From the NCBI RefSeq assembly GCF_025398335.1, contig NZ_JAODOO010000004.1, positions 248,001-312,000 on the forward strand: a DNA stretch of 64,000 nt, in the 5' to 3' direction. Both the position numbers and the translations under genes were made by a program. Of the stretch, positions 1-64,000 are shown one piece after another (position 1 is the first letter of the stretch; the number at the start of each line of letters is the position of its first letter). This DNA is from Clostridium sp. CX1 (lineage in GTDB: Bacteria > Bacillota > Clostridia > Clostridiales > Clostridiaceae). The notes beneath the pieces were generated by a model. The model saw only the letters and a list, made by a program, of their open reading frames with translations. It did not search any database and was not told the origin of the DNA.

Positions 1-453
1 CTTTATAAACTTTTCCTTCATTGTTGCCCTAAAGTCTTTTAACTTTTCTTTGATTTCTGGGTATTTTAAGGATAGTATCTGAACTGCTAACATGCCTGCA
101 TTATAACTATTATTAATACCTACAGTAGCTACTGGAATTGACTTAGGCATCTGAACTATTGAGAGCAGTGAGTCTATCCCCGAAATAGCTGCATTAATTG
201 GAACACCTATTACAGGAAGAACTGTATGAGATGCAATGACCCCTGGAAGATGTGCTGCCAGTCCTGCTGCGGCAATTATACATTCACAACCTTTATCTTC
301 TAGATTCTTAATAGTTTCTACTAACTTCTCTGGTACTCTGTGGGCTGAAAGTACGTAGGCACTATGTTCAATATTAAATTGTCTTAAAATCTCAGCAGCA
401 CCTTTCATCATCTCAATATCAGATTTACTGCCAAATATAATTGCAACTTTCAT
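1..453 (-). CDS. purE: N5-carboxyaminoimidazole ribonucleotide mutase PurE (3' end cut by window edge)
   Basis: Class I PurE, which moves the carboxyl group of N5-CAIR to give CAIR in cytosolic de novo purine synthesis. The reading frame starts at ATG 453 behind a GGGGGAA ribosome binding site and stays open to base 1, giving 151 residues of a family that is usually about 160, so only the extreme C-terminus is missing. The N-terminus has the family signature GSKSD, followed by SAHRVPE and AAGLAAHLPGVIAS, which form the nucleotide and substrate pocket, and later GINNSYNAGMLA. It is preceded by a purine riboswitch and an intrinsic terminator, so expression should fall when guanine is plentiful. 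The rest of a pur operon probably lies to the left of the window. Confidence 0.96.
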   Translation of the reverse strand, partial: MKVAIIFGSKSDIEMMKGAAEILRQFNIEHSAYVLSAHRVPEKLVETIKNLEDKGCECIIAAAGLAAHLPGVIASHTVLPVIGVPINAAISGIDSLLSIVQMPKSIPVATVGINNSYNAGMLAVQILSLKYPEIKEKLKDFRATMKEKFIK

Positions 454-493
454 GTAAATTCCCCCTCACTTTTAATTACAATTGGACCTATAA

Positions 494-539
494 TAAAATA
501 AAAATTTGCTGCAGAATCCATGGAGAATCCCGCAGCAAA
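494..539 (-). terminator. Riboswitch expression-platform terminator before purE
   Basis: Inverted repeat TTTGCTGC / GCAGCAAA (505-512 and 531-538) followed on the minus strand by a T-rich run (494-504). It lies between the purine riboswitch and purE, the normal place for the premature terminator of a guanine OFF switch. Confidence 0.85.
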
Positions 540-609
540 CTTTTCACACTTCATATGTAATAAACAAATATTACCCTACATTATAGTTTAGGTTATGCTA
601 ACATAGATT

Positions 610-680
610 CACCCATAGACAGAAAATTTACGGTTTTCTCGTAGAGACTTCTGAGCCCTATTCTCAGAATTATATGGATG
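610..680 (-). promoter_or_regulatory. Purine (guanine-class) riboswitch controlling purE
   Basis: On the minus strand the segment folds as the purine aptamer. P1 pairs CATCCATA with TATGGGTG. P2 is a perfect 7-bp stem TTCTGAG/CTCAGAA with a 7-base loop ending GGG. P3 pairs AGAAAA with TTTTCT around the canonical loop CCGTAAA. The ligand-contact positions read U47, U51 and C74, and C74 marks guanine/hypoxanthine specificity. Two departures from the xpt-type core are visible: J2/3 reads GTCTCTAC (C at position 48) and J3/1 reads GTCTATG (U instead of A at position 73). An intrinsic terminator lies 70 bases downstream, just before purE. Confidence 0.93.
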
Positions 681-941
681 TTTCAAATATTTACTTTTAT
701 GTATTTATGGTATCATATAACAAAGTATAAATCAATACAATAATTAATTTTTAAATAAAATAGTTCACCTATATACGTACTTTATATTATTTAGTCATTA
801 CTAATATTCGTAATATTATCAGTTTTCCTTTTAAAGTTAATATGTATTAGATTCAAAATCTAATTATCTAAGAAACCTATACTTTTACCTAAAAAAATAA
901 TGTTATAATCGATATATGAAGTGAAACTAAAAATCTAGAGA

Positions 942-995
942 CGTAGCTTTCCTAGTACTCTCTCTTTTCCAAGAGGGAGTATTAGGAAAGCTACG
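942..995. repeat. Long near-perfect hairpin upstream of a small membrane-protein gene
   Basis: CGTAGCTTTCCTA (942-954) is exactly complementary to TAGGAAAGCTACG (983-995), and the arms continue inward through TACTCTCTCTT / AAGAGGGAGTA, using two G-T wobbles, to a 4-base loop. The stem is about 25 bp. There is no T-run on the plus side. On the minus side a T5 run appears only about seven bases after the stem. It therefore does not look like an ordinary terminator. It ends 40 bases before the ATG at 1036. Confidence 0.8.
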
Positions 996-1035
996 CATCG
1001 GATAAAAATACTTGATAGGAAAGGAAGGAAAAGAC

Positions 1036-1353
1036 ATGGATATATTAATTCTTTTATTGATTATTATTTTAGTTATATTTATTAGTAGAAACAATCTAAA
1101 GAAAAGAACTGAGGAGTTAACAAATAACCTGGAGAACTTTAATAAAGAAATTAGAAAGAGCTTTACTGATATGTGTGAACTTAAGCAGGAAGAATTATTA
1201 AATTCATTAACTCCAAAACATAGAAACATTTTAAATAGCATATTAGAAAACAACTTTAATTACGCTGGTAACCATTGGGCAATACAACAACAAATTTTCC
1301 AACAACAGGAACTTTTTATGGAATTAAATAAACTAAGGGAGGCAAGAAAATGA
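1036..1353 (+). CDS. Small membrane-anchored hypothetical protein (105 aa)
   Basis: I do not recognise the family. The protein opens with one hydrophobic segment (residues 2-17, almost all I, L, V and F) followed by a basic RNNLKKR stretch, predicting a single N-in anchor with the rest in the cytoplasm. The remainder is charged and helical, with a run of glutamines near the end (AIQQQIFQQQELF). ATG 1036 is chosen because a GGAAAGGAAGG ribosome binding site lies just before it; a TTG at 1012 in the same frame has none. The stop codon overlaps the start of the next gene (ATGA), so the two are translationally coupled. The long hairpin at 942-995 lies in its leader. Confidence 0.75.
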   Translation: MDILILLLIIILVIFISRNNLKKRTEELTNNLENFNKEIRKSFTDMCELKQEELLNSLTPKHRNILNSILENNFNYAGNHWAIQQQIFQQQELFMELNKLREARK

Positions 1354-1940
1354 AATTAGTTTGTATCGGTGATAGTTTAACTACTGGATATGGTGTTTTC
1401 AGAAATGAATGTTGGGTTCAACTAGTTAGTAATAACCTAAATATTGAAATTATCAATAAAGGTTCTAACGGGGATACAACTGCTGGAATGCTTTCAAGGT
1501 CCTATACCGATGTTATTGAAAATAATCCTAGTCATGTTATCATTATGGGAGGATGTAACGACTTTATGGGAGGGCGTTCTTTAAACATGGTGACAGAAAA
1601 CCTAAGTGAGTTAGTAAAGGAAGCTATTCATCATAATGTTATTCCTATTATTGGTATAGAACCTTTTATCGATAAGGCCCTAGCTGAAAGAAAATGGAGT
1701 AGGGCTGTGGATTACGATGAAATAAATAATGTTATATCTAGCTATAGGAGTTGGATTATTAAATTTACTAAAGATAATTGCATAAATCACTTAGATTTTT
1801 ACCATTGCTTTGATGAGAATTTAAAAACAAAGAATCCAAGGGAGCTGTATATAGACGGACTACATCCAACTGCTCTTGGACACAAGCTTATGGCTGATTG
1901 TGTTACTAACCTTCTTCAAGCCATGAAACTATCGCCTTAG
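1350..1940 (+). CDS. GDSL/SGNH-family lipase or esterase
   Basis: A 196-residue cytosolic SGNH hydrolase that cleaves acyl esters; the substrate is not predictable. All four blocks are visible: GDSLTTGYG at residues 7-15 with the nucleophile Ser9, the oxyanion Gly in NKGSNGDTT (about residues 36-44), the oxyanion Asn in GGCNDF (about 67-72), and the catalytic Asp and His in DGLHP (about 168-172). The length fits TesA-like arylesterases, but there is no signal peptide. It overlaps the upstream small membrane-protein gene by four bases, and its 3' end overlaps the convergent alpha/beta hydrolase gene by 35 bases. Confidence 0.9.
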   Translation: MKLVCIGDSLTTGYGVFRNECWVQLVSNNLNIEIINKGSNGDTTAGMLSRSYTDVIENNPSHVIIMGGCNDFMGGRSLNMVTENLSELVKEAIHHNVIPIIGIEPFIDKALAERKWSRAVDYDEINNVISSYRSWIIKFTKDNCINHLDFYHCFDENLKTKNPRELYIDGLHPTALGHKLMADCVTNLLQAMKLSP

Positions 1941-2736
1941 CAACACCAGTTCTACTGTTTGAAAAGGCATGATCTGAGTTAAATACTACTTCTTTTATAC
2001 AATTGTTATTTTTTTCTCTCAATGCATTTATAAGAGGTGTGTGGTGTATCCTCATAGGTGCCTCCTTATCCCTAACTCCTGCTATTAAAAGAAGTGAATG
2101 CTTAGAAAGTTCTTCTACATAATTTGTTATATTAAACTCCTTTTTATTGTCTAAGCATTCCTTAACCAAAGCCTGAGAAGAAGTTCCTTTGAGTGGTTGT
2201 ACATTTTCCTGCCATTCATCTATATAATTTAGCACCTCTTCACTGTTACCATAAATACTTTCTGCAAAAGCTCCTGCATTAAAACCAGCAATAGATACAA
2301 CTTTCTTTATTTCTTCCTTCTTAGCAGCAGTGATAAGTGCAGCAAAGCCTCCCATACTATGGCCTATCAGTATTATATTATTTCTATCTACCCGAAGTTT
2401 GAAAGCCTGCTCTGATTTTAAAAATTCTATAGAAGCTTCTACATCTTCCAGCACATTACTAAAAGAATACTCCCCTTCACATCCCCAAGAACCTCTGTAA
2501 TGAAAGGTAAGCACATTATATCCAATTCTTCTTAGTATTTGGGCTAAATCCATGTTTTGCTCATAACCAGGAAATCCATGAAGTAAGTTTACTGTTGGAT
2601 GTGGTCCTTTCCCCTTAGCCAAATACATAGTGCCTATTAACTGCTTTCCTTTACTTTTAAAAAATATAGCCTTTAAATCTTCGCTATACTCTTTATCAAA
2701 TTGCTGGGAATCCATAAATAATGATTCCAGATTCAT
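1906..2736 (-). CDS. Alpha/beta hydrolase (serine esterase or peptidase-like)
   Basis: A 276-residue cytosolic alpha/beta hydrolase of the dipeptidyl-aminopeptidase/acylaminoacyl-peptidase-like group. Visible elements are the oxyanion-hole segment LLHGFPGYE (about residues 51-59), the nucleophile elbow GHSMGG (about 125-130), a likely acid in AGVRDKEAP (about 218-226) and the catalytic His in SDHAFSN. The start ATG 2736 follows AGGAGGT at 7 bases. Its last 35 bases overlap the GDSL esterase gene tail to tail, so the two transcripts are antisense to one another there. The substrate is unknown. Confidence 0.88.
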   Translation of the reverse strand: MNLESLFMDSQQFDKEYSEDLKAIFFKSKGKQLIGTMYLAKGKGPHPTVNLLHGFPGYEQNMDLAQILRRIGYNVLTFHYRGSWGCEGEYSFSNVLEDVEASIEFLKSEQAFKLRVDRNNIILIGHSMGGFAALITAAKKEEIKKVVSIAGFNAGAFAESIYGNSEEVLNYIDEWQENVQPLKGTSSQALVKECLDNKKEFNITNYVEELSKHSLLLIAGVRDKEAPMRIHHTPLINALREKNNNCIKEVVFNSDHAFSNSRTGVAKAIVSWLEEG

Positions 2737-2803
2737 TTACGTTACCTCCTAACTCTATTAATATAATTGTTAATAAATTTATTCAAGAAATGTGTTACAC
2801 TTA

Positions 2804-2832
2804 TTGAATTATTTCATAGGATATAGTATACT
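2804..2832 (+). promoter_or_regulatory. Sigma-A-type promoter for the 64-aa gene
   Basis: TTGAAT (2804-2809), a 17-base spacer, then TATACT (2827-2832). It lies about 90 bases upstream of the ATG at 2924 on the same strand. Confidence 0.6.
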
Positions 2833-2923
2833 ATATTTGTATTAAGAAAAGGTTTACAAGTGACTTTTTTGCTAAAATCGGTTTAAATCGTTTAATTTAT
2901 ATAAATTTAAGGGGGAGTACTAT

Positions 2924-3118
2924 ATGAATACTACATGTTGCCTTTCGGGGATTAATGAATTAAAGGACCAAATTGAGGAACTGATATCTAAATCAGGATT
3001 TCCAGTTAAAGACATACTAAAAGATTTTTCTAACGACTATAGATTAAAAGATTTTGAGGAAAGTCTAACTCCAGGATCAATAGACTATACAAACTATTGG
3101 GACAGCTTTGTAGATTAA
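2924..3118 (+). CDS. Small acidic hypothetical protein (64 aa)
   Basis: I do not recognise it. It is a soluble, acidic protein with a Cys-Cys pair near the N-terminus (NTTCCLSG), an amphipathic helix (ELKDQIEELISK) and an aromatic, acidic tail ending DSFVD. It looks genuinely expressed: a good promoter at 2804-2832, an AGGGGGA ribosome binding site seven bases from ATG, and its own terminator right after the stop. It stands alone, between an alpha/beta hydrolase and a zinc-ribbon gene on the other strand. Confidence 0.7.
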   Translation: MNTTCCLSGINELKDQIEELISKSGFPVKDILKDFSNDYRLKDFEESLTPGSIDYTNYWDSFVD

Positions 3119-3125
3119 CGCATAT

Positions 3126-3178
3126 AATAACCTCATTAACAACCTATAAAGTTGTCAATGAGGTTATTACTATTTTGA
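3126..3178 (+). terminator. Intrinsic terminator after the 64-aa gene
   Basis: 18-bp stem with one mismatch (3126-3143 with 3151-3168), a 7-base loop, then a T-rich tail on the plus strand. Confidence 0.85.
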
Positions 3179-3183
3179 TTTTA

Positions 3184-3429
3184 TTATAATACCTTCCTTA
3201 ACTGTTCTGGACTATATTCTTTTATCATCTTGCTGTTTGATTCGTCTCTCACTATAAGATCTACTTTTCCATTTTTCATTTTCAGTATATTGCCTTTAAT
3301 TTTAGTTCCGATAACATTTACAGGAGTTTTAACGACAAGTTCTCTTATGTCATCACTTTCACAGTAATTACATACCATCTCATTAGTTACTACTCTTTTA
3401 CACTCTCCGCAGTAATAAAGTCTGTCCAT
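3184..3429 (-). CDS. Small zinc-ribbon protein (81 aa)
   Basis: The N-terminus has two Cys pairs, YYCGECK and CNYCESDD, spaced as in a four-Cys zinc ribbon (residues about 5-26). A beta-rich tail of about 50 residues follows (VNVIGTKIKGNILKMKNGKVDLIV). I know of similar small clostridial proteins but no assigned role; it could bind nucleic acid or protein. ATG 3429 is chosen because GGAGGT lies six bases upstream; an in-frame ATG six codons earlier has no such site. It follows a convergent terminator shared with the 64-aa gene. Confidence 0.75.
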   Translation of the reverse strand: MDRLYYCGECKRVVTNEMVCNYCESDDIRELVVKTPVNVIGTKIKGNILKMKNGKVDLIVRDESNSKMIKEYSPEQLRKVL

Positions 3430-3532
3430 AATATTACCTCCCAACATGTTGTTTTATCTTAGTTTTCAATTAAAATTTATTAATTGACTACATATAGTAT
3501 ATATTCTATCTTTTCTGAAAATTTCCTCTTTT

Positions 3533-4114
3533 TTAAAAGAACTTACTATATCCTTTTATAATATAGTATTTCACTAAGGCTGGAACTTCTCTTACATATC
3601 CTATAAATTCATGGCGCTTATAAGGTTTAACAAATACACCTGAAAAACTGCTCTTTATTCCCTGCTGTTTTGCCATCAATGACGCTCTCTTAAGATGATA
3701 TTTATTAGATACTATAATGGCTGTCTCTAATTTTTTCTCCCTCATGACAGCCTGGCTATTTATTAAATTTGCCATTGTTGAACCAGACATGTCCTCCACA
3801 AGTATTTTCCCGTCATCCACCCCTTTGGACAACAAATATCTCCTCATTGCTTCTGCCTCAGATATTTCTTCTCCTGGTCCCTTACCCCCTGAAACTATAA
3901 TGTATTTCCCATATCCATCTCTATATAACTTAAGAGCATGTTCTGTTCTCCAGACTAAAAAAGGGCTAGGGGTTTTCCCATAAACCTGACAACCAAGTAC
4001 AATTATGCAGTCAGACTTCTCTGGTTTAGAACTCTCTCCAAAGTAAATTATATTAAAAGTTGTAATCACTAGTAATATTAAAACTGCTACTAAAGCTATT
4101 TTCATTATCTTCAA
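3533..4114 (-). CDS. YdcF/SanA-like DUF218 membrane-anchored protein
   Basis: A 193-residue DUF218 (ElyC/SanA/YdcF) protein. An N-terminal transmembrane helix (residues 5-24) is followed by the Rossmann-like DUF218 core: DCIIVLGCQVYG (about 35-46), the GGKGPGEEISEAEAM motif that carries the conserved polar pocket, EDMSGST, and IIVSNKYHLKRA near the end. Members are linked to cell-envelope permeability and peptidoglycan or lipid-carrier metabolism, with no proven reaction. The start is TTG 4114 with GGAGGAGG just upstream; ATG 4105 is an in-frame alternative but is too far from that site. Confidence 0.88.
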   Translation of the reverse strand: MKIMKIALVAVLILLVITTFNIIYFGESSKPEKSDCIIVLGCQVYGKTPSPFLVWRTEHALKLYRDGYGKYIIVSGGKGPGEEISEAEAMRRYLLSKGVDDGKILVEDMSGSTMANLINSQAVMREKKLETAIIVSNKYHLKRASLMAKQQGIKSSFSGVFVKPYKRHEFIGYVREVPALVKYYIIKGYSKFF

Positions 4115-4180
4115 TATAACCTCCTCCTTTATTTCTTATGCTTTTATTTTATGTTATCATTTCCAGTAATGCAACAACAT

Positions 4181-4234
4181 AAAAATAAAAGACGACGCAA
4201 CTTAGGAAACAATTCCCAAGCTACGCCGTCTTTT
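4181..4234 (-). terminator. Terminator after the purine permease
   Basis: Outer stem AAAAGACG / CGTCTTTT (4187-4194 with 4227-4234), with an imperfect inner stem that includes CTTAGG / CCCAAG. On the minus strand it is followed by a T-rich run (4181-4190). The A-rich left side also makes it T-rich in the plus direction. Confidence 0.8.
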
Positions 4235-4238
4235 GCTA

Positions 4239-5675
4239 CTACTGTGGAAGTAGTGTGAATCTTAATATAAACAATGCCGCAAGTACATATACTATTGGAT
4301 GCACCTCTTTAGCTTTTCCTGTTGCAAGCTTTACTATAGGATAGAATATTATTCCCGCTGCTATCCCGTTTGCTATACTATAGCTAAAAGGCATAATAGC
4401 TATTGTAAAGAATGCTGGTAATGCTTCTGTAAAATCATCAAAATTAATCTTAGTTACTGCACCCATCATAAGTACTCCAACTATAACAAGTGCTGGTGCT
4501 GTTGCCTCCGCTGGAACTACTCCAACTAGTCCACCAAAGAACATTGCTAGTATAAATAAAACTCCTGTTGTAAATGCTGTAAGTCCTGTTCTTCCACCTT
4601 CTGATATACCAGATGTAGATTCTACATAAGTTACTACGGTACTAGTTCCAAGCATTGAGCCAAAAGTAGTTGCTAAAGCATCTGATAAAAGAGCTTTATT
4701 CATATTTTTAACTCTTCCATTTTCATCAATCATTTTCGCCTTTTGTGCTGTTCCAACTAAAGTTCCTATTGTATCAAACAAGTCTACTAAACTGAAGGTT
4801 ATAACAACCATTATTAAACTTGTGAAAGCTCCTACCATACCAGCCTTACCAAGTCCTAAAAGACCTTGGAAGTCAAAGGCAAAGAAAGTTGGTGCTAGTG
4901 ATGGAGGTGCACTTATAACTTTTATTCCTTCAAGATGAGTAATTCCAAAGGGAATTCCAACTACCGTTGTAATTATTATTCCTAAAAGCATTGATCCTTT
5001 AACTCCTCTTGACATTAAGATCCCTGTAATAACTATTCCTATAAGTGTAACTAGAGCATGAGGATTAGTAAAACTTCCAAAGCTAACTAAAGTTGCTGGG
5101 CTTGCTACGATGATACCACCACTTTTAAGTCCTATAAGAGCTATGAAAAGTCCTATACCACCAGATATTGCAAGCTTAAGATTATGCGGAAGTGCATCTA
5201 CTATCTTTTCTCTAATTGATGTTACTGTAATTACTATAAAAAGAAGTCCTGACACAAATACTGCAGCTAATGCCTGCTGCCAAGTATATCCCAATGTTAA
5301 ACATACACTATAAGTAAAGAAAGCATTTAATCCCATTCCTGGAGCCTGAGCAAATGGTAAGTTAGCATAAAGAGCCATTACAAAAGTACCAATTGCTGCT
5401 GCAATACAGGTAGCACCAAATACTGAAGCTACTACAGGGTCATTTATTGCTGATATGCCGGCTTTAACTGCTGCTTCTCCAACAAGTCCCTGAGAATTCA
5501 TTCCTGCCTGCATTAAAATGCTTGGATTTACGAATATTATGTATGCCATAGTTATAAAAGTAGTAATTCCGGCAATTATTTCTGTTTTTACTGTTGTATT
5601 ATTCTCTGTTAGTTTAAAAAATGAGTCCAAAAAGGATTTTTTTTCTTCTTCAGGTTTAACCTTTTCCATATACAT
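4239..5675 (-). CDS. NCS2-family adenine/guanine/hypoxanthine permease (AzgA/PbuG-like)
   Basis: A 478-residue inner-membrane nucleobase:proton symporter of the AzgA branch. Family signatures are GITTFITMAYIIFVNPSIL (about residues 37-55), PGMGLNAFFTYSV (about 112-124), and DLFDTIGTLVGTAQKAKM (about 294-311), which carries the acidic substrate-site residues. It is highly hydrophobic throughout, consistent with 12-14 transmembrane segments. A guanine-class riboswitch and a terminator lie directly upstream, matching the known control of PbuG-type permeases. This supports guanine or hypoxanthine as substrate rather than xanthine or uracil. Confidence 0.95.
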   Translation of the reverse strand: MYMEKVKPEEEKKSFLDSFFKLTENNTTVKTEIIAGITTFITMAYIIFVNPSILMQAGMNSQGLVGEAAVKAGISAINDPVVASVFGATCIAAAIGTFVMALYANLPFAQAPGMGLNAFFTYSVCLTLGYTWQQALAAVFVSGLLFIVITVTSIREKIVDALPHNLKLAISGGIGLFIALIGLKSGGIIVASPATLVSFGSFTNPHALVTLIGIVITGILMSRGVKGSMLLGIIITTVVGIPFGITHLEGIKVISAPPSLAPTFFAFDFQGLLGLGKAGMVGAFTSLIMVVITFSLVDLFDTIGTLVGTAQKAKMIDENGRVKNMNKALLSDALATTFGSMLGTSTVVTYVESTSGISEGGRTGLTAFTTGVLFILAMFFGGLVGVVPAEATAPALVIVGVLMMGAVTKINFDDFTEALPAFFTIAIMPFSYSIANGIAAGIIFYPIVKLATGKAKEVHPIVYVLAALFILRFTLLPQ

Positions 5676-5696
5676 ATTTATTTTCCCCCTTTAAAT

Positions 5697-5741
5697 AAAA
5701 AAGTTTCTACTTCGGATTATGAGTAAACCCGAAGCAGAAAC
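5697..5741 (-). terminator. Riboswitch terminator before the purine permease
   Basis: Arms GTTTCTACTTCGG (5703-5715) and CCGAAGCAGAAAC (5729-5741) pair with one mismatch. They are followed on the minus strand by T6 (5697-5702), just ahead of the permease ribosome binding site. Confidence 0.88.
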
Positions 5742-5771
5742 CTAAATACAAAGGAGCTGCTTTGACGGATT

Positions 5772-5841
5772 CACCCATAGTCAGATATTTACGGTAATCT
5801 GGTAGATACTCTTGAACCATATTTTCAAGATTATACGGATG
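5772..5841 (-). promoter_or_regulatory. Purine (guanine-class) riboswitch controlling the NCS2 permease
   Basis: Minus-strand purine aptamer. P1 pairs CATCCGTA with TATGGGTG. P2 (TCTTGAA / TTCAAGA) carries the loop AATATGG, P3 pairs AGAT with ATCT around a CCGTAAA loop, J2/3 reads GTATCTACC and J3/1 reads GACTATG. U47, U51 and C74 are present, giving guanine/hypoxanthine specificity. The only core change from the xpt switch is A at the solvent-exposed position 48. It is followed by an intrinsic terminator (5697-5741). Confidence 0.95.
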
Positions 5842-6559
5842 ATTCATTAAATTATTAATTTTTATTCACCTTACATTTAATATATTATCACCTCTAATTA
5901 CAAAAGTCAATATGTTTAATGTTATTTTCATTGAAACGTTCTGGTGTTGACAGAGAAAACTCAATTTAATAACATTGATTATTCGCCTCAGTACGAACTT
6001 TGCTTTTAAATCCTTTTGTACGCTCCAAATAATATTTAGAACTTTAAATGAAACTCCTTCTCCTTTTAGTCGAATGAGTAAGCGATTCACTGCAAATCAG
6101 AGATTTGAGTTCTCTGCTTAATTGTTAAAGAGATAAAAATTATACTTTATGTTAAATAGTTGTCTTAGATGACGTACTACGGTATTCGGGCATTTTACAG
6201 ACATTTTAAAATATTATTAAAATTCCAACTTATTTCATTGACTTATTTTCTTTGATTTGCTATTATTATAAATAAGAAATAACCTTTATAGTAATTTTAG
6301 GTTAAATATTGTCTAAATAAGCCTTGTTAAGAAACTATATTATAATTGTAATCTTCTTAAATTTAGATATATAAATACAAAAGGGAGTAAAATTAATTTA
6401 ACCGCCTCCTCTAAACAAATCCCTTTCACTTCCCCTCCACATGTTGCTACATGTGGACTTCTTTTTTTAATAAATCTTATATAAAAATAAGCACCTGTTA
6501 CAGATGCTTCAATTCATTTTATATATACTAACAGTAGTTACTTAAATTTCATAAATAAA
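5842..6559. other. 718-bp non-coding stretch with an inverted repeat and an orphan terminator
   Basis: No credible protein gene. A 74-codon frame on the minus strand (5866-6090) starts with GTG, has no ribosome binding site and resembles nothing known. The middle part (about 5930-6110) is less AT-rich than its flanks and contains CAAATC-aga-GATTTG (6093-6107). At 6437-6468 a perfect 8-bp hairpin CCACATGT/ACATGTGG precedes a T7 run on the plus strand, although there is no plus-strand gene upstream of it. It may end a small RNA or be a remnant of a lost gene. Confidence 0.45.
6437..6468 (+). terminator. Orphan intrinsic terminator
   Basis: CCACATGT-tgct-ACATGTGG followed by ACTTC and T7. There is no annotated plus-strand gene between it and the riboswitch 600 bases upstream, so it may end a short untranslated RNA. 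Confidence 0.7.
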
Positions 6560-8365
6560 TTAGTGGTCTATTGAAATTTTATTTATATCTTCGTACTCTA
6601 GTTCATACAGACTAAATATTTCATAGTTTAATTTTCTTTGAAGTTCCTTAAGTTGTTTCTTGTCTTCCATATTACTATCATTTTTATTAGCAGCCTTTTC
6701 ATTTATTAGCTTCTTTGCTTTGGCACTAATTTTATCTACCAGTCCCTCTATTGTAGTTTGCTTCTCTTTACTGCAGCATTTAATAGGAAGTCTATCCAAC
6801 CCATACTTCTTTATCTGAGGAGTAGAATTTATGTTTGTTATAAGAAAATTAGAGTAATACCACTCTGTTAGCCTTGAGTTTAGCACTGCTAAAACATATT
6901 TATAGGAAAATCCTTCTCTTAAATTTATTATTCCATAGAGGGATTGTTCAATAATATAGCCCTCTGTATCCAATGCAGCTATTATTTTGTTTCCCGTTTT
7001 TCTTACAACAATCTTCAAAGGACATGCTAACTTTTTTATATTCTTAGTACCACCCTTTAGATTTTCAGGAATAAATTCGTAATAATATCTACTTATAATA
7101 TTAAATCTATTAATATTTTCTCCCTTTAATATTTCTACCTGTTTGCTGGTAACTTTCTCTGTTGATATCTTTTTAGAGTCACCAATAAACCCTGTAAAAG
7201 TTGTGCTTATATCGCCTAAAGTTACACTTTTATTTTCTACTTTTTCCTTTATCAATTTATAGTCACTATTGCTTTCATAAATAAATTCGTAATCTTCGGT
7301 ACTAAGGTATTCTTTTTGATAAATATCATATTGCCTTTTATTAAATATGTTTATACTTATTTTGCTATTCTCTTCATAATCTTTTTCTAATATAAGTATC
7401 ATAGTATCCGTATTTATTTCTGGAAAGTTTACTTGAAATGCTAAATGTACTATTTTATAGCTGGCTAACAATTCTTTCCTCAATAACTTGTACTGAAGAT
7501 TTTTTGCAAATCTATCTGGTATAATAAATCCAACTCTTCCAGTATTTTTTATCAAACCAATTGCTCTTTTTAAAAAAAATTCATATAAATTAGGAAGGTA
7601 CTTGTTTCCATCATATTTAGTAATATAGTAGTTTAATAAATTATCATCAATATTCTTTTTATATTTTCTATTTAAAGAAACCCAAGGTGGATTACCAATG
7701 ATATAGTCATATTTTTTTGCCCAAAAGTTACGTATATTTCGTAATTCTAATAGTTCATCCCTATTCAAATACTTCTCTGTACTTTTAAAATTTATATCTC
7801 TATATTTGCACAAAAATTTCCCTGAGGTAAATATCTCCTCATTCTCAAAGCAGTAATCCTCTTCCCATCTTATTAAACTATCACAGCAAACAATATTATC
7901 ACTTAAATCTAAATCATATACTCCTTTAGATAATAAATTTGCTTTAGTGATTTGTACAGCTTCATCATCAATATCTGCACCATAAATACAATACTTTAAG
8001 ATATGATAGTGTAGATTTTTCTTTTTCCAATAGTCTTCTCCAGTTAGTTTTTTCAACTTACCATTTACGCTGATGCTATATTCTTCTTTTAAGTATTTTT
8101 TTCTTATAAGTTCAATGTTATCACTAAACTTACTCTTTAATACATCATAAGCCTTAATTAAAAAATATCCCACACCGCAGGAAGGGTCTAAAATTTTCAC
8201 AAAAGGATTATCTACTAAATTTAAATTACTTAGTGTATTTTCTATTATGTAATCTACTATATAGTCTGGAGTGTAAAAACTTCCATAGGTCTTTCTTTTT
8301 ACCTTATCCATAGCTTTTTCATATTCTTTTCCTAATATCCTGATACTTTTATGTTTGTCATACAT
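6560..8365 (-). CDS. Solitary Eco57I/CamA-like N6-adenine DNA methyltransferase (601 aa)
   Basis: Gamma-class N6-adenine methyltransferase that transfers methyl from SAM to a DNA target. Motif X is GSFYTPDYIVDYI (about residues 28-40), motif I DPSCGVGYF (60-68), an acidic motif YGADID (128-133) and the catalytic motif IV NPPW (225-228). The C-terminal half (about 370-560) should be the target-recognition domain, and the tail is helical (LKELQRKLNYEIFSLY). No nuclease domain precedes motif X and no restriction gene is adjacent, so it looks like an orphan. From memory the layout and several segments resemble CamA, the sporulation-linked methyltransferase of C. difficile. It sits 36 bases downstream of the metallophosphoesterase gene, so the two are probably co-transcribed. 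A paralog lies at 15397-17700. The target sequence is unknown. Confidence 0.9.
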   Translation of the reverse strand: MYDKHKSIRILGKEYEKAMDKVKRKTYGSFYTPDYIVDYIIENTLSNLNLVDNPFVKILDPSCGVGYFLIKAYDVLKSKFSDNIELIRKKYLKEEYSISVNGKLKKLTGEDYWKKKNLHYHILKYCIYGADIDDEAVQITKANLLSKGVYDLDLSDNIVCCDSLIRWEEDYCFENEEIFTSGKFLCKYRDINFKSTEKYLNRDELLELRNIRNFWAKKYDYIIGNPPWVSLNRKYKKNIDDNLLNYYITKYDGNKYLPNLYEFFLKRAIGLIKNTGRVGFIIPDRFAKNLQYKLLRKELLASYKIVHLAFQVNFPEINTDTMILILEKDYEENSKISINIFNKRQYDIYQKEYLSTEDYEFIYESNSDYKLIKEKVENKSVTLGDISTTFTGFIGDSKKISTEKVTSKQVEILKGENINRFNIISRYYYEFIPENLKGGTKNIKKLACPLKIVVRKTGNKIIAALDTEGYIIEQSLYGIINLREGFSYKYVLAVLNSRLTEWYYSNFLITNINSTPQIKKYGLDRLPIKCCSKEKQTTIEGLVDKISAKAKKLINEKAANKNDSNMEDKKQLKELQRKLNYEIFSLYELEYEDINKISIDH

Positions 8366-8401
8366 ATTATTATCCTTTCCAAGCTACTACTTTGAGGCCT
8401 T

Positions 8402-9553
8402 CTATTTTGAAAACTTCACTATTGTCCTCACAATTTCAGAATTACTTCCTACTCTTATTGGAGGACCCCAGGTACCATATCCAGAGGATACTATAACATT
8501 AAAATTATCTTCCTTTAGATACCCCCAGTCAATTTTAAATACTCTCTCAGTTACCAACCCTGCAGGAAAAAACTGTCCCTTGTGTGTATGTCCCGAAAAC
8601 TGTAAGTCTACTTCGGCTTTTTTTGTTTCTTCTAGTTTTACAGGTTGATGATCTAGTAAAATTAATGGTAGTGATTTATCAGCATCCTTAGTAATAACGG
8701 ATACCTCTTTTCTTTTTCCACCTATCACTCTTCCCGCAGAAGCATCTTCTCTTCCTACTACATAAAAGGAATCACTTACTTTAACCATTTTATCTCTTAA
8801 AATATTTATGTTTGCCTCTTTATAGGCCTTTTCAACTTTTTCTATACTACCACCGAAGTAATCATGATTTCCTAATACTCCGTAAACACCATACTTTGAT
8901 TTAATACGCCTAAAGGATTCTCCCATATTATTATTTATAAAAGGCTCTATATCATCATCTATTATGTCTCCCGCTAAAAATACTATATCTGGGTTAAGTT
9001 TGTTAATTTCACTTACCATCTTATCTAATCTGCCTTTTCCTATTAAGCTTCCTAGATGTATATCAGAAACAGTTACTATATTTAGTTCCTTTAAAGCTCC
9101 CGCTTTCTTGTCTATGTTAATCTCGTAATTGATCACCTTACTATGACCTGCATTATAGGTTCCATATGCTAGTAATAGTATTATTATAAAGATAGCAGCC
9201 AAATTTAAAATCAAGTGAATATCCGTATTGCCTCTGTAGTAAGACTTAATCTTAAATAATCTTATTACTATATTCACAACACCAAAAAGCATAGCTCCAA
9301 TTAAAAAATATACTAGAGCAGCAAGCCAGTAACCACCTATTATATTAAAAACTCTATCTAGAGCTGCTGGTAAATAGCCTCTTCCTGCTCTTCCAATAAA
9401 CATGGATAGAGCTATTGAAGCAAATAATGCCCAGTAAATATATATACTTATAGTTGGCATAAAGTGTCTTAAAATATCTAAACCTCTAAGTCCTATGAAT
9501 ATATTTGCTGCTGCAAAAATTGATAAAAAGAGTATTACTACTAAATAAATCAT
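8402..9553 (-). CDS. Membrane metallophosphoesterase (YkuE/YaeI-like)
   Basis: A 383-residue protein with about four N-terminal transmembrane helices (residues 2-20, 36-54, 73-97 and 112-132) and a calcineurin-like phosphoesterase domain. All metal-binding blocks are present: SDIHLG (about residues 164-169), GDIIDD (about 195-200), GNHDYFGG, LLDHQP and GHTHKGQFFP (about 321-330). Relatives act on lipid or nucleotide phosphodiesters at the membrane; the substrate here is not predictable. The start ATG 9553 has AAAGGTGG upstream. The orphan methyltransferase gene follows after 36 bases. Confidence 0.9.
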   Translation of the reverse strand: MIYLVVILFLSIFAAANIFIGLRGLDILRHFMPTISIYIYWALFASIALSMFIGRAGRGYLPAALDRVFNIIGGYWLAALVYFLIGAMLFGVVNIVIRLFKIKSYYRGNTDIHLILNLAAIFIIILLLAYGTYNAGHSKVINYEINIDKKAGALKELNIVTVSDIHLGSLIGKGRLDKMVSEINKLNPDIVFLAGDIIDDDIEPFINNNMGESFRRIKSKYGVYGVLGNHDYFGGSIEKVEKAYKEANINILRDKMVKVSDSFYVVGREDASAGRVIGGKRKEVSVITKDADKSLPLILLDHQPVKLEETKKAEVDLQFSGHTHKGQFFPAGLVTERVFKIDWGYLKEDNFNVIVSSGYGTWGPPIRVGSNSEIVRTIVKFSK

Positions 9554-9731
9554 TTTAACCCACCTTTAATAGATGTTCTTATATTTTAAATTCTTTCCTT
9601 AATTATTATATTTTAGCATATATAATTGAAAAGTATAAAAACTTTTTTAATAGACATCCTATAAAATGAAACCATTACACAGAACTTTTTAATCTTTAAG
9701 TATTCATAATATACAAAAGGAAGTGAACTGA

Positions 9732-9872
9732 ATGACGCACAGAGAAAGTAAAAAGGCAACAAAGCCGCAGAATAAGAAGTTTTCTAGACCAGATGTTATT
9801 TATGAAGAAGAAATGATGAAAAGGCCATCTCACAGTGCTTTAGATATTGATAGGGTTAGTACTAAAGGTTAG
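9732..9872 (+). CDS. Small basic hypothetical protein (46 aa)
   Basis: A short gene with AGGAAG before ATG 9732 and a TAG stop at 9870-9872. The product is hydrophilic, with a lysine-rich first half (RESKKATKPQNKKFSRP) and a polar second half (RPSHSALDIDRVSTKG). I do not recognise it with certainty; small clostridial proteins of this character include spore-associated ones. The 3' end of a group II intron on the other strand begins eight bases after its stop, so the gene is now separated from the terminator hairpin (11808-11834) that would otherwise follow it directly. Confidence 0.6.
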   Translation: MTHRESKKATKPQNKKFSRPDVIYEEEMMKRPSHSALDIDRVSTKG

Positions 9873-9879
9873 TAATTTA

Positions 9880-11798
9880 ATCGAGTAGGAGCTGAATAAT
9901 TATTTTATTCAGCGACCTCTCACACCACTGTGCGTACCGTTCGGTACACAGCGGTTCATTAAGAATTATGAATTAGTTGATACCTCTTGGAAATACTTTT
10001 ATATTTAAGACTTTCAAGATATCTATTATTTAGAGTTGTATTAAGAATTGGGCTGTTGGATATTCTCCAGTAGCCTTTCCTTGTGTTAGCGTATTCCCAA
10101 GCTTTGTACTCGGGTACTCCAAATTTCATGAGATTACGACCTCTGGTCTTAACCTTCTTCCATTGCTTCCAGATACATGCTCGCAACCTTCTTCTTAGCC
10201 ATTCCTCCAGTTCCTTTATTCTGGCGGCAGCCTTCGCTACTCCATAATAGTTAATCCAACCTACGGTATATTCGTTGAGTTTCTTTATCCTTAACTCCAT
10301 ACTTATACCCATATTTCGATTAGTTATCTCTCTAATTCTTAACTTGAATCTTCTGTACGATTTCTCATGAATTCTTATATTTACTCCACCTTTAACAAAG
10401 TAGAACGAGAAACCTAGATATTTTCTTTTAGATACAAGGTCTACTGCACTTTTATTCTCATTAACCTTGAGTTTTAGGCGTCCTTCAAGTATATTTCTCA
10501 TACTTTCCATTACCCTCAAGCCTGCTTTTCTACTTCTTACATACACATTTGCATCGTCAGCAAATCTGCAAAATCTATGCCCTCTCTTCTCAAGTTCCTT
10601 ATCTACCTCATCAAGCATTATATTAGCTAGTAGTGGACTTAACGGTCCCCCTTGCGGAGTACCTTCATCAGAATTTACTTTGATTCCATTTATCATGATT
10701 CCTGATTGAAGATATGCCCTTATCAACTTTAGAACTCTTTCGTCCCTAATCTTCTTTGATAACCTATCCATTAATATATCATGATTAACTTTATCAAAGA
10801 ACTTTTCCAAATCCATGTCCACTACCCATCTATACCCTTCATTAATATATTCTTTTGCCCTGAGTATAGCTTGCTTAGCACTTTTATTAGGTCTAAATCC
10901 ATAACTACTTTCTGAGAATGTATGGTCATAAATTTTATTAAGTTCTTGAGCTATCGCTTGCTGTATTAGCCTATCAAGTATAGTAGGTATCCCAAGCAAT
11001 CTTATTCCGCCGTCAGGCTTTCGTATTTCTACCCTCCTGACTGGAGATGGTTTATATCTACCTTCCAGTAACTTTTCTTTAATTTTCAGCCAGTTGTCAA
11101 TGATAAACGTCCGAAGTTCATCGACTCTCATACCATCAACACCATGACTTCCTTTGTTTGAAATTACTCGTTTCATAGCAATAAGCATATTTTCACGCTC
11201 TAATACTCTATCGAGTAAGTTACTGGTATCATCTAACTCATCGTTTTCTCTTTCTCTCTTTGTAAACGCCAAATTTTCATTAAGCGCCCCTTGCTTACCT
11301 TGAAGTTCCACTTCTACTTCCACAAGGCGACCTCTATGCTGAGTTGTCTGCTTTTTATTTTGATTCTTTGAGTTTATCAAAGTTGAAAACCTCCTAACGT
11401 TCAGTCCTTCCCACGCTAACGCGTTTTCACGTGGTACTATGACCTCTGCTGACTTCTTACAATTCAGCCATATATCACTACATGGGTTATTACCTAGAAA
11501 TATATCTTTGGGTAATTTATTTGTAAGACCTCCCCAGGTAAGAACGCTTACTTTCACCCCATATATCTGCTACATTTACACCGCCTGTTTCGGATAGTTT
11601 AGGGTTTCGTTTTGTCATGCAAACTCACCCACAAGCATATGCCTCATATGTAGTTTCTGTTCGTCAGACCAGAGCTTTGCCGCCGACTTCCTTCAGATTC
11701 CACCTCACGATGGACACCCTTGTCTTAAGCTAACGGTTGGCACTATCAACCCCCGTATCGGACTTTCACCGACAAGTAAGCGCCCATGCTGGGCGCAC
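9880..11798 (-). mobile_element. Group IIC intron, complete
   Basis: The 5' end on the minus strand reads GTGCGCCCAGCATGGGCG (starting at 11798), the group II GUGYG start followed by a stem. The 3' end (9880-9950) holds a domain V-like hairpin CGCTGTGTACC / GGTACGCACAGTG with an AACG-type loop, then GTGTGAGAGGTCGCT and a domain VI stem ending CTACTCGAT. The intron carries an FADD-type reverse transcriptase. It sits directly behind an intrinsic terminator (11808-11834, then GTACAT), the known target preference of group IIC introns. About 1.92 kb, with no sign of decay. Boundaries are read from conserved ends and could be off by a base or two. Confidence 0.9.
9959..11380 (-). CDS. ltrA: Group II intron reverse transcriptase/maturase
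   Basis: Intron-encoded protein for splicing and retrohoming. The RT domain runs from SNLLDRVLERENM through GSHGVDGM, RLLGIPTILDRLIQQA, YGFRPNKSA, DMDLEKFFD, GTPQGGPLSPLLAN and the catalytic FADDAN. The maturase (X/thumb) domain contains GWINYYGVAKAAARIKELEE. There is no HNH endonuclease domain, as usual for class C. I place the start at TTG 11380 because AGGAGG lies nine bases upstream; the frame is open for a further 59 codons back to ATG 11557, but that part is intron RNA domain sequence. From TTG the protein is 473 residues and appears intact. Confidence 0.93.
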   Translation of the reverse strand: MINSKNQNKKQTTQHRGRLVEVEVELQGKQGALNENLAFTKRERENDELDDTSNLLDRVLERENMLIAMKRVISNKGSHGVDGMRVDELRTFIIDNWLKIKEKLLEGRYKPSPVRRVEIRKPDGGIRLLGIPTILDRLIQQAIAQELNKIYDHTFSESSYGFRPNKSAKQAILRAKEYINEGYRWVVDMDLEKFFDKVNHDILMDRLSKKIRDERVLKLIRAYLQSGIMINGIKVNSDEGTPQGGPLSPLLANIMLDEVDKELEKRGHRFCRFADDANVYVRSRKAGLRVMESMRNILEGRLKLKVNENKSAVDLVSKRKYLGFSFYFVKGGVNIRIHEKSYRRFKLRIREITNRNMGISMELRIKKLNEYTVGWINYYGVAKAAARIKELEEWLRRRLRACIWKQWKKVKTRGRNLMKFGVPEYKAWEYANTRKGYWRISNSPILNTTLNNRYLESLKYKSISKRYQLIHNS

Positions 11799-11805
11799 AT
11801 GTACA

Positions 11806-11836
11806 AAAAGAGACTGCTAAAAATGCAGTCTCTTCT
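11806..11836. terminator. Bidirectional terminator and intron target site
   Basis: AAGAGACTGC-taaaaat-GCAGTCTCTT (11808-11834), with T-runs on both sides. It ends the MATE gene on the minus strand and is the 5' exon of the group IIC intron, which starts ten bases beyond the stem. Before insertion it would have stood about 20 bases after the small gene at 9732 and could have ended that gene as well. Confidence 0.88.
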
Positions 11837-11837
11837 T

Positions 11838-13223
11838 TTATTTAGAATATCCCATTGATACTTTAGAATTAGCTCCTATTTCTCTTTCCTCACTTAGTTT
11901 CTTCATTTCTATAAACAAGAACACTGCGGTTAAAATAGAGGCTATGAAATCTGATATTGGTGCTGCCATCCATATTCCATTTAAATTATATATATTTGGA
12001 AGTATTAACAGCATAGGTATAAGAATTATAACTTGTCTTAAAAGAGCTAAAAGCATAGATATTTTAGCCTTACCAATTGCTTGGAAGAAGTTTGAGCTAA
12101 CAATTTGAAAACCAACTACAGGGAACATTATCATAAATATTTTTATTCCATGAACAGTTATAGCTGTTAACTCTGCATCGGATTTATTAAACATACTTAC
12201 TAAAACTGTAGGAAAAACATGAACAGCAATTGTTCCTGTCGTTGATACTATAACAGCCGCTATTCCTGCTAATTTTAATGCACTTTTTACACGATCGTAT
12301 AGTTTTGCACCATAATTGAATCCTATTATAGGTTGTGACCCCTGATTTATACCAAAGATAGGCATTAGAAAAATAGTAGCTATACTATTTATTATACCAA
12401 AGGCACCTATAGCCAAATCTCCACCATAGGTAGCAAGACTATTATTTAAAATAATATTAACTGCACTGGACGCTATCTGCATAGCAAAAGGTGACATACC
12501 TATAGCAAATATACCTGCAACTATGTTCTTGTCAATCTTGAAGTTTTCCTTTTTAAGCTTCAACATACTGTTTTTACCTCTAAAGTATGACACTACCCAA
12601 ATACTGTTAACAGCTTGTGAAATAACTGTAGCCATTGCTGCTCCTTTAATTCCCCAGCCGAAACCAAATATAAAAATAAAATCTAAAATTATATTTAATA
12701 TACAGCCAATTAGCATAGTCATCATTGCTTTTTTAGGATTTCCCTCAGAACGAATAATATTATTTAAACCAAAACCTATATTTTGTAGTACGGCACCAAA
12801 TAATATTATTGTAATAAATTCTTTGGCATAAACTATAGTGTTATCACTAGCTCCAAAAGATCTTAACATCGGATCTAAGAATGTTAACCCTAAAACTGAA
12901 ACAATTAAAGAAACAATTATAAGTAAAATAAATGCATTTCCCAATATTTTTTCCGCTTCATCTTTCTTATGCTGCCCCAATTTTATAGATATTTGAGCTG
13001 CTGCCCCTATACCTACCAGCATTCCAAAGGCCATAATTACTATTCCTATAGGAAATGTAAGACTTACCCCTGAAATTGCCATTGCACCTACAACTCTTCC
13101 TATGAATATTCTATCTATTACTATATATAAAGAGTTAACTAACATTCCAACTATAGCTGGAACAGAAAATTCTAATAGTAATTTTCCTATACTTTGCTCT
13201 GCTAATTTTTTTGAACGATCCAT
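11838..13223 (-). CDS. MATE-family multidrug efflux transporter (MepA-like)
   Basis: A 461-residue MATE antiporter exporting drugs or cations with Na+ or H+. There are twelve predicted membrane segments in two similar halves; typical stretches are FSVPAIVGMLVNSLYIVIDRIFIG (about residues 18-41), GASDNTIVYAKEF and NQGSQPIIGFNYGAKLYDRVK (about 285-305). Start ATG 13223 is chosen because GGAGGG precedes it; a longer in-frame start at 13274 has no such site. A MarR-family gene lies immediately upstream on the same strand, an arrangement like mepR-mepA of Staphylococcus. Two CCTAAATA half-sites (13293 and 13308) lie in the gap between the two genes. Confidence 0.92.
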   Translation of the reverse strand: MDRSKKLAEQSIGKLLLEFSVPAIVGMLVNSLYIVIDRIFIGRVVGAMAISGVSLTFPIGIVIMAFGMLVGIGAAAQISIKLGQHKKDEAEKILGNAFILLIIVSLIVSVLGLTFLDPMLRSFGASDNTIVYAKEFITIILFGAVLQNIGFGLNNIIRSEGNPKKAMMTMLIGCILNIILDFIFIFGFGWGIKGAAMATVISQAVNSIWVVSYFRGKNSMLKLKKENFKIDKNIVAGIFAIGMSPFAMQIASSAVNIILNNSLATYGGDLAIGAFGIINSIATIFLMPIFGINQGSQPIIGFNYGAKLYDRVKSALKLAGIAAVIVSTTGTIAVHVFPTVLVSMFNKSDAELTAITVHGIKIFMIMFPVVGFQIVSSNFFQAIGKAKISMLLALLRQVIILIPMLLILPNIYNLNGIWMAAPISDFIASILTAVFLFIEMKKLSEEREIGANSKVSMGYSK

Positions 13224-13292
13224 AAAATCCCTCCTAAATTTATATTTGAAAATTATTAATAAACTCAACCCCATTTATCATAATATTAAGAC

Positions 13293-13315
13293 CCTAAATA
13301 TTAGGTTCCTAAATA
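13293..13315. promoter_or_regulatory. Candidate MarR operator before the MATE gene
   Basis: CCTAA-ATA-TTAGG (13293-13305) is an inverted repeat, followed by another CCTAAATA at 13308. The same CTAAATAA half-site makes up the larger inverted repeat at the MarR gene start. Function is inferred. Confidence 0.45.
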
Positions 13316-13358
13316 ATTTTACAGAATAGTATCTCTTGTATTTTCTGCTGAAGTCTTA

Positions 13359-13802
13359 TTAATGTTGTTCTAGATTGTTATTAAGTTTCTTTAACCATGA
13401 AAGCATCAACAATTTTTCCTCTGGTGAAAATCCTTCACAAATCAACTTTTCCATTTCATCTACCACTTCTAAGCTTTTAAGTTTAAGTTCCTGTCCTTCT
13501 TCTGTAAGATAAATCCTGTTAATTCTTGCATCTACCTTATCTTCTCTTCTCACTACCCAACCTTTAGTTACTAATGTATCTATTAACCCTGTCAGAGATG
13601 GCGGCTTTATCTTCAATTTTTCTGCAATTTCCTTCTGAGTTAAACCATCCTGTCTCCAAAGTCGTGACAGCACACTTAGTTGAGATACGGTAAATCCATA
13701 CTTCTCCAACTTCTGATTGTGTATATTTATCATATTTCTATTAATTATCTTAATCCAATGCCCTACCCATTTTTCTACTTCGTGTTCAAACTTTTCATTC
13801 AT
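13359..13802 (-). CDS. MarR-family transcriptional regulator
   Basis: A 147-residue MarR repressor with the winged helix at about residues 32-100: GFTVSQLSVLSRLWRQDGLTQ, then EIAEKLKIKPPSLTGLIDTL as recognition region, and the wing VVRREDKVDARINRIYLTEEG with the conserved DxR. N- and C-terminal helices form the dimer interface. It is followed at once by the MATE efflux gene, so it probably represses both until a drug ligand binds. Its own start region carries an 8-bp inverted repeat around the ribosome binding site (13803-13822), suggesting autoregulation. Confidence 0.93.
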   Translation of the reverse strand: MNEKFEHEVEKWVGHWIKIINRNMINIHNQKLEKYGFTVSQLSVLSRLWRQDGLTQKEIAEKLKIKPPSLTGLIDTLVTKGWVVRREDKVDARINRIYLTEEGQELKLKSLEVVDEMEKLICEGFSPEEKLLMLSWLKKLNNNLEQH

Positions 13803-13822
13803 TTATTTAGCCTCCTAAATAA
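13803..13822. promoter_or_regulatory. Inverted repeat over the MarR ribosome binding site (candidate operator)
   Basis: TTATTTAG-cctc-CTAAATAA: perfect 8-bp arms with a 4-base centre. The centre contains the GGAGG of the MarR gene, and the repeat ends next to its ATG. A repressor dimer bound here would block initiation. Confidence 0.55.
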
Positions 13823-14003
13823 CCACTCGTACTATTTTATATTAATGCTTCTATATTGTCAATAACAATAAAAATTTTATATAATTAATTGTAACAATAG
13901 ATAAACAAAAAAGTTTCACATCATTAACACTTTTGTCACTAAACTGTAACAAATTCAAATTATTATATAGCTATAAAATAAATTTACCTTGGAGGAAGAT
14001 ATT

Positions 14004-15239
14004 ATGGACAATTTTAATAATTCTAGTATAAATAATGATTTTAATAGAGATGATAGAGAAATTTTCAATAAAAATAATATTATTACTACAGATTATGTAG
14101 AAGTTAACCAATCAAATAGAAAGAAAGGACCTAGAAGAAAAAAAGCTCTATCTTATGTAGTAGTAGGATTAATTTGCAGCATGGTAGGAGGAGCTGCTTC
14201 TACTGCAGCTTCATTATATCTACTACCTAAATCGGATTTGTTTAAAAGTACACCACTATACCAGAGTATGGTAGAAAACAAAACAGAAAGTACTTATCTA
14301 AAGCCTTCACCTATGTCTACAAATTCTGGTGCTCTTTCTGTTTCTGAGATAGCTAAAAAGGTAGGCCCTGCTGTAGTAGGTGTATCTACTAAAAGTCAAA
14401 GCGATCCAGACTACTTTGGATTTTCTCAATCGCAAGAAGGCTTAGGCTCTGGAATTATAATTAATGAAGAAGGTTATATACTTACCAATTATCATGTTAT
14501 AGAGGGAGCGAATAAGGTAAGTATTATCTTTAATAACAAGAAGGAAGTTCAAGCCAAGATAATAAACTACGATGCAGATTTAGATTTAGCTATAGTTAAA
14601 GTAACAGAGAATGTCAAAATGCCTGCAGTAGCAGAGCTGGGCAATTCTAAAGATATGCAGGTAGGAGATCCTGTAGTTGCCATAGGAAACCCTTTAGGAA
14701 AGGAACTGTTAGGTTCTGTTACTACTGGTGTAATAAGTGCTGCAAATAGAGAAATTAAAGTAGGTAATGTTACCCAAACTCTTATACAAACAGATGCTGC
14801 TATAAATCCTGGGAATAGTGGTGGTGCTTTAGTTAACTCTTACGGTCAGGTTATAGGTGTCAACAGTGCTAAAATGGGTGGTGACGGTGTTGAAGGTCTT
14901 GGTTTCTCTATTCCTATAGACATTGTAAAACCAAAAATAAGTACTTTGCTGAAACCTATTTTAAAAATTGGTATAGCTGGTAGAGATATTACCTCAGATA
15001 TGGCAAAACGTTACAATATGCCTGAAGGAGTTTATGTGGCTCAAGTAGAAGAGTTCAGTCCGGCAGAAAAATCTAGTCTTAAAACTGGAGATATAATTTT
15101 AAAGTTTGATGGTAAATCTGTTAAATCCATTAATGATATTAATAAAATAAAAGGTGAGCATAAATCTGGAGATCAGATACAGATAGATGTTTATCGAGAT
15201 GGTAAAAACAAGCTCCTAACTTTAACACTGTCCGAATAA
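14004..15239 (+). CDS. htrA: HtrA/DegP-type membrane-anchored serine protease
   Basis: S1C-family quality-control protease at the outer face of the membrane. The disordered cytoplasmic N-terminus ends in KGPRRKKALS, followed by a transmembrane helix (about residues 49-72). The trypsin-like domain has His164 (TNYHVIEG), Asp194 (DADLDLAIVK) and Ser272 (NPGNSGGAL); one C-terminal PDZ domain (about 315-410) contains EGVYVAQVEEFSPAEKS. The start ATG 14004 follows GGAGGAAG; an in-frame TTG five codons earlier overlaps that site and is rejected. It is monocistronic and divergent from the MarR-MATE pair. Confidence 0.95.
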   Translation: MDNFNNSSINNDFNRDDREIFNKNNIITTDYVEVNQSNRKKGPRRKKALSYVVVGLICSMVGGAASTAASLYLLPKSDLFKSTPLYQSMVENKTESTYLKPSPMSTNSGALSVSEIAKKVGPAVVGVSTKSQSDPDYFGFSQSQEGLGSGIIINEEGYILTNYHVIEGANKVSIIFNNKKEVQAKIINYDADLDLAIVKVTENVKMPAVAELGNSKDMQVGDPVVAIGNPLGKELLGSVTTGVISAANREIKVGNVTQTLIQTDAAINPGNSGGALVNSYGQVIGVNSAKMGGDGVEGLGFSIPIDIVKPKISTLLKPILKIGIAGRDITSDMAKRYNMPEGVYVAQVEEFSPAEKSSLKTGDIILKFDGKSVKSINDINKIKGEHKSGDQIQIDVYRDGKNKLLTLTLSE

Positions 15240-15270
15240 TTTAAATATAGTTTTTCTCTATTGACCTTTT

Positions 15271-15315
15271 AAGGGACTGATTTATGCAAGTTAAATCAGT
15301 CCCTTGTTTATAGTT
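15271..15315 (+). terminator. Terminator after htrA
   Basis: Perfect 13-bp stem AAGGGACTGATTT / AAATCAGTCCCTT (15271-15305) with a 9-base loop and a moderately T-rich tail. Confidence 0.8.
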
Positions 15316-15349
15316 CTCATTATTCCTAAAATATTTTTAGAATACTTTT

Positions 15350-15390
15350 AAATTAACATTTATATATTATACTTATATAAATGTTAATTT
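15350..15390. terminator. AT-rich hairpin at the end of the second methyltransferase gene
   Basis: Perfect 17-bp stem (15350-15366 with 15374-15390) around a 7-base loop, starting seven bases beyond the methyltransferase stop codon. It is flanked by T-rich sequence and probably ends the lgt-methyltransferase transcript. Confidence 0.65.
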
Positions 15391-15396
15391 AAATTT

Positions 15397-17700
15397 TTAC
15401 TTTCCTTTATCTTTAAACCAGATGTTATGGACTTCTTCCGTCCAAAGAGTTAATCCATACTCATTTTTACTGTATCTTACTAGCTCTTTTCCCTTCTTAT
15501 TTGAAACCTTTTCTTTTACATACTTGCTCCAACTGTCTGAACATAAATTTAAAACTTCTCTTATTATACATACCTCTTTTTTATCAAATCTATGTTCTTT
15601 AAGTATTTCTATTAGCACATCAATATTGGGAATAGCCTTAGCCAACTCTCTTTCTAAATCTTTAACAGCTAAATACTTTCCAACATGACTTAAAATATTT
15701 ACACTCTTTGTCTTTATTTCTCTATATATTTCATTAATAAGCCCTTCATAATACTTAATATGCTCTGTATTGTACTCATCAATTTCCCTTAACTCACAGT
15801 TAGTATTACAGTTTTCTATTAACTCTATTTCTTCTTCCGACAACTGATAAGCTGCATATAGTATTTGATTACTACTTTTTACACAGATATTTAGCTCTTC
15901 CCTCAATCTTTTTTCCTCATTCTTTAGAATTCTATACTCCCCTAGAATATCCTCGTAACTATTTTTCATGATTAAAGGGCTAAATTTGATGCTCTTTATA
16001 TCCTCTTTAAGATTTACTATTTTTTTTATTATTTCTGAATAAATATTACTGCTTAAAACCTCTCTGTGTATAGGTATTCTTTCTAAATCATAATGTTGTA
16101 TGTAGGGATAAGCTTCAGGATTTGTTATAAGAGCTTTTATAAAATAGAAGTTAGATAACTTTGATTGTATTTGTCCTAGTAAATTATATACATCATCTTC
16201 CTCAAAGGGAATAATCATATATACAGATTGTTCTGCAAAAGTACCTTCTTTGTCTAGACTGGCTACTATACTACTGCCAGTTTTCCTTAGTAAGATTTTA
16301 GGATTCTTTCGGTGTTTTTCTATTTTCTTAGTTCCACCAAATACACTCATTCCTTGTAAATAGCAATATCTATCATTATTCTCTATAGTATATTTACCAA
16401 GGTCTCTTCCTAAAGCTATTCTATCTCTATTTGTCATTCCATAAGCATCTTTAAAATTCTTTTCTTTATTTTTGATCATCATTCCTACATGAATATTACA
16501 GAATTCCTTAAGTTCTAAGGAATTAATTTTTATTTTTTCTATTATACTCTTGTGGTTCAGCTTTGTGAGAATATTTATGATACACTTCTCATCTTTTGCT
16601 ATTTCTTTTTGGCTAACTTGAGAACCACAAAAGTTTTCTTCGTCTATATAATCTAATTTTAAAGATATTTCATGGTTATCTTCATATTTACTTTTTTCTA
16701 AAATATACACTGCTGTCCCAACAATGGCATCTTTAAATATTTTACTAGAAAACTGAGTAACACTTAATAGCTTGGCATTTCTAACTAAACTACATCTTGA
16801 GCTAATATAACTACTTGCAAAAAAGTACCTATCTGGTATTATAAATCCGTGCATTCCGCCAGGTTTAAGTTTTTCTAGACTTCTTTCCATAAGTAGATAG
16901 AATATATTCTTTTTATATCCTACGGTATTATACTTATTTAAAATGTATTTCCAGTAAGTTTCACTAGTTTCTGATTTAAGCATCATTACATAGGGAGGAT
17001 TTCCTATTATATAATCAAATTCATTGCTCCAAAAATTACTTAACTTCTCTATTACCTGATAACTATCTATTTCCTCTGATCTGTTACTGTATTTATTCTG
17101 CAGTCTAAATATATCATTTAAAACTTTATGTTCCTTATGTAAAATTGACTGTTCCCATTTTAATAGACTATCACACTGTACTATATTGAAACTTATTTCT
17201 AATTTTTCATTGCCTTTTTTTATAAGATTGTTTTTAGTAATAGCTACAGCTACAGGATCTAAGTCTGCACCATAAAGGCAATTTTTTAATATATGATAGT
17301 GTATAATTTCTTCTGTCCAGTAATCATTACCCTTAACCTTTTTTAAACTTTTACCTCTGTCTCCAGTAGTGTAGTTACTGTTAAATTGGCTGTATTCTTC
17401 AATATAATAGGTTTCATCAGCATATAGTTCTCTAATAAGTTTTAAATTTGTAATAAACTTATTTTTTAATATATCATAAGCCTTCACTAAAAAATAACCT
17501 GCCCCGCAAGCAGGATCAAGTATCTTAACAAATGGATTTTTAACTACATCTGCTTTAGAAACTGTATTCTTAAGTATATAATCTATTATAAAATCAGGAG
17601 TATAAAACATTCCCATTGATTTACGTATATCCCTGTCTGTTAACTTTTCATATATCGCGCCAAAAACACCTTCATTCTTTATTATTTCTTCCCCAAGCAT
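15397..17700 (-). CDS. Solitary Eco57I/CamA-like N6-adenine DNA methyltransferase with long C-terminal extension (767 aa)
   Basis: Paralog of the methyltransferase at 6560-8365, with the same order of motifs: GMFYTPDFIIDYI (about residues 30-42), motif I DPACGAGYF (62-70), YHILKNCLYGADLD, and catalytic NPPY (234-237). Recognition-domain hallmarks NPKILLRKTGSSIVASLD and YPYIQHYDLERIPI match those of the other copy. Unlike it, about 190 extra residues follow: a charged coiled coil (ILKNEEKRLREELN), then a helical region ending TLWTEEVHNIWF. No nuclease motif was found in the extension. ATG 17700 is chosen for its GGAGGAAG site; the frame opens 12 codons earlier. It lies 87 bases after lgt on the same strand. 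No restriction enzyme gene is nearby. Confidence 0.9.
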   Translation of the reverse strand: MLGEEIIKNEGVFGAIYEKLTDRDIRKSMGMFYTPDFIIDYILKNTVSKADVVKNPFVKILDPACGAGYFLVKAYDILKNKFITNLKLIRELYADETYYIEEYSQFNSNYTTGDRGKSLKKVKGNDYWTEEIIHYHILKNCLYGADLDPVAVAITKNNLIKKGNEKLEISFNIVQCDSLLKWEQSILHKEHKVLNDIFRLQNKYSNRSEEIDSYQVIEKLSNFWSNEFDYIIGNPPYVMMLKSETSETYWKYILNKYNTVGYKKNIFYLLMERSLEKLKPGGMHGFIIPDRYFFASSYISSRCSLVRNAKLLSVTQFSSKIFKDAIVGTAVYILEKSKYEDNHEISLKLDYIDEENFCGSQVSQKEIAKDEKCIINILTKLNHKSIIEKIKINSLELKEFCNIHVGMMIKNKEKNFKDAYGMTNRDRIALGRDLGKYTIENNDRYCYLQGMSVFGGTKKIEKHRKNPKILLRKTGSSIVASLDKEGTFAEQSVYMIIPFEEDDVYNLLGQIQSKLSNFYFIKALITNPEAYPYIQHYDLERIPIHREVLSSNIYSEIIKKIVNLKEDIKSIKFSPLIMKNSYEDILGEYRILKNEEKRLREELNICVKSSNQILYAAYQLSEEEIELIENCNTNCELREIDEYNTEHIKYYEGLINEIYREIKTKSVNILSHVGKYLAVKDLERELAKAIPNIDVLIEILKEHRFDKKEVCIIREVLNLCSDSWSKYVKEKVSNKKGKELVRYSKNEYGLTLWTEEVHNIWFKDKGK

Positions 17701-17787
17701 AAATTCTCTTCCTCCAAAAGTAATAATTAGCCTCACTTATTCTAGAACTAATTAATCTAATTCGCCTATTTCTTTAGCTAAGGGCTA

Positions 17788-18573
17788 TCATGCTTTATTA
17801 TTTTCTTTATTTTTTTCGCCTGACCCCTTATGCACCAATATAAAAAATACAATAGATAATAATACTCCAGATAAACTTACTAATTGTGCTACCCTTATAC
17901 TGCCCAGCATTAAACTATCTGTCCTTAATCCTTCAATAAAAAATCTTCCTAAAGAATATAACCCTATATAGGAAAATATTACATAACCCTTTTTTAAAGT
18001 TTTTGACAACAGGTAAATAAGTACTAGACAAACACAAATATTCCATAGAGATTCGTATAAAAAAGTGGGATGATAATAACTTCCATCTATATACATACCC
18101 TTTTGTATAAACAAAGGAAACTTCTGAATGAATTCATAGGATACCGGTCCTCCATGAGCCTCGCCATTAAAAAAGTTTCCCCATCTACCTATTGCCTGCC
18201 CTAATATTAGAGAAGGAGCTGCAATGTCTGCCATAAATAAGAAATCATATTTCTTTTTTCTTGTATAAATATAAGCTGCTGTTAGACCAAGTAAAACGCC
18301 TCCATGAATAGCAAGACCACCCTGTCTTATATTAAACACATCAATAAGGTTATATCTATAATCATCAAATTGAAATATTACATAGTAAAGCCTTGCTCCT
18401 ATAATAGAAAAAGGAAAGGCTATTAAAAAAGTATCTAAGAGTTTTTCGAAATCAAACCTTTTCATTTTACAATTAAAATTTGCTAATATAAGGGCAGAAG
18501 TAACTCCAAGTGCAATAATTATTCCATACCATCTAATTTCAAATCCATTAATGGAAAAAGCTATTGGATTCAT
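17788..18573 (-). CDS. lgt: Prolipoprotein diacylglyceryl transferase
   Basis: Inner-membrane enzyme that moves diacylglyceryl from phosphatidylglycerol to the lipobox Cys of prolipoproteins, the first step of lipoprotein maturation. It has seven predicted transmembrane helices. Signatures: [10 protein letters not shown] (about residues 14-23), [14 protein letters not shown] with the essential His (about 82-95), and the Lgt signature [15 protein letters not shown] (about 128-142). I prefer ATG 18573 (261 aa), ten bases after AGAGGA; a GTG three codons earlier overlaps that site. An orphan adenine methyltransferase gene follows on the same strand. Confidence 0.95.
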
Positions 18574-18679
18574 ACCTTTCACGTCCTCTCTTTGTTTTTA
18601 TATAGTAATCATTATATCACTAAATTTGTATTTATATAAATAGAATTCTAGGCTTTTCATATAATGGGAGATGAGGTAG

Positions 18680-18742
18680 TTATCAAAAAACATAAAAGAC
18701 CTTCAGCTTTAATTAATTAACTGAAAGTCTTTTATGTTAACA
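18680..18742 (-). terminator. Terminator after the TSUP transporter gene
   Basis: 18-bp stem with one mismatch (18689-18706 with 18721-18738), then T6 on the minus strand. Confidence 0.85.
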
Positions 18743-18752
18743 TAGAATATTA

Positions 18753-19646
18753 TTATGCTGCATTCTCCAGGATTTCCCCTCTATTTGCAATCTTTTTCAC
18801 AGATTTAAACATCAACACAGATGTGTATAATATTACAAGAACAACTACCCATTTTAATGTATCAAGAGGTAATGATTTAACAAGGTAGGCTGCAATTAAA
18901 ACTCCTGCAGAACCTAGTATAGTAATAGCCACTGCTGCCTTTGATGAATAAGCTCCATTTTTTATAAACTTGTAAGAAGAGAAAGGTAATAGTACCGCGC
19001 AGGAACCCATCATTATAGGAAATGCTGCTTTTGGGCCCATTCCTAGTGCAAAAATAAGTGCCATACAAGGTGCGTATAAGCCTATTCCAACTGTCATAAG
19101 TGCTGCAAAAACAAAATTCCCTACTATTCCAGCTACTAGTTTTATTCCTGTAAGACCTATAGCATCTCCGCCTACTGGGAAAAGCTTTAACTGTCCCGCT
19201 ATCATAATTGCAGCTACAATAAGAAGTGCTGTGCCCATTACAAGTTGTATAGTCTTTTCATTAAATTTAGAAACAATCTCTGCTCCAACTAGCGCTCCTA
19301 GCACTGCTGACGCAAGCATACTAAACAAAGTTACTGGGTCAACCTCAATAACAGTCATAAATATCAACGCCTCAAGTATAGTAGGTATTGTGCACCCAAC
19401 ATTTAGGGTTCCTGGAATTTTCTTATCTTCAACTACCTTTAAACTTTTGAAAAGCGAAGTCTCAATTGCAAAGCTTCCTATACCTAATGTATCAAAAAAG
19501 TTAGCTATCATTCCTATGATGCCTAACTTTGTAAAACTATCTTTCTCAAGAGTCCTAGCTTTCTTTTTGTTCATATAGTCTTTTATAAGCAAAAATGAAA
19601 ACCAGACACCACTAAAAATCATAAATGCTAATAATACTTTTAACAT
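18753..19646 (-). CDS. TSUP (TauE/SafE)-family membrane transporter
   Basis: A 297-residue permease with about eight transmembrane helices arranged as two inverted repeats; typical halves begin GIIGMIANFFDTLGIGSFA (about residues 43-61) and AGIVGNFVFAALMTVGIGLYAP (about 165-186). The family exports or imports sulfite, sulfonates, sulfoacetate and other sulfur or organic anions; the substrate cannot be read from the sequence. Start ATG 19646 follows GGAGGG. A terminator-like hairpin lies 240 bases upstream on the same strand (19886-19927) and may be part of a regulated leader. Confidence 0.88.
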   Translation of the reverse strand: MLKVLLAFMIFSGVWFSFLLIKDYMNKKKARTLEKDSFTKLGIIGMIANFFDTLGIGSFAIETSLFKSLKVVEDKKIPGTLNVGCTIPTILEALIFMTVIEVDPVTLFSMLASAVLGALVGAEIVSKFNEKTIQLVMGTALLIVAAIMIAGQLKLFPVGGDAIGLTGIKLVAGIVGNFVFAALMTVGIGLYAPCMALIFALGMGPKAAFPIMMGSCAVLLPFSSYKFIKNGAYSSKAAVAITILGSAGVLIAAYLVKSLPLDTLKWVVVLVILYTSVLMFKSVKKIANRGEILENAA

Positions 19647-20157
19647 GTTTTCCCTCCAAACTCCATTAGATACTATATTTTTTTGTTATCCTTTACATCG
19701 CTATATCATTTTATAATAGGGTTTGTACTTTTTCAATGAAAATCTAAATATTATCAAACTTTATTATTGCTTTATCATAGTGAATGTATATACGTGAATA
19801 GAATATAAATTATATGAATTATTAGTAAAAATCACTTCTTATTTTTCTCAAATCTTATGATAAAATTAACTGCTCTGAGAAAAAAAGAAAACAAGAAGTA
19901 TATAAAAATGTATACTTCTCGTTTTCTCTCTGAGATATTGTAAAAGCACTATTAGAGTCTACACTCCTGATAATATTATATTCTTATATACCTCAAATAT
20001 ACCTGATATTATATTTCTGTTTAACAATTTTGGTGGCTATTGGAATAATTTAGCCATCTTATGGTATATACTATAATTTGTGATGAACTATAAAGCTTAA
20101 CTATAGCTTTTTATATCATTTTATATGCTGGATAGATACCATAAAGGAGGGCTTATT
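19647..20157. other. Intergenic region with a hairpin, between the TSUP and GNAT genes
   Basis: 511 bases without a gene. It holds the divergent promoters of the two flanking genes and a strong hairpin at 19886-19927. I compared the minus strand by eye with SAM, T-box, c-di-GMP, yybP and purine switches and saw no match. Confidence 0.5.
19886..19927 (-). terminator. Terminator-like hairpin in the leader of the TSUP gene
   Basis: AGAAAAC-a-AGAAGTATA (19886-19902) pairs with TATACTTCT-c-GTTTTCT (19911-19927). On the minus strand it is followed by a T-run. CTCTGAGA flanks it on both sides. Confidence 0.6.
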
Positions 20158-20739
20158 ATGTACATAGGAAAAAAAGTCAGATTAAGAGAATATAGAAAAG
20201 AAGATATACCTTTGAGAGTAACCTATATAAATGACCCAGAAATAATTAAGAGCCTAACGCCGGATATACCTTATCCTATGACTCTCCATGAAGAGGAGAA
20301 ATGGTTCCAATCAGTCACAGCACTTAATGATACGTATAAATTTGCAATTGAAACACTTAATGACAGTAAGTTTATTGGTGGCTGCAGCATAAATAGCGTA
20401 GACTGGAAAAATAGTGTTGCTACTGTTGGTATATTTATTGGCAATAGACAATATCGAGGTAAAGGTTATGGCACTGATGCTATGAGGGTTCTTACAGATT
20501 TCGTATTTATGCAAATGAATATAAATAAGATTCGACTTATCGTATACTCTTATAATGAATCTGCAATAAGATGCTATGAGAAATGTGGTTACAAAGTTGA
20601 AGGAGTTTTAAAACAGGAAATATATAAAGATGGTAAATACTATGATAAGATATCAATGGGACTTTTAAAAGCTGAGTACCTATCACTTAAAACAACAGCT
20701 TATATTCATCGAAGTTTGAATAAAGATGCAATAGTTTAA
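20158..20739 (+). CDS. GNAT-family N-acetyltransferase (RimJ/RimL type)
   Basis: A 193-residue cytosolic acetyltransferase using acetyl-CoA. The fold starts with VRLREYRKEDIP, and the acetyl-CoA pyrophosphate loop is RQYRGKGYGTDAM (about residues 100-112), followed by NINKIRLIVYSYNESAIRCYEKCGYKVEG, the conserved beta5/helix4 region of RimJ/L-like members. The substrate may be an amino group of a ribosomal protein, an amino sugar or an antibiotic; nothing nearby decides it. ATG 20158 follows AAGGAGGG; the frame opens 11 codons earlier. It is monocistronic, with a terminator right behind it. Confidence 0.9.
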   Translation: MYIGKKVRLREYRKEDIPLRVTYINDPEIIKSLTPDIPYPMTLHEEEKWFQSVTALNDTYKFAIETLNDSKFIGGCSINSVDWKNSVATVGIFIGNRQYRGKGYGTDAMRVLTDFVFMQMNINKIRLIVYSYNESAIRCYEKCGYKVEGVLKQEIYKDGKYYDKISMGLLKAEYLSLKTTAYIHRSLNKDAIV

Positions 20740-20764
20740 GTAACATAGTAATTAATTATATAAC

Positions 20765-20794
20765 AAAAACACTAGGCATCAACCTAGTGTTTTT
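20765..20794. terminator. Bidirectional terminator between the GNAT gene and rnpB
   Basis: Perfect 12-bp stem AAAAACACTAGG / CCTAGTGTTTTT with a 6-base loop, giving T-runs in both directions. It serves the plus-strand acetyltransferase and minus-strand rnpB. Confidence 0.9.
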
Positions 20795-20805
20795 CACGGT
20801 ATAAA

Positions 20806-21147
20806 GGAGTAAGTCTATAAGCCGAGTTCTGTATTTGACAATCATCTATCTAGGCCTATTGTTACCAATAGGCTCCAGCGATACACCCGGAAGCGGGACG
20901 GGCCGCCCCATAATGCTTCCCTATTCGATCTTGCTCCAGATGGGGTTTACATAGCCGCAAAGTCGCCAATGCGCTGGTGAGCTCTTACCTCGCCTTTCCA
21001 CCCTTACCGAAACTGAGTTTCGGCGGTATATCTCTGTTGCACTTTCCTTCAGGTCACCCTGACTGGGTATTACCCAGCACCCTGCCCTATGGAGCTCGGA
21101 CTTTCCTCTCCTATGTTTCCACAGCAGCGATTGTCTGGCTTACTCAC
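20806..21147 (-). ncRNA. rnpB: RNase P RNA, type A
   Basis: Catalytic RNA of RNase P, which cuts 5' leaders from pre-tRNAs. On the minus strand the conserved blocks appear in order: GACAATCGCTGCT, GAGGAAAGTCCGAGCTCC, CAGGGTGCTGG, GGTGACCTGAAGGAAAGTGC, GGTAAGGGTGGAAAGGCGAG, GTAAACCCCATCTGGAGCA, GATCGAATAGGG, and CCTAGATAGATGATTGTC near the 3' end. P1 pairs GAGTAAG at the 5' end with CTTACTC at the 3' end. The AAGGGTG / GGAGCAAG layout is type A rather than the Bacillus type B. Ends are taken from P1 and are approximate. Confidence 0.96.
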
Positions 21148-21298
21148 AGGTACTATAATATCATAGTGACTACATAAATGCAAATAAAATTTACTTCCTA
21201 ATATTCCTAGTTATCACAATAACCTCTTTTGCTACATACCTAATAAATATTTTATACTATCTATTTTGGTAAATAGGAAATGAATTATGCTATTGCTC

Positions 21299-22114
21299 CT
21301 ATTTATACTTGTAAGGATTTCGAGAAGTTTCCGATAAAATAATAGTGTTATTAAAGCCCATATCTTCTATTTGTTTTTTTAAATACCCTGCAACTAATGT
21401 CATAGCAGGCCACTCTGTTCCAAAATGTCCAGCATCAATTATAGCTATTCCCTCTTCTTGAAAATCGCTAACATAATGGTATGTAGTGTCTCCTGTAATT
21501 ACACAGTCTGCACCCATCTTTTTAGCAGCACTAAAATAATCCTGCCCACTTCCATTTATAACTGCTACCTTTGTTATTTTTTTAGATTCAGGTCCTGCAT
21601 ATCTTAGTACTGAAATATTTAAGGCCTTTTTTATTCTATCACAAAGTTGATCTAAGGTAATAACTTCCTTAAGCTCTGCAATTCTACCTATACCAGAACC
21701 TTCTTCATTACCACTTGTTCCTTCTATAGGCTCAATAATCTTGCACTTATCCATACCTAGGAGGTTCATAATTATATCATTTATTCCACCCTTTACAGCA
21801 TCCAGATTGGTGTGGCTAGAATATAAACTAATATCATTTCTTATAAGCTCTATTATCTTCCTTCCAAGTAGTGTATCTGTAGTTATATTAGAAGGCTTTT
21901 TAAAAAGCAGGGGATGGTGGGTAAAGATTAGATTACATCCTTTTTTCTTTGCCTCTTCTACTACATCCATAGTACAATCTAAGGCTATAAGTATAGATGA
22001 TACTTCACTATTCATATCGCCTACCATAAGACCAACATTATCATAGCTTTGTTTAAGCCTCGCTGGAGCATGTTTCTCCATTATACTATGTATATTCTTT
22101 ACTTTTAAAGACAT
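21299..22114 (-). CDS. Nif3-like dinuclear metal-centre protein (YqfO family)
   Basis: A 271-residue member of the NIF3/DUF34 family, a hexameric protein with two metal ions; the reaction is not firmly established (GTP cyclohydrolase I type 2-like and metal-chaperone roles have been proposed). Metal ligands are visible in FTHHPLLFKKP (about residues 64-74), SSHTNLDAVKGGIND (about 98-112), and HFGTEWPAM near the C-terminus. It follows trmK with a one-base overlap (TAATG). The pair trmK/nif3 behind sigA is a standard Firmicute arrangement. Confidence 0.92.
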   Translation of the reverse strand: MSLKVKNIHSIMEKHAPARLKQSYDNVGLMVGDMNSEVSSILIALDCTMDVVEEAKKKGCNLIFTHHPLLFKKPSNITTDTLLGRKIIELIRNDISLYSSHTNLDAVKGGINDIIMNLLGMDKCKIIEPIEGTSGNEEGSGIGRIAELKEVITLDQLCDRIKKALNISVLRYAGPESKKITKVAVINGSGQDYFSAAKKMGADCVITGDTTYHYVSDFQEEGIAIIDAGHFGTEWPAMTLVAGYLKKQIEDMGFNNTIILSETSRNPYKYK

Positions 22115-22794
22115 TATAATAGTTCCTCCAATCTATCTATTTTAACCCTAAGCTCTTTCTTTCTTTTATCTGCTAGTTCTGTATTTTCTTTAATATTTAA
22201 TAATATTTTATTATATTTTTTTATCTTTTCTTCAATAAATTTAGGAAGAAGAGAATGCTTTTTATCTACTAAACTCTTACCAACTTCATAAAATATTTCA
22301 TCCACTTTTTTAGGGCTATTATCATACTTTATCTTAATTATTTCGTAAAATCTATTTTCATCAATACATAACTCTTCATCAATTATTTTATACCCCTTTT
22401 GGTAGATGTATTCTCTTAAAACCTCAGGATTTTGAACAGGCTGAAGTACTGCAAATTCTACTTCCTTAAATATTTCTTTTCTTTCTTCTATTATATCTCT
22501 TATTAGGTTTCCTCCCATACCTGCAATAACTATACCCTGAACCTCACCTTTATTTATAGTGGTTAACCCTCCACCTAATCTACAATTTATTTTATCTTCT
22601 AAACCTTCAATTCTTACATTAAACCTTGCCTTTTCAACAGGACCTTTATTAATATCAGAAGCAATAGCTGTGTTACATATGTTGTTTCTTACTAAATAAA
22701 TAGGTATGTATCCATGATCAGTGCCTACATCTACTACACATTCACATTTATCTACCATTGATGCAATAGTTTCAAGTCTTGTACTTAACTCCAT
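22114..22794 (-). CDS. trmK: tRNA (adenine-22 N1)-methyltransferase
   Basis: SAM-dependent enzyme that makes m1A22 in tRNA. A 226-residue protein with a Rossmann domain starting RLETIASMVDKCECVVDVGTDHGYIP (motif I VDVGTDHGY at about residues 20-28), then VIAGMGGNLIRDII (about 89-102) and LQPVQNPEVLREYI. A C-terminal coiled coil (residues about 180-226) is typical of the family. It is translationally coupled to the nif3-like gene and lies 17 bases after the PH-domain membrane-protein gene. Confidence 0.94.
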   Translation of the reverse strand: MELSTRLETIASMVDKCECVVDVGTDHGYIPIYLVRNNICNTAIASDINKGPVEKARFNVRIEGLEDKINCRLGGGLTTINKGEVQGIVIAGMGGNLIRDIIEERKEIFKEVEFAVLQPVQNPEVLREYIYQKGYKIIDEELCIDENRFYEIIKIKYDNSPKKVDEIFYEVGKSLVDKKHSLLPKFIEEKIKKYNKILLNIKENTELADKRKKELRVKIDRLEELL

Positions 22795-22811
22795 GTTTCA
22801 TTCTCCATTCT

Positions 22812-23699
22812 TTATCTAAATGTAAGTAAAATTCTAATCTGCATAATAAAAAAAGTTATGGATATAATTAGAGATATATAAATAAACTTATAGGATGACT
22901 TTCTATCGTATTTTGCACAAAAATAAGCTGCATAATACATACAGAAAAGAATAGCCATATTAAGAAGTCCATAAACCATTTGTTTAAATGCAAATTGCTT
23001 ACCTGTTCCCAACTTTATGGCTAAAAATTGAGAATCAAAATTTAAAGGCATCATAGCCGGAAGCATATTATACAAGTATAATAATATAGGATTTAATGCA
23101 ATCGTAAGCGACAGTACCGCCACTATTATAAATGGAACAAAAAATTTCTTATCCTTATAAAGATTAATGTTTCTATTCGCCTTATGTTCCCAACTTATTT
23201 CATTAATATCATTCTCTCTTAATTCCTTTTCAAACTTATTAAAGTCTTCAGGGGACAAGCCGTAATTCATATCCTCTGTTTTTAGATAAATTATATTTTC
23301 TGTTGAAGTAACAAACATATAGGTACTTCCTATTTTTTCAATTATTGCTCTCCCAATAGCAAAATGATTTTTGCCATAGCCGGATAACTTCACTCCTTTT
23401 ATATACCCCTTAGCTTTTTTATAACCTTGTATTGATGAGAAAGGAATTTTTATATTTTTTATGCCTAAACTGCTGGTAATATATAAGTTTTCCTTGTCCA
23501 TAGAATAATTTAGTGAAGTACAAATAATTATGTAATAAAGCTGATATATATTAAAAACAATAATAGTTATTTTAAGTATGATAGAGATTTCATAGGAATT
23601 TACTACAAACAGTAGTAACACTAAAAAGATATTGTATAATACACTTATTCCTACTATAGGGTATATCCCCTTCCCTTTAATTGACTTATAAGTTTCCAC
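22812..23699 (-). CDS. Membrane protein with bacterial PH-like domain
   Basis: A 295-residue protein with two N-terminal membrane helices (about residues 12-34 and 40-60), a soluble PH-like (bPH_5/DUF-type) domain in the middle (ENLYITSSLGIKNIKIPFSSIQGYKK at about 70-95), a helical linker, and three further transmembrane helices after residue 185. No function is established for this family. The position between sigA and trmK suggests read-through from the dnaG-sigA transcript rather than a functional link. Confidence 0.7.
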   Translation of the reverse strand: METYKSIKGKGIYPIVGISVLYNIFLVLLLFVVNSYEISIILKITIIVFNIYQLYYIIICTSLNYSMDKENLYITSSLGIKNIKIPFSSIQGYKKAKGYIKGVKLSGYGKNHFAIGRAIIEKIGSTYMFVTSTENIIYLKTEDMNYGLSPEDFNKFEKELRENDINEISWEHKANRNINLYKDKKFFVPFIIVAVLSLTIALNPILLYLYNMLPAMMPLNFDSQFLAIKLGTGKQFAFKQMVYGLLNMAILFCMYYAAYFCAKYDRKSSYKFIYISLIISITFFIMQIRILLTFR

Positions 23700-23810
23700 A
23701 TCATCACCTTCCTATTATAATATTATAGCATATTTTGTTATCAGTATTACTATAAAGATGTTCTTCACAGAAAATTAAAGATATAACAAAAGCACCATAT
23801 GATAGGTGCT

Positions 23811-24875
23811 TTAGTCTAAATAGTCTTTTAATTTTTTACTTCTACTTGGGTGTCTAAGCTTTCTTAAGGCCTTTGCTTCTATTTGTCTTATTCTTTCTCT
23901 TGTAACATTAAATTCTTTACCTACTTCTTCAAGAGTTCTAGCTCTTCCGTCATCTAATCCAAATCTTAGTCTTAAGACCTTCTCCTCACGAGGAGTTAGG
24001 GTGTCTAAAACATTTATAAGCTGTTCTTTTAACATAGTAAAGGCTGCTGCTTCTGCTGGTGCTGGTGCTTCATCATCTGGTATAAAATCTCCTAGATGGC
24101 TATCCTCTTCTTCACCTATTGGTGTCTCTAGTGATACAGGTTCTTGAGCTATTTTCATTATTTCTCTTACCTTATCTACCGGCATTTCCATAATTTTAGC
24201 TACTTCTTCTGGTTGAGGCTCTCTTCCTAATTCTTGTAATAACTGTCTTGAAACCCTTATTAACTTATTAATAGTTTCAACCATATGTACAGGTATTCTT
24301 ATTGTTCTTGCCTGGTCTGCAATAGCTCTTGTTATCGCCTGTCTTATCCACCATGTAGCATAAGTACTAAACTTAAAGCCTTTTCTATAATCAAACTTTT
24401 CTACTGCCTTTATCAGTCCAAGGTTTCCTTCTTGAATAAGGTCAAGGAATAACATTCCCCTTCCTACATATCTTTTTGCTATGCTTACTACAAGTCTTAA
24501 GTTAGCTTCTGCAAGCTTCTTTTTTGCAGCTTGATCTCCTTCTTCTATTCTATTAGCTAACTTAATTTCGTCTTCCGGTGAAAGAAGTGGTACTTTACCA
24601 ATCTCCTTTAAATACATTCTTACAGGGTCATCTATAGCAATACCTTCTGGAATACTTAAATCTAAGTCTTTTTCATCTACCTCTACATCCTGCATATCTC
24701 CAATGACTTCAATTCCCATAGATTCAAGTACTTCGTATATTTTTTCAATTTGCTCAGGACCTAAATCTATTTCTTCTAATTCATCCATTATTTCTTTATA
24801 AGTTAAAGTGCTATTTTTTTTGCCTTTTTCAATAAGCTTTTTAACGATTTGCATCTTTGCACTTTTATCTTTCAT
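23811..24875 (-). CDS. sigA: RNA polymerase primary sigma factor
   Basis: Housekeeping sigma-70 factor, 354 residues from ATG 24875. Region 1.1 is short and acidic; region 1.2 contains [18 protein letters not shown], region 2 [27 protein letters not shown] and [15 protein letters not shown] (the -10 recognition helix), region 3 [10 protein letters not shown], and region 4 [15 protein letters not shown] and [20 protein letters not shown] (the -35 recognition helix). GGAGG precedes ATG 24875; an ATG seven codons earlier, overlapping the dnaG stop as TAATG, is a weaker alternative. It forms the classic dnaG-sigA pair. Confidence 0.98.
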
Positions 24876-24895
24876 TGTTTTTCCTCCTTCAGCCA

Positions 24896-26665
24896 TTACT
24901 GTATCCCACCAATCTTTTTTTGTATTTGAATGAGCTCTTGAGCAAGTTTTAAAGATTCCTCTAACTTTCCATCAGCCTCATATTGTTTTATTTTATTCAT
25001 AATCTCTTTCTTAGACTCCTCTAGTTTATACTTTTTTATACTTTTTATATAATCAGTTATTATATCTTTAAAGTCATATTCATCATATACTAATTCAGTA
25101 TCTAAAACATTTACCCATTCTCTAGAAGTATCTATGTTGTCACATTTTATCTCAATACGTTTTTTTCTTTCCTCTTCCCCATACTGGGCACTTTCAATAA
25201 TATAGTCATATATTTTTCTATGACTTTCCAAAATCAATTCATCTTTTAATATATTGTCTGCAGCATATTCAAGAGCTTTTATATCTCTTGCCATAATGTT
25301 TAAAAGACCTCTTTCGGCCTTTAGGTATGCAGGCTCTAAATATAATTTTTGTCCAAAATCCCTATCTATATTCACATTTTCAGCTTTTTTTACATTTTTT
25401 TGAATTTTGTTGTTTATCATATCAAATAATGCCTGTTCTCTAATTCTTGTTTCATCTGATAACTTTTTTATGTAAATTTCTTTTTCTATAGGATCTAATT
25501 CCGTTATTATTTCTAAAGCTCTTTCTGCATATTTTATTACGTCTCCAGTACTATTAAGATCAATTTCTTCCCTAAGTATACTTATTCTATAGTCTATAAG
25601 TGGAAGAGCATCCTCTACCAGCTTTAAAAAAGCTTCTTTGCCATTGTTTCTTATAAACTCGTCAGGGTCCTTACCTTGTGGAACTGTTAACACTCTAACC
25701 TCCATGCCTACTTCTCTAAGTATATCTAGCCCTCTGAGCGTTGCCATTTGACCAGCGCTATCTGCATCATAGGAAATAATAACCCTATCTGCATATCTTT
25801 TCATAAGCTTTGCTTGATTTATTGTTAAAGCAGTTCCTAGTGAAGCTACAGTATTGGTAATTCCATGTTGATGAAGGGATATACAATCCATATAACCTTC
25901 TACTATGATTAGCATTCTAGAGTTATTACTTTTTATTGCAAAATTTAACCCATATAAATTTGTTCCTTTTTTAAATACAGGAGTTTCTGGAGAATTTAGA
26001 TACTTAGGCTTGGAATCATCTAGCACTCTTCCCCCAAAGCCAATAACCTTTCCTTTATAGTCGAAAACAGGAAATATAACCCTATTCCTAAATCTATCAT
26101 AGTAAGAACCTTTTTGACTTTTTATTATTAGCCCATTTGAAAGCATATCTAGTTCAGAGTAACCCTTAGCTTTCAGATGTTTTAACAGTTCATTCCAACT
26201 GTCAACTGAGAATCCAAGTCCAAATCTTCTTATAGTACTTTCCGTTATACCTCTGTTTAATAAATATTTTTTTGCATCAATATTATTTTGCAAACAACTA
26301 AAAAAATATCTAGCAGCCTCTACATTCAAATTATATAGCTTTTCAAAACTATTTTTATTACTAGTATTACGTTCATCTAGTTCTAAATCTATATTAGCCC
26401 TATCTGCTAAAAGCTTTAATGCATCAGGAAAAGTCAAATTTTTAGTTTTCATGACAAAGGTTATGACATTTCCCGCTTCTCCGCAGCCAAAACATTTATA
26501 TATTTGTTTATCTGCAGACACGCTAAAAGACGGTGTTTTTTCATGATGGAATGGGCATAAACCTGAATAGTTTCTGCCAGATCTTTTTAGCTTTACACTT
26601 TCAGATATAATGTCCACTATATCATTTTCTTCCTTTATCTTTTGAATGACATCTTCTGATATCAA
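24896..26665 (-). CDS. dnaG: DNA primase
   Basis: Makes RNA primers at the replication fork. The 589-residue protein has the CHC2 zinc-binding domain ([11 protein letters not shown] ... [10 protein letters not shown], about residues 38-65), the catalytic core with [20 protein letters not shown] (about 207-226), and TOPRIM with [14 protein letters not shown] (about 255-268) and [12 protein letters not shown] (about 299-310). The C-terminal helicase-binding domain (about 430-589) is present but divergent. The stop overlaps the upstream possible start of sigA. It lies 290 bases downstream of dgt with no good gene between them. Confidence 0.97.
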
Positions 26666-26956
26666 TAGCTGCTCCCACCTATCTATAATTTAAATATAGT
26701 GTTAGTTCCCCTTACTATTATTCTACAATAACATATATAAAAATATCTTAATTAGGATAATAAAGATAAACTATCACCAGATTGAAGGTACCTGCTTAGA
26801 AATAAATATATTCGACACAAATTACTATATTCCTTCTTTAAAGCTAAACATTTTTCTTTTTTGCTACAGGAACTACTATATATATTCTTTATAAATATTA
26901 AATATCCTTCAAAATATACAATGTTTATTTTACCCATTTAATGATATAAATTATTC

Positions 26957-27985
26957 CTAGTAAACTACTATTTTAGGAACATATATACTATTAAACAGCA
27001 ACAAACAGTAGTCATCACTCATGCCGGATATATAATCTGCAACCCCTCTATACAATCCCTCTTCTTCTACAATATTAATATAGAGTTCTGGCATTTTATT
27101 AGGATTTTTAATAAAATAATTGAAAACCTGCTCTAATACAAACTTTGCCTTTTCTCTTTCTGTTTTCAACACATTTCCCATGTAAATCTTTTTAAACATA
27201 AACCCTCTAAGCTCCATTAACGCACTACCTATTTCTTCACTTAGAGAAACCTTTATTATTCCCTTGTTTATATTATTTATAGTATTATAAATACAATCTT
27301 TTACTAATGTATCTATTCTTTCACTATGACTTTTTCCAAGTATTTTAACAGAACTTATAGGCAGCTCTTCCTCTCTTAATAACTCTGCTCTAATAGAGTC
27401 ATCAATATCATGGTTTACATAGGCAATTTTATCACTATACCTAACTACCTGCCCCTCTAGCGTAAAGGATTCTGAATTTGCATTGGAAAATCCACTGTGA
27501 TGTAATATGCCATCTAAAACTTCTTTAGTAAGATTTAACCCTAAACCCTGTCTCTCTATTTTAGTTAAAACTCTTATACTATTTTCATTATGTCTAAATC
27601 CTCCTGGTACAAGTTCATCTAAAACTTCTTCACCATTGTGAGCAAATGCCACATGTCCTATATCATGCCCCATAGCTATAGCTTCCACCAAATCTTCGTT
27701 AATGCCTATTCCCCTTGCTATGGTCTTTCCTATTTGAGCCACCTCAAGAGTATGAGTGAGCCTTGTTCTATAATGGTCTCCCCAGGTTTTTATATACACC
27801 TGTGTTTTATGTTTAAGCCTTCTAAAAGACTTGCTATGTATTATTCTATCTCTGTCTACCATAAATGCAGTTCTTATTTCATCATCTTCCTCTTTAATTC
27901 CCCTTCCTCTTGAAGCTGAAGAAAAGGCTGCTTCATTTATTAGTATTAGTCTTTCTCTTTCTTCTATTGTTTTTCTTAAAATCAT
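26957..27985 (-). CDS. dgt: dGTPase-like HD-domain nucleotide triphosphohydrolase
   Basis: HD-superfamily enzyme that cleaves dGTP (or other dNTPs) to the nucleoside and triphosphate. Metal ligands are in [13 protein letters not shown] (about residues 76-88) and [15 protein letters not shown] (about 107-121). Typical neighbours are [14 protein letters not shown], which is shared by this family, and [21 protein letters not shown]. About 342 residues, the short form without an extra C-terminal part. ATG 27985 follows AAAGGTGAT; a GTG three codons earlier lies inside that site. It is upstream of dnaG in the usual clostridial order. Confidence 0.93.
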
Positions 27986-28108
27986 AAACATCACCTTTTA
28001 AAATTATTCTATATATATATTTAAAACTCCTTTTTTTATCCTAAATGTATATTATAAAAAGTTGAATAATATTATTATAAGGAAATAGCTTTTTAAGGAG
28101 TGTTAGAA

Positions 28109-29176
28109 GTGCCTTATCCCGCTAAGCAATCTAATTTAGATTTATTATCTGAAGAAAATGTAAAAAAATACGTACTTCCCAAATACAACCTACAGCAGGC
28201 ACAAGTGGAAAGAGTTAAATTTAAAGATACAGATAAACAAAGAGCTGTATATAAAGTAGACTCACTTAATTCAACCTATTGTTTAAAAAAAGTATACTTT
28301 TCTAGAGAAGAATTGCTTTTTGTTTATTCTGCTGTAGAGTGGTTATTTCGGAACGGAATAAACGTTCCTAAAATACTTCCAACAGACGATAAAGGACGTT
28401 TTGCAAAGTACAGTGGTATGCTGTTTATATTAACTCCATGGATACAGGGTACTAAATGCAACTTTGACAATAAAGAGCATGTGTTAAAATCTATAAATCA
28501 CCTTGCACTTATGCATAACGTTGGAGAAAGTTTTGTTCCCATAGAAGGAAGTGCTGTAAGAACAAATTTTCAAGATCTCTCTGGTTCTATTAATAAACAC
28601 TTTGAACAACTTCTTTCTTGTTCAAACTTAGCCTTTAAACATGGAGATAAATTTTCTAAAACCTTTTTACAACACTTTGAAACCAACTCATTGCTTGCTC
28701 AAATATCTACACAAGTATGTTCAACTATAAACAATGATAATCTAATGGCCTCACTATGTCATTTAGATTATGTAAATAAAAACATAATTTTTGATGAAAA
28801 TAATCAGCTATGGGTAATAGATTTTGATAAATGCAGCATGGATTACTGTACCCACGACATATCTTATTTTCTTAGAAGACTTTTAAAGAGAGACAAGACT
28901 AATTGGAATGTGGAATTTGCAATAGATTGTTTCGATTCCTACGAAAAGGTTCGTCCTCTGAACTTAGATGAATATAAGTATATATTAGCATATCTATCCT
29001 TTCCTCAAAAATTCTGGAAAATTACAAGAGATTATTATAATAATATTAGAAAATGTAATCATAATTCATTTTTATATTTACTAAAGAAAGCAGCGGCCAA
29101 TGATGAAGCACATTTAGATTTTACTATACAACTAGGTAAGTTTATTGAAAATAAATTTTCTACTAAAATAACATAA
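28109..29176 (+). CDS. CotS-family spore coat/phosphotransferase-like protein
   Basis: A 355-residue protein of the aminoglycoside phosphotransferase/CotS fold. Kinase-like features are an N-terminal Lys region (YCLKKVYFS), a hinge LTPWIQGTKC (about residues 111-120), the catalytic-loop equivalent LCHLDYVNKNIIFD (about 214-227), and the metal-binding WVIDFDKCSMDYCTHDISYFLRRL (about 233-256). CotS, CotI and YutH relatives are spore coat proteins that keep the kinase fold; H-x-D and D-F-D are preserved here, so activity is possible. The start is GTG 28109, eight bases after AAGGAG. Sporulation control is inferred, not seen. Confidence 0.85.
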   Translation: MPYPAKQSNLDLLSEENVKKYVLPKYNLQQAQVERVKFKDTDKQRAVYKVDSLNSTYCLKKVYFSREELLFVYSAVEWLFRNGINVPKILPTDDKGRFAKYSGMLFILTPWIQGTKCNFDNKEHVLKSINHLALMHNVGESFVPIEGSAVRTNFQDLSGSINKHFEQLLSCSNLAFKHGDKFSKTFLQHFETNSLLAQISTQVCSTINNDNLMASLCHLDYVNKNIIFDENNQLWVIDFDKCSMDYCTHDISYFLRRLLKRDKTNWNVEFAIDCFDSYEKVRPLNLDEYKYILAYLSFPQKFWKITRDYYNNIRKCNHNSFLYLLKKAAANDEAHLDFTIQLGKFIENKFSTKIT

Positions 29177-29230
29177 ACTTAATTTTTAAGCACTCAATGA
29201 ATTTCTACTTTTACTTAAAAACACTAAAAG

Positions 29231-29265
29231 TTAAAAAGCAGTTGGTATCGCCAGCTGCTTTTTAA
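29231..29265. terminator. Bidirectional terminator between the CotS-like gene and ppdK
   Basis: 15-bp stem with one G-T wobble (29231-29245 with 29251-29265) and T-runs on both strands, between two convergent genes. Confidence 0.9.
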
Positions 29266-29272
29266 CCTTTTA

Positions 29273-31903
29273 TTATCTTTTATTTTTAACCTGTGCTTGT
29301 GCTGCAGCTAATCTTGCTACAGGAACCCTAAATGGCGAACAGGATACGTAATCTAATCCGATATTATGACAAAACTCAACAGAGGATGGATCTCCGCCAT
29401 GCTCACCACAAATTCCAAGGTGAATATCTGGCCTTGTCATTTTTCCTAGTTCCACTGCCATTGTAACTAGTTTACCTACTCCTACCTGATCTAACTTCTG
29501 GAATGGGTCAAACTCATATATCTTTTTATCATAATAATCCTTTAAGAACTTTCCAGCATCATCTCTTGAGAACCCAAAGGTCATTTGAGTAAGATCATTG
29601 GTTCCAAAAGAGAAAAATTCAGCCTCTTTAGCTATTTGATCTGCTGTAAGTGCTGCTCTTGGTATTTCTATCATAGTACCAACCATATATTTCAGTTCAA
29701 TTCCCTCTTCAGCTATCACTTCATCAGCAATTCTTACAATAATATCCTTAACAAACTTTAGTTCTTTTAACTCGCCAACAAGTGGTATCATTATTTCTGG
29801 GACTATATCATATCCTTTTTCCCTTTTTACATGTATAGCAGCTTCTATTATAGCTCTAGTCTGCATCTCTGCTATTTCTGGATAGGATACTGGCAGACGA
29901 CAACCTCTGTGTCCCATCATAGGGTTAAACTCGTGCAGTGACTCAACTGTTGTCTTTAATTCCCCAAAACTCAGTCCCATCTCCTTAGCTAAATCCCTTA
30001 CATCCTTATCTTCCTGTGGTAAGAATTCATGAAGTGGAGGATCTAACAATCTAATAGTCACCGGCCTATTCTCCATAGCCTCATAAATTCCTATGAAATC
30101 CTCTTTTTGCATTGGAAGTAACTTATCTAAAGCTTTTCTTCTTTGTTCTTCTGTTTTTGATAATATCATCTCTCTAACTGCTGGTATTCTATCCTCATCA
30201 AAGAACATGTGCTCAGTTCTGCAAAGTCCTATACCTTCAGCGCCGTATCTAATTGCCTGCTCAGCGTCTCTAGGTGTATCTGCATTAGTCCTAACCTTCA
30301 ATGCTCTAATTTCATCTGCCCAGTTCATAAACTTTCCGAAATATCCACTCATCTCAGGTTCCACAGTCTTAATTGCTTCACCATAAACATTTCCAGTACT
30401 TCCGTCAAGAGATATATAATCTCCTTCTTGATATACTTTATCTCCTACTTCAAAAATTTTAGCATCTTCATTTATTCTTATGTCACTGCATCCAGCTATA
30501 CAGCAAGTTCCCATTCCTCTAGAAACAACTGCTGCATGGGAGGTCATTCCCCCTCTAGCAGTAAGTATACCCTCTGCTGCTACCATTCCTTCTATATCCT
30601 CTGGGGATGTTTCTCGTCTTACTAATATTACCTTTTCACCTTGCTCATGATGCATTTTAGCTTCCTCTGCAGTAAAGTAAACTTTACCACAAGCTGCCCC
30701 TGGTGAGGCTGGAAGTCCTTTAGCTATTACTTGAGCACTCTTCAATTCTTTTTCACTAAATTTGGGATGTAAAAGAGAATCTAATTGCTTAGGATCAACC
30801 TTTAGCATAGCTTCTTTCTTAGATATGAGACCTTCTTCTACCATTTCAACGGCTATCTTTAGTGCAGCTTGTGCTGTTCTTTTACCATTTCTTGTTTGCA
30901 GAAAGTACAACTTACCTTGTTCAATAGTAAACTCCATATCCTGCATATCTTTGTAATGCTTTTCCAGATTCTCAGCCATTTCTACAAATTGCTTATAACA
31001 ATCCGGTAAATCCTGCTGCATCCTTGAAATTGGATGAGGGGTTCTTATTCCTGCAACAACATCTTCTCCCTGTGCATTTATTAGATACTCACCAAATATA
31101 ACTTTTTCTCCTGTTGCTGGGTTTCTAGTAAATGCAACTCCTGTTCCGGATGTATCTCCCATATTACCAAATACCATTGACTGGACATTTACTGCTGTGC
31201 CCCAATCTCCTGGTATATCATTTAATCTTCTATATACTACAGCTCTTGGGTTATCCCATGAACTAAATACAGCTGTTATGGCTTCTAAAAGCTGTTCCTT
31301 TGGCTCCTGTGGAAATTCTTTTCCCATTTCCTTTTCATATAGAACCTTGTAATTTTTGACAATATCTTTTAAATCAGAAGCAGTTAATTCTGTATCAAAT
31401 TTAACTCTCTTCAGCTCTTTAACCTCATCTAGTATATCTTCAAACTTTCTCTTTTCAATTCCCATAACAACATCAGAGAACATCTGAATGAATCTTCTGT
31501 AAGAATCGTAGGCAAATCTTTCGTTATTGGTAAGGTTTTTTAATCCTTCTACTGTTTTATCATTAAGACCTAAGTTTAATATAGTGTCCATCATGCCAGG
31601 CATAGAAGCTCTTGCCCCAGATCTTACTGATACAAGTAGAGGATTCTGTATACTACCTAGTTTTTTACCAGTTATTTGTTCTATATAAGCTAAAGCTTCA
31701 TAAATTTGAACTATAACTTCCTTCGCTAACTCTTTTCCATCTTCATAGTATTTAGTGCAAGCTTCTGTACTTACTGTAAACCCTTGCGGAACAGGCATGC
31801 CTAAGTTAGTCATTTCAGCTAAATTAGCACCCTTCCCCCCAAGTAAGTTTTTCATAGCAGCATTACCTTCATTAAAGAGATATACATACTTTCTACTTAC
31901 CAT
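29273..31903 (-). CDS. ppdK: Pyruvate, phosphate dikinase
   Basis: Interconverts pyruvate + ATP + Pi and PEP + AMP + PPi in the cytosol; in clostridia this supports gluconeogenesis or PPi-linked glycolysis. 876 residues, full length. The N-terminal ATP-grasp part has LLGGKGANLAEMTNLG (about 19-34) and VSVRSGARASMPGMMDTILNLG (about 89-110). The phosphohistidine domain has GGMTSHAAVVSRGMGTCCIAG (about 455-475), with the swinging His. The C-terminal PEP/pyruvate barrel has EFFSFGTNDLTQMTFGFSRDD and GICGEHGGDPSS with the catalytic Cys. A CcpN-like regulator gene lies 70 bases upstream on the same strand. Confidence 0.97.
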   Translation of the reverse strand: MVSRKYVYLFNEGNAAMKNLLGGKGANLAEMTNLGMPVPQGFTVSTEACTKYYEDGKELAKEVIVQIYEALAYIEQITGKKLGSIQNPLLVSVRSGARASMPGMMDTILNLGLNDKTVEGLKNLTNNERFAYDSYRRFIQMFSDVVMGIEKRKFEDILDEVKELKRVKFDTELTASDLKDIVKNYKVLYEKEMGKEFPQEPKEQLLEAITAVFSSWDNPRAVVYRRLNDIPGDWGTAVNVQSMVFGNMGDTSGTGVAFTRNPATGEKVIFGEYLINAQGEDVVAGIRTPHPISRMQQDLPDCYKQFVEMAENLEKHYKDMQDMEFTIEQGKLYFLQTRNGKRTAQAALKIAVEMVEEGLISKKEAMLKVDPKQLDSLLHPKFSEKELKSAQVIAKGLPASPGAACGKVYFTAEEAKMHHEQGEKVILVRRETSPEDIEGMVAAEGILTARGGMTSHAAVVSRGMGTCCIAGCSDIRINEDAKIFEVGDKVYQEGDYISLDGSTGNVYGEAIKTVEPEMSGYFGKFMNWADEIRALKVRTNADTPRDAEQAIRYGAEGIGLCRTEHMFFDEDRIPAVREMILSKTEEQRRKALDKLLPMQKEDFIGIYEAMENRPVTIRLLDPPLHEFLPQEDKDVRDLAKEMGLSFGELKTTVESLHEFNPMMGHRGCRLPVSYPEIAEMQTRAIIEAAIHVKREKGYDIVPEIMIPLVGELKELKFVKDIIVRIADEVIAEEGIELKYMVGTMIEIPRAALTADQIAKEAEFFSFGTNDLTQMTFGFSRDDAGKFLKDYYDKKIYEFDPFQKLDQVGVGKLVTMAVELGKMTRPDIHLGICGEHGGDPSSVEFCHNIGLDYVSCSPFRVPVARLAAAQAQVKNKR

Positions 31904-31973
31904 AAAGAAACATCCCCTTTTTAATTCTCCTTGATTTTATTTATGTTAACGGATATTTATCCGCTCACCTAAA

Positions 31974-32615
31974 CTAACTATTTTCCCCCATCTTTACAAA
32001 TAATCTTGTAATATTAGTCTTTGATACTTTACCTATAATTTTTAAGGACTCTTTGCTACCATCATATACTTTTTCTACTACTGGAAGACTATCAACTTCG
32101 TGTTCCATAATTCTTTGTGCAGCCAGGTATGCAGCGTCTTCTTTTTCTACAAATATTATATTAGGCATTCTAGTCATTATTATGCCTACTGGTACTTTAT
32201 GCATATCAGTTCCACCCATAGCCATCTTTAAAAAGTCTTTTCTTGAAACAGCTCCAGTAAGTACACCATTGTTTTCTATAAAAAGTGTTCCTACATCATT
32301 TAGAAATAAATGCACTATTGCATCATATACTGTAGTGTTTTCATCTACCATTATCGGCTTAGACATTATATCTTTTACTTTAATGTTTCTAATATAGTCA
32401 TGTATTAAGCTGTAAGAGGGTCTTTGAGAATACACATACCCAACCTTTGGTTTCGCCTCTAAAATTGCCGTCATAGTAAGTATTGCTAAATCCGGCCTCA
32501 ATGCAGCTCTTGTAACATTTAATTTTGCAGCCAATTGCTCACTTGTTATTGGCTCAAATTCCTTTACTAATTTAATGATTTGCTCTTGTCTTGGTGATAG
32601 TTTAATGATGTTCAC
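31974..32615 (-). CDS. CcpN-like regulator: HTH plus two CBS domains
   Basis: A 213-residue transcription factor. The N-terminal winged helix (LSPRQEQIIKLVKEFEPITSEQLAAKLNVTRAALRPDLAIL, given in part: LNVTRAALRPDLAIL at about residues 28-42) matches CcpN/YqzB. Two CBS motifs follow (DIMSKPIMVDENTTVYDAI at about 78-96 and GIIMTRMPNIIFVEKEDAAY at about 144-163), which in CcpN sense adenine nucleotides. B. subtilis CcpN represses gluconeogenic genes when glucose is present; here the gene precedes ppdK, so ppdK is a likely target. The start is GTG 32615, immediately behind GGGAGG. Confidence 0.88.
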   Translation of the reverse strand: MNIIKLSPRQEQIIKLVKEFEPITSEQLAAKLNVTRAALRPDLAILTMTAILEAKPKVGYVYSQRPSYSLIHDYIRNIKVKDIMSKPIMVDENTTVYDAIVHLFLNDVGTLFIENNGVLTGAVSRKDFLKMAMGGTDMHKVPVGIIMTRMPNIIFVEKEDAAYLAAQRIMEHEVDSLPVVEKVYDGSKESLKIIGKVSKTNITRLFVKMGENS

Positions 32616-32975
32616 CCTCCCTCTTTATCTATAGTTAAGGATATATTAAAATCCAATTTAACAATTAGTATAACATTTATTATATCAGTTTATCTTTGCA
32701 ATAACACTATATATTTATCAATAGTATAGCATTTTTCTACTATGTTGCTGAAACCTTAAATCTAGTAAACACATTGCGGAATGTAATAGAGCATATATAA
32801 ACTTTTGAATTTTATCGTTATCTTATTATTATTATTCATACCAACTGCTTAACTATATCTCTAATTATTCTCTATTAATATATTTTATTTTAAATATTTA
32901 TAATTATGTTACTTGCTTAAATTTTTAAATGCATCATATAAATCCTTAATATATAGTTATATCTACATAAGGAGA
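32616..32975. other. AT-rich intergenic region upstream of the ccpN-like gene
   Basis: About 360 bases of very AT-rich sequence that must hold the promoter of the ccpN-like/ppdK unit. I see no reading frame with a ribosome binding site, no recognisable RNA and no strong repeat. Confidence 0.5.
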
Positions 32976-33009
32976 AAAGCCAGCAATTTAAATAACATAT
33001 GCTGACTTT
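32976..33009 (-). terminator. Terminator after the DUF4342 gene
   Basis: AAAGCCAGCA (32976-32985) pairs with TGCTGACTTT (33000-33009) with one mismatch, beginning 19 bases after the stop codon on the minus strand. The tail is only weakly T-rich. Confidence 0.6.
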
Positions 33010-33027
33010 AAAAATAATTTTTCAATT

Positions 33028-33651
33028 TTATTTCTTATCATCAAAATTCTTATCTTCATAAGTTTCATTTTCACTATCTATGTCCTCAAATTTCACGGTA
33101 TATTGGTAAGTATTTTGCTCTTCCTTATTATCTGATTTACCTGCAAATTTATCTTTAACAGTAGATGCTGCATCAAATACTTTATCTTTTACATCCTTTA
33201 CCGTTTCTTTAACATCTTCCATAGTATCTTTTACTCCACTTTTGATAACTTTGTTCACTATCTCTACTGTTCCATCATCCTTAGTAATCTCAATTGTTAC
33301 TTTAGTAACTACAGCAGTTAAAATTCCTATGGCAATTAGAGGAGGCCATACTAAAAGTGTAAGTGTTGCAGCTATTCCAGCGTTTACAGGGATATCCACC
33401 ACAACTTTATCATCTTTTTTTATTCTTATTCTATTAATGTTTCCCTTTTTAACCAAGTCTTTTAACCAGTTTAAAAAATCATCCTTAGAAGTATAAATGT
33501 TATCCATAGTTGACTGTTGATTCTTCTCAATGTATATTAACGCATCAACTACATTGCCCTCGCAAGCTTCTAACGCTTCTTTTGCTTCAGTATAACTGAC
33601 ACCAGTTCTTTCCCTGACAACATCAATTTTTTCTAATGTAATTTCACCCAT
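33028..33651 (-). CDS. DUF4342 protein with N-terminal UBA/TS-N-like domain
   Basis: A 207-residue protein. Residues 1-45 (EKIDVVRERTGVSYTEAKEALE, in part) resemble the UBA-like domain of elongation factor Ts. A DUF4342 region follows (DDFLNWLKDLVKKGNINRIRI at about 57-77), then a hydrophobic segment (AGIAATLTLLVWPPLIAIGILTAV, about 92-115) and a lysine/aspartate-rich coiled tail with repeats of VKDxV. No function is known; the hydrophobic hairpin could associate with membrane. ATG 33651 follows GAAGGAG at 8 bases. It is downstream of recO. Confidence 0.8.
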   Translation of the reverse strand: MGEITLEKIDVVRERTGVSYTEAKEALEACEGNVVDALIYIEKNQQSTMDNIYTSKDDFLNWLKDLVKKGNINRIRIKKDDKVVVDIPVNAGIAATLTLLVWPPLIAIGILTAVVTKVTIEITKDDGTVEIVNKVIKSGVKDTMEDVKETVKDVKDKVFDAASTVKDKFAGKSDNKEEQNTYQYTVKFEDIDSENETYEDKNFDDKK

Positions 33652-33762
33652 TACTTTCACTCCTTCTTAATAGTGTTAAGCTTTTTTATAATCAATATCC
33701 TGCAATTTTAATAAACTATACTTAAATCATTAAAATATAGGCATTAATACCTCATACACAGT

Positions 33763-34521
33763 TTACCTTTTGTCTTCACTAAATTTTGTTAAGTAGCTGA
33801 GTGTGTCTAAACTTCTAGGCTTTCTAAAGTAACTTTGCTCAATAAATAAAGATAAAACTTTGTAAAGTTCTTTTTTTGTTTCTTCTGACAAGTTAACTCT
33901 ATATACATTTTCTAAAGAAATTTTGGATAGATATTTAAGTGTATTATATGTCGCATAGTTTATGTATATACCATTAACTCTTTCACACTGATCACAAATT
34001 CCTCCTATATACTGCAGACTTATATAGTTGGAAGAATTCATCTTTTTTCTGCAACTACTGCAGTAATCTAAATTAAACCCATAACCTGTAGATTGCAATA
34101 CCTTTATTTCAAAAGCACGAGCTAAGGTTTCTATGTCTACTACATTATCTTTCATTAAATAAAAAGCAGTAACTAAATATCTAAAAAGCTCTCTATTGCT
34201 TTCTTCATCCTGCATAGATATATCCACTAGTTCACAGAAATAAGATGCATAGGTTAACAAATCTAAGTCACTCATTAAATCTTGAAAAGAGTGGATTACT
34301 GAACTTTCATTTATGGTATAAAGGCTTTTTCCTCTATATACTACATAGTCTGCATAACAAAATTGTAATGTGGCAGAAAATAGATTGCTTCTATTTTTTT
34401 TAGCACCTCTAGCAATGGTAGATATCTTTCCTAACTTTTCGCTAAAAAGCCAAAGAAGTTTGTCTGATTCCTTTATATCCTGAGTTTTGATTACTACAGC
34501 TCTTGTTTTGAATGTAGACAG
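33763..34521 (-). CDS. recO: DNA repair protein RecO, apparently starting at CTG
   Basis: RecFOR mediator that loads RecA on SSB-coated DNA and anneals strands. The first ATG (34275) would give only 170 residues and remove the OB-fold domain. The same frame is open upstream and reads like Rec[21 protein letters not shown], then [18 protein letters not shown] and [16 protein letters not shown] lies seven bases before CTG 34519-34521, and no ATG, GTG or TTG lies between. From CTG the product has 252 residues, the normal length. The C-terminal domain has the four-Cys zinc site (CSSCRKK ... CDQCERV). It sits downstream of era as usual. Confidence 0.9.
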
Positions 34522-34645
34522 AAAAACACCTCCAGTAAAAATTAGGAATAGGTAAAAAGCTCATCGTTGTACATTCCTAATTATATATAGTATGCCCCAA
34601 TCCTAGTATATGTTTCTACCAATTTTCTTATAAAACTCACAAAGC

Positions 34646-35527
34646 TTACTTATATCCAAGTTCCTTTAAAAGACTAGGACTATCTCTCCACTCTTTCTTA
34701 ACTTTAACCCAAAGTTCTAGATATACCTTAGAGTTTAAGAATTTTTCAATATCTTGTCGTGCATAGGTAGATATTTTCTTAAGCATAGTTCCATTTTTGC
34801 CTATTATTATTCCTTTATGTGAGTCTTTTTCGCATAAAAGAGTAGCGTCAATATGATAAATATTTTTTTCATCTTTTTTCATTGATATAATTTCTACAGC
34901 AATACCATGAGGAACTTCTTGTGATAACAATCTAAGCGCTTTCTCTCTTATGGTTTCCGATATGATAAATCTTTCCTGTTGGTCTGTAATCATATCTTCA
35001 GGATAGTATTTTGGGCCTTCTGGCATATACTTGACCATAAGTTTCTTCAGTTCTTCAACATTTTTTCCATTAAGAGCAGATATAGGTATAATTTCAGCAA
35101 AGTTAAATACCTCTGAATAGTTCTTAAGAGTTTCCGCTACTTTATCTGCGGAATTTTCATCAATTTTATTTAGAACTAAAACAACTGGAACGTCGCTTTC
35201 CTTAAGCTGTTCTAGAATATACATATCTCCTTTTCCTACTTCTACTTCTGGAGTAGTTAGAAACAGTACTAAGTCCACTTCTTTAATTGATTCTTGGGCA
35301 ACTTTCACCATATATTCACCAAGTCTGTGTTTTGGCTTATGAATTCCTGGAGTGTCCACAAATACTAACTGATAATCTTCTTCTGTTAATATGGTCTGTA
35401 TATTATTTCTTGTAGTCTGTGGCTTACAAGATACAATAGATAACTTTTCTCCCATTATTCCATTTAATAATGTTGACTTTCCAACGTTTGGTCTTCCTAT
35501 AATTGTCACAAATCCTGATTTAAACAT
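34646..35527 (-). CDS. era: GTPase Era
   Basis: Essential GTPase that binds the 3' end of 16S rRNA and helps 30S maturation. 293 residues: G1 [10 protein letters not shown] (about residues 11-20), G2 QTTRNNI, G3 [13 protein letters not shown] (about 58-70), G4 NKID (about 120-123), G5 SALNGKN. The C-terminal KH domain contains [16 protein letters not shown] (about 230-245) and [18 protein letters not shown] 35527 follows GGAGAGA. It is upstream of recO and downstream of the diacylglycerol-kinase/PAP2 gene. Confidence 0.97.
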
Positions 35528-35662
35528 AAATTCTCTCCTTACTTTTGTAAATCTTTTTGGTAAAATTCTTCTATAAGTATTTTTACCTATTACACAATAA
35601 TTATATCTTCAGCTATGTAAATAAATTATAGCACTATTTACATGTATTTCAATGATTTTATT

Positions 35663-36361
35663 TTAACCAAATATTCTGAACAAAAGTGCTGTAATCAACG
35701 TTCCAAATACTCCGCCCACAATAACTTCCAGTATTGAGTGCACTTCTGAATCGACCCTGCTCTGCGCTACAATAAATGCAAGCAAATAGCTCAACATAAC
35801 TACAGTAAGCTGACCAGTACTTAAGGCTATAGTAGTGGCTATAGAAAAGGCTATTGCACTATGGCCACTGGGCATTCCTCCTTTAAGAGGTGTTCCTTCT
35901 CCAAAGATTGCTTTAACTACTATAGTGGTTATAGTTACAATAGCTAATATAATAAATATTGTATACGGATCTGTAGTCTTTACTTTTTTTATAAGTATAA
36001 AGTTTATATACTTTAACTTATCCCAAAATATTATATAACCAACAACTACTGCATTCACAGCAGTTACCAGTACTCCGCCTGCTGCTACGTTTTTTGCTAA
36101 TTTTACAAGTGGATGATAATAATTAGTAGTTGCATCTACAGCAAATTCTATAGCTGTATTCATAAGTTCTGCCATAATAACCATACTTATAGTTATCGTT
36201 ATTGATAGGATTTCTCCCTTATTTAAATCGTAAAAAAAACACCCAGTTAAAACAAGCAGAGCTGCAATCATATGTATTCTCATATTCCTCTGAGTTCTAA
36301 CTGCGTATATAATTCCTTCTATAGCATGATTGAAGCTATCAAGTAGCTTTTTTACCTTCAA
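35663..36361 (-). CDS. Fusion of undecaprenol/diacylglycerol kinase (DgkA type) and PAP2 phosphatase
   Basis: 232 residues in two membrane halves. The N-terminal half (about 1-105) is a DgkA-like kinase: FNHAIEGIIYAVRTQRNMRIH and the catalytic signature MAELMNTAIEFAVDAT, with KLAKNVAAGGVLV. The C-terminal half (about 120-232) is a PAP2 phosphatase with GGMPSGHSA and SRVDSEVHS, the second and third motifs of the acid phosphatase site. In Firmicutes DgkA phosphorylates undecaprenol and PAP2 proteins remove phosphate from Und-PP, so the fusion could act in lipid-carrier recycling. The start is TTG 36361 after GGTGAT; an earlier in-frame ATG (36406) lies inside a palindrome. Confidence 0.88.
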   Translation of the reverse strand: MKVKKLLDSFNHAIEGIIYAVRTQRNMRIHMIAALLVLTGCFFYDLNKGEILSITITISMVIMAELMNTAIEFAVDATTNYYHPLVKLAKNVAAGGVLVTAVNAVVVGYIIFWDKLKYINFILIKKVKTTDPYTIFIILAIVTITTIVVKAIFGEGTPLKGGMPSGHSAIAFSIATTIALSTGQLTVVMLSYLLAFIVAQSRVDSEVHSILEVIVGGVFGTLITALLFRIFG

Positions 36362-36390
36362 TATAATCACCACTCTTTTTTCTAATTGAC

Positions 36391-36421
36391 AATGGACAAT
36401 TAACAATTGTAATTGTCCATT
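36391..36421. repeat. Perfect 12-bp palindromic hairpin between ybeY and the kinase/PAP2 gene
   Basis: AATGGACAATTA-acaattg-TAATTGTCCATT. There is no adjacent T-run. The same ATGGACAATT core appears singly near 46307 in another intergenic region, suggesting a dispersed intergenic element. Confidence 0.65.
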
Positions 36422-36469
36422 TCTAGTAGTCCTATTGTGCTAGAACTAACAACCAAACCATACGCCAGC

Positions 36470-36970
36470 CTATCTGATCAAACTAAATTTCTCCAATATT
36501 TCTTCTTCTCTTTTTCTCATAATAACCTTCTCTTCTTCTTCCATGTGATCATATCCTAAAAGATGAAGAACAGAATGCACTGTTAGGTATGCTGCTTCTC
36601 TTAAAAAGGAGTGACCAAATTCTATACTTTGCTCCTCTGCTTTTTCCAGGGATAGCACAATATCTCCCAATACTAAACTACCTTCATCTAAGTCTATTTC
36701 GGTAAATTTGTAACCTAAATAGGCTTCCTTAAATACTTTTCCCTTAGGATAATCAAGCATTGGGAAAGAAAGTACATCAGTAACCCTATCCATATTTCTA
36801 TTTTCTTTATTTATATCCTTAATATCATTGTTGTCAACAAAAATAACACTAACCTCATAGTCTATAGTTACTTCTTCTTCTCTTAACGCATGTTCTATTA
36901 CGTTTCTTATAGTATTTTCCAACTCATCAGTTACTTCTATTTTATTTTGTCTATTGTCTATAAAAATCAT
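36470..36970 (-). CDS. ybeY: rRNA-maturation endoribonuclease YbeY
   Basis: Single-strand endoribonuclease needed for 16S rRNA 3' end processing and ribosome quality control. 166 residues. The zinc site is [16 protein letters not shown] near residue 130 (three His), and the family motifs [16 protein letters not shown] (about 54-69) and [11 protein letters not shown] (about 95-105) are intact. ATG 36970 is preceded by GGAGGACATAGG; an in-frame TTG just upstream overlaps that site. It lies 16 bases after pgpH. Confidence 0.95.
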
Positions 36971-36986
36971 TCCTATGTCCTCCAAA

Positions 36987-39071
36987 CTAACCTTTAAGCT
37001 TACTTACACTCTTATCTTCAGGATACTCTATTCTTTGATGATAAATTCCAGTTAAAACCTTCAAGAAGGACTCTCTTATTTTGTTTAAATCCTTTAAAGT
37101 TAAGTCACAGTTATCAAGTTGTCCCTCATTAAGTCTATCCTTTATTATATTATTTACCATTTCCTCAATTTTACCCTTTGTAGGTTCATTTATTGACCTA
37201 ACTGCAGCTTCAACGCTATCAGCTAACATTATTATACCAGCTTCTTTTGTCTCTGGTATAGGTCCTGGATATCTAAAATCCTCTTCCTTTACGTCTTCAG
37301 GTCTTTCGCTAGAGTTCTTCATTGTTATATAAAAATACTTCACAAGAGAAGTACCATGATGCTGCTGTATTATATCTTGTATAGCCTTTGGAATCTTATA
37401 TTCCTTTGCCAGTTCAACACCATCTTTAACATGTGATGTTATTATTAAAGTACTTAAATTTGCAGTTATTTTATTATGTGGATTTTCTTTTCCTAACTGG
37501 TTTTCTTTAAAAAAGTATGGTCGTTTTATTTTTCCTACATCGTGATAATATGCTGAAACTCTAGCTAGTACTGGATTCCCTCCTACTGTTTCTGCCGCTA
37601 CCTCTGCTAAATTTCCAACTAGAATACTATGATGATAACTTCCAGGAGCCTCCATTAATAATCTTTTTAGCAGCGGGTGATTAGGATTAGATAACTCAAG
37701 AAGCTTTATAGTTGTTACTATATCAAAGGTGCTCTCGAAAAATGGCAGCAATCCTATAGTAACTACTCCTGATATTATACTAGCAATACCCATAAATAAG
37801 GTTTTCCTAGCCACATCAGCTATGTTGCTGCTTAATAAAAATCCTAAAGAAAAAGTTAGCAATATATTGATAGCCAGTATATACAGTGAAGAGTATAAAA
37901 TATCATTTCTTTGCTGCATCTTTTTTAAAATAATGGAACCAACTACTGCATTGGCTATAGCTAGTATAGTTATTTCAATGTTAAATTCCACTGCAGCACT
38001 TATTAAAATACAATTTAATACACTTGTAGTTAAAGATACCTTATGATTTACTAAAAGCGTAAAAGTCATTGGTACGCAGGCTAAAGGAATTAAGAATGGC
38101 GAAACCATTGAAAGAGATCTTGCTATAAGTATAGCTATACAGTTCAGTATATTAATCATTATCATTTTATTTGTATCATCATATATGTCTTTGTGATATT
38201 TAGAAATATAAAACCACTGTAGAAACATCACTAAAATTATTAAGATACTTAAACAAATATATATATACCATTGGAAATGAGAATTATTGTTTAGTAATCC
38301 TATATCCTTTAAAAGCTCTACCTGATATTTGGTGACTGGTTCCCCTTCCTTTATAATTATTTGGTCTTTTTTAATCATTACATTAGGAACCTTACGCATG
38401 GCTTCTTTCTTTAACTCCTCTGTTTTTTCCTTATCATAGAAAAAATTTGGTGTTATAAGTGCATAGGCCATGGTAGAAGATATTTCCTTGAGGTTTTTTG
38501 CAAGTTTTGAACCGTTGACTTTTAGCAATATACTCTCCTGCACACGTTTAATATCTTCTTGGTTATCCTTTTGACTATTGTCACTTATATTATTGTTATC
38601 ATAAATATCGGACATGGTTTTAGTTAAAAAATCTTGAACTGTTCTTTGTTCGTCTTTACTTAACTTTATAAGTGTTGAATAATCATCATCAGATATATTA
38701 ATTTCACTATTAGATTTTAAACTTGAAATTTTAGTTTTCTCTTCTGCTATGTCATCTACTTCAGATAGCTTTGAAAAGAAAGAATTTATTTTATTCACTG
38801 TTTCTGTTTTAATCTCAGGTTTTTTATTGTATTGAATAGGTACAGAATCAATTGCCTGTTGAATTCTAGCCTCTGTAGATAACTCATCCTTCACTTCTCT
38901 AGGTGCCTTTATGTCAACCCTTGCAATGTCTCCTTCTTTCAGGCTATACTTCTTTGTTACCAGTGAAGTTACAAGTACAGAGTATATAAAAATAAAAGTA
39001 AATATAAAAATCAATACTCTATTAGTTTTTTCTCCCATAAATAGTTTCCTTAGAGATAGTTTCTTCATCAT
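36987..39071 (-). CDS. pgpH: 7TM-HD family cyclic-di-AMP phosphodiesterase PgpH
   Basis: About 694 residues. Layout: N-terminal transmembrane helix (about 18-40), a large extracytoplasmic 7TMR-HDED domain (about 45-265), a block of seven transmembrane helices (about 270-460), and the cytoplasmic HD hydrolase with [50 protein letters not shown] and [14 protein letters not shown]. Relatives degrade c-di-AMP to pApA. ATG 39071 follows AAAGGTGG. In B. subtilis phoH lies between yqfD and yqfF; here yqfD is followed directly by this gene. Confidence 0.94.
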
Positions 39072-39120
39072 AACCACCTTTTATCTATTCTTGTATGTTT
39101 TGTCTATAGTAGACTTTCCT

Positions 39121-40311
39121 TTATTGTTGTTTTTCTTCCTGTTTCTGTCCATCCTGCTGCTGTTGAATTTGTTCTGGTGAGATAGGTTCCGCTAAAACTA
39201 CATTTTCTTCTGCTACAACCAATACTCTAACTTTATATGTGTCACCAGCTTCATAATTTACTATTTTATCTATAATTTTAACAGACTTATCTAGGTTTGA
39301 ACATATTTTTAAATAAAGCTCTTCTGCTACAGCATCAACTACCTCCTTTGGATTTCTATTAGTAGTAGTTTCTTTTATTTCATAGTAGCTTTCTTTTTTT
39401 ATAAAAAGCTTATTGTCTTCTATTTTATCATATTTATCAAACTTATTATCAGATTTTTTTAAATATAATTTTTTACCGTTAATATCTATATAGATATTAT
39501 CTACTTTCTTCCCTGTTTTCTCTCTTTTGACCTCATTAATTTTTACGCTTTTAATTTCCTCATAAAAGGTTCTGCAGAATACATCCCCCACGGCATGAAC
39601 AGCATAAGTCTCACCTTCGCGGCCCTGTTCTCCCTTTACGAGAATTTGTCCTTTTTTGATTATGTCACCCTTTTTTACTACTGAGGTTCCTGACTGGGTG
39701 TATACTCTTACAACCTCCCCATCTCGTTTAGCAACTAGGTTGCATGGACTATTCTCTGATACAACATTAGGAGGCGATTGTCTTTCTGCCACTGATATCT
39801 TAAGTTTAGCCCCTTCAACTCTTGCCTTAACCCACATTATATTTTCATTATTTTTTATTAGCTTTTCTTCTATATCATAAACATTTATGTTACTCCTGTT
39901 AATTCCTGGTTTTATTCCATAAGAATTTAGCTGCTGCCTTATTTCATATGGAGGTAAATTTTGATCGGAAACTATCTCAATGGTCCAAATAAAAGTTGAT
40001 AAATAATATATTATTCCTATAAATAGTATTATTCCAACTACAAAGGCCCATCTTCTTTTTAGCTTTATCAAAAAGAAGGCCAATCCTTTCCTATCTAATA
40101 TTACAACCTTTGTTTTTGTTCTATGGGCTATTTCTTCTATCTTTTCATAATCCTTTAGGCTTATTTCCATAGTCATAGTAGTAATACTCTTCTTTTTAAT
40201 ATTTTTTATTTGAACACCATTTTTCCACATTAGATTAACAAATTTCTCAGGTATAAGGGATTGAATTTCTATAGTAATTACTCCATTTTTATATTTATGA
40301 AAATTAAACAT
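39121..40311 (-). CDS. yqfD: Sporulation protein YqfD
   Basis: A 396-residue membrane protein of the YqfD family, expressed in the mother cell under sigma-E in Bacillus; biochemical role unknown. It has a cytoplasmic N-terminal domain with two small beta-alpha units (residues 1-85), a transmembrane helix (WAFVVGIILFIGIIYYLSTFI, given in part, about 88-108), a POTRA-like extracytoplasmic region, and a KDG-rich segment (VVKKGDIIKKGQILVKG) resembling a lipoyl-type hairpin. It ends in a Gln-rich tail (IQQQQDGQKQEEK). It overlaps yqfC by eight bases, implying coupled translation. Confidence 0.93.
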   Translation of the reverse strand: MFNFHKYKNGVITIEIQSLIPEKFVNLMWKNGVQIKNIKKKSITTMTMEISLKDYEKIEEIAHRTKTKVVILDRKGLAFFLIKLKRRWAFVVGIILFIGIIYYLSTFIWTIEIVSDQNLPPYEIRQQLNSYGIKPGINRSNINVYDIEEKLIKNNENIMWVKARVEGAKLKISVAERQSPPNVVSENSPCNLVAKRDGEVVRVYTQSGTSVVKKGDIIKKGQILVKGEQGREGETYAVHAVGDVFCRTFYEEIKSVKINEVKREKTGKKVDNIYIDINGKKLYLKKSDNKFDKYDKIEDNKLFIKKESYYEIKETTTNRNPKEVVDAVAEELYLKICSNLDKSVKIIDKIVNYEAGDTYKVRVLVVAEENVVLAEPISPEQIQQQQDGQKQEEKQQ

Positions 40312-40594
40312 AACTATTTCCCTCGTAAACTATAGATTTAAATTTCCCTCCTATTGCTATGGTACTGCCACCCATAAACAATATTTCAAATTTCCCTCCA
40401 TATATTGAAATCAATCCAATCCCTGAGTTTATCTTAACCTGATTCTCACCAAAGAGAACAACCCCTCTATGATTTTCTATTATTATTTCATTATCACCGG
40501 TCACTGTGATCTGGGGCATATTCAAAATTATATCTCTAGGTAAATCTAACTTGTTTACAATTTTCTGTTTTGTCCTATATAATCTACCCTTCAC
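40304..40594 (-). CDS. yqfC: Sporulation protein YqfC
   Basis: A 96-residue YqfC family protein, a partner gene of yqfD in spore formers and sigma-E controlled in Bacillus. It is beta-rich, with the family pattern LPRDIILNMPQITVTGDNEIIIENHRGV (given in part: MPQITVTGDNEIIIENH at about residues 26-42). The start is GTG 40594 with GAGGTGG upstream. A terminator separates it from yqeY, so yqfC-yqfD-pgpH and the genes behind them should have their own promoter. Confidence 0.92.
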   Translation of the reverse strand: MKGRLYRTKQKIVNKLDLPRDIILNMPQITVTGDNEIIIENHRGVVLFGENQVKINSGIGLISIYGGKFEILFMGGSTIAIGGKFKSIVYEGNSYV

Positions 40595-40655
40595 TCTACC
40601 ACCTCTAAAAATACTTTCATACTAATTTATGAAGAATAAATGTAATAAATGACAA

Positions 40656-40687
40656 AATAAAAAAGGTTGAGATAATCTCAACCTTTT
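40656..40687. terminator. Terminator at the end of yqeY
   Basis: Perfect 13-bp stem AAAAGGTTGAGAT / ATCTCAACCTTTT (40661-40673 with 40675-40687), overlapping the yqeY stop codon region, with T-runs on both strands. It separates rpsU-yqeY from yqfCD. Confidence 0.88.
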
Positions 40688-41131
40688 ATTTATTTAAATA
40701 TTGTTTTACAATTTGATTAACAAGTCTGCCATCAGTTCTTCCCTTTGCTTTAGGAATAACTGCTGCTATAACTTTACCCATTTGTTTCATGCTACTTGCA
40801 CCCAATTCTTTAACTGCCTGACGAACAATTTCGGAAATTTCCTCTTTGCTTAACTGCTGAGGAAGGTAACCTAACAAGATCTTGATTTCAGCATTCGCCT
40901 CATCTATTAAATCCTGCCTATTTCCTTTTTCGAATTCTAATATAGCCTCACGTCTTTGCTTGACTTCCCTAGCTAGAACTTCATAAACTTGTTCATCGTC
41001 AAGTTGCTTTCCGTCAGTTTTCTCAACCAACAAAACAGCCGCTTTAGCCATGCTTATTGTGTTAGCTTTAAACTTACTTTTAGCCTCTAAGGCCTGTTTC
41101 CAGTCTTCTTAAAGTAGTTCTTAAGAGACAT
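40686..41131 (-). pseudogene. yqeY: GatB/YqeY-domain protein with frame-shifted N-terminus
   Basis: The YqeY family (about 148 residues) resembles the tRNA-binding tail of GatB; function unclear, usually behind rpsU as here. The 121 residues from ATG 41051 match the family from MAKAAVLLVEKT onward, but that ATG lacks a ribosome binding site. Upstream in the same frame the sequence reads EDWKQALEAKSKFKANTIS, clearly YqeY, then meets a stop at 41109-41111 with no start codon between. The expected MSLKNYFK start is at ATG 41131 in another frame. One base must be gained (or two lost) around 41105-41113. It is either a real disruption, a sequencing error in an AG-rich run, or programmed frameshifting (no clear slippery heptamer). 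Confidence 0.8.
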
Positions 41132-41158
41132 TATATAGTATCTTTTTTCAAAAATATC

Positions 41159-41335
41159 CTATTTAAACTTTCTCTTTCTTGCAGCTTCAGATTTCTTTTT
41201 TCTCTTTACGCTTGGTTTTTCATAGTGTTCTCTTTTTCTAACTTCTGAAAGAACACCAGCTCTAGCACATTTTCTCTTAAATCTTCTTAATGCACTTTCT
41301 ATTGTTTCATTTTCTCCAACTCTTATTTCTGACAT
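41159..41335 (-). CDS. rpsU: Ribosomal protein S21
   Basis: A 58-residue 30S protein with the family start [20 protein letters not shown] (in part), the middle [20 protein letters not shown], and a basic tail [18 protein letters not shown] 41335 follows GGAGGGAGGGA. yqeY follows 27 bases later, the usual Firmicute pair. Confidence 0.97.
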
Positions 41336-41459
41336 ATTTATCCCTCCCTCCGCTAGCTCAATTTAATTTTAAAAAATTAAACGCAGCATATCTGGGTCGC
41401 ATAGCACATTGTTTATTATACAACATATACTGAGAGACTGTCAACAATTTCATTTCATA

Positions 41460-41804
41460 TTAGCCTGGAGGCCACTGAAGTGTTCTACCACCTAATATAT
41501 GAAAGTGAATGTGATGAACTGTCTGTCCTCCATCCTCTCCACAATTTGAAACTATTCTGTAACCACTTTTATCTATACCTAATTTTTTAGCAAGCTCCTT
41601 AGCCACTATGTATATATGGGCTATTATCTTGGAATCTTCTTCTGTAAGTTCATTAAGGTTACTAATATGCTTTTTAGGTATTATCAAAACGTGCTGTGGA
41701 GCAGCAGGACTTATATCTCTAAAACTTAATACCATCTCATCTTCATAAACTTTATCAGATGGTATATCCCCTTTTATTATCTTGCAAAATATACAATCTT
41801 CCAT
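41460..41804 (-). CDS. HIT-family nucleotide hydrolase (HinT-like)
   Basis: A 114-residue histidine-triad protein that hydrolyses purine nucleoside phosphoramidates or AMP-linked compounds. It starts CIFCKIIKGDIPSDKVYEDE, with a zinc-type CxxC as in many bacterial HinTs, and ends with the triad HHIHFHILGGR (about residues 96-106). ATG 41804 is preferred: GGTGA upstream; an in-frame GTG three codons earlier overlaps it. It lies between rpsU and mtaB on the same strand. Confidence 0.94.
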   Translation of the reverse strand: MEDCIFCKIIKGDIPSDKVYEDEMVLSFRDISPAAPQHVLIIPKKHISNLNELTEEDSKIIAHIYIVAKELAKKLGIDKSGYRIVSNCGEDGGQTVHHIHFHILGGRTLQWPPG

Positions 41805-41971
41805 GAATTTCACCTGCCTTTCTTTTTAAAATTTTTTTTATAATATATAGTTTTTTATAACTATCAAAATAATACCTTATTTGAATCTAATTATTCAACA
41901 AAAACTTAAAATATCCTTCTATAAACAATCAACTATGTAATGAACTTTTTTTTACTTATTGTTATATTTAA

Positions 41972-43273
41972 TTATAATATAATACCTTCAATAAGTTCTC
42001 CTTTAATTTCCTTAAGCTTTGTCTTTACAATACGTTCTTCTACATTCTCATTACACTTAGAAATTACTTTGATATAGTTAGGTGTATATCCCTCATAAAC
42101 GTCTTCTAAATTATTATGTCTTTGTTCATACAGTACATCCATAGTTTCCCCTATAAACTTATTCATAAACTCTCTTTCTAAGTTTTTATCAAGTTCGATA
42201 AGCTTGCTACTTCTTTCATCTTTAACCTTGCCATCTACTACATTTTTCATTTCAGCTGCTTTTGTACCCTTTCTAGGGCTATACTTAAATACATGCATCT
42301 TAGATAACTTTACTTCCTTTAAGAACTCATAGGTACAATTAAATTCCTCTTCTGTTTCTCCTGGAAAGCCTGTGATGATATCTGTAGTTATTGATACATC
42401 TTTTATATTTACTCTTAAATCCTCTACTATTTTTTTATACTCCCCAGTGGTATATCTTCTATTCATTCTCTTTAGCGTTTCGTCGCAGCCACTTTGAAGA
42501 GAAAGGTGAAAATGAGGACATAATTTTTTAAGTGAGCTAATTCTTTCGATTACCCCTTCAGTAAAAAATGTAGGGTCTATAGAACCTATTCTTACTCTTT
42601 CTATACCATCAATTTTATCAATTTCCTCTAGTATACTTACTAGGCTAACATCCGCGCTTAAATCAACTCCATAGGATGCTATATGTATTCCTGATAGTAT
42701 TATTTCCTTGAAATTATGAGATGCTAGTTCCTTAACTTCACTTATAATCTTTTCTGGTGCTTTGCTGCACACAGCTCCTCTAGCAAAAGGAATCGCACAA
42801 TAGGAACAAAATCTATTGCATCCATCTTGAATTTTAATAAATGCCCTTGTTCTTTCTTGATATTCATCTATTATTAAATCTTCAAATACGTTATCTCTAA
42901 GTACATCATTAACTTCAACTACCTGTTCTCTTTCTTCTCTTACTCTATTAACCCAGTATACTATGTCACCTTTGTTTTTAGTCCCTAGTACTACGTCAAC
43001 GCCTTCAATCTTAGCTACTTCCTCTGGAGCAATTTGCGAATAACATCCTACTGCTGCAATTACAGCATCTTCATTTAATCTTCTTGCTCTATTTATCATC
43101 TGTCTAGATTTTTTATCACTCATATTGGTTACAGTACAGGTATTTATAACATAAACATCTGCATACTCTTCAAAAGGCACTAATTTGTAGCCTTCTTTTA
43201 TAAACTTTTCGGTCATAGCTTCAGTTTCATACTGATTAACTCTACAGCCTAAAGTAGTAAAAGCAACTTTCAT
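41972..43273 (-). CDS. mtaB: tRNA t6A37 methylthiotransferase MtaB
   Basis: Radical SAM enzyme that converts t6A37 to ms2t6A37 in ANN-decoding tRNAs. 433 residues: the N-terminal UPF0004 domain has TLGCRVNQYETEAM and Cys ligands in NTCTVT and AVGCYSQ, binding a second 4Fe-4S cluster. The radical SAM motif is CNRFCSYCAIPFARG (about residues 148-162), followed by LSLQSGCDETLKRMNR and the C-terminal TRAM domain (about 370-430). It overlaps rsmE (TAATG), with the ribosome binding site inside the rsmE end. Confidence 0.95.
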   Translation of the reverse strand: MKVAFTTLGCRVNQYETEAMTEKFIKEGYKLVPFEEYADVYVINTCTVTNMSDKKSRQMINRARRLNEDAVIAAVGCYSQIAPEEVAKIEGVDVVLGTKNKGDIVYWVNRVREEREQVVEVNDVLRDNVFEDLIIDEYQERTRAFIKIQDGCNRFCSYCAIPFARGAVCSKAPEKIISEVKELASHNFKEIILSGIHIASYGVDLSADVSLVSILEEIDKIDGIERVRIGSIDPTFFTEGVIERISSLKKLCPHFHLSLQSGCDETLKRMNRRYTTGEYKKIVEDLRVNIKDVSITTDIITGFPGETEEEFNCTYEFLKEVKLSKMHVFKYSPRKGTKAAEMKNVVDGKVKDERSSKLIELDKNLEREFMNKFIGETMDVLYEQRHNNLEDVYEGYTPNYIKVISKCNENVEERIVKTKLKEIKGELIEGIIL

Positions 43274-44025
43274 TAAACTATTCCTCCTAAATCTCCTAGT
43301 TCATACAGAATTAATGACACGCAAGTAAATCCAGCAGTTTCCGTTCTAAGTATTCTCGGTCCAAGAGTTACTATGTGTGAGCCTAATTCCTTCAACAAAT
43401 TTATTTCTGTTTCTTCAAATCCACCTTCTGGTCCAATTATTACAGCAACTTTTTTAACATTATTCTTATCTATAGATTTAGCTAAATTTTTAATTCCATA
43501 GCCTTCTTGATTTTCATAAGGAACTACTACCAAATCCATCTCCTTTAAAAACTCTAGTAGTTTTTCAAATTCTAAGGGAGTATTTACTTTAGGTATTAGA
43601 CTCCTTTTTGATTGTTTGCAAGCCTCTAATACTATTCTGTTCCATCTATCTAATTTTTTAAACTCTCCAAGTTCGCTTTTAACTACAACTCTTTCAGTAA
43701 TTATAGGCGTTACTTCCTTTACTCCAAGCTCCGTGGCCTTTTGAACAATTAAATCCATTTTACTTGACTTAGGAAGCCCCTGAAAGAGATAAATCTCTAT
43801 TGGGCTTTCATTGTTTAACTCTAGCCTTTCTAGACATCTTACAATAACTTGCTTCTTATTTATCTCTTCTATTTCTCCTAAAAACTCTTCACCGCTGCAA
43901 TTATTTATACTAACCTTATCACCAGTTTCAAGTCTTAAAACTTTGTATATATGTTTTACATCATCACCTTCTATAACAGCAACGTCACCATCTATACTGC
44001 TTTTAGGTACAAAAAATTTATGCAT
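43273..44025 (-). CDS. rsmE: 16S rRNA (uracil-1498 N3)-methyltransferase RsmE
   Basis: SPOUT-class methyltransferase making m3U1498 in 16S rRNA. About 250 residues: N-terminal PUA-like domain (HKFFVPKSSIDGDVAVIEGDD, in part), then the knotted SAM site with LIVQKATELGVKEVTPIITER (in part, about 80-100), VVIGPEGGFEETEI (about 197-210) and LGPRILRTETAGF (about 221-233). ATG 44025 follows GGGTGG. It belongs to the prmA-rsmE-mtaB set, which sits behind dnaJ in Firmicutes. Confidence 0.95.
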   Translation of the reverse strand: MHKFFVPKSSIDGDVAVIEGDDVKHIYKVLRLETGDKVSINNCSGEEFLGEIEEINKKQVIVRCLERLELNNESPIEIYLFQGLPKSSKMDLIVQKATELGVKEVTPIITERVVVKSELGEFKKLDRWNRIVLEACKQSKRSLIPKVNTPLEFEKLLEFLKEMDLVVVPYENQEGYGIKNLAKSIDKNNVKKVAVIIGPEGGFEETEINLLKELGSHIVTLGPRILRTETAGFTCVSLILYELGDLGGIV

Positions 44026-44056
44026 ACAAACCACCCTTTGAGAATTAAATTACCAA

Positions 44057-44992
44057 TTACAATCTAGCAACTACACAAACCCATTCTCCATCAACATTTA
44101 CTTCTTCTATTGTAAATCCTGATTCTTCAAGTTTTCTTACCACATCATCTTTTCTATCTTTTATTATTCCTGATGATATAAAACGGCCTCCAGGAACTAT
44201 AAAATCTTTAACTCCATCAACTAAAAATATTATTACATCTGCAATGATATTTGCAACAACAATATCTGCCTTTCCTTCCACTACTTCCATAAGGTTACCC
44301 TCAAGTACTTTTATGTTATCTATATTATTATATTTAACATTTTCTCCAGCAGATTTTACCGCTACAGGGTCTAAATCAACTCCTATTACTTCCTTTGCTT
44401 TAAGCTTTGCAGCAGTTATAGCTAAAATACCTGAACCTGTTCCTATATCGAAGACAGTAGAATCTTCTTTAACATACTTTTCCAAAGCCTTAATACACAT
44501 TCTAGTAGTTTCATGTGTTCCTGTTCCAAAGGCCATTCCTGGATCAAGCTCTACAATTACTTCCTCTTCTTTAGGCTGATAGTTTTCCCAAATAGGCTTT
44601 ACTACTACCTTTTCTCCTATTCTAGTTGGTTTATAATACTTTTTCCAATTATTCTCCCAATCCTGTTCATTTACCTTAGTTACAGTAATTAATCCCTTAC
44701 CTTTATCTATACCAAACTTCTCTAATTCATTAATACTATCTTTTATGTATGCTAAATATTCATTAAGATGCTCATCTTGTTTATAATATCCTTTAATAAT
44801 AGCTCCATCTTTAACTAATAATAAAGTTTCATCAAAATAATCCCAATCTCCAGGATTCTTCTTTTTAAACTCTATATCTTCAGGGTCCTCTATAGAAACA
44901 CCTTTTACATTTGTATTATAAAATATTCCTGAAACTGCCTCTACAGCCTCACTGCTAGTTATTACAGCGACCTCAATCCATTCTTTATCCAT
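44057..44992 (-). CDS. prmA: Ribosomal protein L11 methyltransferase
   Basis: Trimethylates L11 with SAM. 311 residues with an N-terminal substrate-binding domain (residues 1-120) starting [19 protein letters not shown], then the catalytic domain: [18 protein letters not shown] (about 152-169), [16 protein letters not shown] (about 183-198), and the motif IV region [10 protein letters not shown] (about 248-257). It is separated from dnaJ by a terminator, so it starts a new transcript (prmA-rsmE-mtaB) despite the conserved order. Confidence 0.95.
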
Positions 44993-45081
44993 GCTATACC
45001 TCCACTTATATAATTAACAATTATTCATTTTTACTAATAACTCTACTTTATAATTATAGCCTAATACTGTCAATACATATC

Positions 45082-45128
45082 ATTACAAAAAAACTTTGTT
45101 TCCCCTAGAAAGAGAAACAAAGTTTTTT
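45082..45128. terminator. Terminator of the heat-shock operon after dnaJ
   Basis: Stem AAAAAACTTTGTTTC / GAAACAAAGTTTTTT (45088-45102 with 45114-45128), directly after the dnaJ stop, with T-runs on both sides. Confidence 0.9.
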
Positions 45129-45129
45129 C

Positions 45130-46272
45130 TTATTTTAACTTATCTTTTATCTTATCTATAACAGACTTCTTAGAACCTTCTCCATTTGAATTTTCTCTCT
45201 CTAGAGTTTCTCCGCTAGCTTCCATGTACATCATAATAGCTTCTTTTTGCTTAGCATTTAAATTTTTAGGTATATCAACTATTACATTGACATATTGATC
45301 TCCTCGTCCATGGCTGTTAACTCTTGGAACACCTTTTCCTTTTAGTCTAAACACAGTTCCTGGTTGAGTTCCTGCTGCAACTTCATACTTAACGTCACCA
45401 TCTACTGTAGGTACTTTAAGCTCTGTACCTAAGGCAGCCTTTGCAAAGCTTATATGAGCATCTATATATATATCGAAGCCTCTTCTCTTAAAGGTAGGAT
45501 GAGGTGCTACTCTTATAGACACATATAGGTCTCCTGGAGGGCCTCCCTTTACTCCATGCTCTCCTTGTCCTCTTATAGGAATTACATTTCCAGTATCAAC
45601 GCCTGCTGGTACATTAATTTTGATTTTTCTCTGTTTTCTAAGCTTTCCTTTTCCTTTACACTCTGGGCAATGATCTGTGATTATAGTTCCCTTACCACCA
45701 CACTTATCACAAGCACTCATGCTCACGAAGCTTCCAAGTGGAGTATTTCTCTGCACTCTTATTTGACCTGAACCTCCGCATTTATCACAAGTTTTTGGAT
45801 GGGTACCCTCTTTTGCACCAGTTCCAGAACATTTTTCACAGTTTTCACTTCTAGTTATTGTTATCTGCTTTTCAGTTCCAAATACTGCCTCTTCAAAGGT
45901 TAAATTTAAATTATATTCAAGATCATCACCTTTCTGAGGACCGTTTCTTCTGCTGCCTCCTGAGAATCCACCTCCAAAAAAGGAGTCAAATATATCTCCA
46001 AAGCCTCCAAATCCTGAAAAATCAAATCCACCGTCAAAACCACCTCCATTAAAATCAGCAGTTCCAAACTGATCATATTGAGCTTTCTTTTGAGGGTCTG
46101 AAAGTACCTGATAAGCTTCATTTAATTCTTTAAATTTCTCTTCTGCTTCCTTATCACCAGGGTTTCTATCTGGATGGTATTTTAACGCTGACTTTCTAAA
46201 GGCTTTCTTTATTTCTTCATCACTTGCACCCTTTTCAAGTCCAAGTATTTCATAATAATCTTTTTTTGCCAT
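45130..46272 (-). CDS. dnaJ: Chaperone protein DnaJ
   Basis: Hsp40 co-chaperone stimulating DnaK ATPase. 380 residues: J domain with KYHPDRNPG (HPD at about residues 33-35), a G/F region (about 74-112), a zinc domain with four CxxCxGxG repeats ([32 protein letters not shown], about 145-210), and C-terminal substrate domains. Last gene of the CIRCE operon. Confidence 0.98.
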
Positions 46273-46406
46273 CCTTTTTCACCACCTATTTATATTAATC
46301 CTAAATGGACAATTGACTTGGAATTTCCTATCTAGAAAGCACCTATTTCTAAATGCTTTTTTAACATTCACAATTTAATGTCCTTACCACTATTATTTGT
46401 TACTTA

Positions 46407-46439
46407 AATTAAGGGAAGAGTAAAACTCCTCCCTTAATT
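46407..46439. repeat. Hairpin between dnaK and dnaJ
   Basis: AATTAAGGGAAGAGT / ACTCCTCCCTTAATT, a 15-bp stem with one mismatch and a 3-base loop. There is no T-run on either strand, so it is more likely an RNA stability or processing element than a terminator. Confidence 0.65.
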
Positions 46440-46503
46440 ATTCACAAGTATATATTATACACTGTAATACTAAATTAGTTAATGGTTATTTTTGTAATAT
46501 AGT

Positions 46504-48357
46504 TTATTTATCATCTTCAACTTTGTAATCAGCATCAACTACATTGTCATCATTTTTTGTTCCAGCATTTGCTCCACCCATGTTGTTAGGATCAAAGCCT
46601 GCTCCAGCTGCTCCTTCTGGGTTCGCTGCTTGATACATCTTTGATGAAACTGCATAGAATGCTTGAGTTAAATCTTCTGTAGCTTTCTTTATAGCTTCTA
46701 AATCTTCTCCGTCTTTAACAGCGTTAACAGCTTTTACTTTTTCCTCTATAGTAGCCTTATCTTCAGCTGATACTTTGTCTCCAAGGTCTTTTAAGGTCTT
46801 TTCGCTTTGGTATACTATTTGATCAGCATTATTTTTAACTTCTATAGATTCTTTTCTCTTCTTATCTTCTTCAGCAAACTTTTCTGCTTCTTTAACAGCC
46901 TTATCTATTTCGTCATCACTTAAGTTAGTAGATGCTGTTATAGTGATATTAGCTTCTTTTCCAGTTCCCTTATCCTTAGCTGAAACGTTAACTATACCAT
47001 TTGCATCTATATCAAAAGTAACTTCTATTTGAGGAATTCCTCTTGGAGCTGGTGCTATACCTGAAAGAGTAAATCTTCCAAGAGTCTTGTTGTCAGCAGC
47101 CATTTGTCTTTCACCTTGAACAACATGTATTTCAACAGATGTTTGACCGTCTGCTGCAGTTGAGAATACCTGACTCTTCTTTGTTGGTATTGTTGTATTT
47201 CTTTCAATTAATGGAGTAGCAACTCCCCCTAAAGTTTCTATACCAAGGCTTAATGGAGTAACATCTAGAAGTAATACATCTTTAACATCTCCTGTTAAAA
47301 CTCCTGCTTGAATAGCTGCTCCTACAGCAACGCATTCATCTGGGTTAACTCCCTTTGAAGGTTCTTTTCCTGTAAATTCTTTAACAGCCTCTTGAACTGC
47401 TGGTATTCTTGTAGAACCACCAACAAGTATAATCTTATCTATTTCTTGAATTGAAAGTCCAGCATCCTTTAATGCTTTTCTCATTGGCTCTATTGTTCTC
47501 ATAACTAAATCATGAGTTAATTCATTAAACTTAGCTCTAGTTAAATTCATGTCTATATGTTTTGGTCCTGTTGCATCAGCTGTTATAAATGGAAGATTTA
47601 TATTTGTTTGAGTTGATGATGATAACTCAATTTTTGCTTTCTCTGCAGCTTCTTTTAATCTTTGTAGAGCCATCTTATCATTTCTTAAATCTATTCCATA
47701 TTCAGCTTTAAAAGTATCTGCTATGTGGTTCATTACCTTTTCATCAAAGTCATCTCCACCTAGCTTTGTATCACCATTAGTAGCCTTTACTTCAAATACG
47801 CCATCACCTAACTCTAATATTGATACGTCAAAAGTACCACCACCAAGGTCATAAACAAATATTTTTTGGTTAGTATCCATCTTATCAAGTCCATAAGCAA
47901 GGGATGCTGCTGTTGGTTCATTTATTATTCTTAGAACTTCAAGTCCTGCAATCTTTCCTGCATCTTTTGTCGCCTGTCTTTGGCTGTCATTGAAGTATGC
48001 TGGAACTGTTATTACTGCTTGAGTAACTGTTTCTCCAAGATACGCTTCTGCATCTGCTTTGATTTTTTGAAGTACCATAGCTGATATTTCTTGTGGAGTA
48101 TAATCTTTTCCATCTATATTTGTTTTATGGTTTGTTCCCATATGTCTTTTTATTGAGATTATTGTTTTATCTGGATTTGTAATCGCCTGTCTTTTAGCAA
48201 CCTGACCTACTAATCTTTCACCATTTGCTTGGAAAGATACTACTGATGGAGTAGTTCTCGCTCCTTCTGCATTTGGAATTACTACTGGATCTCCACCTTC
48301 CATAACTGCTACACAAGAGTTCGTTGTTCCTAAGTCAATACCTATTACTTTTGCCAT
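46504..48357 (-). CDS. dnaK: Chaperone protein DnaK (Hsp70)
   Basis: ATP-driven folding chaperone of 617 residues. Nucleotide-binding domain: [18 protein letters not shown] at the start, [35 protein letters not shown] and [16 protein letters not shown]. Linker [18 protein letters not shown], substrate domain up to about residue 500, a helical lid, and the C-terminal acidic tail [10 protein letters not shown]. Controlled by HrcA/CIRCE from the promoter ahead of hrcA. Confidence 0.99.
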
Positions 48358-48466
48358 TATAATTACCTCCTATATTTAAATCACTATATATTTCACTTAA
48401 ATTTATCTAAAATATAGTTATAAAATTTATCTAACTAAGCTATTCATGTTACTCAAGAATATTAAT

Positions 48467-49108
48467 TTAGTTAGCTACTTTAACCACACTATATCTTAAA
48501 ACTTTATCTCCTCTTTTATATCCCTTTTGGAATACTTCAACTACTTGATTTTTTCCGTATTGCTCGTCATCTATATGCATAACTGCGTTATGGACATGAG
48601 GATCAAACTCACCTTCAGTAGAAATTTCTTCTACGTTTAGGCCCTCTAAAGCATTGTTAAATTGCTTTATTGTCATCTCTATGCCCTTTTTTAAATCTTC
48701 AATACTTCCCTCTACAGAGATAGCTCTCTCAAGGTTATCAAGCACAGGAAGGATTCCCTTTAATACATCCTCGCAGGCATCAGTATAAATCCCTTCCTTT
48801 TCCTTAGCTGTTCTTTTTCTGAAGTTATCATATTCTGCCGTCATTCTTGATAGTCTATCCTTTAAAGCTTCAACTTCTCCTTTGATTTTAGTGTTTTCAT
48901 CGGATAGTTTTTTATTTTCTTCTTTTAGCACTTCCAACGTATTTTCTGCTAAATTTTCGTCTTCAGTAACTTCTGCATTCTCTGTTTCTTCAATGGTGTT
49001 TTCTTCTAAATTCTCTTCAGTGCTGTTTTCTTCAGTAATATTTTCTTCAGCTACCCCTTTCACAGTTTCCTTCTGATCTTCTACTTTTTTATCGCGGTTG
49101 TTAAACAT
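48467..49108 (-). CDS. grpE: Nucleotide exchange factor GrpE
   Basis: Dimeric exchange factor for DnaK. 213 residues: a very acidic low-complexity N-terminus (residues 1-60, Glu/Asn-rich), a long coiled coil (about 60-110), and the C-terminal beta domain with YDNFRKRTAKEKEGIY, GILPVLDNLERAI and EGEFDPHVHNAVMH. Located between hrcA and dnaK in the heat-shock operon. Confidence 0.97.
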   Translation of the reverse strand: MFNNRDKKVEDQKETVKGVAEENITEENSTEENLEENTIEETENAEVTEDENLAENTLEVLKEENKKLSDENTKIKGEVEALKDRLSRMTAEYDNFRKRTAKEKEGIYTDACEDVLKGILPVLDNLERAISVEGSIEDLKKGIEMTIKQFNNALEGLNVEEISTEGEFDPHVHNAVMHIDDEQYGKNQVVEVFQKGYKRGDKVLRYSVVKVAN

Positions 49109-49152
49109 TTAGACACTTCCTCCAATCTAGTATTTTCCATCTTAAACAAGAC

Positions 49153-50190
49153 CTATCTATCATCAAAATAAATGTGAGTCAAAATATAATTTAGTTCTCT
49201 AACAACACTAGTTAGCAAGGATATAACTTTTGAATAAGGTATTCTTGTAGGGCCAATTACTCCAATCTCTCCAAGGGGCCTGTTATTTAAACTATACACA
49301 GCAGAAACAACACTGCAATCCTGCGCTCCTTGAACGTAATTCTCACTGCCAATTCTTATAGAAAAGTTATCATTATTGCTTAATAAATCCACTATTTTAT
49401 CCTTATTGTCTAACAAAGATAAGAAGTCCCGTGCTTTATCAATATCCTTATATTCAGGATAATTAAATATATTTGTTGTTCCCTCTGTATATATTTCATT
49501 ACTATCACTTTTGCTTAAACTTTCATACAACACAGGAATTATCGCACTGAATATATCTTCATATCCCTCTAAATCCATTCTCAGGTTATTTATAACCTCA
49601 AGATTGATTTGTTCACAATTTAAGCTTCTCACTCTAGCGTTTAATATATTATTTAATTTTACTAGTGCATCTCCAGTTACATTTTTACCCACTCTAATAA
49701 CATTATTCTTAATTATTCCGCTATCAGTTATTATTACTAATAGAATATTATTGGTATCTATATTTATAAGCTGTATATGTTTTATGCTGCTTTTACCAAC
49801 AGAAGGAGTTTTAACAATGCAAGTTAACTTTGTAAGTTCTGATAACAGTGATGTAGCTTGCTTTATCACCCTATCTACTTCATATAATGCTGTATCTAAA
49901 ATTTGAGTTTTTATTCTATACTGTTCTTCTGGAGTAAGACTAGGTATTTGCATCAACTTATCAACATACAATCTATAGCCCTTATTTGAAGGTTTTCTTC
50001 CTGAAGAACTGTGAAGTTGCTCTAAATACCCCATTTCTTCAAGATCAGCCATTTCATTTCTTATGGTCGCAGAACTTATTCCTAGTTCATATTTTTTAGC
50101 TATGGTTCTGGATCCTACAGGCTCAGCTGTATTTATATAATCATTTATTATAGCCTGAAGTATTTTTATTTTTCTTTCATCCATTTCCAT
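49153..50190 (-). CDS. hrcA: Heat-inducible transcription repressor HrcA
   Basis: Repressor that binds CIRCE, needing GroEL for activity. 345 residues: N-terminal winged helix with ILQAIINDYINTAEPVGSRT and SSATIRNEMADLEEMGYLEQ (recognition part), then a GAF-like and a dimerisation domain ending with IGVIGPTRIPYSKVISLL. Start ATG 50190 with GAGGTGAT upstream. A CIRCE element lies 16 bases upstream, so it represses its own operon. Confidence 0.98.
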   Translation of the reverse strand: MEMDERKIKILQAIINDYINTAEPVGSRTIAKKYELGISSATIRNEMADLEEMGYLEQLHSSSGRKPSNKGYRLYVDKLMQIPSLTPEEQYRIKTQILDTALYEVDRVIKQATSLLSELTKLTCIVKTPSVGKSSIKHIQLINIDTNNILLVIITDSGIIKNNVIRVGKNVTGDALVKLNNILNARVRSLNCEQINLEVINNLRMDLEGYEDIFSAIIPVLYESLSKSDSNEIYTEGTTNIFNYPEYKDIDKARDFLSLLDNKDKIVDLLSNNDNFSIRIGSENYVQGAQDCSVVSAVYSLNNRPLGEIGVIGPTRIPYSKVISLLTSVVRELNYILTHIYFDDR

Positions 50191-50205
50191 AATATCACCT
50201 CTTTA

Positions 50206-50232
50206 TTAGCACTCACCAACGTCGAGTGCTAA
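50206..50232. promoter_or_regulatory. CIRCE operator
   Basis: Exact consensus TTAGCACTC-N9-GAGTGCTAA (50206-50214 and 50224-50232), between the promoter and hrcA. Confidence 0.98.
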
Positions 50233-50245
50233 TTACTATGATTAA

Positions 50246-50274
50246 AAAATATCACTCATGATTTTATTTGTCAA
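50246..50274 (-). promoter_or_regulatory. Sigma-A promoter of the hrcA-grpE-dnaK-dnaJ operon
   Basis: On the minus strand TTGACA (50274-50269), a 17-base spacer, then TATTTT (50251-50246). CIRCE starts 13 bases downstream. Confidence 0.75.
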
Positions 50275-50379
50275 TATGCTCTAGATAACCATATTTGTCT
50301 ATTAAAAATAATTTTACGAATTTAAAGTGGCTAATGTTGCTTTTTCTCTAATTTCCTCTAGATATCTATAACTATTAAT

Positions 50380-51537
50380 TTATTCACTTAGGATGAAGTC
50401 GGACATTATACTGTTAGATACTTCTATTGCCCTATTACTCAAAAATAATCTTTCTCCAGATTTAATTAACATTCCTTCCGATAAATATTTTTCAATAATG
50501 TCTCCATATACTAAATATATATCTTTCTTAAATCTAATGTTAAACTTATCCACAGAAATACCATCTATTTTTCTAAGTCCCATGAACATAAATTCTTCCA
50601 TATCATCCTTTAGAGAATTTTCATGAATATCCAGCCTTAAATCATTTCCTAAGGCCATTTCTTCAATATATTCTTCTATATTTTCTGTTTTTCTATACCT
50701 TATACCGTCTACATAAGAATGAGAGCCTACTCCACAGCCTATATACTCATCTAAATCCCAATAAACTAAGTTATGTTTACACTCCTTACCAGCCTTTGAA
50801 AAGTTAGATATCTCATATCTTTCATAACCTTCCTTTTTAAGCATCTCTACTGCCAAATTATACATTTTTCTTTCTATTTCTTCCTCAGGAAGCTGCAACT
50901 TTTCATCCTCGTACATTTTGTAGAAAGGTGTATTTTCCTCTACTATTAGGCTGTAGCAGGAAATGTGCTCTGGATTTAATTTAGTAATATTTATTAGAGT
51001 TTCTTCCCAATCCTCTAAACTCTGGTTTGGTAATCCAAACATTAAATCTGCATTTATATTGTTAAAGCCAACTTTTCTCGCTAAATGGTAACTTTCTATA
51101 AATTCACCTACAGAATGAATCCTGCCCAGTTTGTTAAGTATAGAGTCCTGCCAAGCCTGGAGACCTATACTCAATCTGTTAACTCCCATTCTTTTTAAGA
51201 ACAGCAATTTTTCTTCTGTAAAAGTACCTGGATTTCCTTCTACTGTAAACTCTAAATCCTCTCTTTTGTTCAACTTATCAATGGCACTCTTTATAATATT
51301 CCATCCTTCTAAAGATAAATAGGTGGGAGTTCCCCCACCTATAAATATAGTCTTTATTTTTCTATTACCAATACCTTCTATATCTTTAGCCAATGCTCTA
51401 GAGTACTCTAACATATGGCTCTCTTTTCCACAGAAGGATGGAAAATCACAATATAAGCACTTTTGTTTACAGAAAGGAATGTGAATATATAATGCAACTT
51501 CATTAGAGGTGGTGTTACTTTCATTGTTAGAGTTCAT
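50380..51537 (-). CDS. hemW: Radical SAM heme chaperone HemW
   Basis: HemN-like radical SAM protein thought to insert heme into respiratory or other heme proteins; it lacks the features of true coproporphyrinogen dehydrogenase. 385 residues: cluster motif IPFCKQKCLYCDF (about residues 20-32, CxxxCxxC), TIFIGGGTPTYLS, NADLMFGLPNQSLEDW and GCGVGSHSYVDG. It lies between lepA and hrcA, a conserved Firmicute order. Confidence 0.95.
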   Translation of the reverse strand: MNSNNESNTTSNEVALYIHIPFCKQKCLYCDFPSFCGKESHMLEYSRALAKDIEGIGNRKIKTIFIGGGTPTYLSLEGWNIIKSAIDKLNKREDLEFTVEGNPGTFTEEKLLFLKRMGVNRLSIGLQAWQDSILNKLGRIHSVGEFIESYHLARKVGFNNINADLMFGLPNQSLEDWEETLINITKLNPEHISCYSLIVEENTPFYKMYEDEKLQLPEEEIERKMYNLAVEMLKKEGYERYEISNFSKAGKECKHNLVYWDLDEYIGCGVGSHSYVDGIRYRKTENIEEYIEEMALGNDLRLDIHENSLKDDMEEFMFMGLRKIDGISVDKFNIRFKKDIYLVYGDIIEKYLSEGMLIKSGERLFLSNRAIEVSNSIMSDFILSE

Positions 51538-51565
51538 AAATACACACTCCTTATTAAGCTTATTT

Positions 51566-53374
51566 TTATTCCTCTGTTTTTAATACTGCCATAAATGCTT
51601 CTTGTGGAACTTCTACACTTCCAACCTGTCTCATTCTCTTCTTTCCTTCTTTTTGTTTTTCAAGAAGTTTTCTCTTTCTTGATATATCTCCACCATAGCA
51701 CTTCGCTAATACGTCTTTTCTCATAGCCTTTACTGTTTCCCTTGCTATAACCTTTCCACCAACTGATGCCTGGATAGGTATTTCAAACAATTGTCTTGGG
51801 ATAATTTCCTTTAACTTTTCTGCTATGCCTCTACCTCTAGCATAAGCTCTTTCCTCTGGAACTATCATAGATAAGGCATCCACTATATCTCCATTTAGAA
51901 GTATATCTAGCTTTACTAGTTTAGCTTCTTTATAACCTGCTAATTCATAGTCTAATGAAGCATATCCTCTTGATCTTGATTTTAATGCATCAAAGAAGTC
52001 ATATATTATTTCATTTAAAGGAATTTCATAGTTTAGACTTACTCTTGAAGTATCTATATACTGCATATCCTTAAAGGTTCCACGTCTATTTTGTGCTAAA
52101 TCCATAACCGCTCCAACATAATCAGAAGGAGTTATTATAGCTGCCTTTACTATAGGCTCTTGCATATATTTTATTTCAGTAGTTTCAGGAAGATTAGTAG
52201 GATTTGTAAGTTCTATTTCAGTACCATCATGTTTTCCTATCTTGTATATAACAGATGGTGCAGTAGTTATGATATCTAAATTAAATTCCCTTTCAATTCT
52301 CTCCTGAATTACATCCATATGTAAGAGACCAAGGAAACCACATCTAAATCCAAAGCCTAAAGCTATGGAAGTTTCTGGTTCAAAGGATAAAGCAGCATCA
52401 TTAACCTGAAGCTTTTCTAAAGCATCCTTTAATTCACCGTATTTTGCTCCATCAACAGGATAAATACCACTATATACCATAGGTATTGCTGGTCTATATC
52501 CTGCTAAAGCTTCCTCTGCTGGTCTCTTAGCTTCCGTTACAGTATCTCCTACACGGGCATCTCTAACATTTTTTATGGAAGCAGTAAAGTATCCAACATC
52601 CCCTGCTTTTAATTCTGGTACAGGCATATATCTAGGAACAAATATTCCTGTTTCCGTAACTTCATAGACTTTGCCTGAAGCCATTAACTTTATTTCCGTT
52701 CCTGGTTTTATAGTTCCTTCTTTAACTCTTATATGACACACAACACCTTTGTAACTGTCATAGTAGGAGTCGAAAATAAGTGATCTAAGTGGTGCATTTT
52801 CATCACCTTCCGGTGCTGGAACTTTTTCTACAACTGCTTCTAGTACATCTTCTATATTAATTCCTGTCTTAGCCGAAACTAAAGGAGCGTCTCCTGCCTC
52901 TATTCCTATTATGTCTTCTATTTCCTGCTTTACCTCCTCTGATCTTGCACTAGGTAAGTCAATCTTGTTAACTACAGGAACAATCTCCAAATCATGATCT
53001 AATGCCAAATAACAGTTAGCTAAGGTTTGAGCCTGTATTCCCTGTGTAGCGTCTACTACTAGAATCGCACCTTCACAAGCAGCCAAGCTTCTAGAAACCT
53101 CATAGTTAAAGTCTACATGTCCTGGAGTATCAATTAGGTTTAGAATATACTCCTCTCCATTAGGTCTCTTATATACAAGTCTTACAGCCTGAGACTTAAT
53201 GGTTATTCCTCTCTCCTTTTCAAGATCCATGTTATCAAGTACCTGTTCATCCATTTCTCTTTCGGTAAGGGTACCTGTTTTCTGAATTAATCTATCTGCA
53301 AGTGTTGATTTGCCGTGATCTATGTGAGCAACTATAGAAAAATTTCTTATATACTTTTGTCTTTCGCTCTGCAT
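51566..53374 (-). CDS. lepA: Elongation factor 4 (LepA)
   Basis: Ribosome-binding GTPase implicated in translation under stress and 30S biogenesis. 602 residues: G1 [10 protein letters not shown] (about residues 16-25), [18 protein letters not shown] (about 82-89), NKID, then EF-G-like domains and the LepA-specific C-terminus ([20 protein letters not shown], in part, near the end). Start ATG 53374. Confidence 0.98.
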
Positions 53375-53404
53375 ACTATTTTACCCTCCATTACTAGTTA
53401 ACAA

Positions 53405-53436
53405 TTTAAAAGATTTGCAGAAACTTGCAAATCTTT
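53405..53436 (-). terminator. Weak terminator upstream of lepA
   Basis: AAAGATTTGCA (53409-53419) pairs with TGCAAATCTTT (53426-53436), followed on the minus strand by TTTAAATTGTT. It probably ends the gpr-spoIIP transcript. Confidence 0.6.
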
Positions 53437-53545
53437 CCTTTATCCTTAAGATTATAAATAGTCATAGTAAATTATAACACAACAAAACTATAGTGAAAAG
53501 TAGATTATGTTTACACTATTGCTATAACTTGTTTGCTATAAAACC

Positions 53546-53890
53546 TTACTTCCCCCTATTTTGAATAACTTCAGTTATTTTATCTTCAGCATTTTTGAAT
53601 ACTGTTGAGGTTTTATCTACAAAGTTAGAAACATTTTCATTCATGCTTTTTTCAATATTATTAAGCAGCTTTGCAGAGCTGTTTTTTATATTTAAACCTA
53701 CTTTTTTATTTATGTATAAAGAATAATCTCCCATCTCAACTCTAAAGTCAAAGGGAACAAAGTTATAGTTTATTTTAAATGAGGATCTGTCCTTTATAAA
53801 TTTAGGCATACCTGCATTTACTACAACGAACCCATATACTACTATTATAAGACTTATTACCATAACTATTATCATATTCTTTTTCTTCAT
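53546..53890 (-). CDS. Membrane-anchored hypothetical protein (114 aa)
   Basis: Not recognised. An N-terminal transmembrane helix (residues 5-25) follows MKKKN, then an extracytoplasmic beta-like part (SFKINYNFVPFDFRVEMGDY, in part) and a helical tail (NVSNFVDKTSTVFKNAEDKI). Start ATG 53890; GGGGGTG lies upstream. It comes after spoIIP on the same strand and may be expressed during sporulation with it, although nothing in the sequence proves this. Confidence 0.7.
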   Translation of the reverse strand: MKKKNMIIVMVISLIIVVYGFVVVNAGMPKFIKDRSSFKINYNFVPFDFRVEMGDYSLYINKKVGLNIKNSSAKLLNNIEKSMNENVSNFVDKTSTVFKNAEDKITEVIQNRGK

Positions 53891-53953
53891 AACAAAAACA
53901 CCCCCAAATGCAATTGGAAATTGAGAATACTATTAAGTATTCCCAATTACTAA

Positions 53954-55033
53954 CTACTTATTCAGGGCTTCTGCAATTAACCTAGCCAAATATTTAGCTG
54001 ATGCCTTGGATTCGTCAATAGTATTTATGTCTGCTCCTACTTCAACTAAAATGGCATTATTACTTTTATTCTGATTAAAATATCTGGTGCCATAATTATA
54101 ATATATAACACCTCTGCAAAATCCCGGAAATAATTTATTGGAGGTATCTATAATTTTATTTGCAAGGGCCATATTTTTACTGAAATGAGGGTTCTTCTTT
54201 GCCATTACTAAAGAGATTTTAGCTACGTTTTCACCATTCATCTTCGTTGTGATAGCTTTTTTATCTTCTACAGAATCTCTATGCAAATCTATTATAAGCT
54301 TAAAGTCTCCATACTTCTTTAAGTTTTTATCAACAGTAACAGCAGATCTAGCGTAACTCTGAGTATAGGCCTCCGCATCATGTACTGTTTTATCATCTAT
54401 AGCTGAAATACCATAGTTTGTTTGAAGTTCTTTTACCAGTTCATCGCCTACCGCAACTACATTTTGGGTATTATCAGTACTTATTGGTTTGCCTGGTTTA
54501 TAGCCTTCAGTGGTATGTGTGTGATATATTAGAACCTCCGGCTTGTTAGTATTCAAGGTCTTTTTGAGCCTGGAGTCATATACAGTAACCTCTTTATTTG
54601 GCAAGTTAACATTTTCACTACTATCGGCAACTGTTTTGCCTGTATCCTTTGAAACTTGTTTATCATCAAGCTTAAAATGATTAAAGTCTACATTTGCAGT
54701 TTCCTCAGCATTAACACTCTCTAGTCCTATAAATGCCATCTCCTTGCCTAAAACTGATTTCGGATTATTTAAATCCAAGCCAATGGCAGCTAGTGCAGTC
54801 TGACTAATAGAGAATCTGTTTTCTGCCATATCATCCTCATTAAAAGAAGTAGCCTTTACCGCTGGCATAGCATAGTTAAGTACCTGAACATAAAACATAT
54901 TCCTTTTAACATTGCTGCTATAGTTATTAGCTCTTACCACACAGGGCAAAATAATTATTAAAAGCATACTTACCATTAAGACGAATATTCTTACCTTAAC
55001 ATCATTTTTTGAATTTATCCTTTTGTAATTCAA
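53954..55033 (-). CDS. spoIIP: Stage II sporulation protein P
   Basis: Peptidoglycan amidase/endopeptidase of the SpoIIDMP engulfment machine. 359 residues: N-terminal transmembrane anchor (about 15-35), then the SpoIIP domain with VLIYHTHTTEGYKP (about 168-181, His ligand), AVGDELVKEL, IIDLHRDSVEDK (about 249-260) and NAILVEVGADINTIDEA-like end (NAILVEVGADINTIDESKAS). The start is taken as TTG 55033 with GGTG eight bases upstream; no ATG lies nearby. It follows gpr in the same direction. Confidence 0.95.
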   Translation of the reverse strand: MNYKRINSKNDVKVRIFVLMVSMLLIIILPCVVRANNYSSNVKRNMFYVQVLNYAMPAVKATSFNEDDMAENRFSISQTALAAIGLDLNNPKSVLGKEMAFIGLESVNAEETANVDFNHFKLDDKQVSKDTGKTVADSSENVNLPNKEVTVYDSRLKKTLNTNKPEVLIYHTHTTEGYKPGKPISTDNTQNVVAVGDELVKELQTNYGISAIDDKTVHDAEAYTQSYARSAVTVDKNLKKYGDFKLIIDLHRDSVEDKKAITTKMNGENVAKISLVMAKKNPHFSKNMALANKIIDTSNKLFPGFCRGVIYYNYGTRYFNQNKSNNAILVEVGADINTIDESKASAKYLARLIAEALNK

Positions 55034-55068
55034 TTAAAACACCGCTATGAAAAAACTCAAAGCAGTTC

Positions 55069-55133
55069 CCCCCCTTCTTCAAGATGTTATTATTAACATA
55101 TCCCACTGATATATTAATTTATATGAAGGGGGG
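55069..55133. repeat. G/C-run inverted repeat between gpr and spoIIP
   Basis: CCCCCCTTC (55069-55077) is complementary to GAAGGGGGG (55125-55133), 47 bases apart. Such G and C runs are striking in this AT-rich DNA. It may form a long-range stem in the gpr-spoIIP transcript. Confidence 0.6.
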
Positions 55134-55152
55134 AGGTAATATATTACCAGTG

Positions 55153-56124
55153 CTATCCTAAAAATCTATTAATATCTTCTAAATCTAAAGCTGGCTGCAA
55201 TGCTATATTTATTCCATTAGCTATTACTTTTGATACGGATTCAACAACAACGTCCACTTCCTTAGGAGTTACCATAAGATTTCCTACATAAGGTTCTAGG
55301 AGGCTTTGGATCATTCTTTGCTTTTCATTCTTATCTATTGACTTTAGCATATCGTAAAATTCTGACCCTTTTGTAGATTGGGCTACCATTTCATCTAATA
55401 CCATATCTATAGTATCATTAGCCATAGTTGCAGCATCAACTACTGTTGGCACTCCTATAGCTATAACCGGTATGCCTAAGGTCTTTTCACTTATTTCCAT
55501 TCTTTTGTTTCTAACTCCTGACCCTGGGGAAATACCTGTGTCGCCTATTTGAATAGTAGTATTTACCCTCTCCATTTTTCTAGAAGCTAAAGCATCTATG
55601 CATACTATTAAATTAGGCTTTATTTTATCCACTATACCTCTTATAATCTCACCAGTTTCCATACCTGTAAGCCCTAAAACTCCTGGAGCTATAGCACAAA
55701 CTGGCCTTATACCTTCATCTATTTGATCAGGTATTAACTGCTTTAAATGTCTTGTTACCATTAATTTCGAAACAACTTTAGGCCCTAATGCATCTGGAGT
55801 TATGTTCCAGTTTCCTAATCCTACTACAAGAGCTGTCATACTATCATCTAAATTTATCATTTCAGATAAAGTTTTTCCAAGAACAGTACTTACTTCATCC
55901 ATGGTATCCCCATCATAATGAGTAAACTTTGGCATATCTATAGTTACATATGTACCTTCTGGTTTTCCCATAGCTCTAGCGCCAACATCATTTAAAATCT
56001 TCACTATAGTTACCTTTACATCTCCTTCTTCCTTCTCTTCAGATTCAACTCCCGGTATATTACTGTTTTGTCTTTGATATATTTCCTTAGCCTCAACAGC
56101 TAAATCTGTTCTTATACTAAACAT
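55153..56124 (-). CDS. gpr: Spore germination endopeptidase GPR
   Basis: Aspartate-type (A25) protease that degrades small acid-soluble spore proteins at germination; made as a zymogen in the forespore. 323 residues. The pro-region cleavage neighbourhood FSIRTDLAVEAKE is at the start, and the core has ALVVGLGNWNITPDALGPKVV (about 103-123), with catalytic-site Asp residues in PDALGP and LIVCIDALASRKMERVNTTIQ, then SPGSGVRNKR. ATG 56124 follows GGAGGGA. It is divergent from rpsT. Confidence 0.96.
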   Translation of the reverse strand: MFSIRTDLAVEAKEIYQRQNSNIPGVESEEKEEGDVKVTIVKILNDVGARAMGKPEGTYVTIDMPKFTHYDGDTMDEVSTVLGKTLSEMINLDDSMTALVVGLGNWNITPDALGPKVVSKLMVTRHLKQLIPDQIDEGIRPVCAIAPGVLGLTGMETGEIIRGIVDKIKPNLIVCIDALASRKMERVNTTIQIGDTGISPGSGVRNKRMEISEKTLGIPVIAIGVPTVVDAATMANDTIDMVLDEMVAQSTKGSEFYDMLKSIDKNEKQRMIQSLLEPYVGNLMVTPKEVDVVVESVSKVIANGINIALQPALDLEDINRFLG

Positions 56125-56227
56125 AGTTATATTCCCTCCATTTTATAATGATTTTTCAACATAATTTTTAATATTAGGTTTTCCTACTTTACAGTTCATA
56201 TTCTGACTTTTTAACGCAAAAAAACAC

Positions 56228-56256
56228 TTGAAGATTATAACCTTTAGTGTTATAAT
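56228..56256 (+). promoter_or_regulatory. Sigma-A promoter of rpsT
   Basis: TTGAAG (56228-56233), a 17-base spacer and a perfect TATAAT (56251-56256), about 85 bases before the ATG. Confidence 0.75.
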
Positions 56257-56311
56257 ATCATTTGTTGAATAAACGAGACTCACTAGCAAAAATTCCCCAA
56301 AGCTGATGAGA

Positions 56312-56334
56312 CCCTATAAAACTATAAGGGGGTG
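56312..56334 (+). promoter_or_regulatory. Leader hairpin overlapping the rpsT ribosome binding site
   Basis: CCCTATA-aaac-TATA-a-GGG (56312-56330): the 3' arm is part of the GGGGGTG ribosome binding site. It could hide the site and allow S20 autoregulation; inferred only. Confidence 0.45.
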
Positions 56335-56339
56335 AAACT

Positions 56340-56606
56340 ATGGCAAATATAAAATCAGCACAAAAGAGAATAAAAGTTACTGAAACTAAAACTCTTAGAA
56401 ACAGAATGATTAAATCAGCATTAAAAACTACTGTAAAGAAGTTTTTAGCTGCTGTTCAAGCTGGTAATGCTGAAGAAGCTAAAACTACTTTTGTAGCTGC
56501 TGTTAAGGCATTAGACATGGCTGCATCAAAAGGAGTACTACATAAAAATAAGGCAGCAAGAAACAAGTCAAGATTAGCTGCAAAGTTAAACAGCTTAACT
56601 GCTTAA
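56340..56606 (+). CDS. rpsT: Ribosomal protein S20
   Basis: An 88-residue 30S protein with the family start [20 protein letters not shown] (in part), a Lys-rich helical body ([16 protein letters not shown]) and [20 protein letters not shown] near the C-terminus. GGGGGTG precedes the ATG. It is the only plus-strand gene in a long minus-strand block, opposite gpr and convergent with holA. Confidence 0.97.
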
Positions 56607-56644
56607 TAAATAAACCGGTTTGTATAAACCGGTTATTTATTTTG
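56606..56644. terminator. Bidirectional terminator between rpsT and holA
   Basis: AAATAAACCGGTTT / AAACCGGTTATTT around a short loop, with T-rich tails on both strands. Confidence 0.85.
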
Positions 56645-57688
56645 CTATCCAGCAATAGTATTTATTATTAATAGTTCCATTTCAGTCTTCTCATCTACAG
56701 AAGAACTTTTCATCTTTCTCTCTGCAATTAAACAAAGTTCTATAGCACGCTTAAGCTGCTTCAATGTAAACTTCTTACTCTGACCCATAAGCATGTCACA
56801 GGCATATTCTGATCTAATATTTAAGGCTTTCATTATTTCCTGCTTACTTTTCTTATTCTCAATACTTAGTTTTACTTTAAACAATAAATTAAACTGCCTT
56901 TCAATCATATTCAAAATGTAAGGTATTTTTTCTCCCTTATAAATAAGTTCATTTAAAACCTCTAAGGCATCCTTCACTCTCTTTTGAGATATTGGATTTA
57001 CTAAGTCAAATATATCATCATCATTAGCTTTTAAAAATAGAGTTTTAATATCATCCTTAGTTATCTCTCTATCCTCAACATAACAGCAAAGTTTCTCAAC
57101 TTCATTTTCTATTATGCTTAGGTTGTTATCCTCCATTAAACTAGCAAAGGCTCTTAACTCCACTTTTCCAATTTTTTTATTTCTCACTTCAAAAAAGCCT
57201 TTTATTTTCCCTTCTAATTGCTGTCCCCTTATTTTATCAGCTTTAACTACAGTAGCCTTCTTATCTAACTTATATAGCCTTTTACCTGGCTTATCCCTTT
57301 TACCTTTAAAAACATCGTATAGAATAAGTATGCAATGTGCTGGAACATTATCTACATATTCTAATACAGTATTAAAAGCCTTATCCCCTGAAAATTTATT
57401 ACTCTCTCCTCCATCATCTTCTATAAAAGAAGCTCTATATACTAAAACTACCTTTTTATCACTCATAAAAGGCACCGTTTCACAGGCATTGACTACAGTA
57501 TCAAAGCTTTCAAGAGAGTTTCCATCAAATTTTAAGTAGTTTAGTTCTAAAAAAGACTTATCTATAGTCTTATTTACTATGGATTCAATGCCCTCCTTTA
57601 TAAGTTGCTCATCATTTCCACAGAAGACATAACAATTTGATATTTTATTTTTCTTAATATTTTCATTAAAAGTACCTATATCTAACAT
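56645..57688 (-). CDS. holA: DNA polymerase III delta subunit
   Basis: Clamp-loader subunit that opens the beta ring. 347 residues: N-terminal AAA-like domain starting with SNCYVFCGNDEQLIKEGI (about 16-33), VLVYRASFIEDDGGES (about 84-99), lid and collar domains with LSIIENEVEKLCCYVED and a C-terminal LKRAIELCLIAERKMKSSSV (about 312-331). Located beside rpsT as in most Firmicutes, and downstream of comEC. Confidence 0.94.
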   Translation of the reverse strand: MLDIGTFNENIKKNKISNCYVFCGNDEQLIKEGIESIVNKTIDKSFLELNYLKFDGNSLESFDTVVNACETVPFMSDKKVVLVYRASFIEDDGGESNKFSGDKAFNTVLEYVDNVPAHCILILYDVFKGKRDKPGKRLYKLDKKATVVKADKIRGQQLEGKIKGFFEVRNKKIGKVELRAFASLMEDNNLSIIENEVEKLCCYVEDREITKDDIKTLFLKANDDDIFDLVNPISQKRVKDALEVLNELIYKGEKIPYILNMIERQFNLLFKVKLSIENKKSKQEIMKALNIRSEYACDMLMGQSKKFTLKQLKRAIELCLIAERKMKSSSVDEKTEMELLIINTIAG

Positions 57689-57729
57689 CTATGCACACCT
57701 CAAAATTATCTAAATTACCTGACCCTTTC

Positions 57730-59505
57730 TCAATAAAGTTTAACTACTCTATTAAACATTATAACATATAGGTGGCAGTTTTCCTTATAATCATCATATC
57801 CATTTCTTAGAGAATTACTTAATCTGCTGCCCTGTGAAAAATTCACTGTGTCATAAGAATTAAATACCGCCAAATCTTTCCCATTCGTACTATTGTTTAT
57901 AAACATAAATCTTTCTTTCCCACTATAGATGCAAAGGTTTATTTTTTCATGATAAGGAATCACCTTTAAATACAAATCATTGTTTAACTTTATATTGACC
58001 TTTTCTTTTGGGTTAGAAATAACCTTGCTTATATTCATATACTCCTTTAAATTTATGACTTCCTTGGCACTTGCCTGATCATAATTGCATATTAATATTT
58101 TATCCGCCTTATACTTTATAACAACAGCCTCTCCCTTAAAGAAATCCATGTGATAAACCTTCGGAATAAAGCTATAAGTTCCACAAAGCATAATAAACAA
58201 TACAAAAATCGGTAGATATTTATATTGTTTATACCCTCTTTCATATAGCAAATATGATATGTAAATTATAATTAAAGCTATTCCCTCCATATATCCTAAA
58301 TAACTTACAGGAGGACATAGCCTTAAAATCAAATAGTTTGCACCTTCAATTGCAGTAAACATTAAATTTAGTATTGCACTAAAAAAACTGAATATAGGCT
58401 TTATAGAACCTACTAGTAAAGCTAAATTACCTACAATAACTATCACTGAATACATAGGAAGCAGAAATAAGTTTCCTAGTATAAAACCTCCACTAAAATT
58501 TTGAATAGTAAAAGCAGTATACGGTACTGAAAATATTTGAGAGCTTAAGGTTACACTTAAACTTTTATTTATCATTTCAGGCATTCTGTGCATCATCCTT
58601 AAGAATTTTTTATAATATATCAATATTCCTAACGTAGCTAAAACTGATAAAGTAAAACCTATATCCAGTATGTAGTATGGTTTAATAAAAAGGATAAGTA
58701 ATGCTGCAAAACTTAAGGAAGATATACCGTCATAGTTTTTACATACTGTTTTTGACAGCTTAAATATCAGTATCATTATAAAAGCCCTTACAGTTGATGC
58801 CTGAAGGCCAGTGAAAAGTATATAAATAAAAGAAACTACAATTGAGCATCTTAATCCTATTACACTTTCTAATACCTTATAAATAATAGCCATGTGAAAC
58901 CCAGAAACACTGACAGCATGAAATACTCCCATCTCCTGGAAATCACTTTTTTGACTTTTTGTTAGATACTCCGTATCACCGTAGCAAAGAGACATTACCA
59001 GAGCTGCTTTTTCTTCCCCAATACTCTCCTTATAACTATAGTATATATTTTTCTTTATATCATATAGGGTATGTATAAAGTCCTTTTTATAGGGAGTATA
59101 TTTTTCAACCTTATATGTTCCAATTATTCCTCTTGAATAATTGATTTCCTTTTTAAACTTACCACTGATTAATAGTTTTTGCCCCTCTTTTAACTTTGTT
59201 GTCTTTCCATTTAATATTAATTTTCTTCCCTTATAATTTGCTATATAATAATACCCTTTATTCTCTATAACTCTGACCTCTGCAGAGTTTGGAACCTTTA
59301 AATCAAAGTACATCATATAACTTAATGCTCCTATTAAAAAGAAAAGAATATTTATAATAAAAAATTTCTTATCTAAGGTAAAAAAGAATATAGCAAAAAG
59401 AGATGCAGTAATAACTGCACCTGCTATAATACTCTGAAAAAGCATCAAGGTGGAAATACAGCCTATAAACAGAGAAATAGCGTAATATACGATAGGTCTC
59501 TTCAT
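57730..59505 (-). CDS. comEC: ComEC/Rec2-type DNA uptake channel with degenerate C-terminal domain
   Basis: A 591-residue membrane protein of the ComEC family, which moves single-stranded DNA through the membrane in natural competence. The N-terminal OB-like extracytoplasmic domain (about 65-125) is followed by the competence domain with FHAVSVSGFHMAIIY (about 191-205), GLQASTVRAFIMILIF (about 231-246), DIGFTLSVLATLGILIYYKK and about ten membrane helices. Full-length ComECs end with a metallo-beta-lactamase domain. Here only about 130 residues remain (starting YHMDFFKGEAVVIKYKADKI), with no HxHxDH motif, so any nuclease role is lost. It overlaps the upstream small gene by four bases (ATGA). 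Confidence 0.9.
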   Translation of the reverse strand: MKRPIVYYAISLFIGCISTLMLFQSIIAGAVITASLFAIFFFTLDKKFFIINILFFLIGALSYMMYFDLKVPNSAEVRVIENKGYYYIANYKGRKLILNGKTTKLKEGQKLLISGKFKKEINYSRGIIGTYKVEKYTPYKKDFIHTLYDIKKNIYYSYKESIGEEKAALVMSLCYGDTEYLTKSQKSDFQEMGVFHAVSVSGFHMAIIYKVLESVIGLRCSIVVSFIYILFTGLQASTVRAFIMILIFKLSKTVCKNYDGISSLSFAALLILFIKPYYILDIGFTLSVLATLGILIYYKKFLRMMHRMPEMINKSLSVTLSSQIFSVPYTAFTIQNFSGGFILGNLFLLPMYSVIVIVGNLALLVGSIKPIFSFFSAILNLMFTAIEGANYLILRLCPPVSYLGYMEGIALIIIYISYLLYERGYKQYKYLPIFVLFIMLCGTYSFIPKVYHMDFFKGEAVVIKYKADKILICNYDQASAKEVINLKEYMNISKVISNPKEKVNIKLNNDLYLKVIPYHEKINLCIYSGKERFMFINNSTNGKDLAVFNSYDTVNFSQGSRLSNSLRNGYDDYKENCHLYVIMFNRVVKLY

Positions 59506-59762
59506 TGTACAATACCTTCCTTAGATAACATAGTATTATCTAATTCCAGCATTAAATTAACATTATGAGTCTGCGGGTCTATTTCCATTTCTCTTAGACG
59601 AAGCATTTCTTCTTTACCTCTCATTGTAAAATACCTCTGTACTATATCTTCCGCAAACTCCTTAGTTAGACTGTCATACATTGAAAAATAATCAACCTCA
59701 GGAATGTTTAAAAATACTATATTGCTTCCCTTTATTGCAGTATAAAAAACATTTTGGAGCAT
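59502..59762 (-). CDS. Hypothetical soluble protein (86 aa) coupled to comEC
   Basis: Not recognised. A compact, acidic protein without membrane segments or Cys motifs: SNIVFLNIPEVDYFSMYDSL and then a charged helix (QRYFTMRGKEEMLRLREMEID), with a C-terminal stretch HNVNLMLELDNTML. ATG 59762 follows GGAGGTG; a GTG four codons earlier overlaps that site. Its stop overlaps the comEC start, and the P-type ATPase-like gene ends 46 bases upstream, so the three form one transcription unit. Confidence 0.7.
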   Translation of the reverse strand: MLQNVFYTAIKGSNIVFLNIPEVDYFSMYDSLTKEFAEDIVQRYFTMRGKEEMLRLREMEIDPQTHNVNLMLELDNTMLSKEGIVQ

Positions 59763-59807
59763 TTCACTTCCCACCTCCTATTGATATTCTATCCAACAAT
59801 AGAAGAC

Positions 59808-62402
59808 TTAGTCATAATACTCATCTTTATTAAACTTACGAAATAGTGCTATTAGTAGCCAAACAACTATTGCTATTCCTATGTTTATCCAATAGCCCCC
59901 ATTTAGAAAGATTTTCATATCTACAGCAAATATTAAAATAGATAATTGGATAATTAAATTACATAATATAAGCACATTAGACAATCTGCTTTTGAAAAAT
60001 AACTTTTTAGAAAAGCTGTAAGTAAAAATTACTGCATTTAAATTTAAAACAGTAAAGGCAGCAGTTTTGGCAAATTCCACTCCCTGAGAATAGGTAGATA
60101 CAACAATTGCAAAAGCAGTGGCTCCCATTAGTAAACCATTAGATACAATAAAAGTCATCTTTTCTTTTATTACATTTTTATCTATAACTTGATTTACACA
60201 AGGCACTTCATGTTTATACTCCCACAACAGTACTATAGAGGATATAAATACTATTATGATATTAAACCAAAAGACTTCCTGCATAACAAAAGGTATTTCG
60301 TATTCCCATAGAGAAGATAGCATTGTAAATGCTAATATAGAGACACTGCAGGTAAGGACATAGACTATTACTTTCCTAATCATAGCCATTACTTTTCTAG
60401 CATCCTCTAGAAGATCAAGAAGTTTCATAAAATCTGTATCTACTAGAAATATATCTGTCAACTTTTTAAGTATATTACTGTTAGAGGTTGTTATACCTAC
60501 ATCTGCGCTTCTTAGAGCAGGTAGGTCTATCAACTTAGCCCCAATCATAGCTGTAGTATATCCATAACTGTTCAATGTTTTTATTATTTTTACCTTATGC
60601 TTAGAATTTATTTTTGAAAAAACGCTTATTTTTGACCCAATACGATCAAATTCTTCTTCTGCCATATTATCAATTTCTATACCAGATAAAATTTCACGGA
60701 GCTTTGATATCAATCCCATTTTTCTTCCCACTGCAAGGGCTGTAATCTTGTTATCCTCAGTTATTATCACAGGTTTTACAGATAAAACCTTGCTTTTTTT
60801 AATGGAATTCTCAGCCTCTTCTTTCAACAAGTTTTCAAACCCCATTAATCCCACAAATACTAGATTACTTTCAATATTCTCCTTAAGACTTGGTTCGTAA
60901 TTAAAGTTTCTATAGGCAAAACCTATAACAGATAAACATTCGCCTGACATAACTATATCTGCTTTTTTTATAGCATTTATATCATCCTCTGTTATTTCTA
61001 TCTCTATACCGTTCTTCATTATATGAGTGCACCTAGCTAATAAGGAATCTACAGCACCTTTGACATTTGCCCTAAAATTTTCGTCTAATGCATTTATTGT
61101 AGTCATTATTCTTCTTTCACTATCAAAAGGTATGTGAAGAACTCTTCTATGCTCTCTATCCAACTTCCTTTTGTCCAGACCACTTTGCATCCCAAATTTA
61201 ACGAGAGCTACTTCCATTAAATCATTCTTTGGGTTTGACAATTTTCCCACGTTCGTTTTTGTATCATTGCATAGTAAGCCTATGCTAGCTATTCTATATA
61301 GGTTTTGATTCTTCTCTTCATCTATATTTTCGAATACATTTTCCTCATCCGCATCAACAATTACTCCACTTGTGTATATCTTTACAGCCCTTACCTTGTC
61401 CTTTGAGAAGGAGCCTACTTTATCTGTACAAATGGCAGATACAGATGAAAACTTTTCTAAGGTGGATAGGTCTTTAAAAATTATAGAACTTTTTTCCATT
61501 TGCTTAAAGAGAATAGTAGAAATAACAGTTATTATTAAGATTATACCTTGTGGAATTCCCCCTAACAAAAATATAGCAGAGGTTTTTAGTATAGTTTCTA
61601 CTGCAGCTCCCGAATAGGCAAGAACTCCATCGATACAAACTAAGCATATGGATATAAGCAAGGTAAAATGATTTATTAATTTGTGTAATCTGTAATTAAA
61701 AGATGGCATCTCTGCTTTTTTATCAAAAAGTAATTTAACTACACTAGCTATCTGAGTACTCATTCCAACGGCTATAACGATTCCTGTTCCATTGCCATTT
61801 ACAACTACGGAAGACTTGAAAAGAATGTTTTTCATATCGGATAATGTTAATCCTTTATCCTCTACTTTTGTCTCATATTTTTCTGCTATAAAATTCTCTC
61901 CTGTAATAGAAGTTTCATTTACCCGTAGTTCATCTCCCTCTATCACCCTTAAGTCTGCAGGAACACTTTCACCTCTTCCAACAATTACGATGTCGCCTAC
62001 TACTAACTCTACAGCAGGTATTTTTAAGGTTCTTCCTTCCCTAACTACTCTAGCATATCCACTATTAAGCCTTTCAAGTTCCTTTATTCGTTTTTCTTCG
62101 TTATATTCACCAATAACTATACATGAAATATTTATTATCAATATGGTTAGTGCCGCTGCTGCCAATAAAAAGTTTCCCATATATAGAATTAAAAGAACAG
62201 AAACAATTGTTAGTAAAACCCATAATTCCTTTATTTGTTTTAAAGTAAGCTTATATATGCTTTTTGTTTTTGGTATAACTATTTTATTTTCACCATACTG
62301 AGCTCTATGGGGATTTATCTGTTCTTCGTCAAGTCCTGAGTAGATGTTGCTTTGTAATCTTTTAACAACTTCACTCCACGGATTACCATACCATTCAATC
62401 AT
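59808..62402 (-). CDS. P-type ATPase-like membrane protein with degenerate catalytic motifs (pseudoenzyme candidate)
   Basis: An 864-residue protein with the full layout of a P2-type (Ca2+/Na+-like) pump: N-terminal cation-ATPase domain, M1-M2 (about 60-97), actuator domain, M3-M4, P and N domains, and six C-terminal helices. Key motifs have drifted: DKTGTLT reads DKVGSFS (Asp327 kept), TGES reads TGEN (167-170), the M4 PEGL reads PQGI (284-287), TGD reads TED (548-550), DPPR is absent (GFENLL), and GDGVNDxPAL reads GAKLIDLPAL (621-630), losing the Mg-binding Asp and the Asn. In M6, NxxTD reads NIIIV. The N-domain motif KGA (448-450) and FDSERR are kept. ATG 62402 follows AAAGGTGA. It lies upstream of the 86-aa gene and comEC. 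The frame is intact, so it is probably a functional non-pump rather than a pseudogene. Confidence 0.88.
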   Translation of the reverse strand: MIEWYGNPWSEVVKRLQSNIYSGLDEEQINPHRAQYGENKIVIPKTKSIYKLTLKQIKELWVLLTIVSVLLILYMGNFLLAAAALTILIINISCIVIGEYNEEKRIKELERLNSGYARVVREGRTLKIPAVELVVGDIVIVGRGESVPADLRVIEGDELRVNETSITGENFIAEKYETKVEDKGLTLSDMKNILFKSSVVVNGNGTGIVIAVGMSTQIASVVKLLFDKKAEMPSFNYRLHKLINHFTLLISICLVCIDGVLAYSGAAVETILKTSAIFLLGGIPQGIILIITVISTILFKQMEKSSIIFKDLSTLEKFSSVSAICTDKVGSFSKDKVRAVKIYTSGVIVDADEENVFENIDEEKNQNLYRIASIGLLCNDTKTNVGKLSNPKNDLMEVALVKFGMQSGLDKRKLDREHRRVLHIPFDSERRIMTTINALDENFRANVKGAVDSLLARCTHIMKNGIEIEITEDDINAIKKADIVMSGECLSVIGFAYRNFNYEPSLKENIESNLVFVGLMGFENLLKEEAENSIKKSKVLSVKPVIITEDNKITALAVGRKMGLISKLREILSGIEIDNMAEEEFDRIGSKISVFSKINSKHKVKIIKTLNSYGYTTAMIGAKLIDLPALRSADVGITTSNSNILKKLTDIFLVDTDFMKLLDLLEDARKVMAMIRKVIVYVLTCSVSILAFTMLSSLWEYEIPFVMQEVFWFNIIIVFISSIVLLWEYKHEVPCVNQVIDKNVIKEKMTFIVSNGLLMGATAFAIVVSTYSQGVEFAKTAAFTVLNLNAVIFTYSFSKKLFFKSRLSNVLILCNLIIQLSILIFAVDMKIFLNGGYWINIGIAIVVWLLIALFRKFNKDEYYD

Positions 62403-62564
62403 AAACTTCACCTTTCTGCATTTAAATGGATAAACATTTGAATATTGGATTTATATCCCTTTTAATATTCGTGATTATACAACAAGACTTTAGTAAACTT
62501 CAAAGCCACTGAGACCATTTATATTATTATAATATATGTCATTCTAAACTATCTAGTGTCCACA

Positions 62565-62593
62565 TTGACATGGATATCATTATATGTTAATAT
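62565..62593 (+). promoter_or_regulatory. Sigma-A promoter of the opp operon
   Basis: Perfect TTGACA (62565-62570), a 17-base spacer and TAATAT (62588-62593), about 130 bases before the oppB ATG. The rest of the 320-base gap between the divergent genes shows no RNA element I recognise. Confidence 0.75.
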
Positions 62594-62723
62594 CATTAAA
62601 AATATCTAATATATCCCATGTCAGTATTTTTAAACAAATGCATTTCTGTGAAGCTTAAAAATCATTTCTTTAGCATAAGATATATAAATTTAATTATAAA
62701 ATTTCTTGAAAGTGGGGGTAAAA

Positions 62724-63647
62724 ATGTTTAAGTATATTCTAAAGAGATTATTTTCTAGTGTCATAACCATATGGGTTGTAATTACTTTGACCTTCTTTTT
62801 GATGCACAAAATACCCGGCGGACCATTTGATTCAGAAAAAAAGTTGCCAGATCAGATTAAAGCAAATTTAGAGCTTAAATTCGGACTTAACAAACCTCTC
62901 GGTGAGCAATATACAACTTATTTAAAAAATGTTGTCTTTCACGGAGATTTAGGACCTTCAATGAGATATGAAGGTAAATCTGTAAATGACGTAATTACTT
63001 ACTCCTTTCCAGCTTCAGCAAAGCTTGGTTTGTGTGCTATAGGATTTGCCCTTATAGTAGGTACCTATATGGGAACAACAGCAGCACTTCATCAAGGAAA
63101 GTGGCAGGACAACCTTTGTATGATTATTGCTACCCTGGGGGTAACAGTACCAAGCTTCGTTATGGCCACCTTTTTCATCTACTTTTTTGCCGTTAAACTT
63201 GGTTGGTTTCCAGCGGTAGGCTTTGATGAGCCTAAAAATTTAGTTCTTCCTTCTGTAGCCCTAGGCGGCTATGCCATGGCCTTTATCGCAAGACTTTCTA
63301 GGTCAAGCCTTTTAGAAGTTATTAGACAGGACTATATAAAGGTAGCTAAAGCTAAAGGCCTATCCAAAGCAAAAGTTATTTACAAGCATGCATTGAAGAA
63401 TTCACTAATACCTATAGTAACATATTTAGGACCTCTTTTGGCAGGAATTCTTACAGGAAGTTTTGTTATAGAAACATTATTCGGTATTCCAGGCCTTGGA
63501 AGAGAGTTCGTTCAAAGTATAGGAAACAGAGACTATACTACTACTCTAGGTGTAACAATCTTCTTCAGCACCTTCTTAGTATTATGCAACTTAATAGTAG
63601 ACCTATTATACGTAATTATAGACCCAAGAATAAAACTTGAAAGTTAA
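62724..63647 (+). CDS. oppB: Oligopeptide ABC transporter permease OppB
   Basis: One of two membrane subunits of a peptide (or nickel) importer. 307 residues: the N-terminal OppB start MFKYILKRLFSSVITIWVV (in part) with MHKIPGGPFDSEK, six membrane helices, and the EAA loop DYIKVAKAKGLSKAKVIYKHALKNS (in part, about 211-235) that contacts the ATPase. The end IDPRIKL is typical. ATG 62724 follows GGGGG; the frame opens six codons earlier. An oppC-like gene follows after 12 bases. Confidence 0.95.
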   Translation: MFKYILKRLFSSVITIWVVITLTFFLMHKIPGGPFDSEKKLPDQIKANLELKFGLNKPLGEQYTTYLKNVVFHGDLGPSMRYEGKSVNDVITYSFPASAKLGLCAIGFALIVGTYMGTTAALHQGKWQDNLCMIIATLGVTVPSFVMATFFIYFFAVKLGWFPAVGFDEPKNLVLPSVALGGYAMAFIARLSRSSLLEVIRQDYIKVAKAKGLSKAKVIYKHALKNSLIPIVTYLGPLLAGILTGSFVIETLFGIPGLGREFVQSIGNRDYTTTLGVTIFFSTFLVLCNLIVDLLYVIIDPRIKLES

Positions 63648-63659
63648 GGAGGTTATTAA

Positions 63660-64000
63660 ATGGAAGTAACTAAAATTTTTTCAGAAGATACAAAAATCTC
63701 TGACAACACTGTTAAAGAAACAAGCATCTCTGGAGATATATCCATAGAGATGTTTGAAAAAGTTTCTCCTGAAGAAAAAAATACTGAAGCTATAGTCAGA
63801 CCTAGTCTTACATACTGGCAGGATGCTTGGAGAAGGCTAAGGGAAAATAAGCTTGCTATGGTTGGTCTAGCCTTTGTTATATTTATTACAGCAGTAGCTA
63901 TTATAGGTCCAATGCTTTCTAAATACAACTATTTCTCCCAAAACCTAGAGATGGCAAATCAACCGCCTAGTGCAGAACACTGGTTTGGAACAGATAAATT
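63660..64000 (+). CDS. oppC: Oligopeptide ABC transporter permease OppC (cut by right edge)
   Basis: The first 113 codons of an OppC-like permease. ATG 63660 follows AAGGAGG. An unusually long polar N-terminus (about 60 residues rich in Ser, Thr, Glu and Lys) precedes the family part: YWQDAWRRLRENKLAMVGLA, the first membrane helix, then PPSAEHWFGTDK, the conserved start of the OppC periplasmic region. The rest of the operon (ATPases, binding protein) should lie to the right. Confidence 0.93.
   Translation, partial: MEVTKIFSEDTKISDNTVKETSISGDISIEMFEKVSPEEKNTEAIVRPSLTYWQDAWRRLRENKLAMVGLAFVIFITAVAIIGPMLSKYNYFSQNLEMANQPPSAEHWFGTDK

What the first reader, a model, noticed from the sequence alone, without database searches (positions are those of the whole stretch)
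59808..62402. A full-length P-type ATPase that has lost its catalytic and ion-binding residues
The protein keeps the length, domain order and membrane plan of a P2-type pump, and the phosphorylatable Asp327. However DKTGTLT is DKVGSFS, TGD is TED, DPPR is gone, GDGVND is GAKLID (the Mg-coordinating Asp becomes Ala and Asn becomes Ile), the M4 PEGL has Gln for Glu, and M6 has Ile-Val for Thr-Asp at the ion site. These changes hit phosphorylation, hydrolysis and transport together, while the frame stays open over 864 codons, which argues for selection on another role such as sensor, scaffold or regulator. It leads a unit with an unknown 86-aa protein and a ComEC lacking its nuclease-like domain, so a link to DNA uptake or the envelope is conceivable. 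That link is inference.
Basis: partly seen in the sequence, partly recalled or inferred. Interest (0 to 1): 0.82.

Follow-up and report, generated by a model that had tools for sequence, protein, structure and literature searches.

The report
Pseudo-pump family beside comEC
Across much of the Clostridium family a full-size membrane ion pump has lost the parts it needs to pump, yet natural selection still preserves it beside a DNA-uptake gene, so it has probably been turned into a sensor, scaffold or partner protein.

Summary
The gene is on the minus strand, 59808-62402 (864 aa), with a complete P2-type ATPase fold but broken phosphorylation, hydrolysis and ion-binding motifs. It is not a decaying copy. 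In 88 aligned orthologues from Clostridiaceae, nearly all read next to comEC, none keeps the Gly of TGD or the first Asp of DPPR, 3 keep the Asn of GDGxND, and the phosphorylated Asp is replaced in 39. dN/dS is 0.09-0.26 in 18 of 18 pairs. In another family of the same order the same locus carries a canonical Ca2+-ATPase (10 of 14 genomes fetched) and a ComEC that keeps its metallo-beta-lactamase motif. So ATPase catalysis and the ComEC nuclease-like domain were probably lost on the same lineage. The N domain stayed nearly as conserved as in active pumps and gained a new, almost invariant motif, R-x-F-x-Y-x-P-x3-E-N-I-E-S-N. Best reading: a pseudoenzyme with a ligand- or partner-binding N domain on a membrane scaffold, possibly a ComEC accessory. 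Function and the ComEC link are inferred. My paper searches showed no such family.

The parts
59808..62402 (-). pseudo-P-type ATPase, 864 aa, first gene of the unit
   Evidence: RBS-like AGAAAGGTG before the ATG
61404..61424 (-). DKVGSFS in place of DKTGTLT (residues 327-333)
61548..61553 (-). M4 Pro284-Gln285 in place of Pro-Glu
60864..60911 (-). family-specific motif R498-N-F-N-Y-E-P-S-L-K-E-N-I-E-S-N513 at the N-domain/hinge end
   Evidence: conserved across the pseudo family, not in the canonical rows
60747..60761 (-). T548-E-D-N-K552 in place of TGD-H-K
   Evidence: Gly lost in 88 of 88
60525..60542 (-). G621-AKLI-D626 in place of GDGVND
60237..60269 (-). M6 segment W712-S722 without the acidic ion ligand
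   Evidence: any D/E in this segment in 4 of 88 pseudo rows, 20 of 20 canonical rows
59502..59762 (-). p90: 86-aa protein of unknown function (from its ATG; 90 aa from an upstream GTG), strong RBS (GGAGGTGG), stop overlaps the comEC start
   Evidence: no Pfam or NCBIfam match; BLAST hits at 19 of 60 loci, and at f2/f3 loci
57730..59505 (-). ComEC with Competence domain only; the C-terminal metallo-beta-lactamase region is shortened and has no metal-binding motif
56645..57688 (-). holA, DNA polymerase III delta, last gene of the probable operon
56613..56634 (.). terminator-like hairpin between holA and rpsT, listed on both strands
   Evidence: consensus match only; 3 found in the region, 2.6 expected by chance

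Best explanation
This is a pseudoenzyme family that most likely arose once from an active P2-type Ca2+-ATPase gene sitting upstream of comEC. In the stem of Clostridiaceae the phosphorylation site, hydrolysis motifs and ion-binding carboxylates were lost and the membrane and P-domain sequences were largely freed from constraint. The N domain stayed under constraint and acquired new near-invariant residues (R370, R444, E467 and R498-x-F-x-Y-x-P-x3-E-N-I-E-S-N513). I propose that the protein is a non-pumping membrane scaffold whose rebuilt N domain binds a ligand (perhaps a nucleotide in a different pose, since the Arg equivalent to SERCA R560 is gone) or a protein, and that this binding is read out through the A domain and membrane part onto a partner. 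The most likely partner is ComEC, encoded in the same unit and itself stripped of its nuclease-like domain. Shown: loss of motifs, conservation, locus, canonical version at the locus in another family, N-domain motif. Inferred: no pumping, ligand binding, partner, role in DNA uptake.
Against: The gene order comEC-holA-rpsT-gpr is shared with f2/f3, so linkage to comEC may be inertia from an ancestor with an active Ca2+-ATPase there. 22 of the 40 comEC loci read (picked mostly as likely lacking it) have no ATPase, and 4 further f1 comEC loci have no pseudo copy, so ComEC persists without it. Rate covariation over 68 genomes: ATPase-comEC partial r 0.474, only a little above ATPase-holA 0.370. 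Sister placement to the f2 pumps is not strongly supported: AU tests do not reject other placements (p 0.303, 0.241, 0.162, 0.056; 0.139, 0.331), and an earlier quick tree (with one wrong row) grouped the f2 pumps with other canonical pumps instead. The model is weak in the N-domain core (pLDDT under 50 at 419-449 and 504-511), so clustering of the new residues in space is untested. The adenine-stacking Phe and the KGA Lys vary in the family. No expression or biochemical data.
Confidence: 0.6

Rival explanations
1. It still hydrolyses ATP and transports something by an altered mechanism, with migrated residues (TED for TGD, Glu often at the first GDGxND Asp).
For: K328, K603 and D626 equivalents are kept in 87, 82 and 76 of 88; Glu or Asp sits at the first GDGxND Asp in 41 of 88; 49 of 88 keep the Asp nucleophile.
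Against: 39 of 88 lack the nucleophile, including Lys, Asn, Pro and Gly; the M6 segment has an acidic residue in 4 of 88; M4 Glu in 5 of 88; Arg equivalent to SERCA R560 in 3 of 88. P and membrane parts are the least conserved relative to canonical pumps.
Confidence: 0.07
2. It is a relic with no function, kept open only because it leads an operon with holA.
For: True decay or loss occurs: split gene in L138 and absence in 22 of 40 selected loci.
Against: dN/dS 0.09-0.26; a new near-invariant motif; absence beside comEC-holA in several lineages shows that operon coupling does not force retention; 131 of 206 family genomes have a match above the canonical score range.
Confidence: 0.05
3. It regulates the canonical P2 pumps of the same cell, for example as an inactive partner in a mixed dimer or as a Ca2+/nucleotide sensor.
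For: The genome keeps three canonical P2 ATPases; A domain moderately conserved.
Against: In the window's genome those pumps lie on other contigs or about 200 kb away; membrane parts are poorly conserved.
Confidence: 0.13
4. It acts in sporulation or envelope building with the downstream gpr and spoIIP genes, and not with ComEC.
For: gpr and spoIIP lie at the same locus in most genomes read.
Against: rpsT lies between on the other strand and a terminator-like hairpin follows holA; that gene order is also seen without the ATPase.
Confidence: 0.1

Closest known systems
P2A Ca2+-ATPases (LMCA1 lmo0841, SPCA1/PMR1, SERCA)
   Same: Length, domain order, fold and near end-to-end alignment; best PDB match by sequence 6zhf
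   Different: Catalytic, hydrolysis and ion-binding residues lost; scores 331.9 bits against the PMR1-type cut-off of 798.3
Canonical ATPase at the comEC locus of family f2 (L186, L201-L204, L208, L209, L212, L213; L216 cut)
   Same: Same place upstream of p90-comEC-holA; nearest in both careful trees
   Different: Full DKTGT, TGD, GDGVND, DPPR and PEGL; no R-x-F-x-Y-x-P motif; neighbour ComEC keeps the metallo-beta-lactamase motif
Pseudokinases and other pseudoenzymes (review PMC10211241)
   Same: Conserved fold with missing catalytic residues, kept by selection
   Different: A word search of the review's main text gave 0 occurrences of transporter and of ATPase (passages seen, not the whole text)
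Clostridiaceae ComEC with Competence domain only (Pimentel and Zhang 2018, PMC6299819)
   Same: They report loss of DUF4131 and Lactamase_B in Clostridiaceae (passages read)
   Different: The word ATPase has 0 occurrences in that paper's main text

Membership tests
Active P-type ATPases (superfamily as working enzymes) | Fold with A, P, N domains and ten-helix plan | tested here: met
Active P-type ATPases (superfamily as working enzymes) | DKTGT[LIV] phosphorylation motif | tested here: not met
   DKVGSFS; Thr353 equivalent kept in 3 of 88, Asp in 49 of 88
Active P-type ATPases (superfamily as working enzymes) | TGD and GDGxND motifs of the P domain | tested here: not met
   Gly of TGD 0 of 88; Asn of GDGxND 3 of 88; 20 of 20 canonical rows keep both
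Active P-type ATPases (superfamily as working enzymes) | Phosphoenzyme formation and transport | not testable with these tools
   needs purified protein
P2A Ca2+-ATPase | M4 Glu and M6 Asp ion ligands | tested here: not met
   M4 Glu 5 of 88; any acid in the M6 segment 4 of 88
P2A Ca2+-ATPase | Descent from that clade | tested here: inconclusive
   Nearest to f2 comEC-locus pumps but 86/78 and AU alternatives not rejected
Pseudoenzyme | Catalytic residues lost while the protein is kept under purifying selection | tested here: met
Natural transformation machinery | Required for DNA uptake | not testable with these tools
   only operon context, and a ComEA-type helix-hairpin-helix match in 224 of 225 genomes of the order (210 over the family cut-off)

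The most novel reading that the evidence does not exclude
A P-type ATPase has been converted, once and across a bacterial family, into a non-pumping regulatory subunit: its nucleotide-binding domain became a sensor with a new binding site and controls a ComEC channel that has itself lost its nuclease domain. As far as my searches reach it would be the first described pseudo-P-type ATPase family, and a new kind of part in a DNA-uptake channel.
Probability: 0.25. Interest if true: 0.87.

Novelty: new variant of a known kind. Interest (0 to 1): 0.72.

Why it matters
Pseudoenzymes are well studied among kinases and proteases (my own knowledge); an ancient, family-wide pseudoenzyme among ion pumps did not show in the listings of my paper searches (several listings were capped). 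The only NCBIfam model whose cut-off the window protein passes is the general P-type ATPase model, so such proteins are likely annotated as working pumps. Having a canonical version at the same locus in another family gives a natural before-and-after pair for asking how a transporter becomes a non-transporter. The new N-domain motif gives a short list of residues to test.

Tried and rejected
Rejected: recent decay (dN/dS, recurrence). Rejected, as far as sampled: spread beyond Clostridiaceae. The profile gave nothing above the canonical score range in the 19 f2/f3 genomes of the order or in the genomes outside f1 among 291 of the class (best 661.5 bits; only matches to E 1e-190 were listed). 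The motif peptide gave 105 and 68 bits in the two f1 genomes and at most 33 bits elsewhere among 398 genomes of the phylum. I looked at four of those weaker hits: L245, L247 and L248 have all five canonical motifs tested; L246 is a shorter frame (466 aa) with DKTGT and TGES.

Tried without result: the ComEA-type match does not discriminate (224 of 225 genomes), and in the window's genome it lies on another contig (C10). ComEC length class does not track ATPase presence on inspection. The FUPA paper in the listing was not followed. Promoter scan: 34 sites against 34.8 expected, uninformative. The AlphaFold model is too weak in the N-domain core to map the new residues.

Errors of mine: one search stopped on a coordinate bug and was redone. 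The tree used a wrong ORF for L185; I rely, and note that one search did not put the pseudo rows next to the f2 pumps. The motif regular expression was one letter too long and gave a false 0 of 88; I use the printed segments. In one search one N-domain column carried a wrong SERCA number; one search uses corrected labels. SERCA residue numbers are recalled, not from a call. The first ComEC regular expression was too strict for f2 and is replaced. Frames in scripts run from stop to stop, so dN/dS includes a short stretch before some start codons. Rows left out: from the 88, L109 (canonical), L138 (split gene), L216 (f2, cut by contig end); from the ComEC count, three f1 frames under 440 aa. Selection: the 60 loci were picked from the list, mostly its top, skipping several near-duplicates of one genus and most lower matches.

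Full report
What is there. The gene lies on the minus strand at 59808-62402. Its 864-aa product matches Pfam E1-E2_ATPase, Cation_ATPase and Cation_ATPase_N; the HAD hydrolase model is just below its cut-off (25.2 against 26.4 bits). The best solved relatives by sequence are LMCA1 and SPCA1. Every substitution in the finding is present. It is followed by p90 (86 aa; 45 bp from the ATPase stop to its ATG), comEC (its start overlaps the p90 stop) and holA, with a terminator-like hairpin after holA.

Is it a family? All 7 genomes of the genus, the window's own included, carry it; the six others are 55-62% identical. Among 206 genomes of the family (f1), 131 have a profile match of 683.9 bits or more, one per genome. 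Of these 131 I read 84 at the sequence level (rows); 47 rest on score alone. Five more were recognised on reading the locus (L132, L138, L143, L183, L184), one of them split; two of these (663.8 and 657.1 bits) score within the canonical range, which begins near 665, so score alone undercounts.

Neighbours. Of 60 loci fetched by ATPase match, 59 are pseudo and 58 of these have comEC next; the remaining contig ends before it. Of 40 loci fetched by comEC match, picked mostly because no ATPase hit had been listed nearby, 18 have it (one split) and 22 do not. In four further f1 comEC loci no pseudo copy is adjacent (L217-L220); in L217 and L218 a canonical pump of another subgroup lies about 7.5 kb upstream. 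BLAST found p90 in 19 of the 60 loci, in none of the six other genomes of the genus, and next to comEC in some loci without the ATPase.

How dead is it? In 88 aligned orthologues (window plus 87 loci) canonical residues survive as follows: phosphorylated Asp 49, following Thr 3, first DPPR Asp 0, TGD Gly 0, first GDGxND Asp 12, its Asn 3, M4 Glu 5, any acid in the M6 segment 4, Arg equivalent to SERCA R560 3. All 20 canonical comparison rows keep all of these. Some residues are retained: the DK Lys in 87, K603 in 82, D626 in 76, G449 in 88 of 88. These could serve folding or phosphate binding.

Is it selected? Nei-Gojobori dN/dS for 18 pairs of orthologues is 0.09-0.26, in the range of comEC (0.11-0.28, 18 pairs) and above gpr in 15 of 15 pairs that had both (0.02-0.14). 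The window gene is in none of the pairs. By domain, sequence entropy relative to canonical pumps is 1.12 for N, 1.53 for A, 3.39 and 2.37 for the two P parts and 1.79-2.50 for membrane parts. So constraint shifted from the catalytic and transport parts to the N domain. New conserved residues, rare or absent in canonical pumps, include R370, I374, R444, E467, R498, F500, Y502, P504, E508, N509, S512, N513 and N524. The run R-x-F-x-Y-x-P-x3-E-N-I-E-S-N stands out in the 88 printed rows, with single-letter exceptions.

Where did it come from? In f2, another family of the same order, a canonical P2 ATPase lies upstream of comEC at the same locus in 10 of 14 genomes fetched (9 complete, 1 cut); 3 lack it and in 1 both genes are at contig ends. 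p90 lies between ATPase and comEC in those 10, 0.1 to 1 kb from the ATPase. In G217 there is a further 170-aa ORF between the ATPase and p90. The f2 and f3 ComEC proteins carry the metallo-beta-lactamase metal motif in 16 of 16, f1 in 0 of 100; Pfam Lactamase_B is found in 5 of 5 f2/f3 and 0 of 5 f1 proteins scanned. Loss of DUF4131 and Lactamase_B in Clostridiaceae ComEC is already published (PMC6299819, passages read). ComEC lacks the domain whether or not the ATPase is present.

Trees. In two careful trees the pseudo rows (11 and 14 of the 88) form one clade at 100/100 and sit next to the f2 comEC-locus pumps, with moderate support 86/78 and 79/78. Alternatives are not rejected (p 0.303, 0.241, 0.162, 0.056; 0.139, 0.331), and the first quick tree (28 pseudo rows, one wrong row) grouped the f2 pumps with other canonical pumps. 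Descent in place therefore rests on the shared locus plus a weak tree.

Mechanism. Shown: canonical motifs lost, fold and frame kept, N domain constrained, locus shared with a canonical version elsewhere. Inferred: no pumping; the N domain as a binding module; read-out to ComEC. For the ComEC link the evidence is the overlapping gene unit, the shared loss of catalytic parts on the same lineage, and rate covariation over 68 genomes (partial r 0.474 with comEC, 0.370 with holA, 0.168 with gpr), which is weak because linked and fast genes share noise. Against it: comEC persists where the ATPase is gone.

Novelty. I ran nine paper searches, seven of them on inactive or uncharacterised P-type ATPases (all but 30 and 54). 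Searches returned no paper. Searches listed 15 of 97, 15 of 93 and 8 of 1,255 papers, five of five; no listed title or abstract start describes such a family. The library is open-access only. The review of pseudoenzymes has no occurrence of transporter or ATPase in its main text. I file it as a new variant of a known kind: a pseudoenzyme, in a superfamily where I found none described.

Noticed in passing
window 57730-59505 (-): ComEC keeps a shortened C-terminal remnant in place of the metallo-beta-lactamase domain; in the seven genomes of genus g22 listed the open frame is only 446-450 aa.
   Followed up: partly
window 59502-59762 (-): p90, a small uncharacterised protein, precedes comEC in many Clostridiales loci, also where no ATPase was found (L145, L147, L149, L151, L205, L214).
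   Followed up: partly
G135:C5:17538-17720 and G003:C1:916656-916841: A ComEA-like match lies close upstream of the pseudo-ATPase in some genomes, which places the pseudo-ATPase between comEA and comEC (coordinates).
   Followed up: no
L191 (G057:C43): The pseudo-ATPase lies directly before holA while the comEC match is on another contig of that draft genome.
   Followed up: no
G221:C1:2227815-2233293: In one f2 genome the ATPase match at this locus holds many stops and the comEC match is in two pieces.
   Followed up: no
L186:7593-8105 (-): A 170-aa ORF, by its letters a membrane protein, lies between the canonical ATPase and p90 in G217; identity not checked.
   Followed up: no
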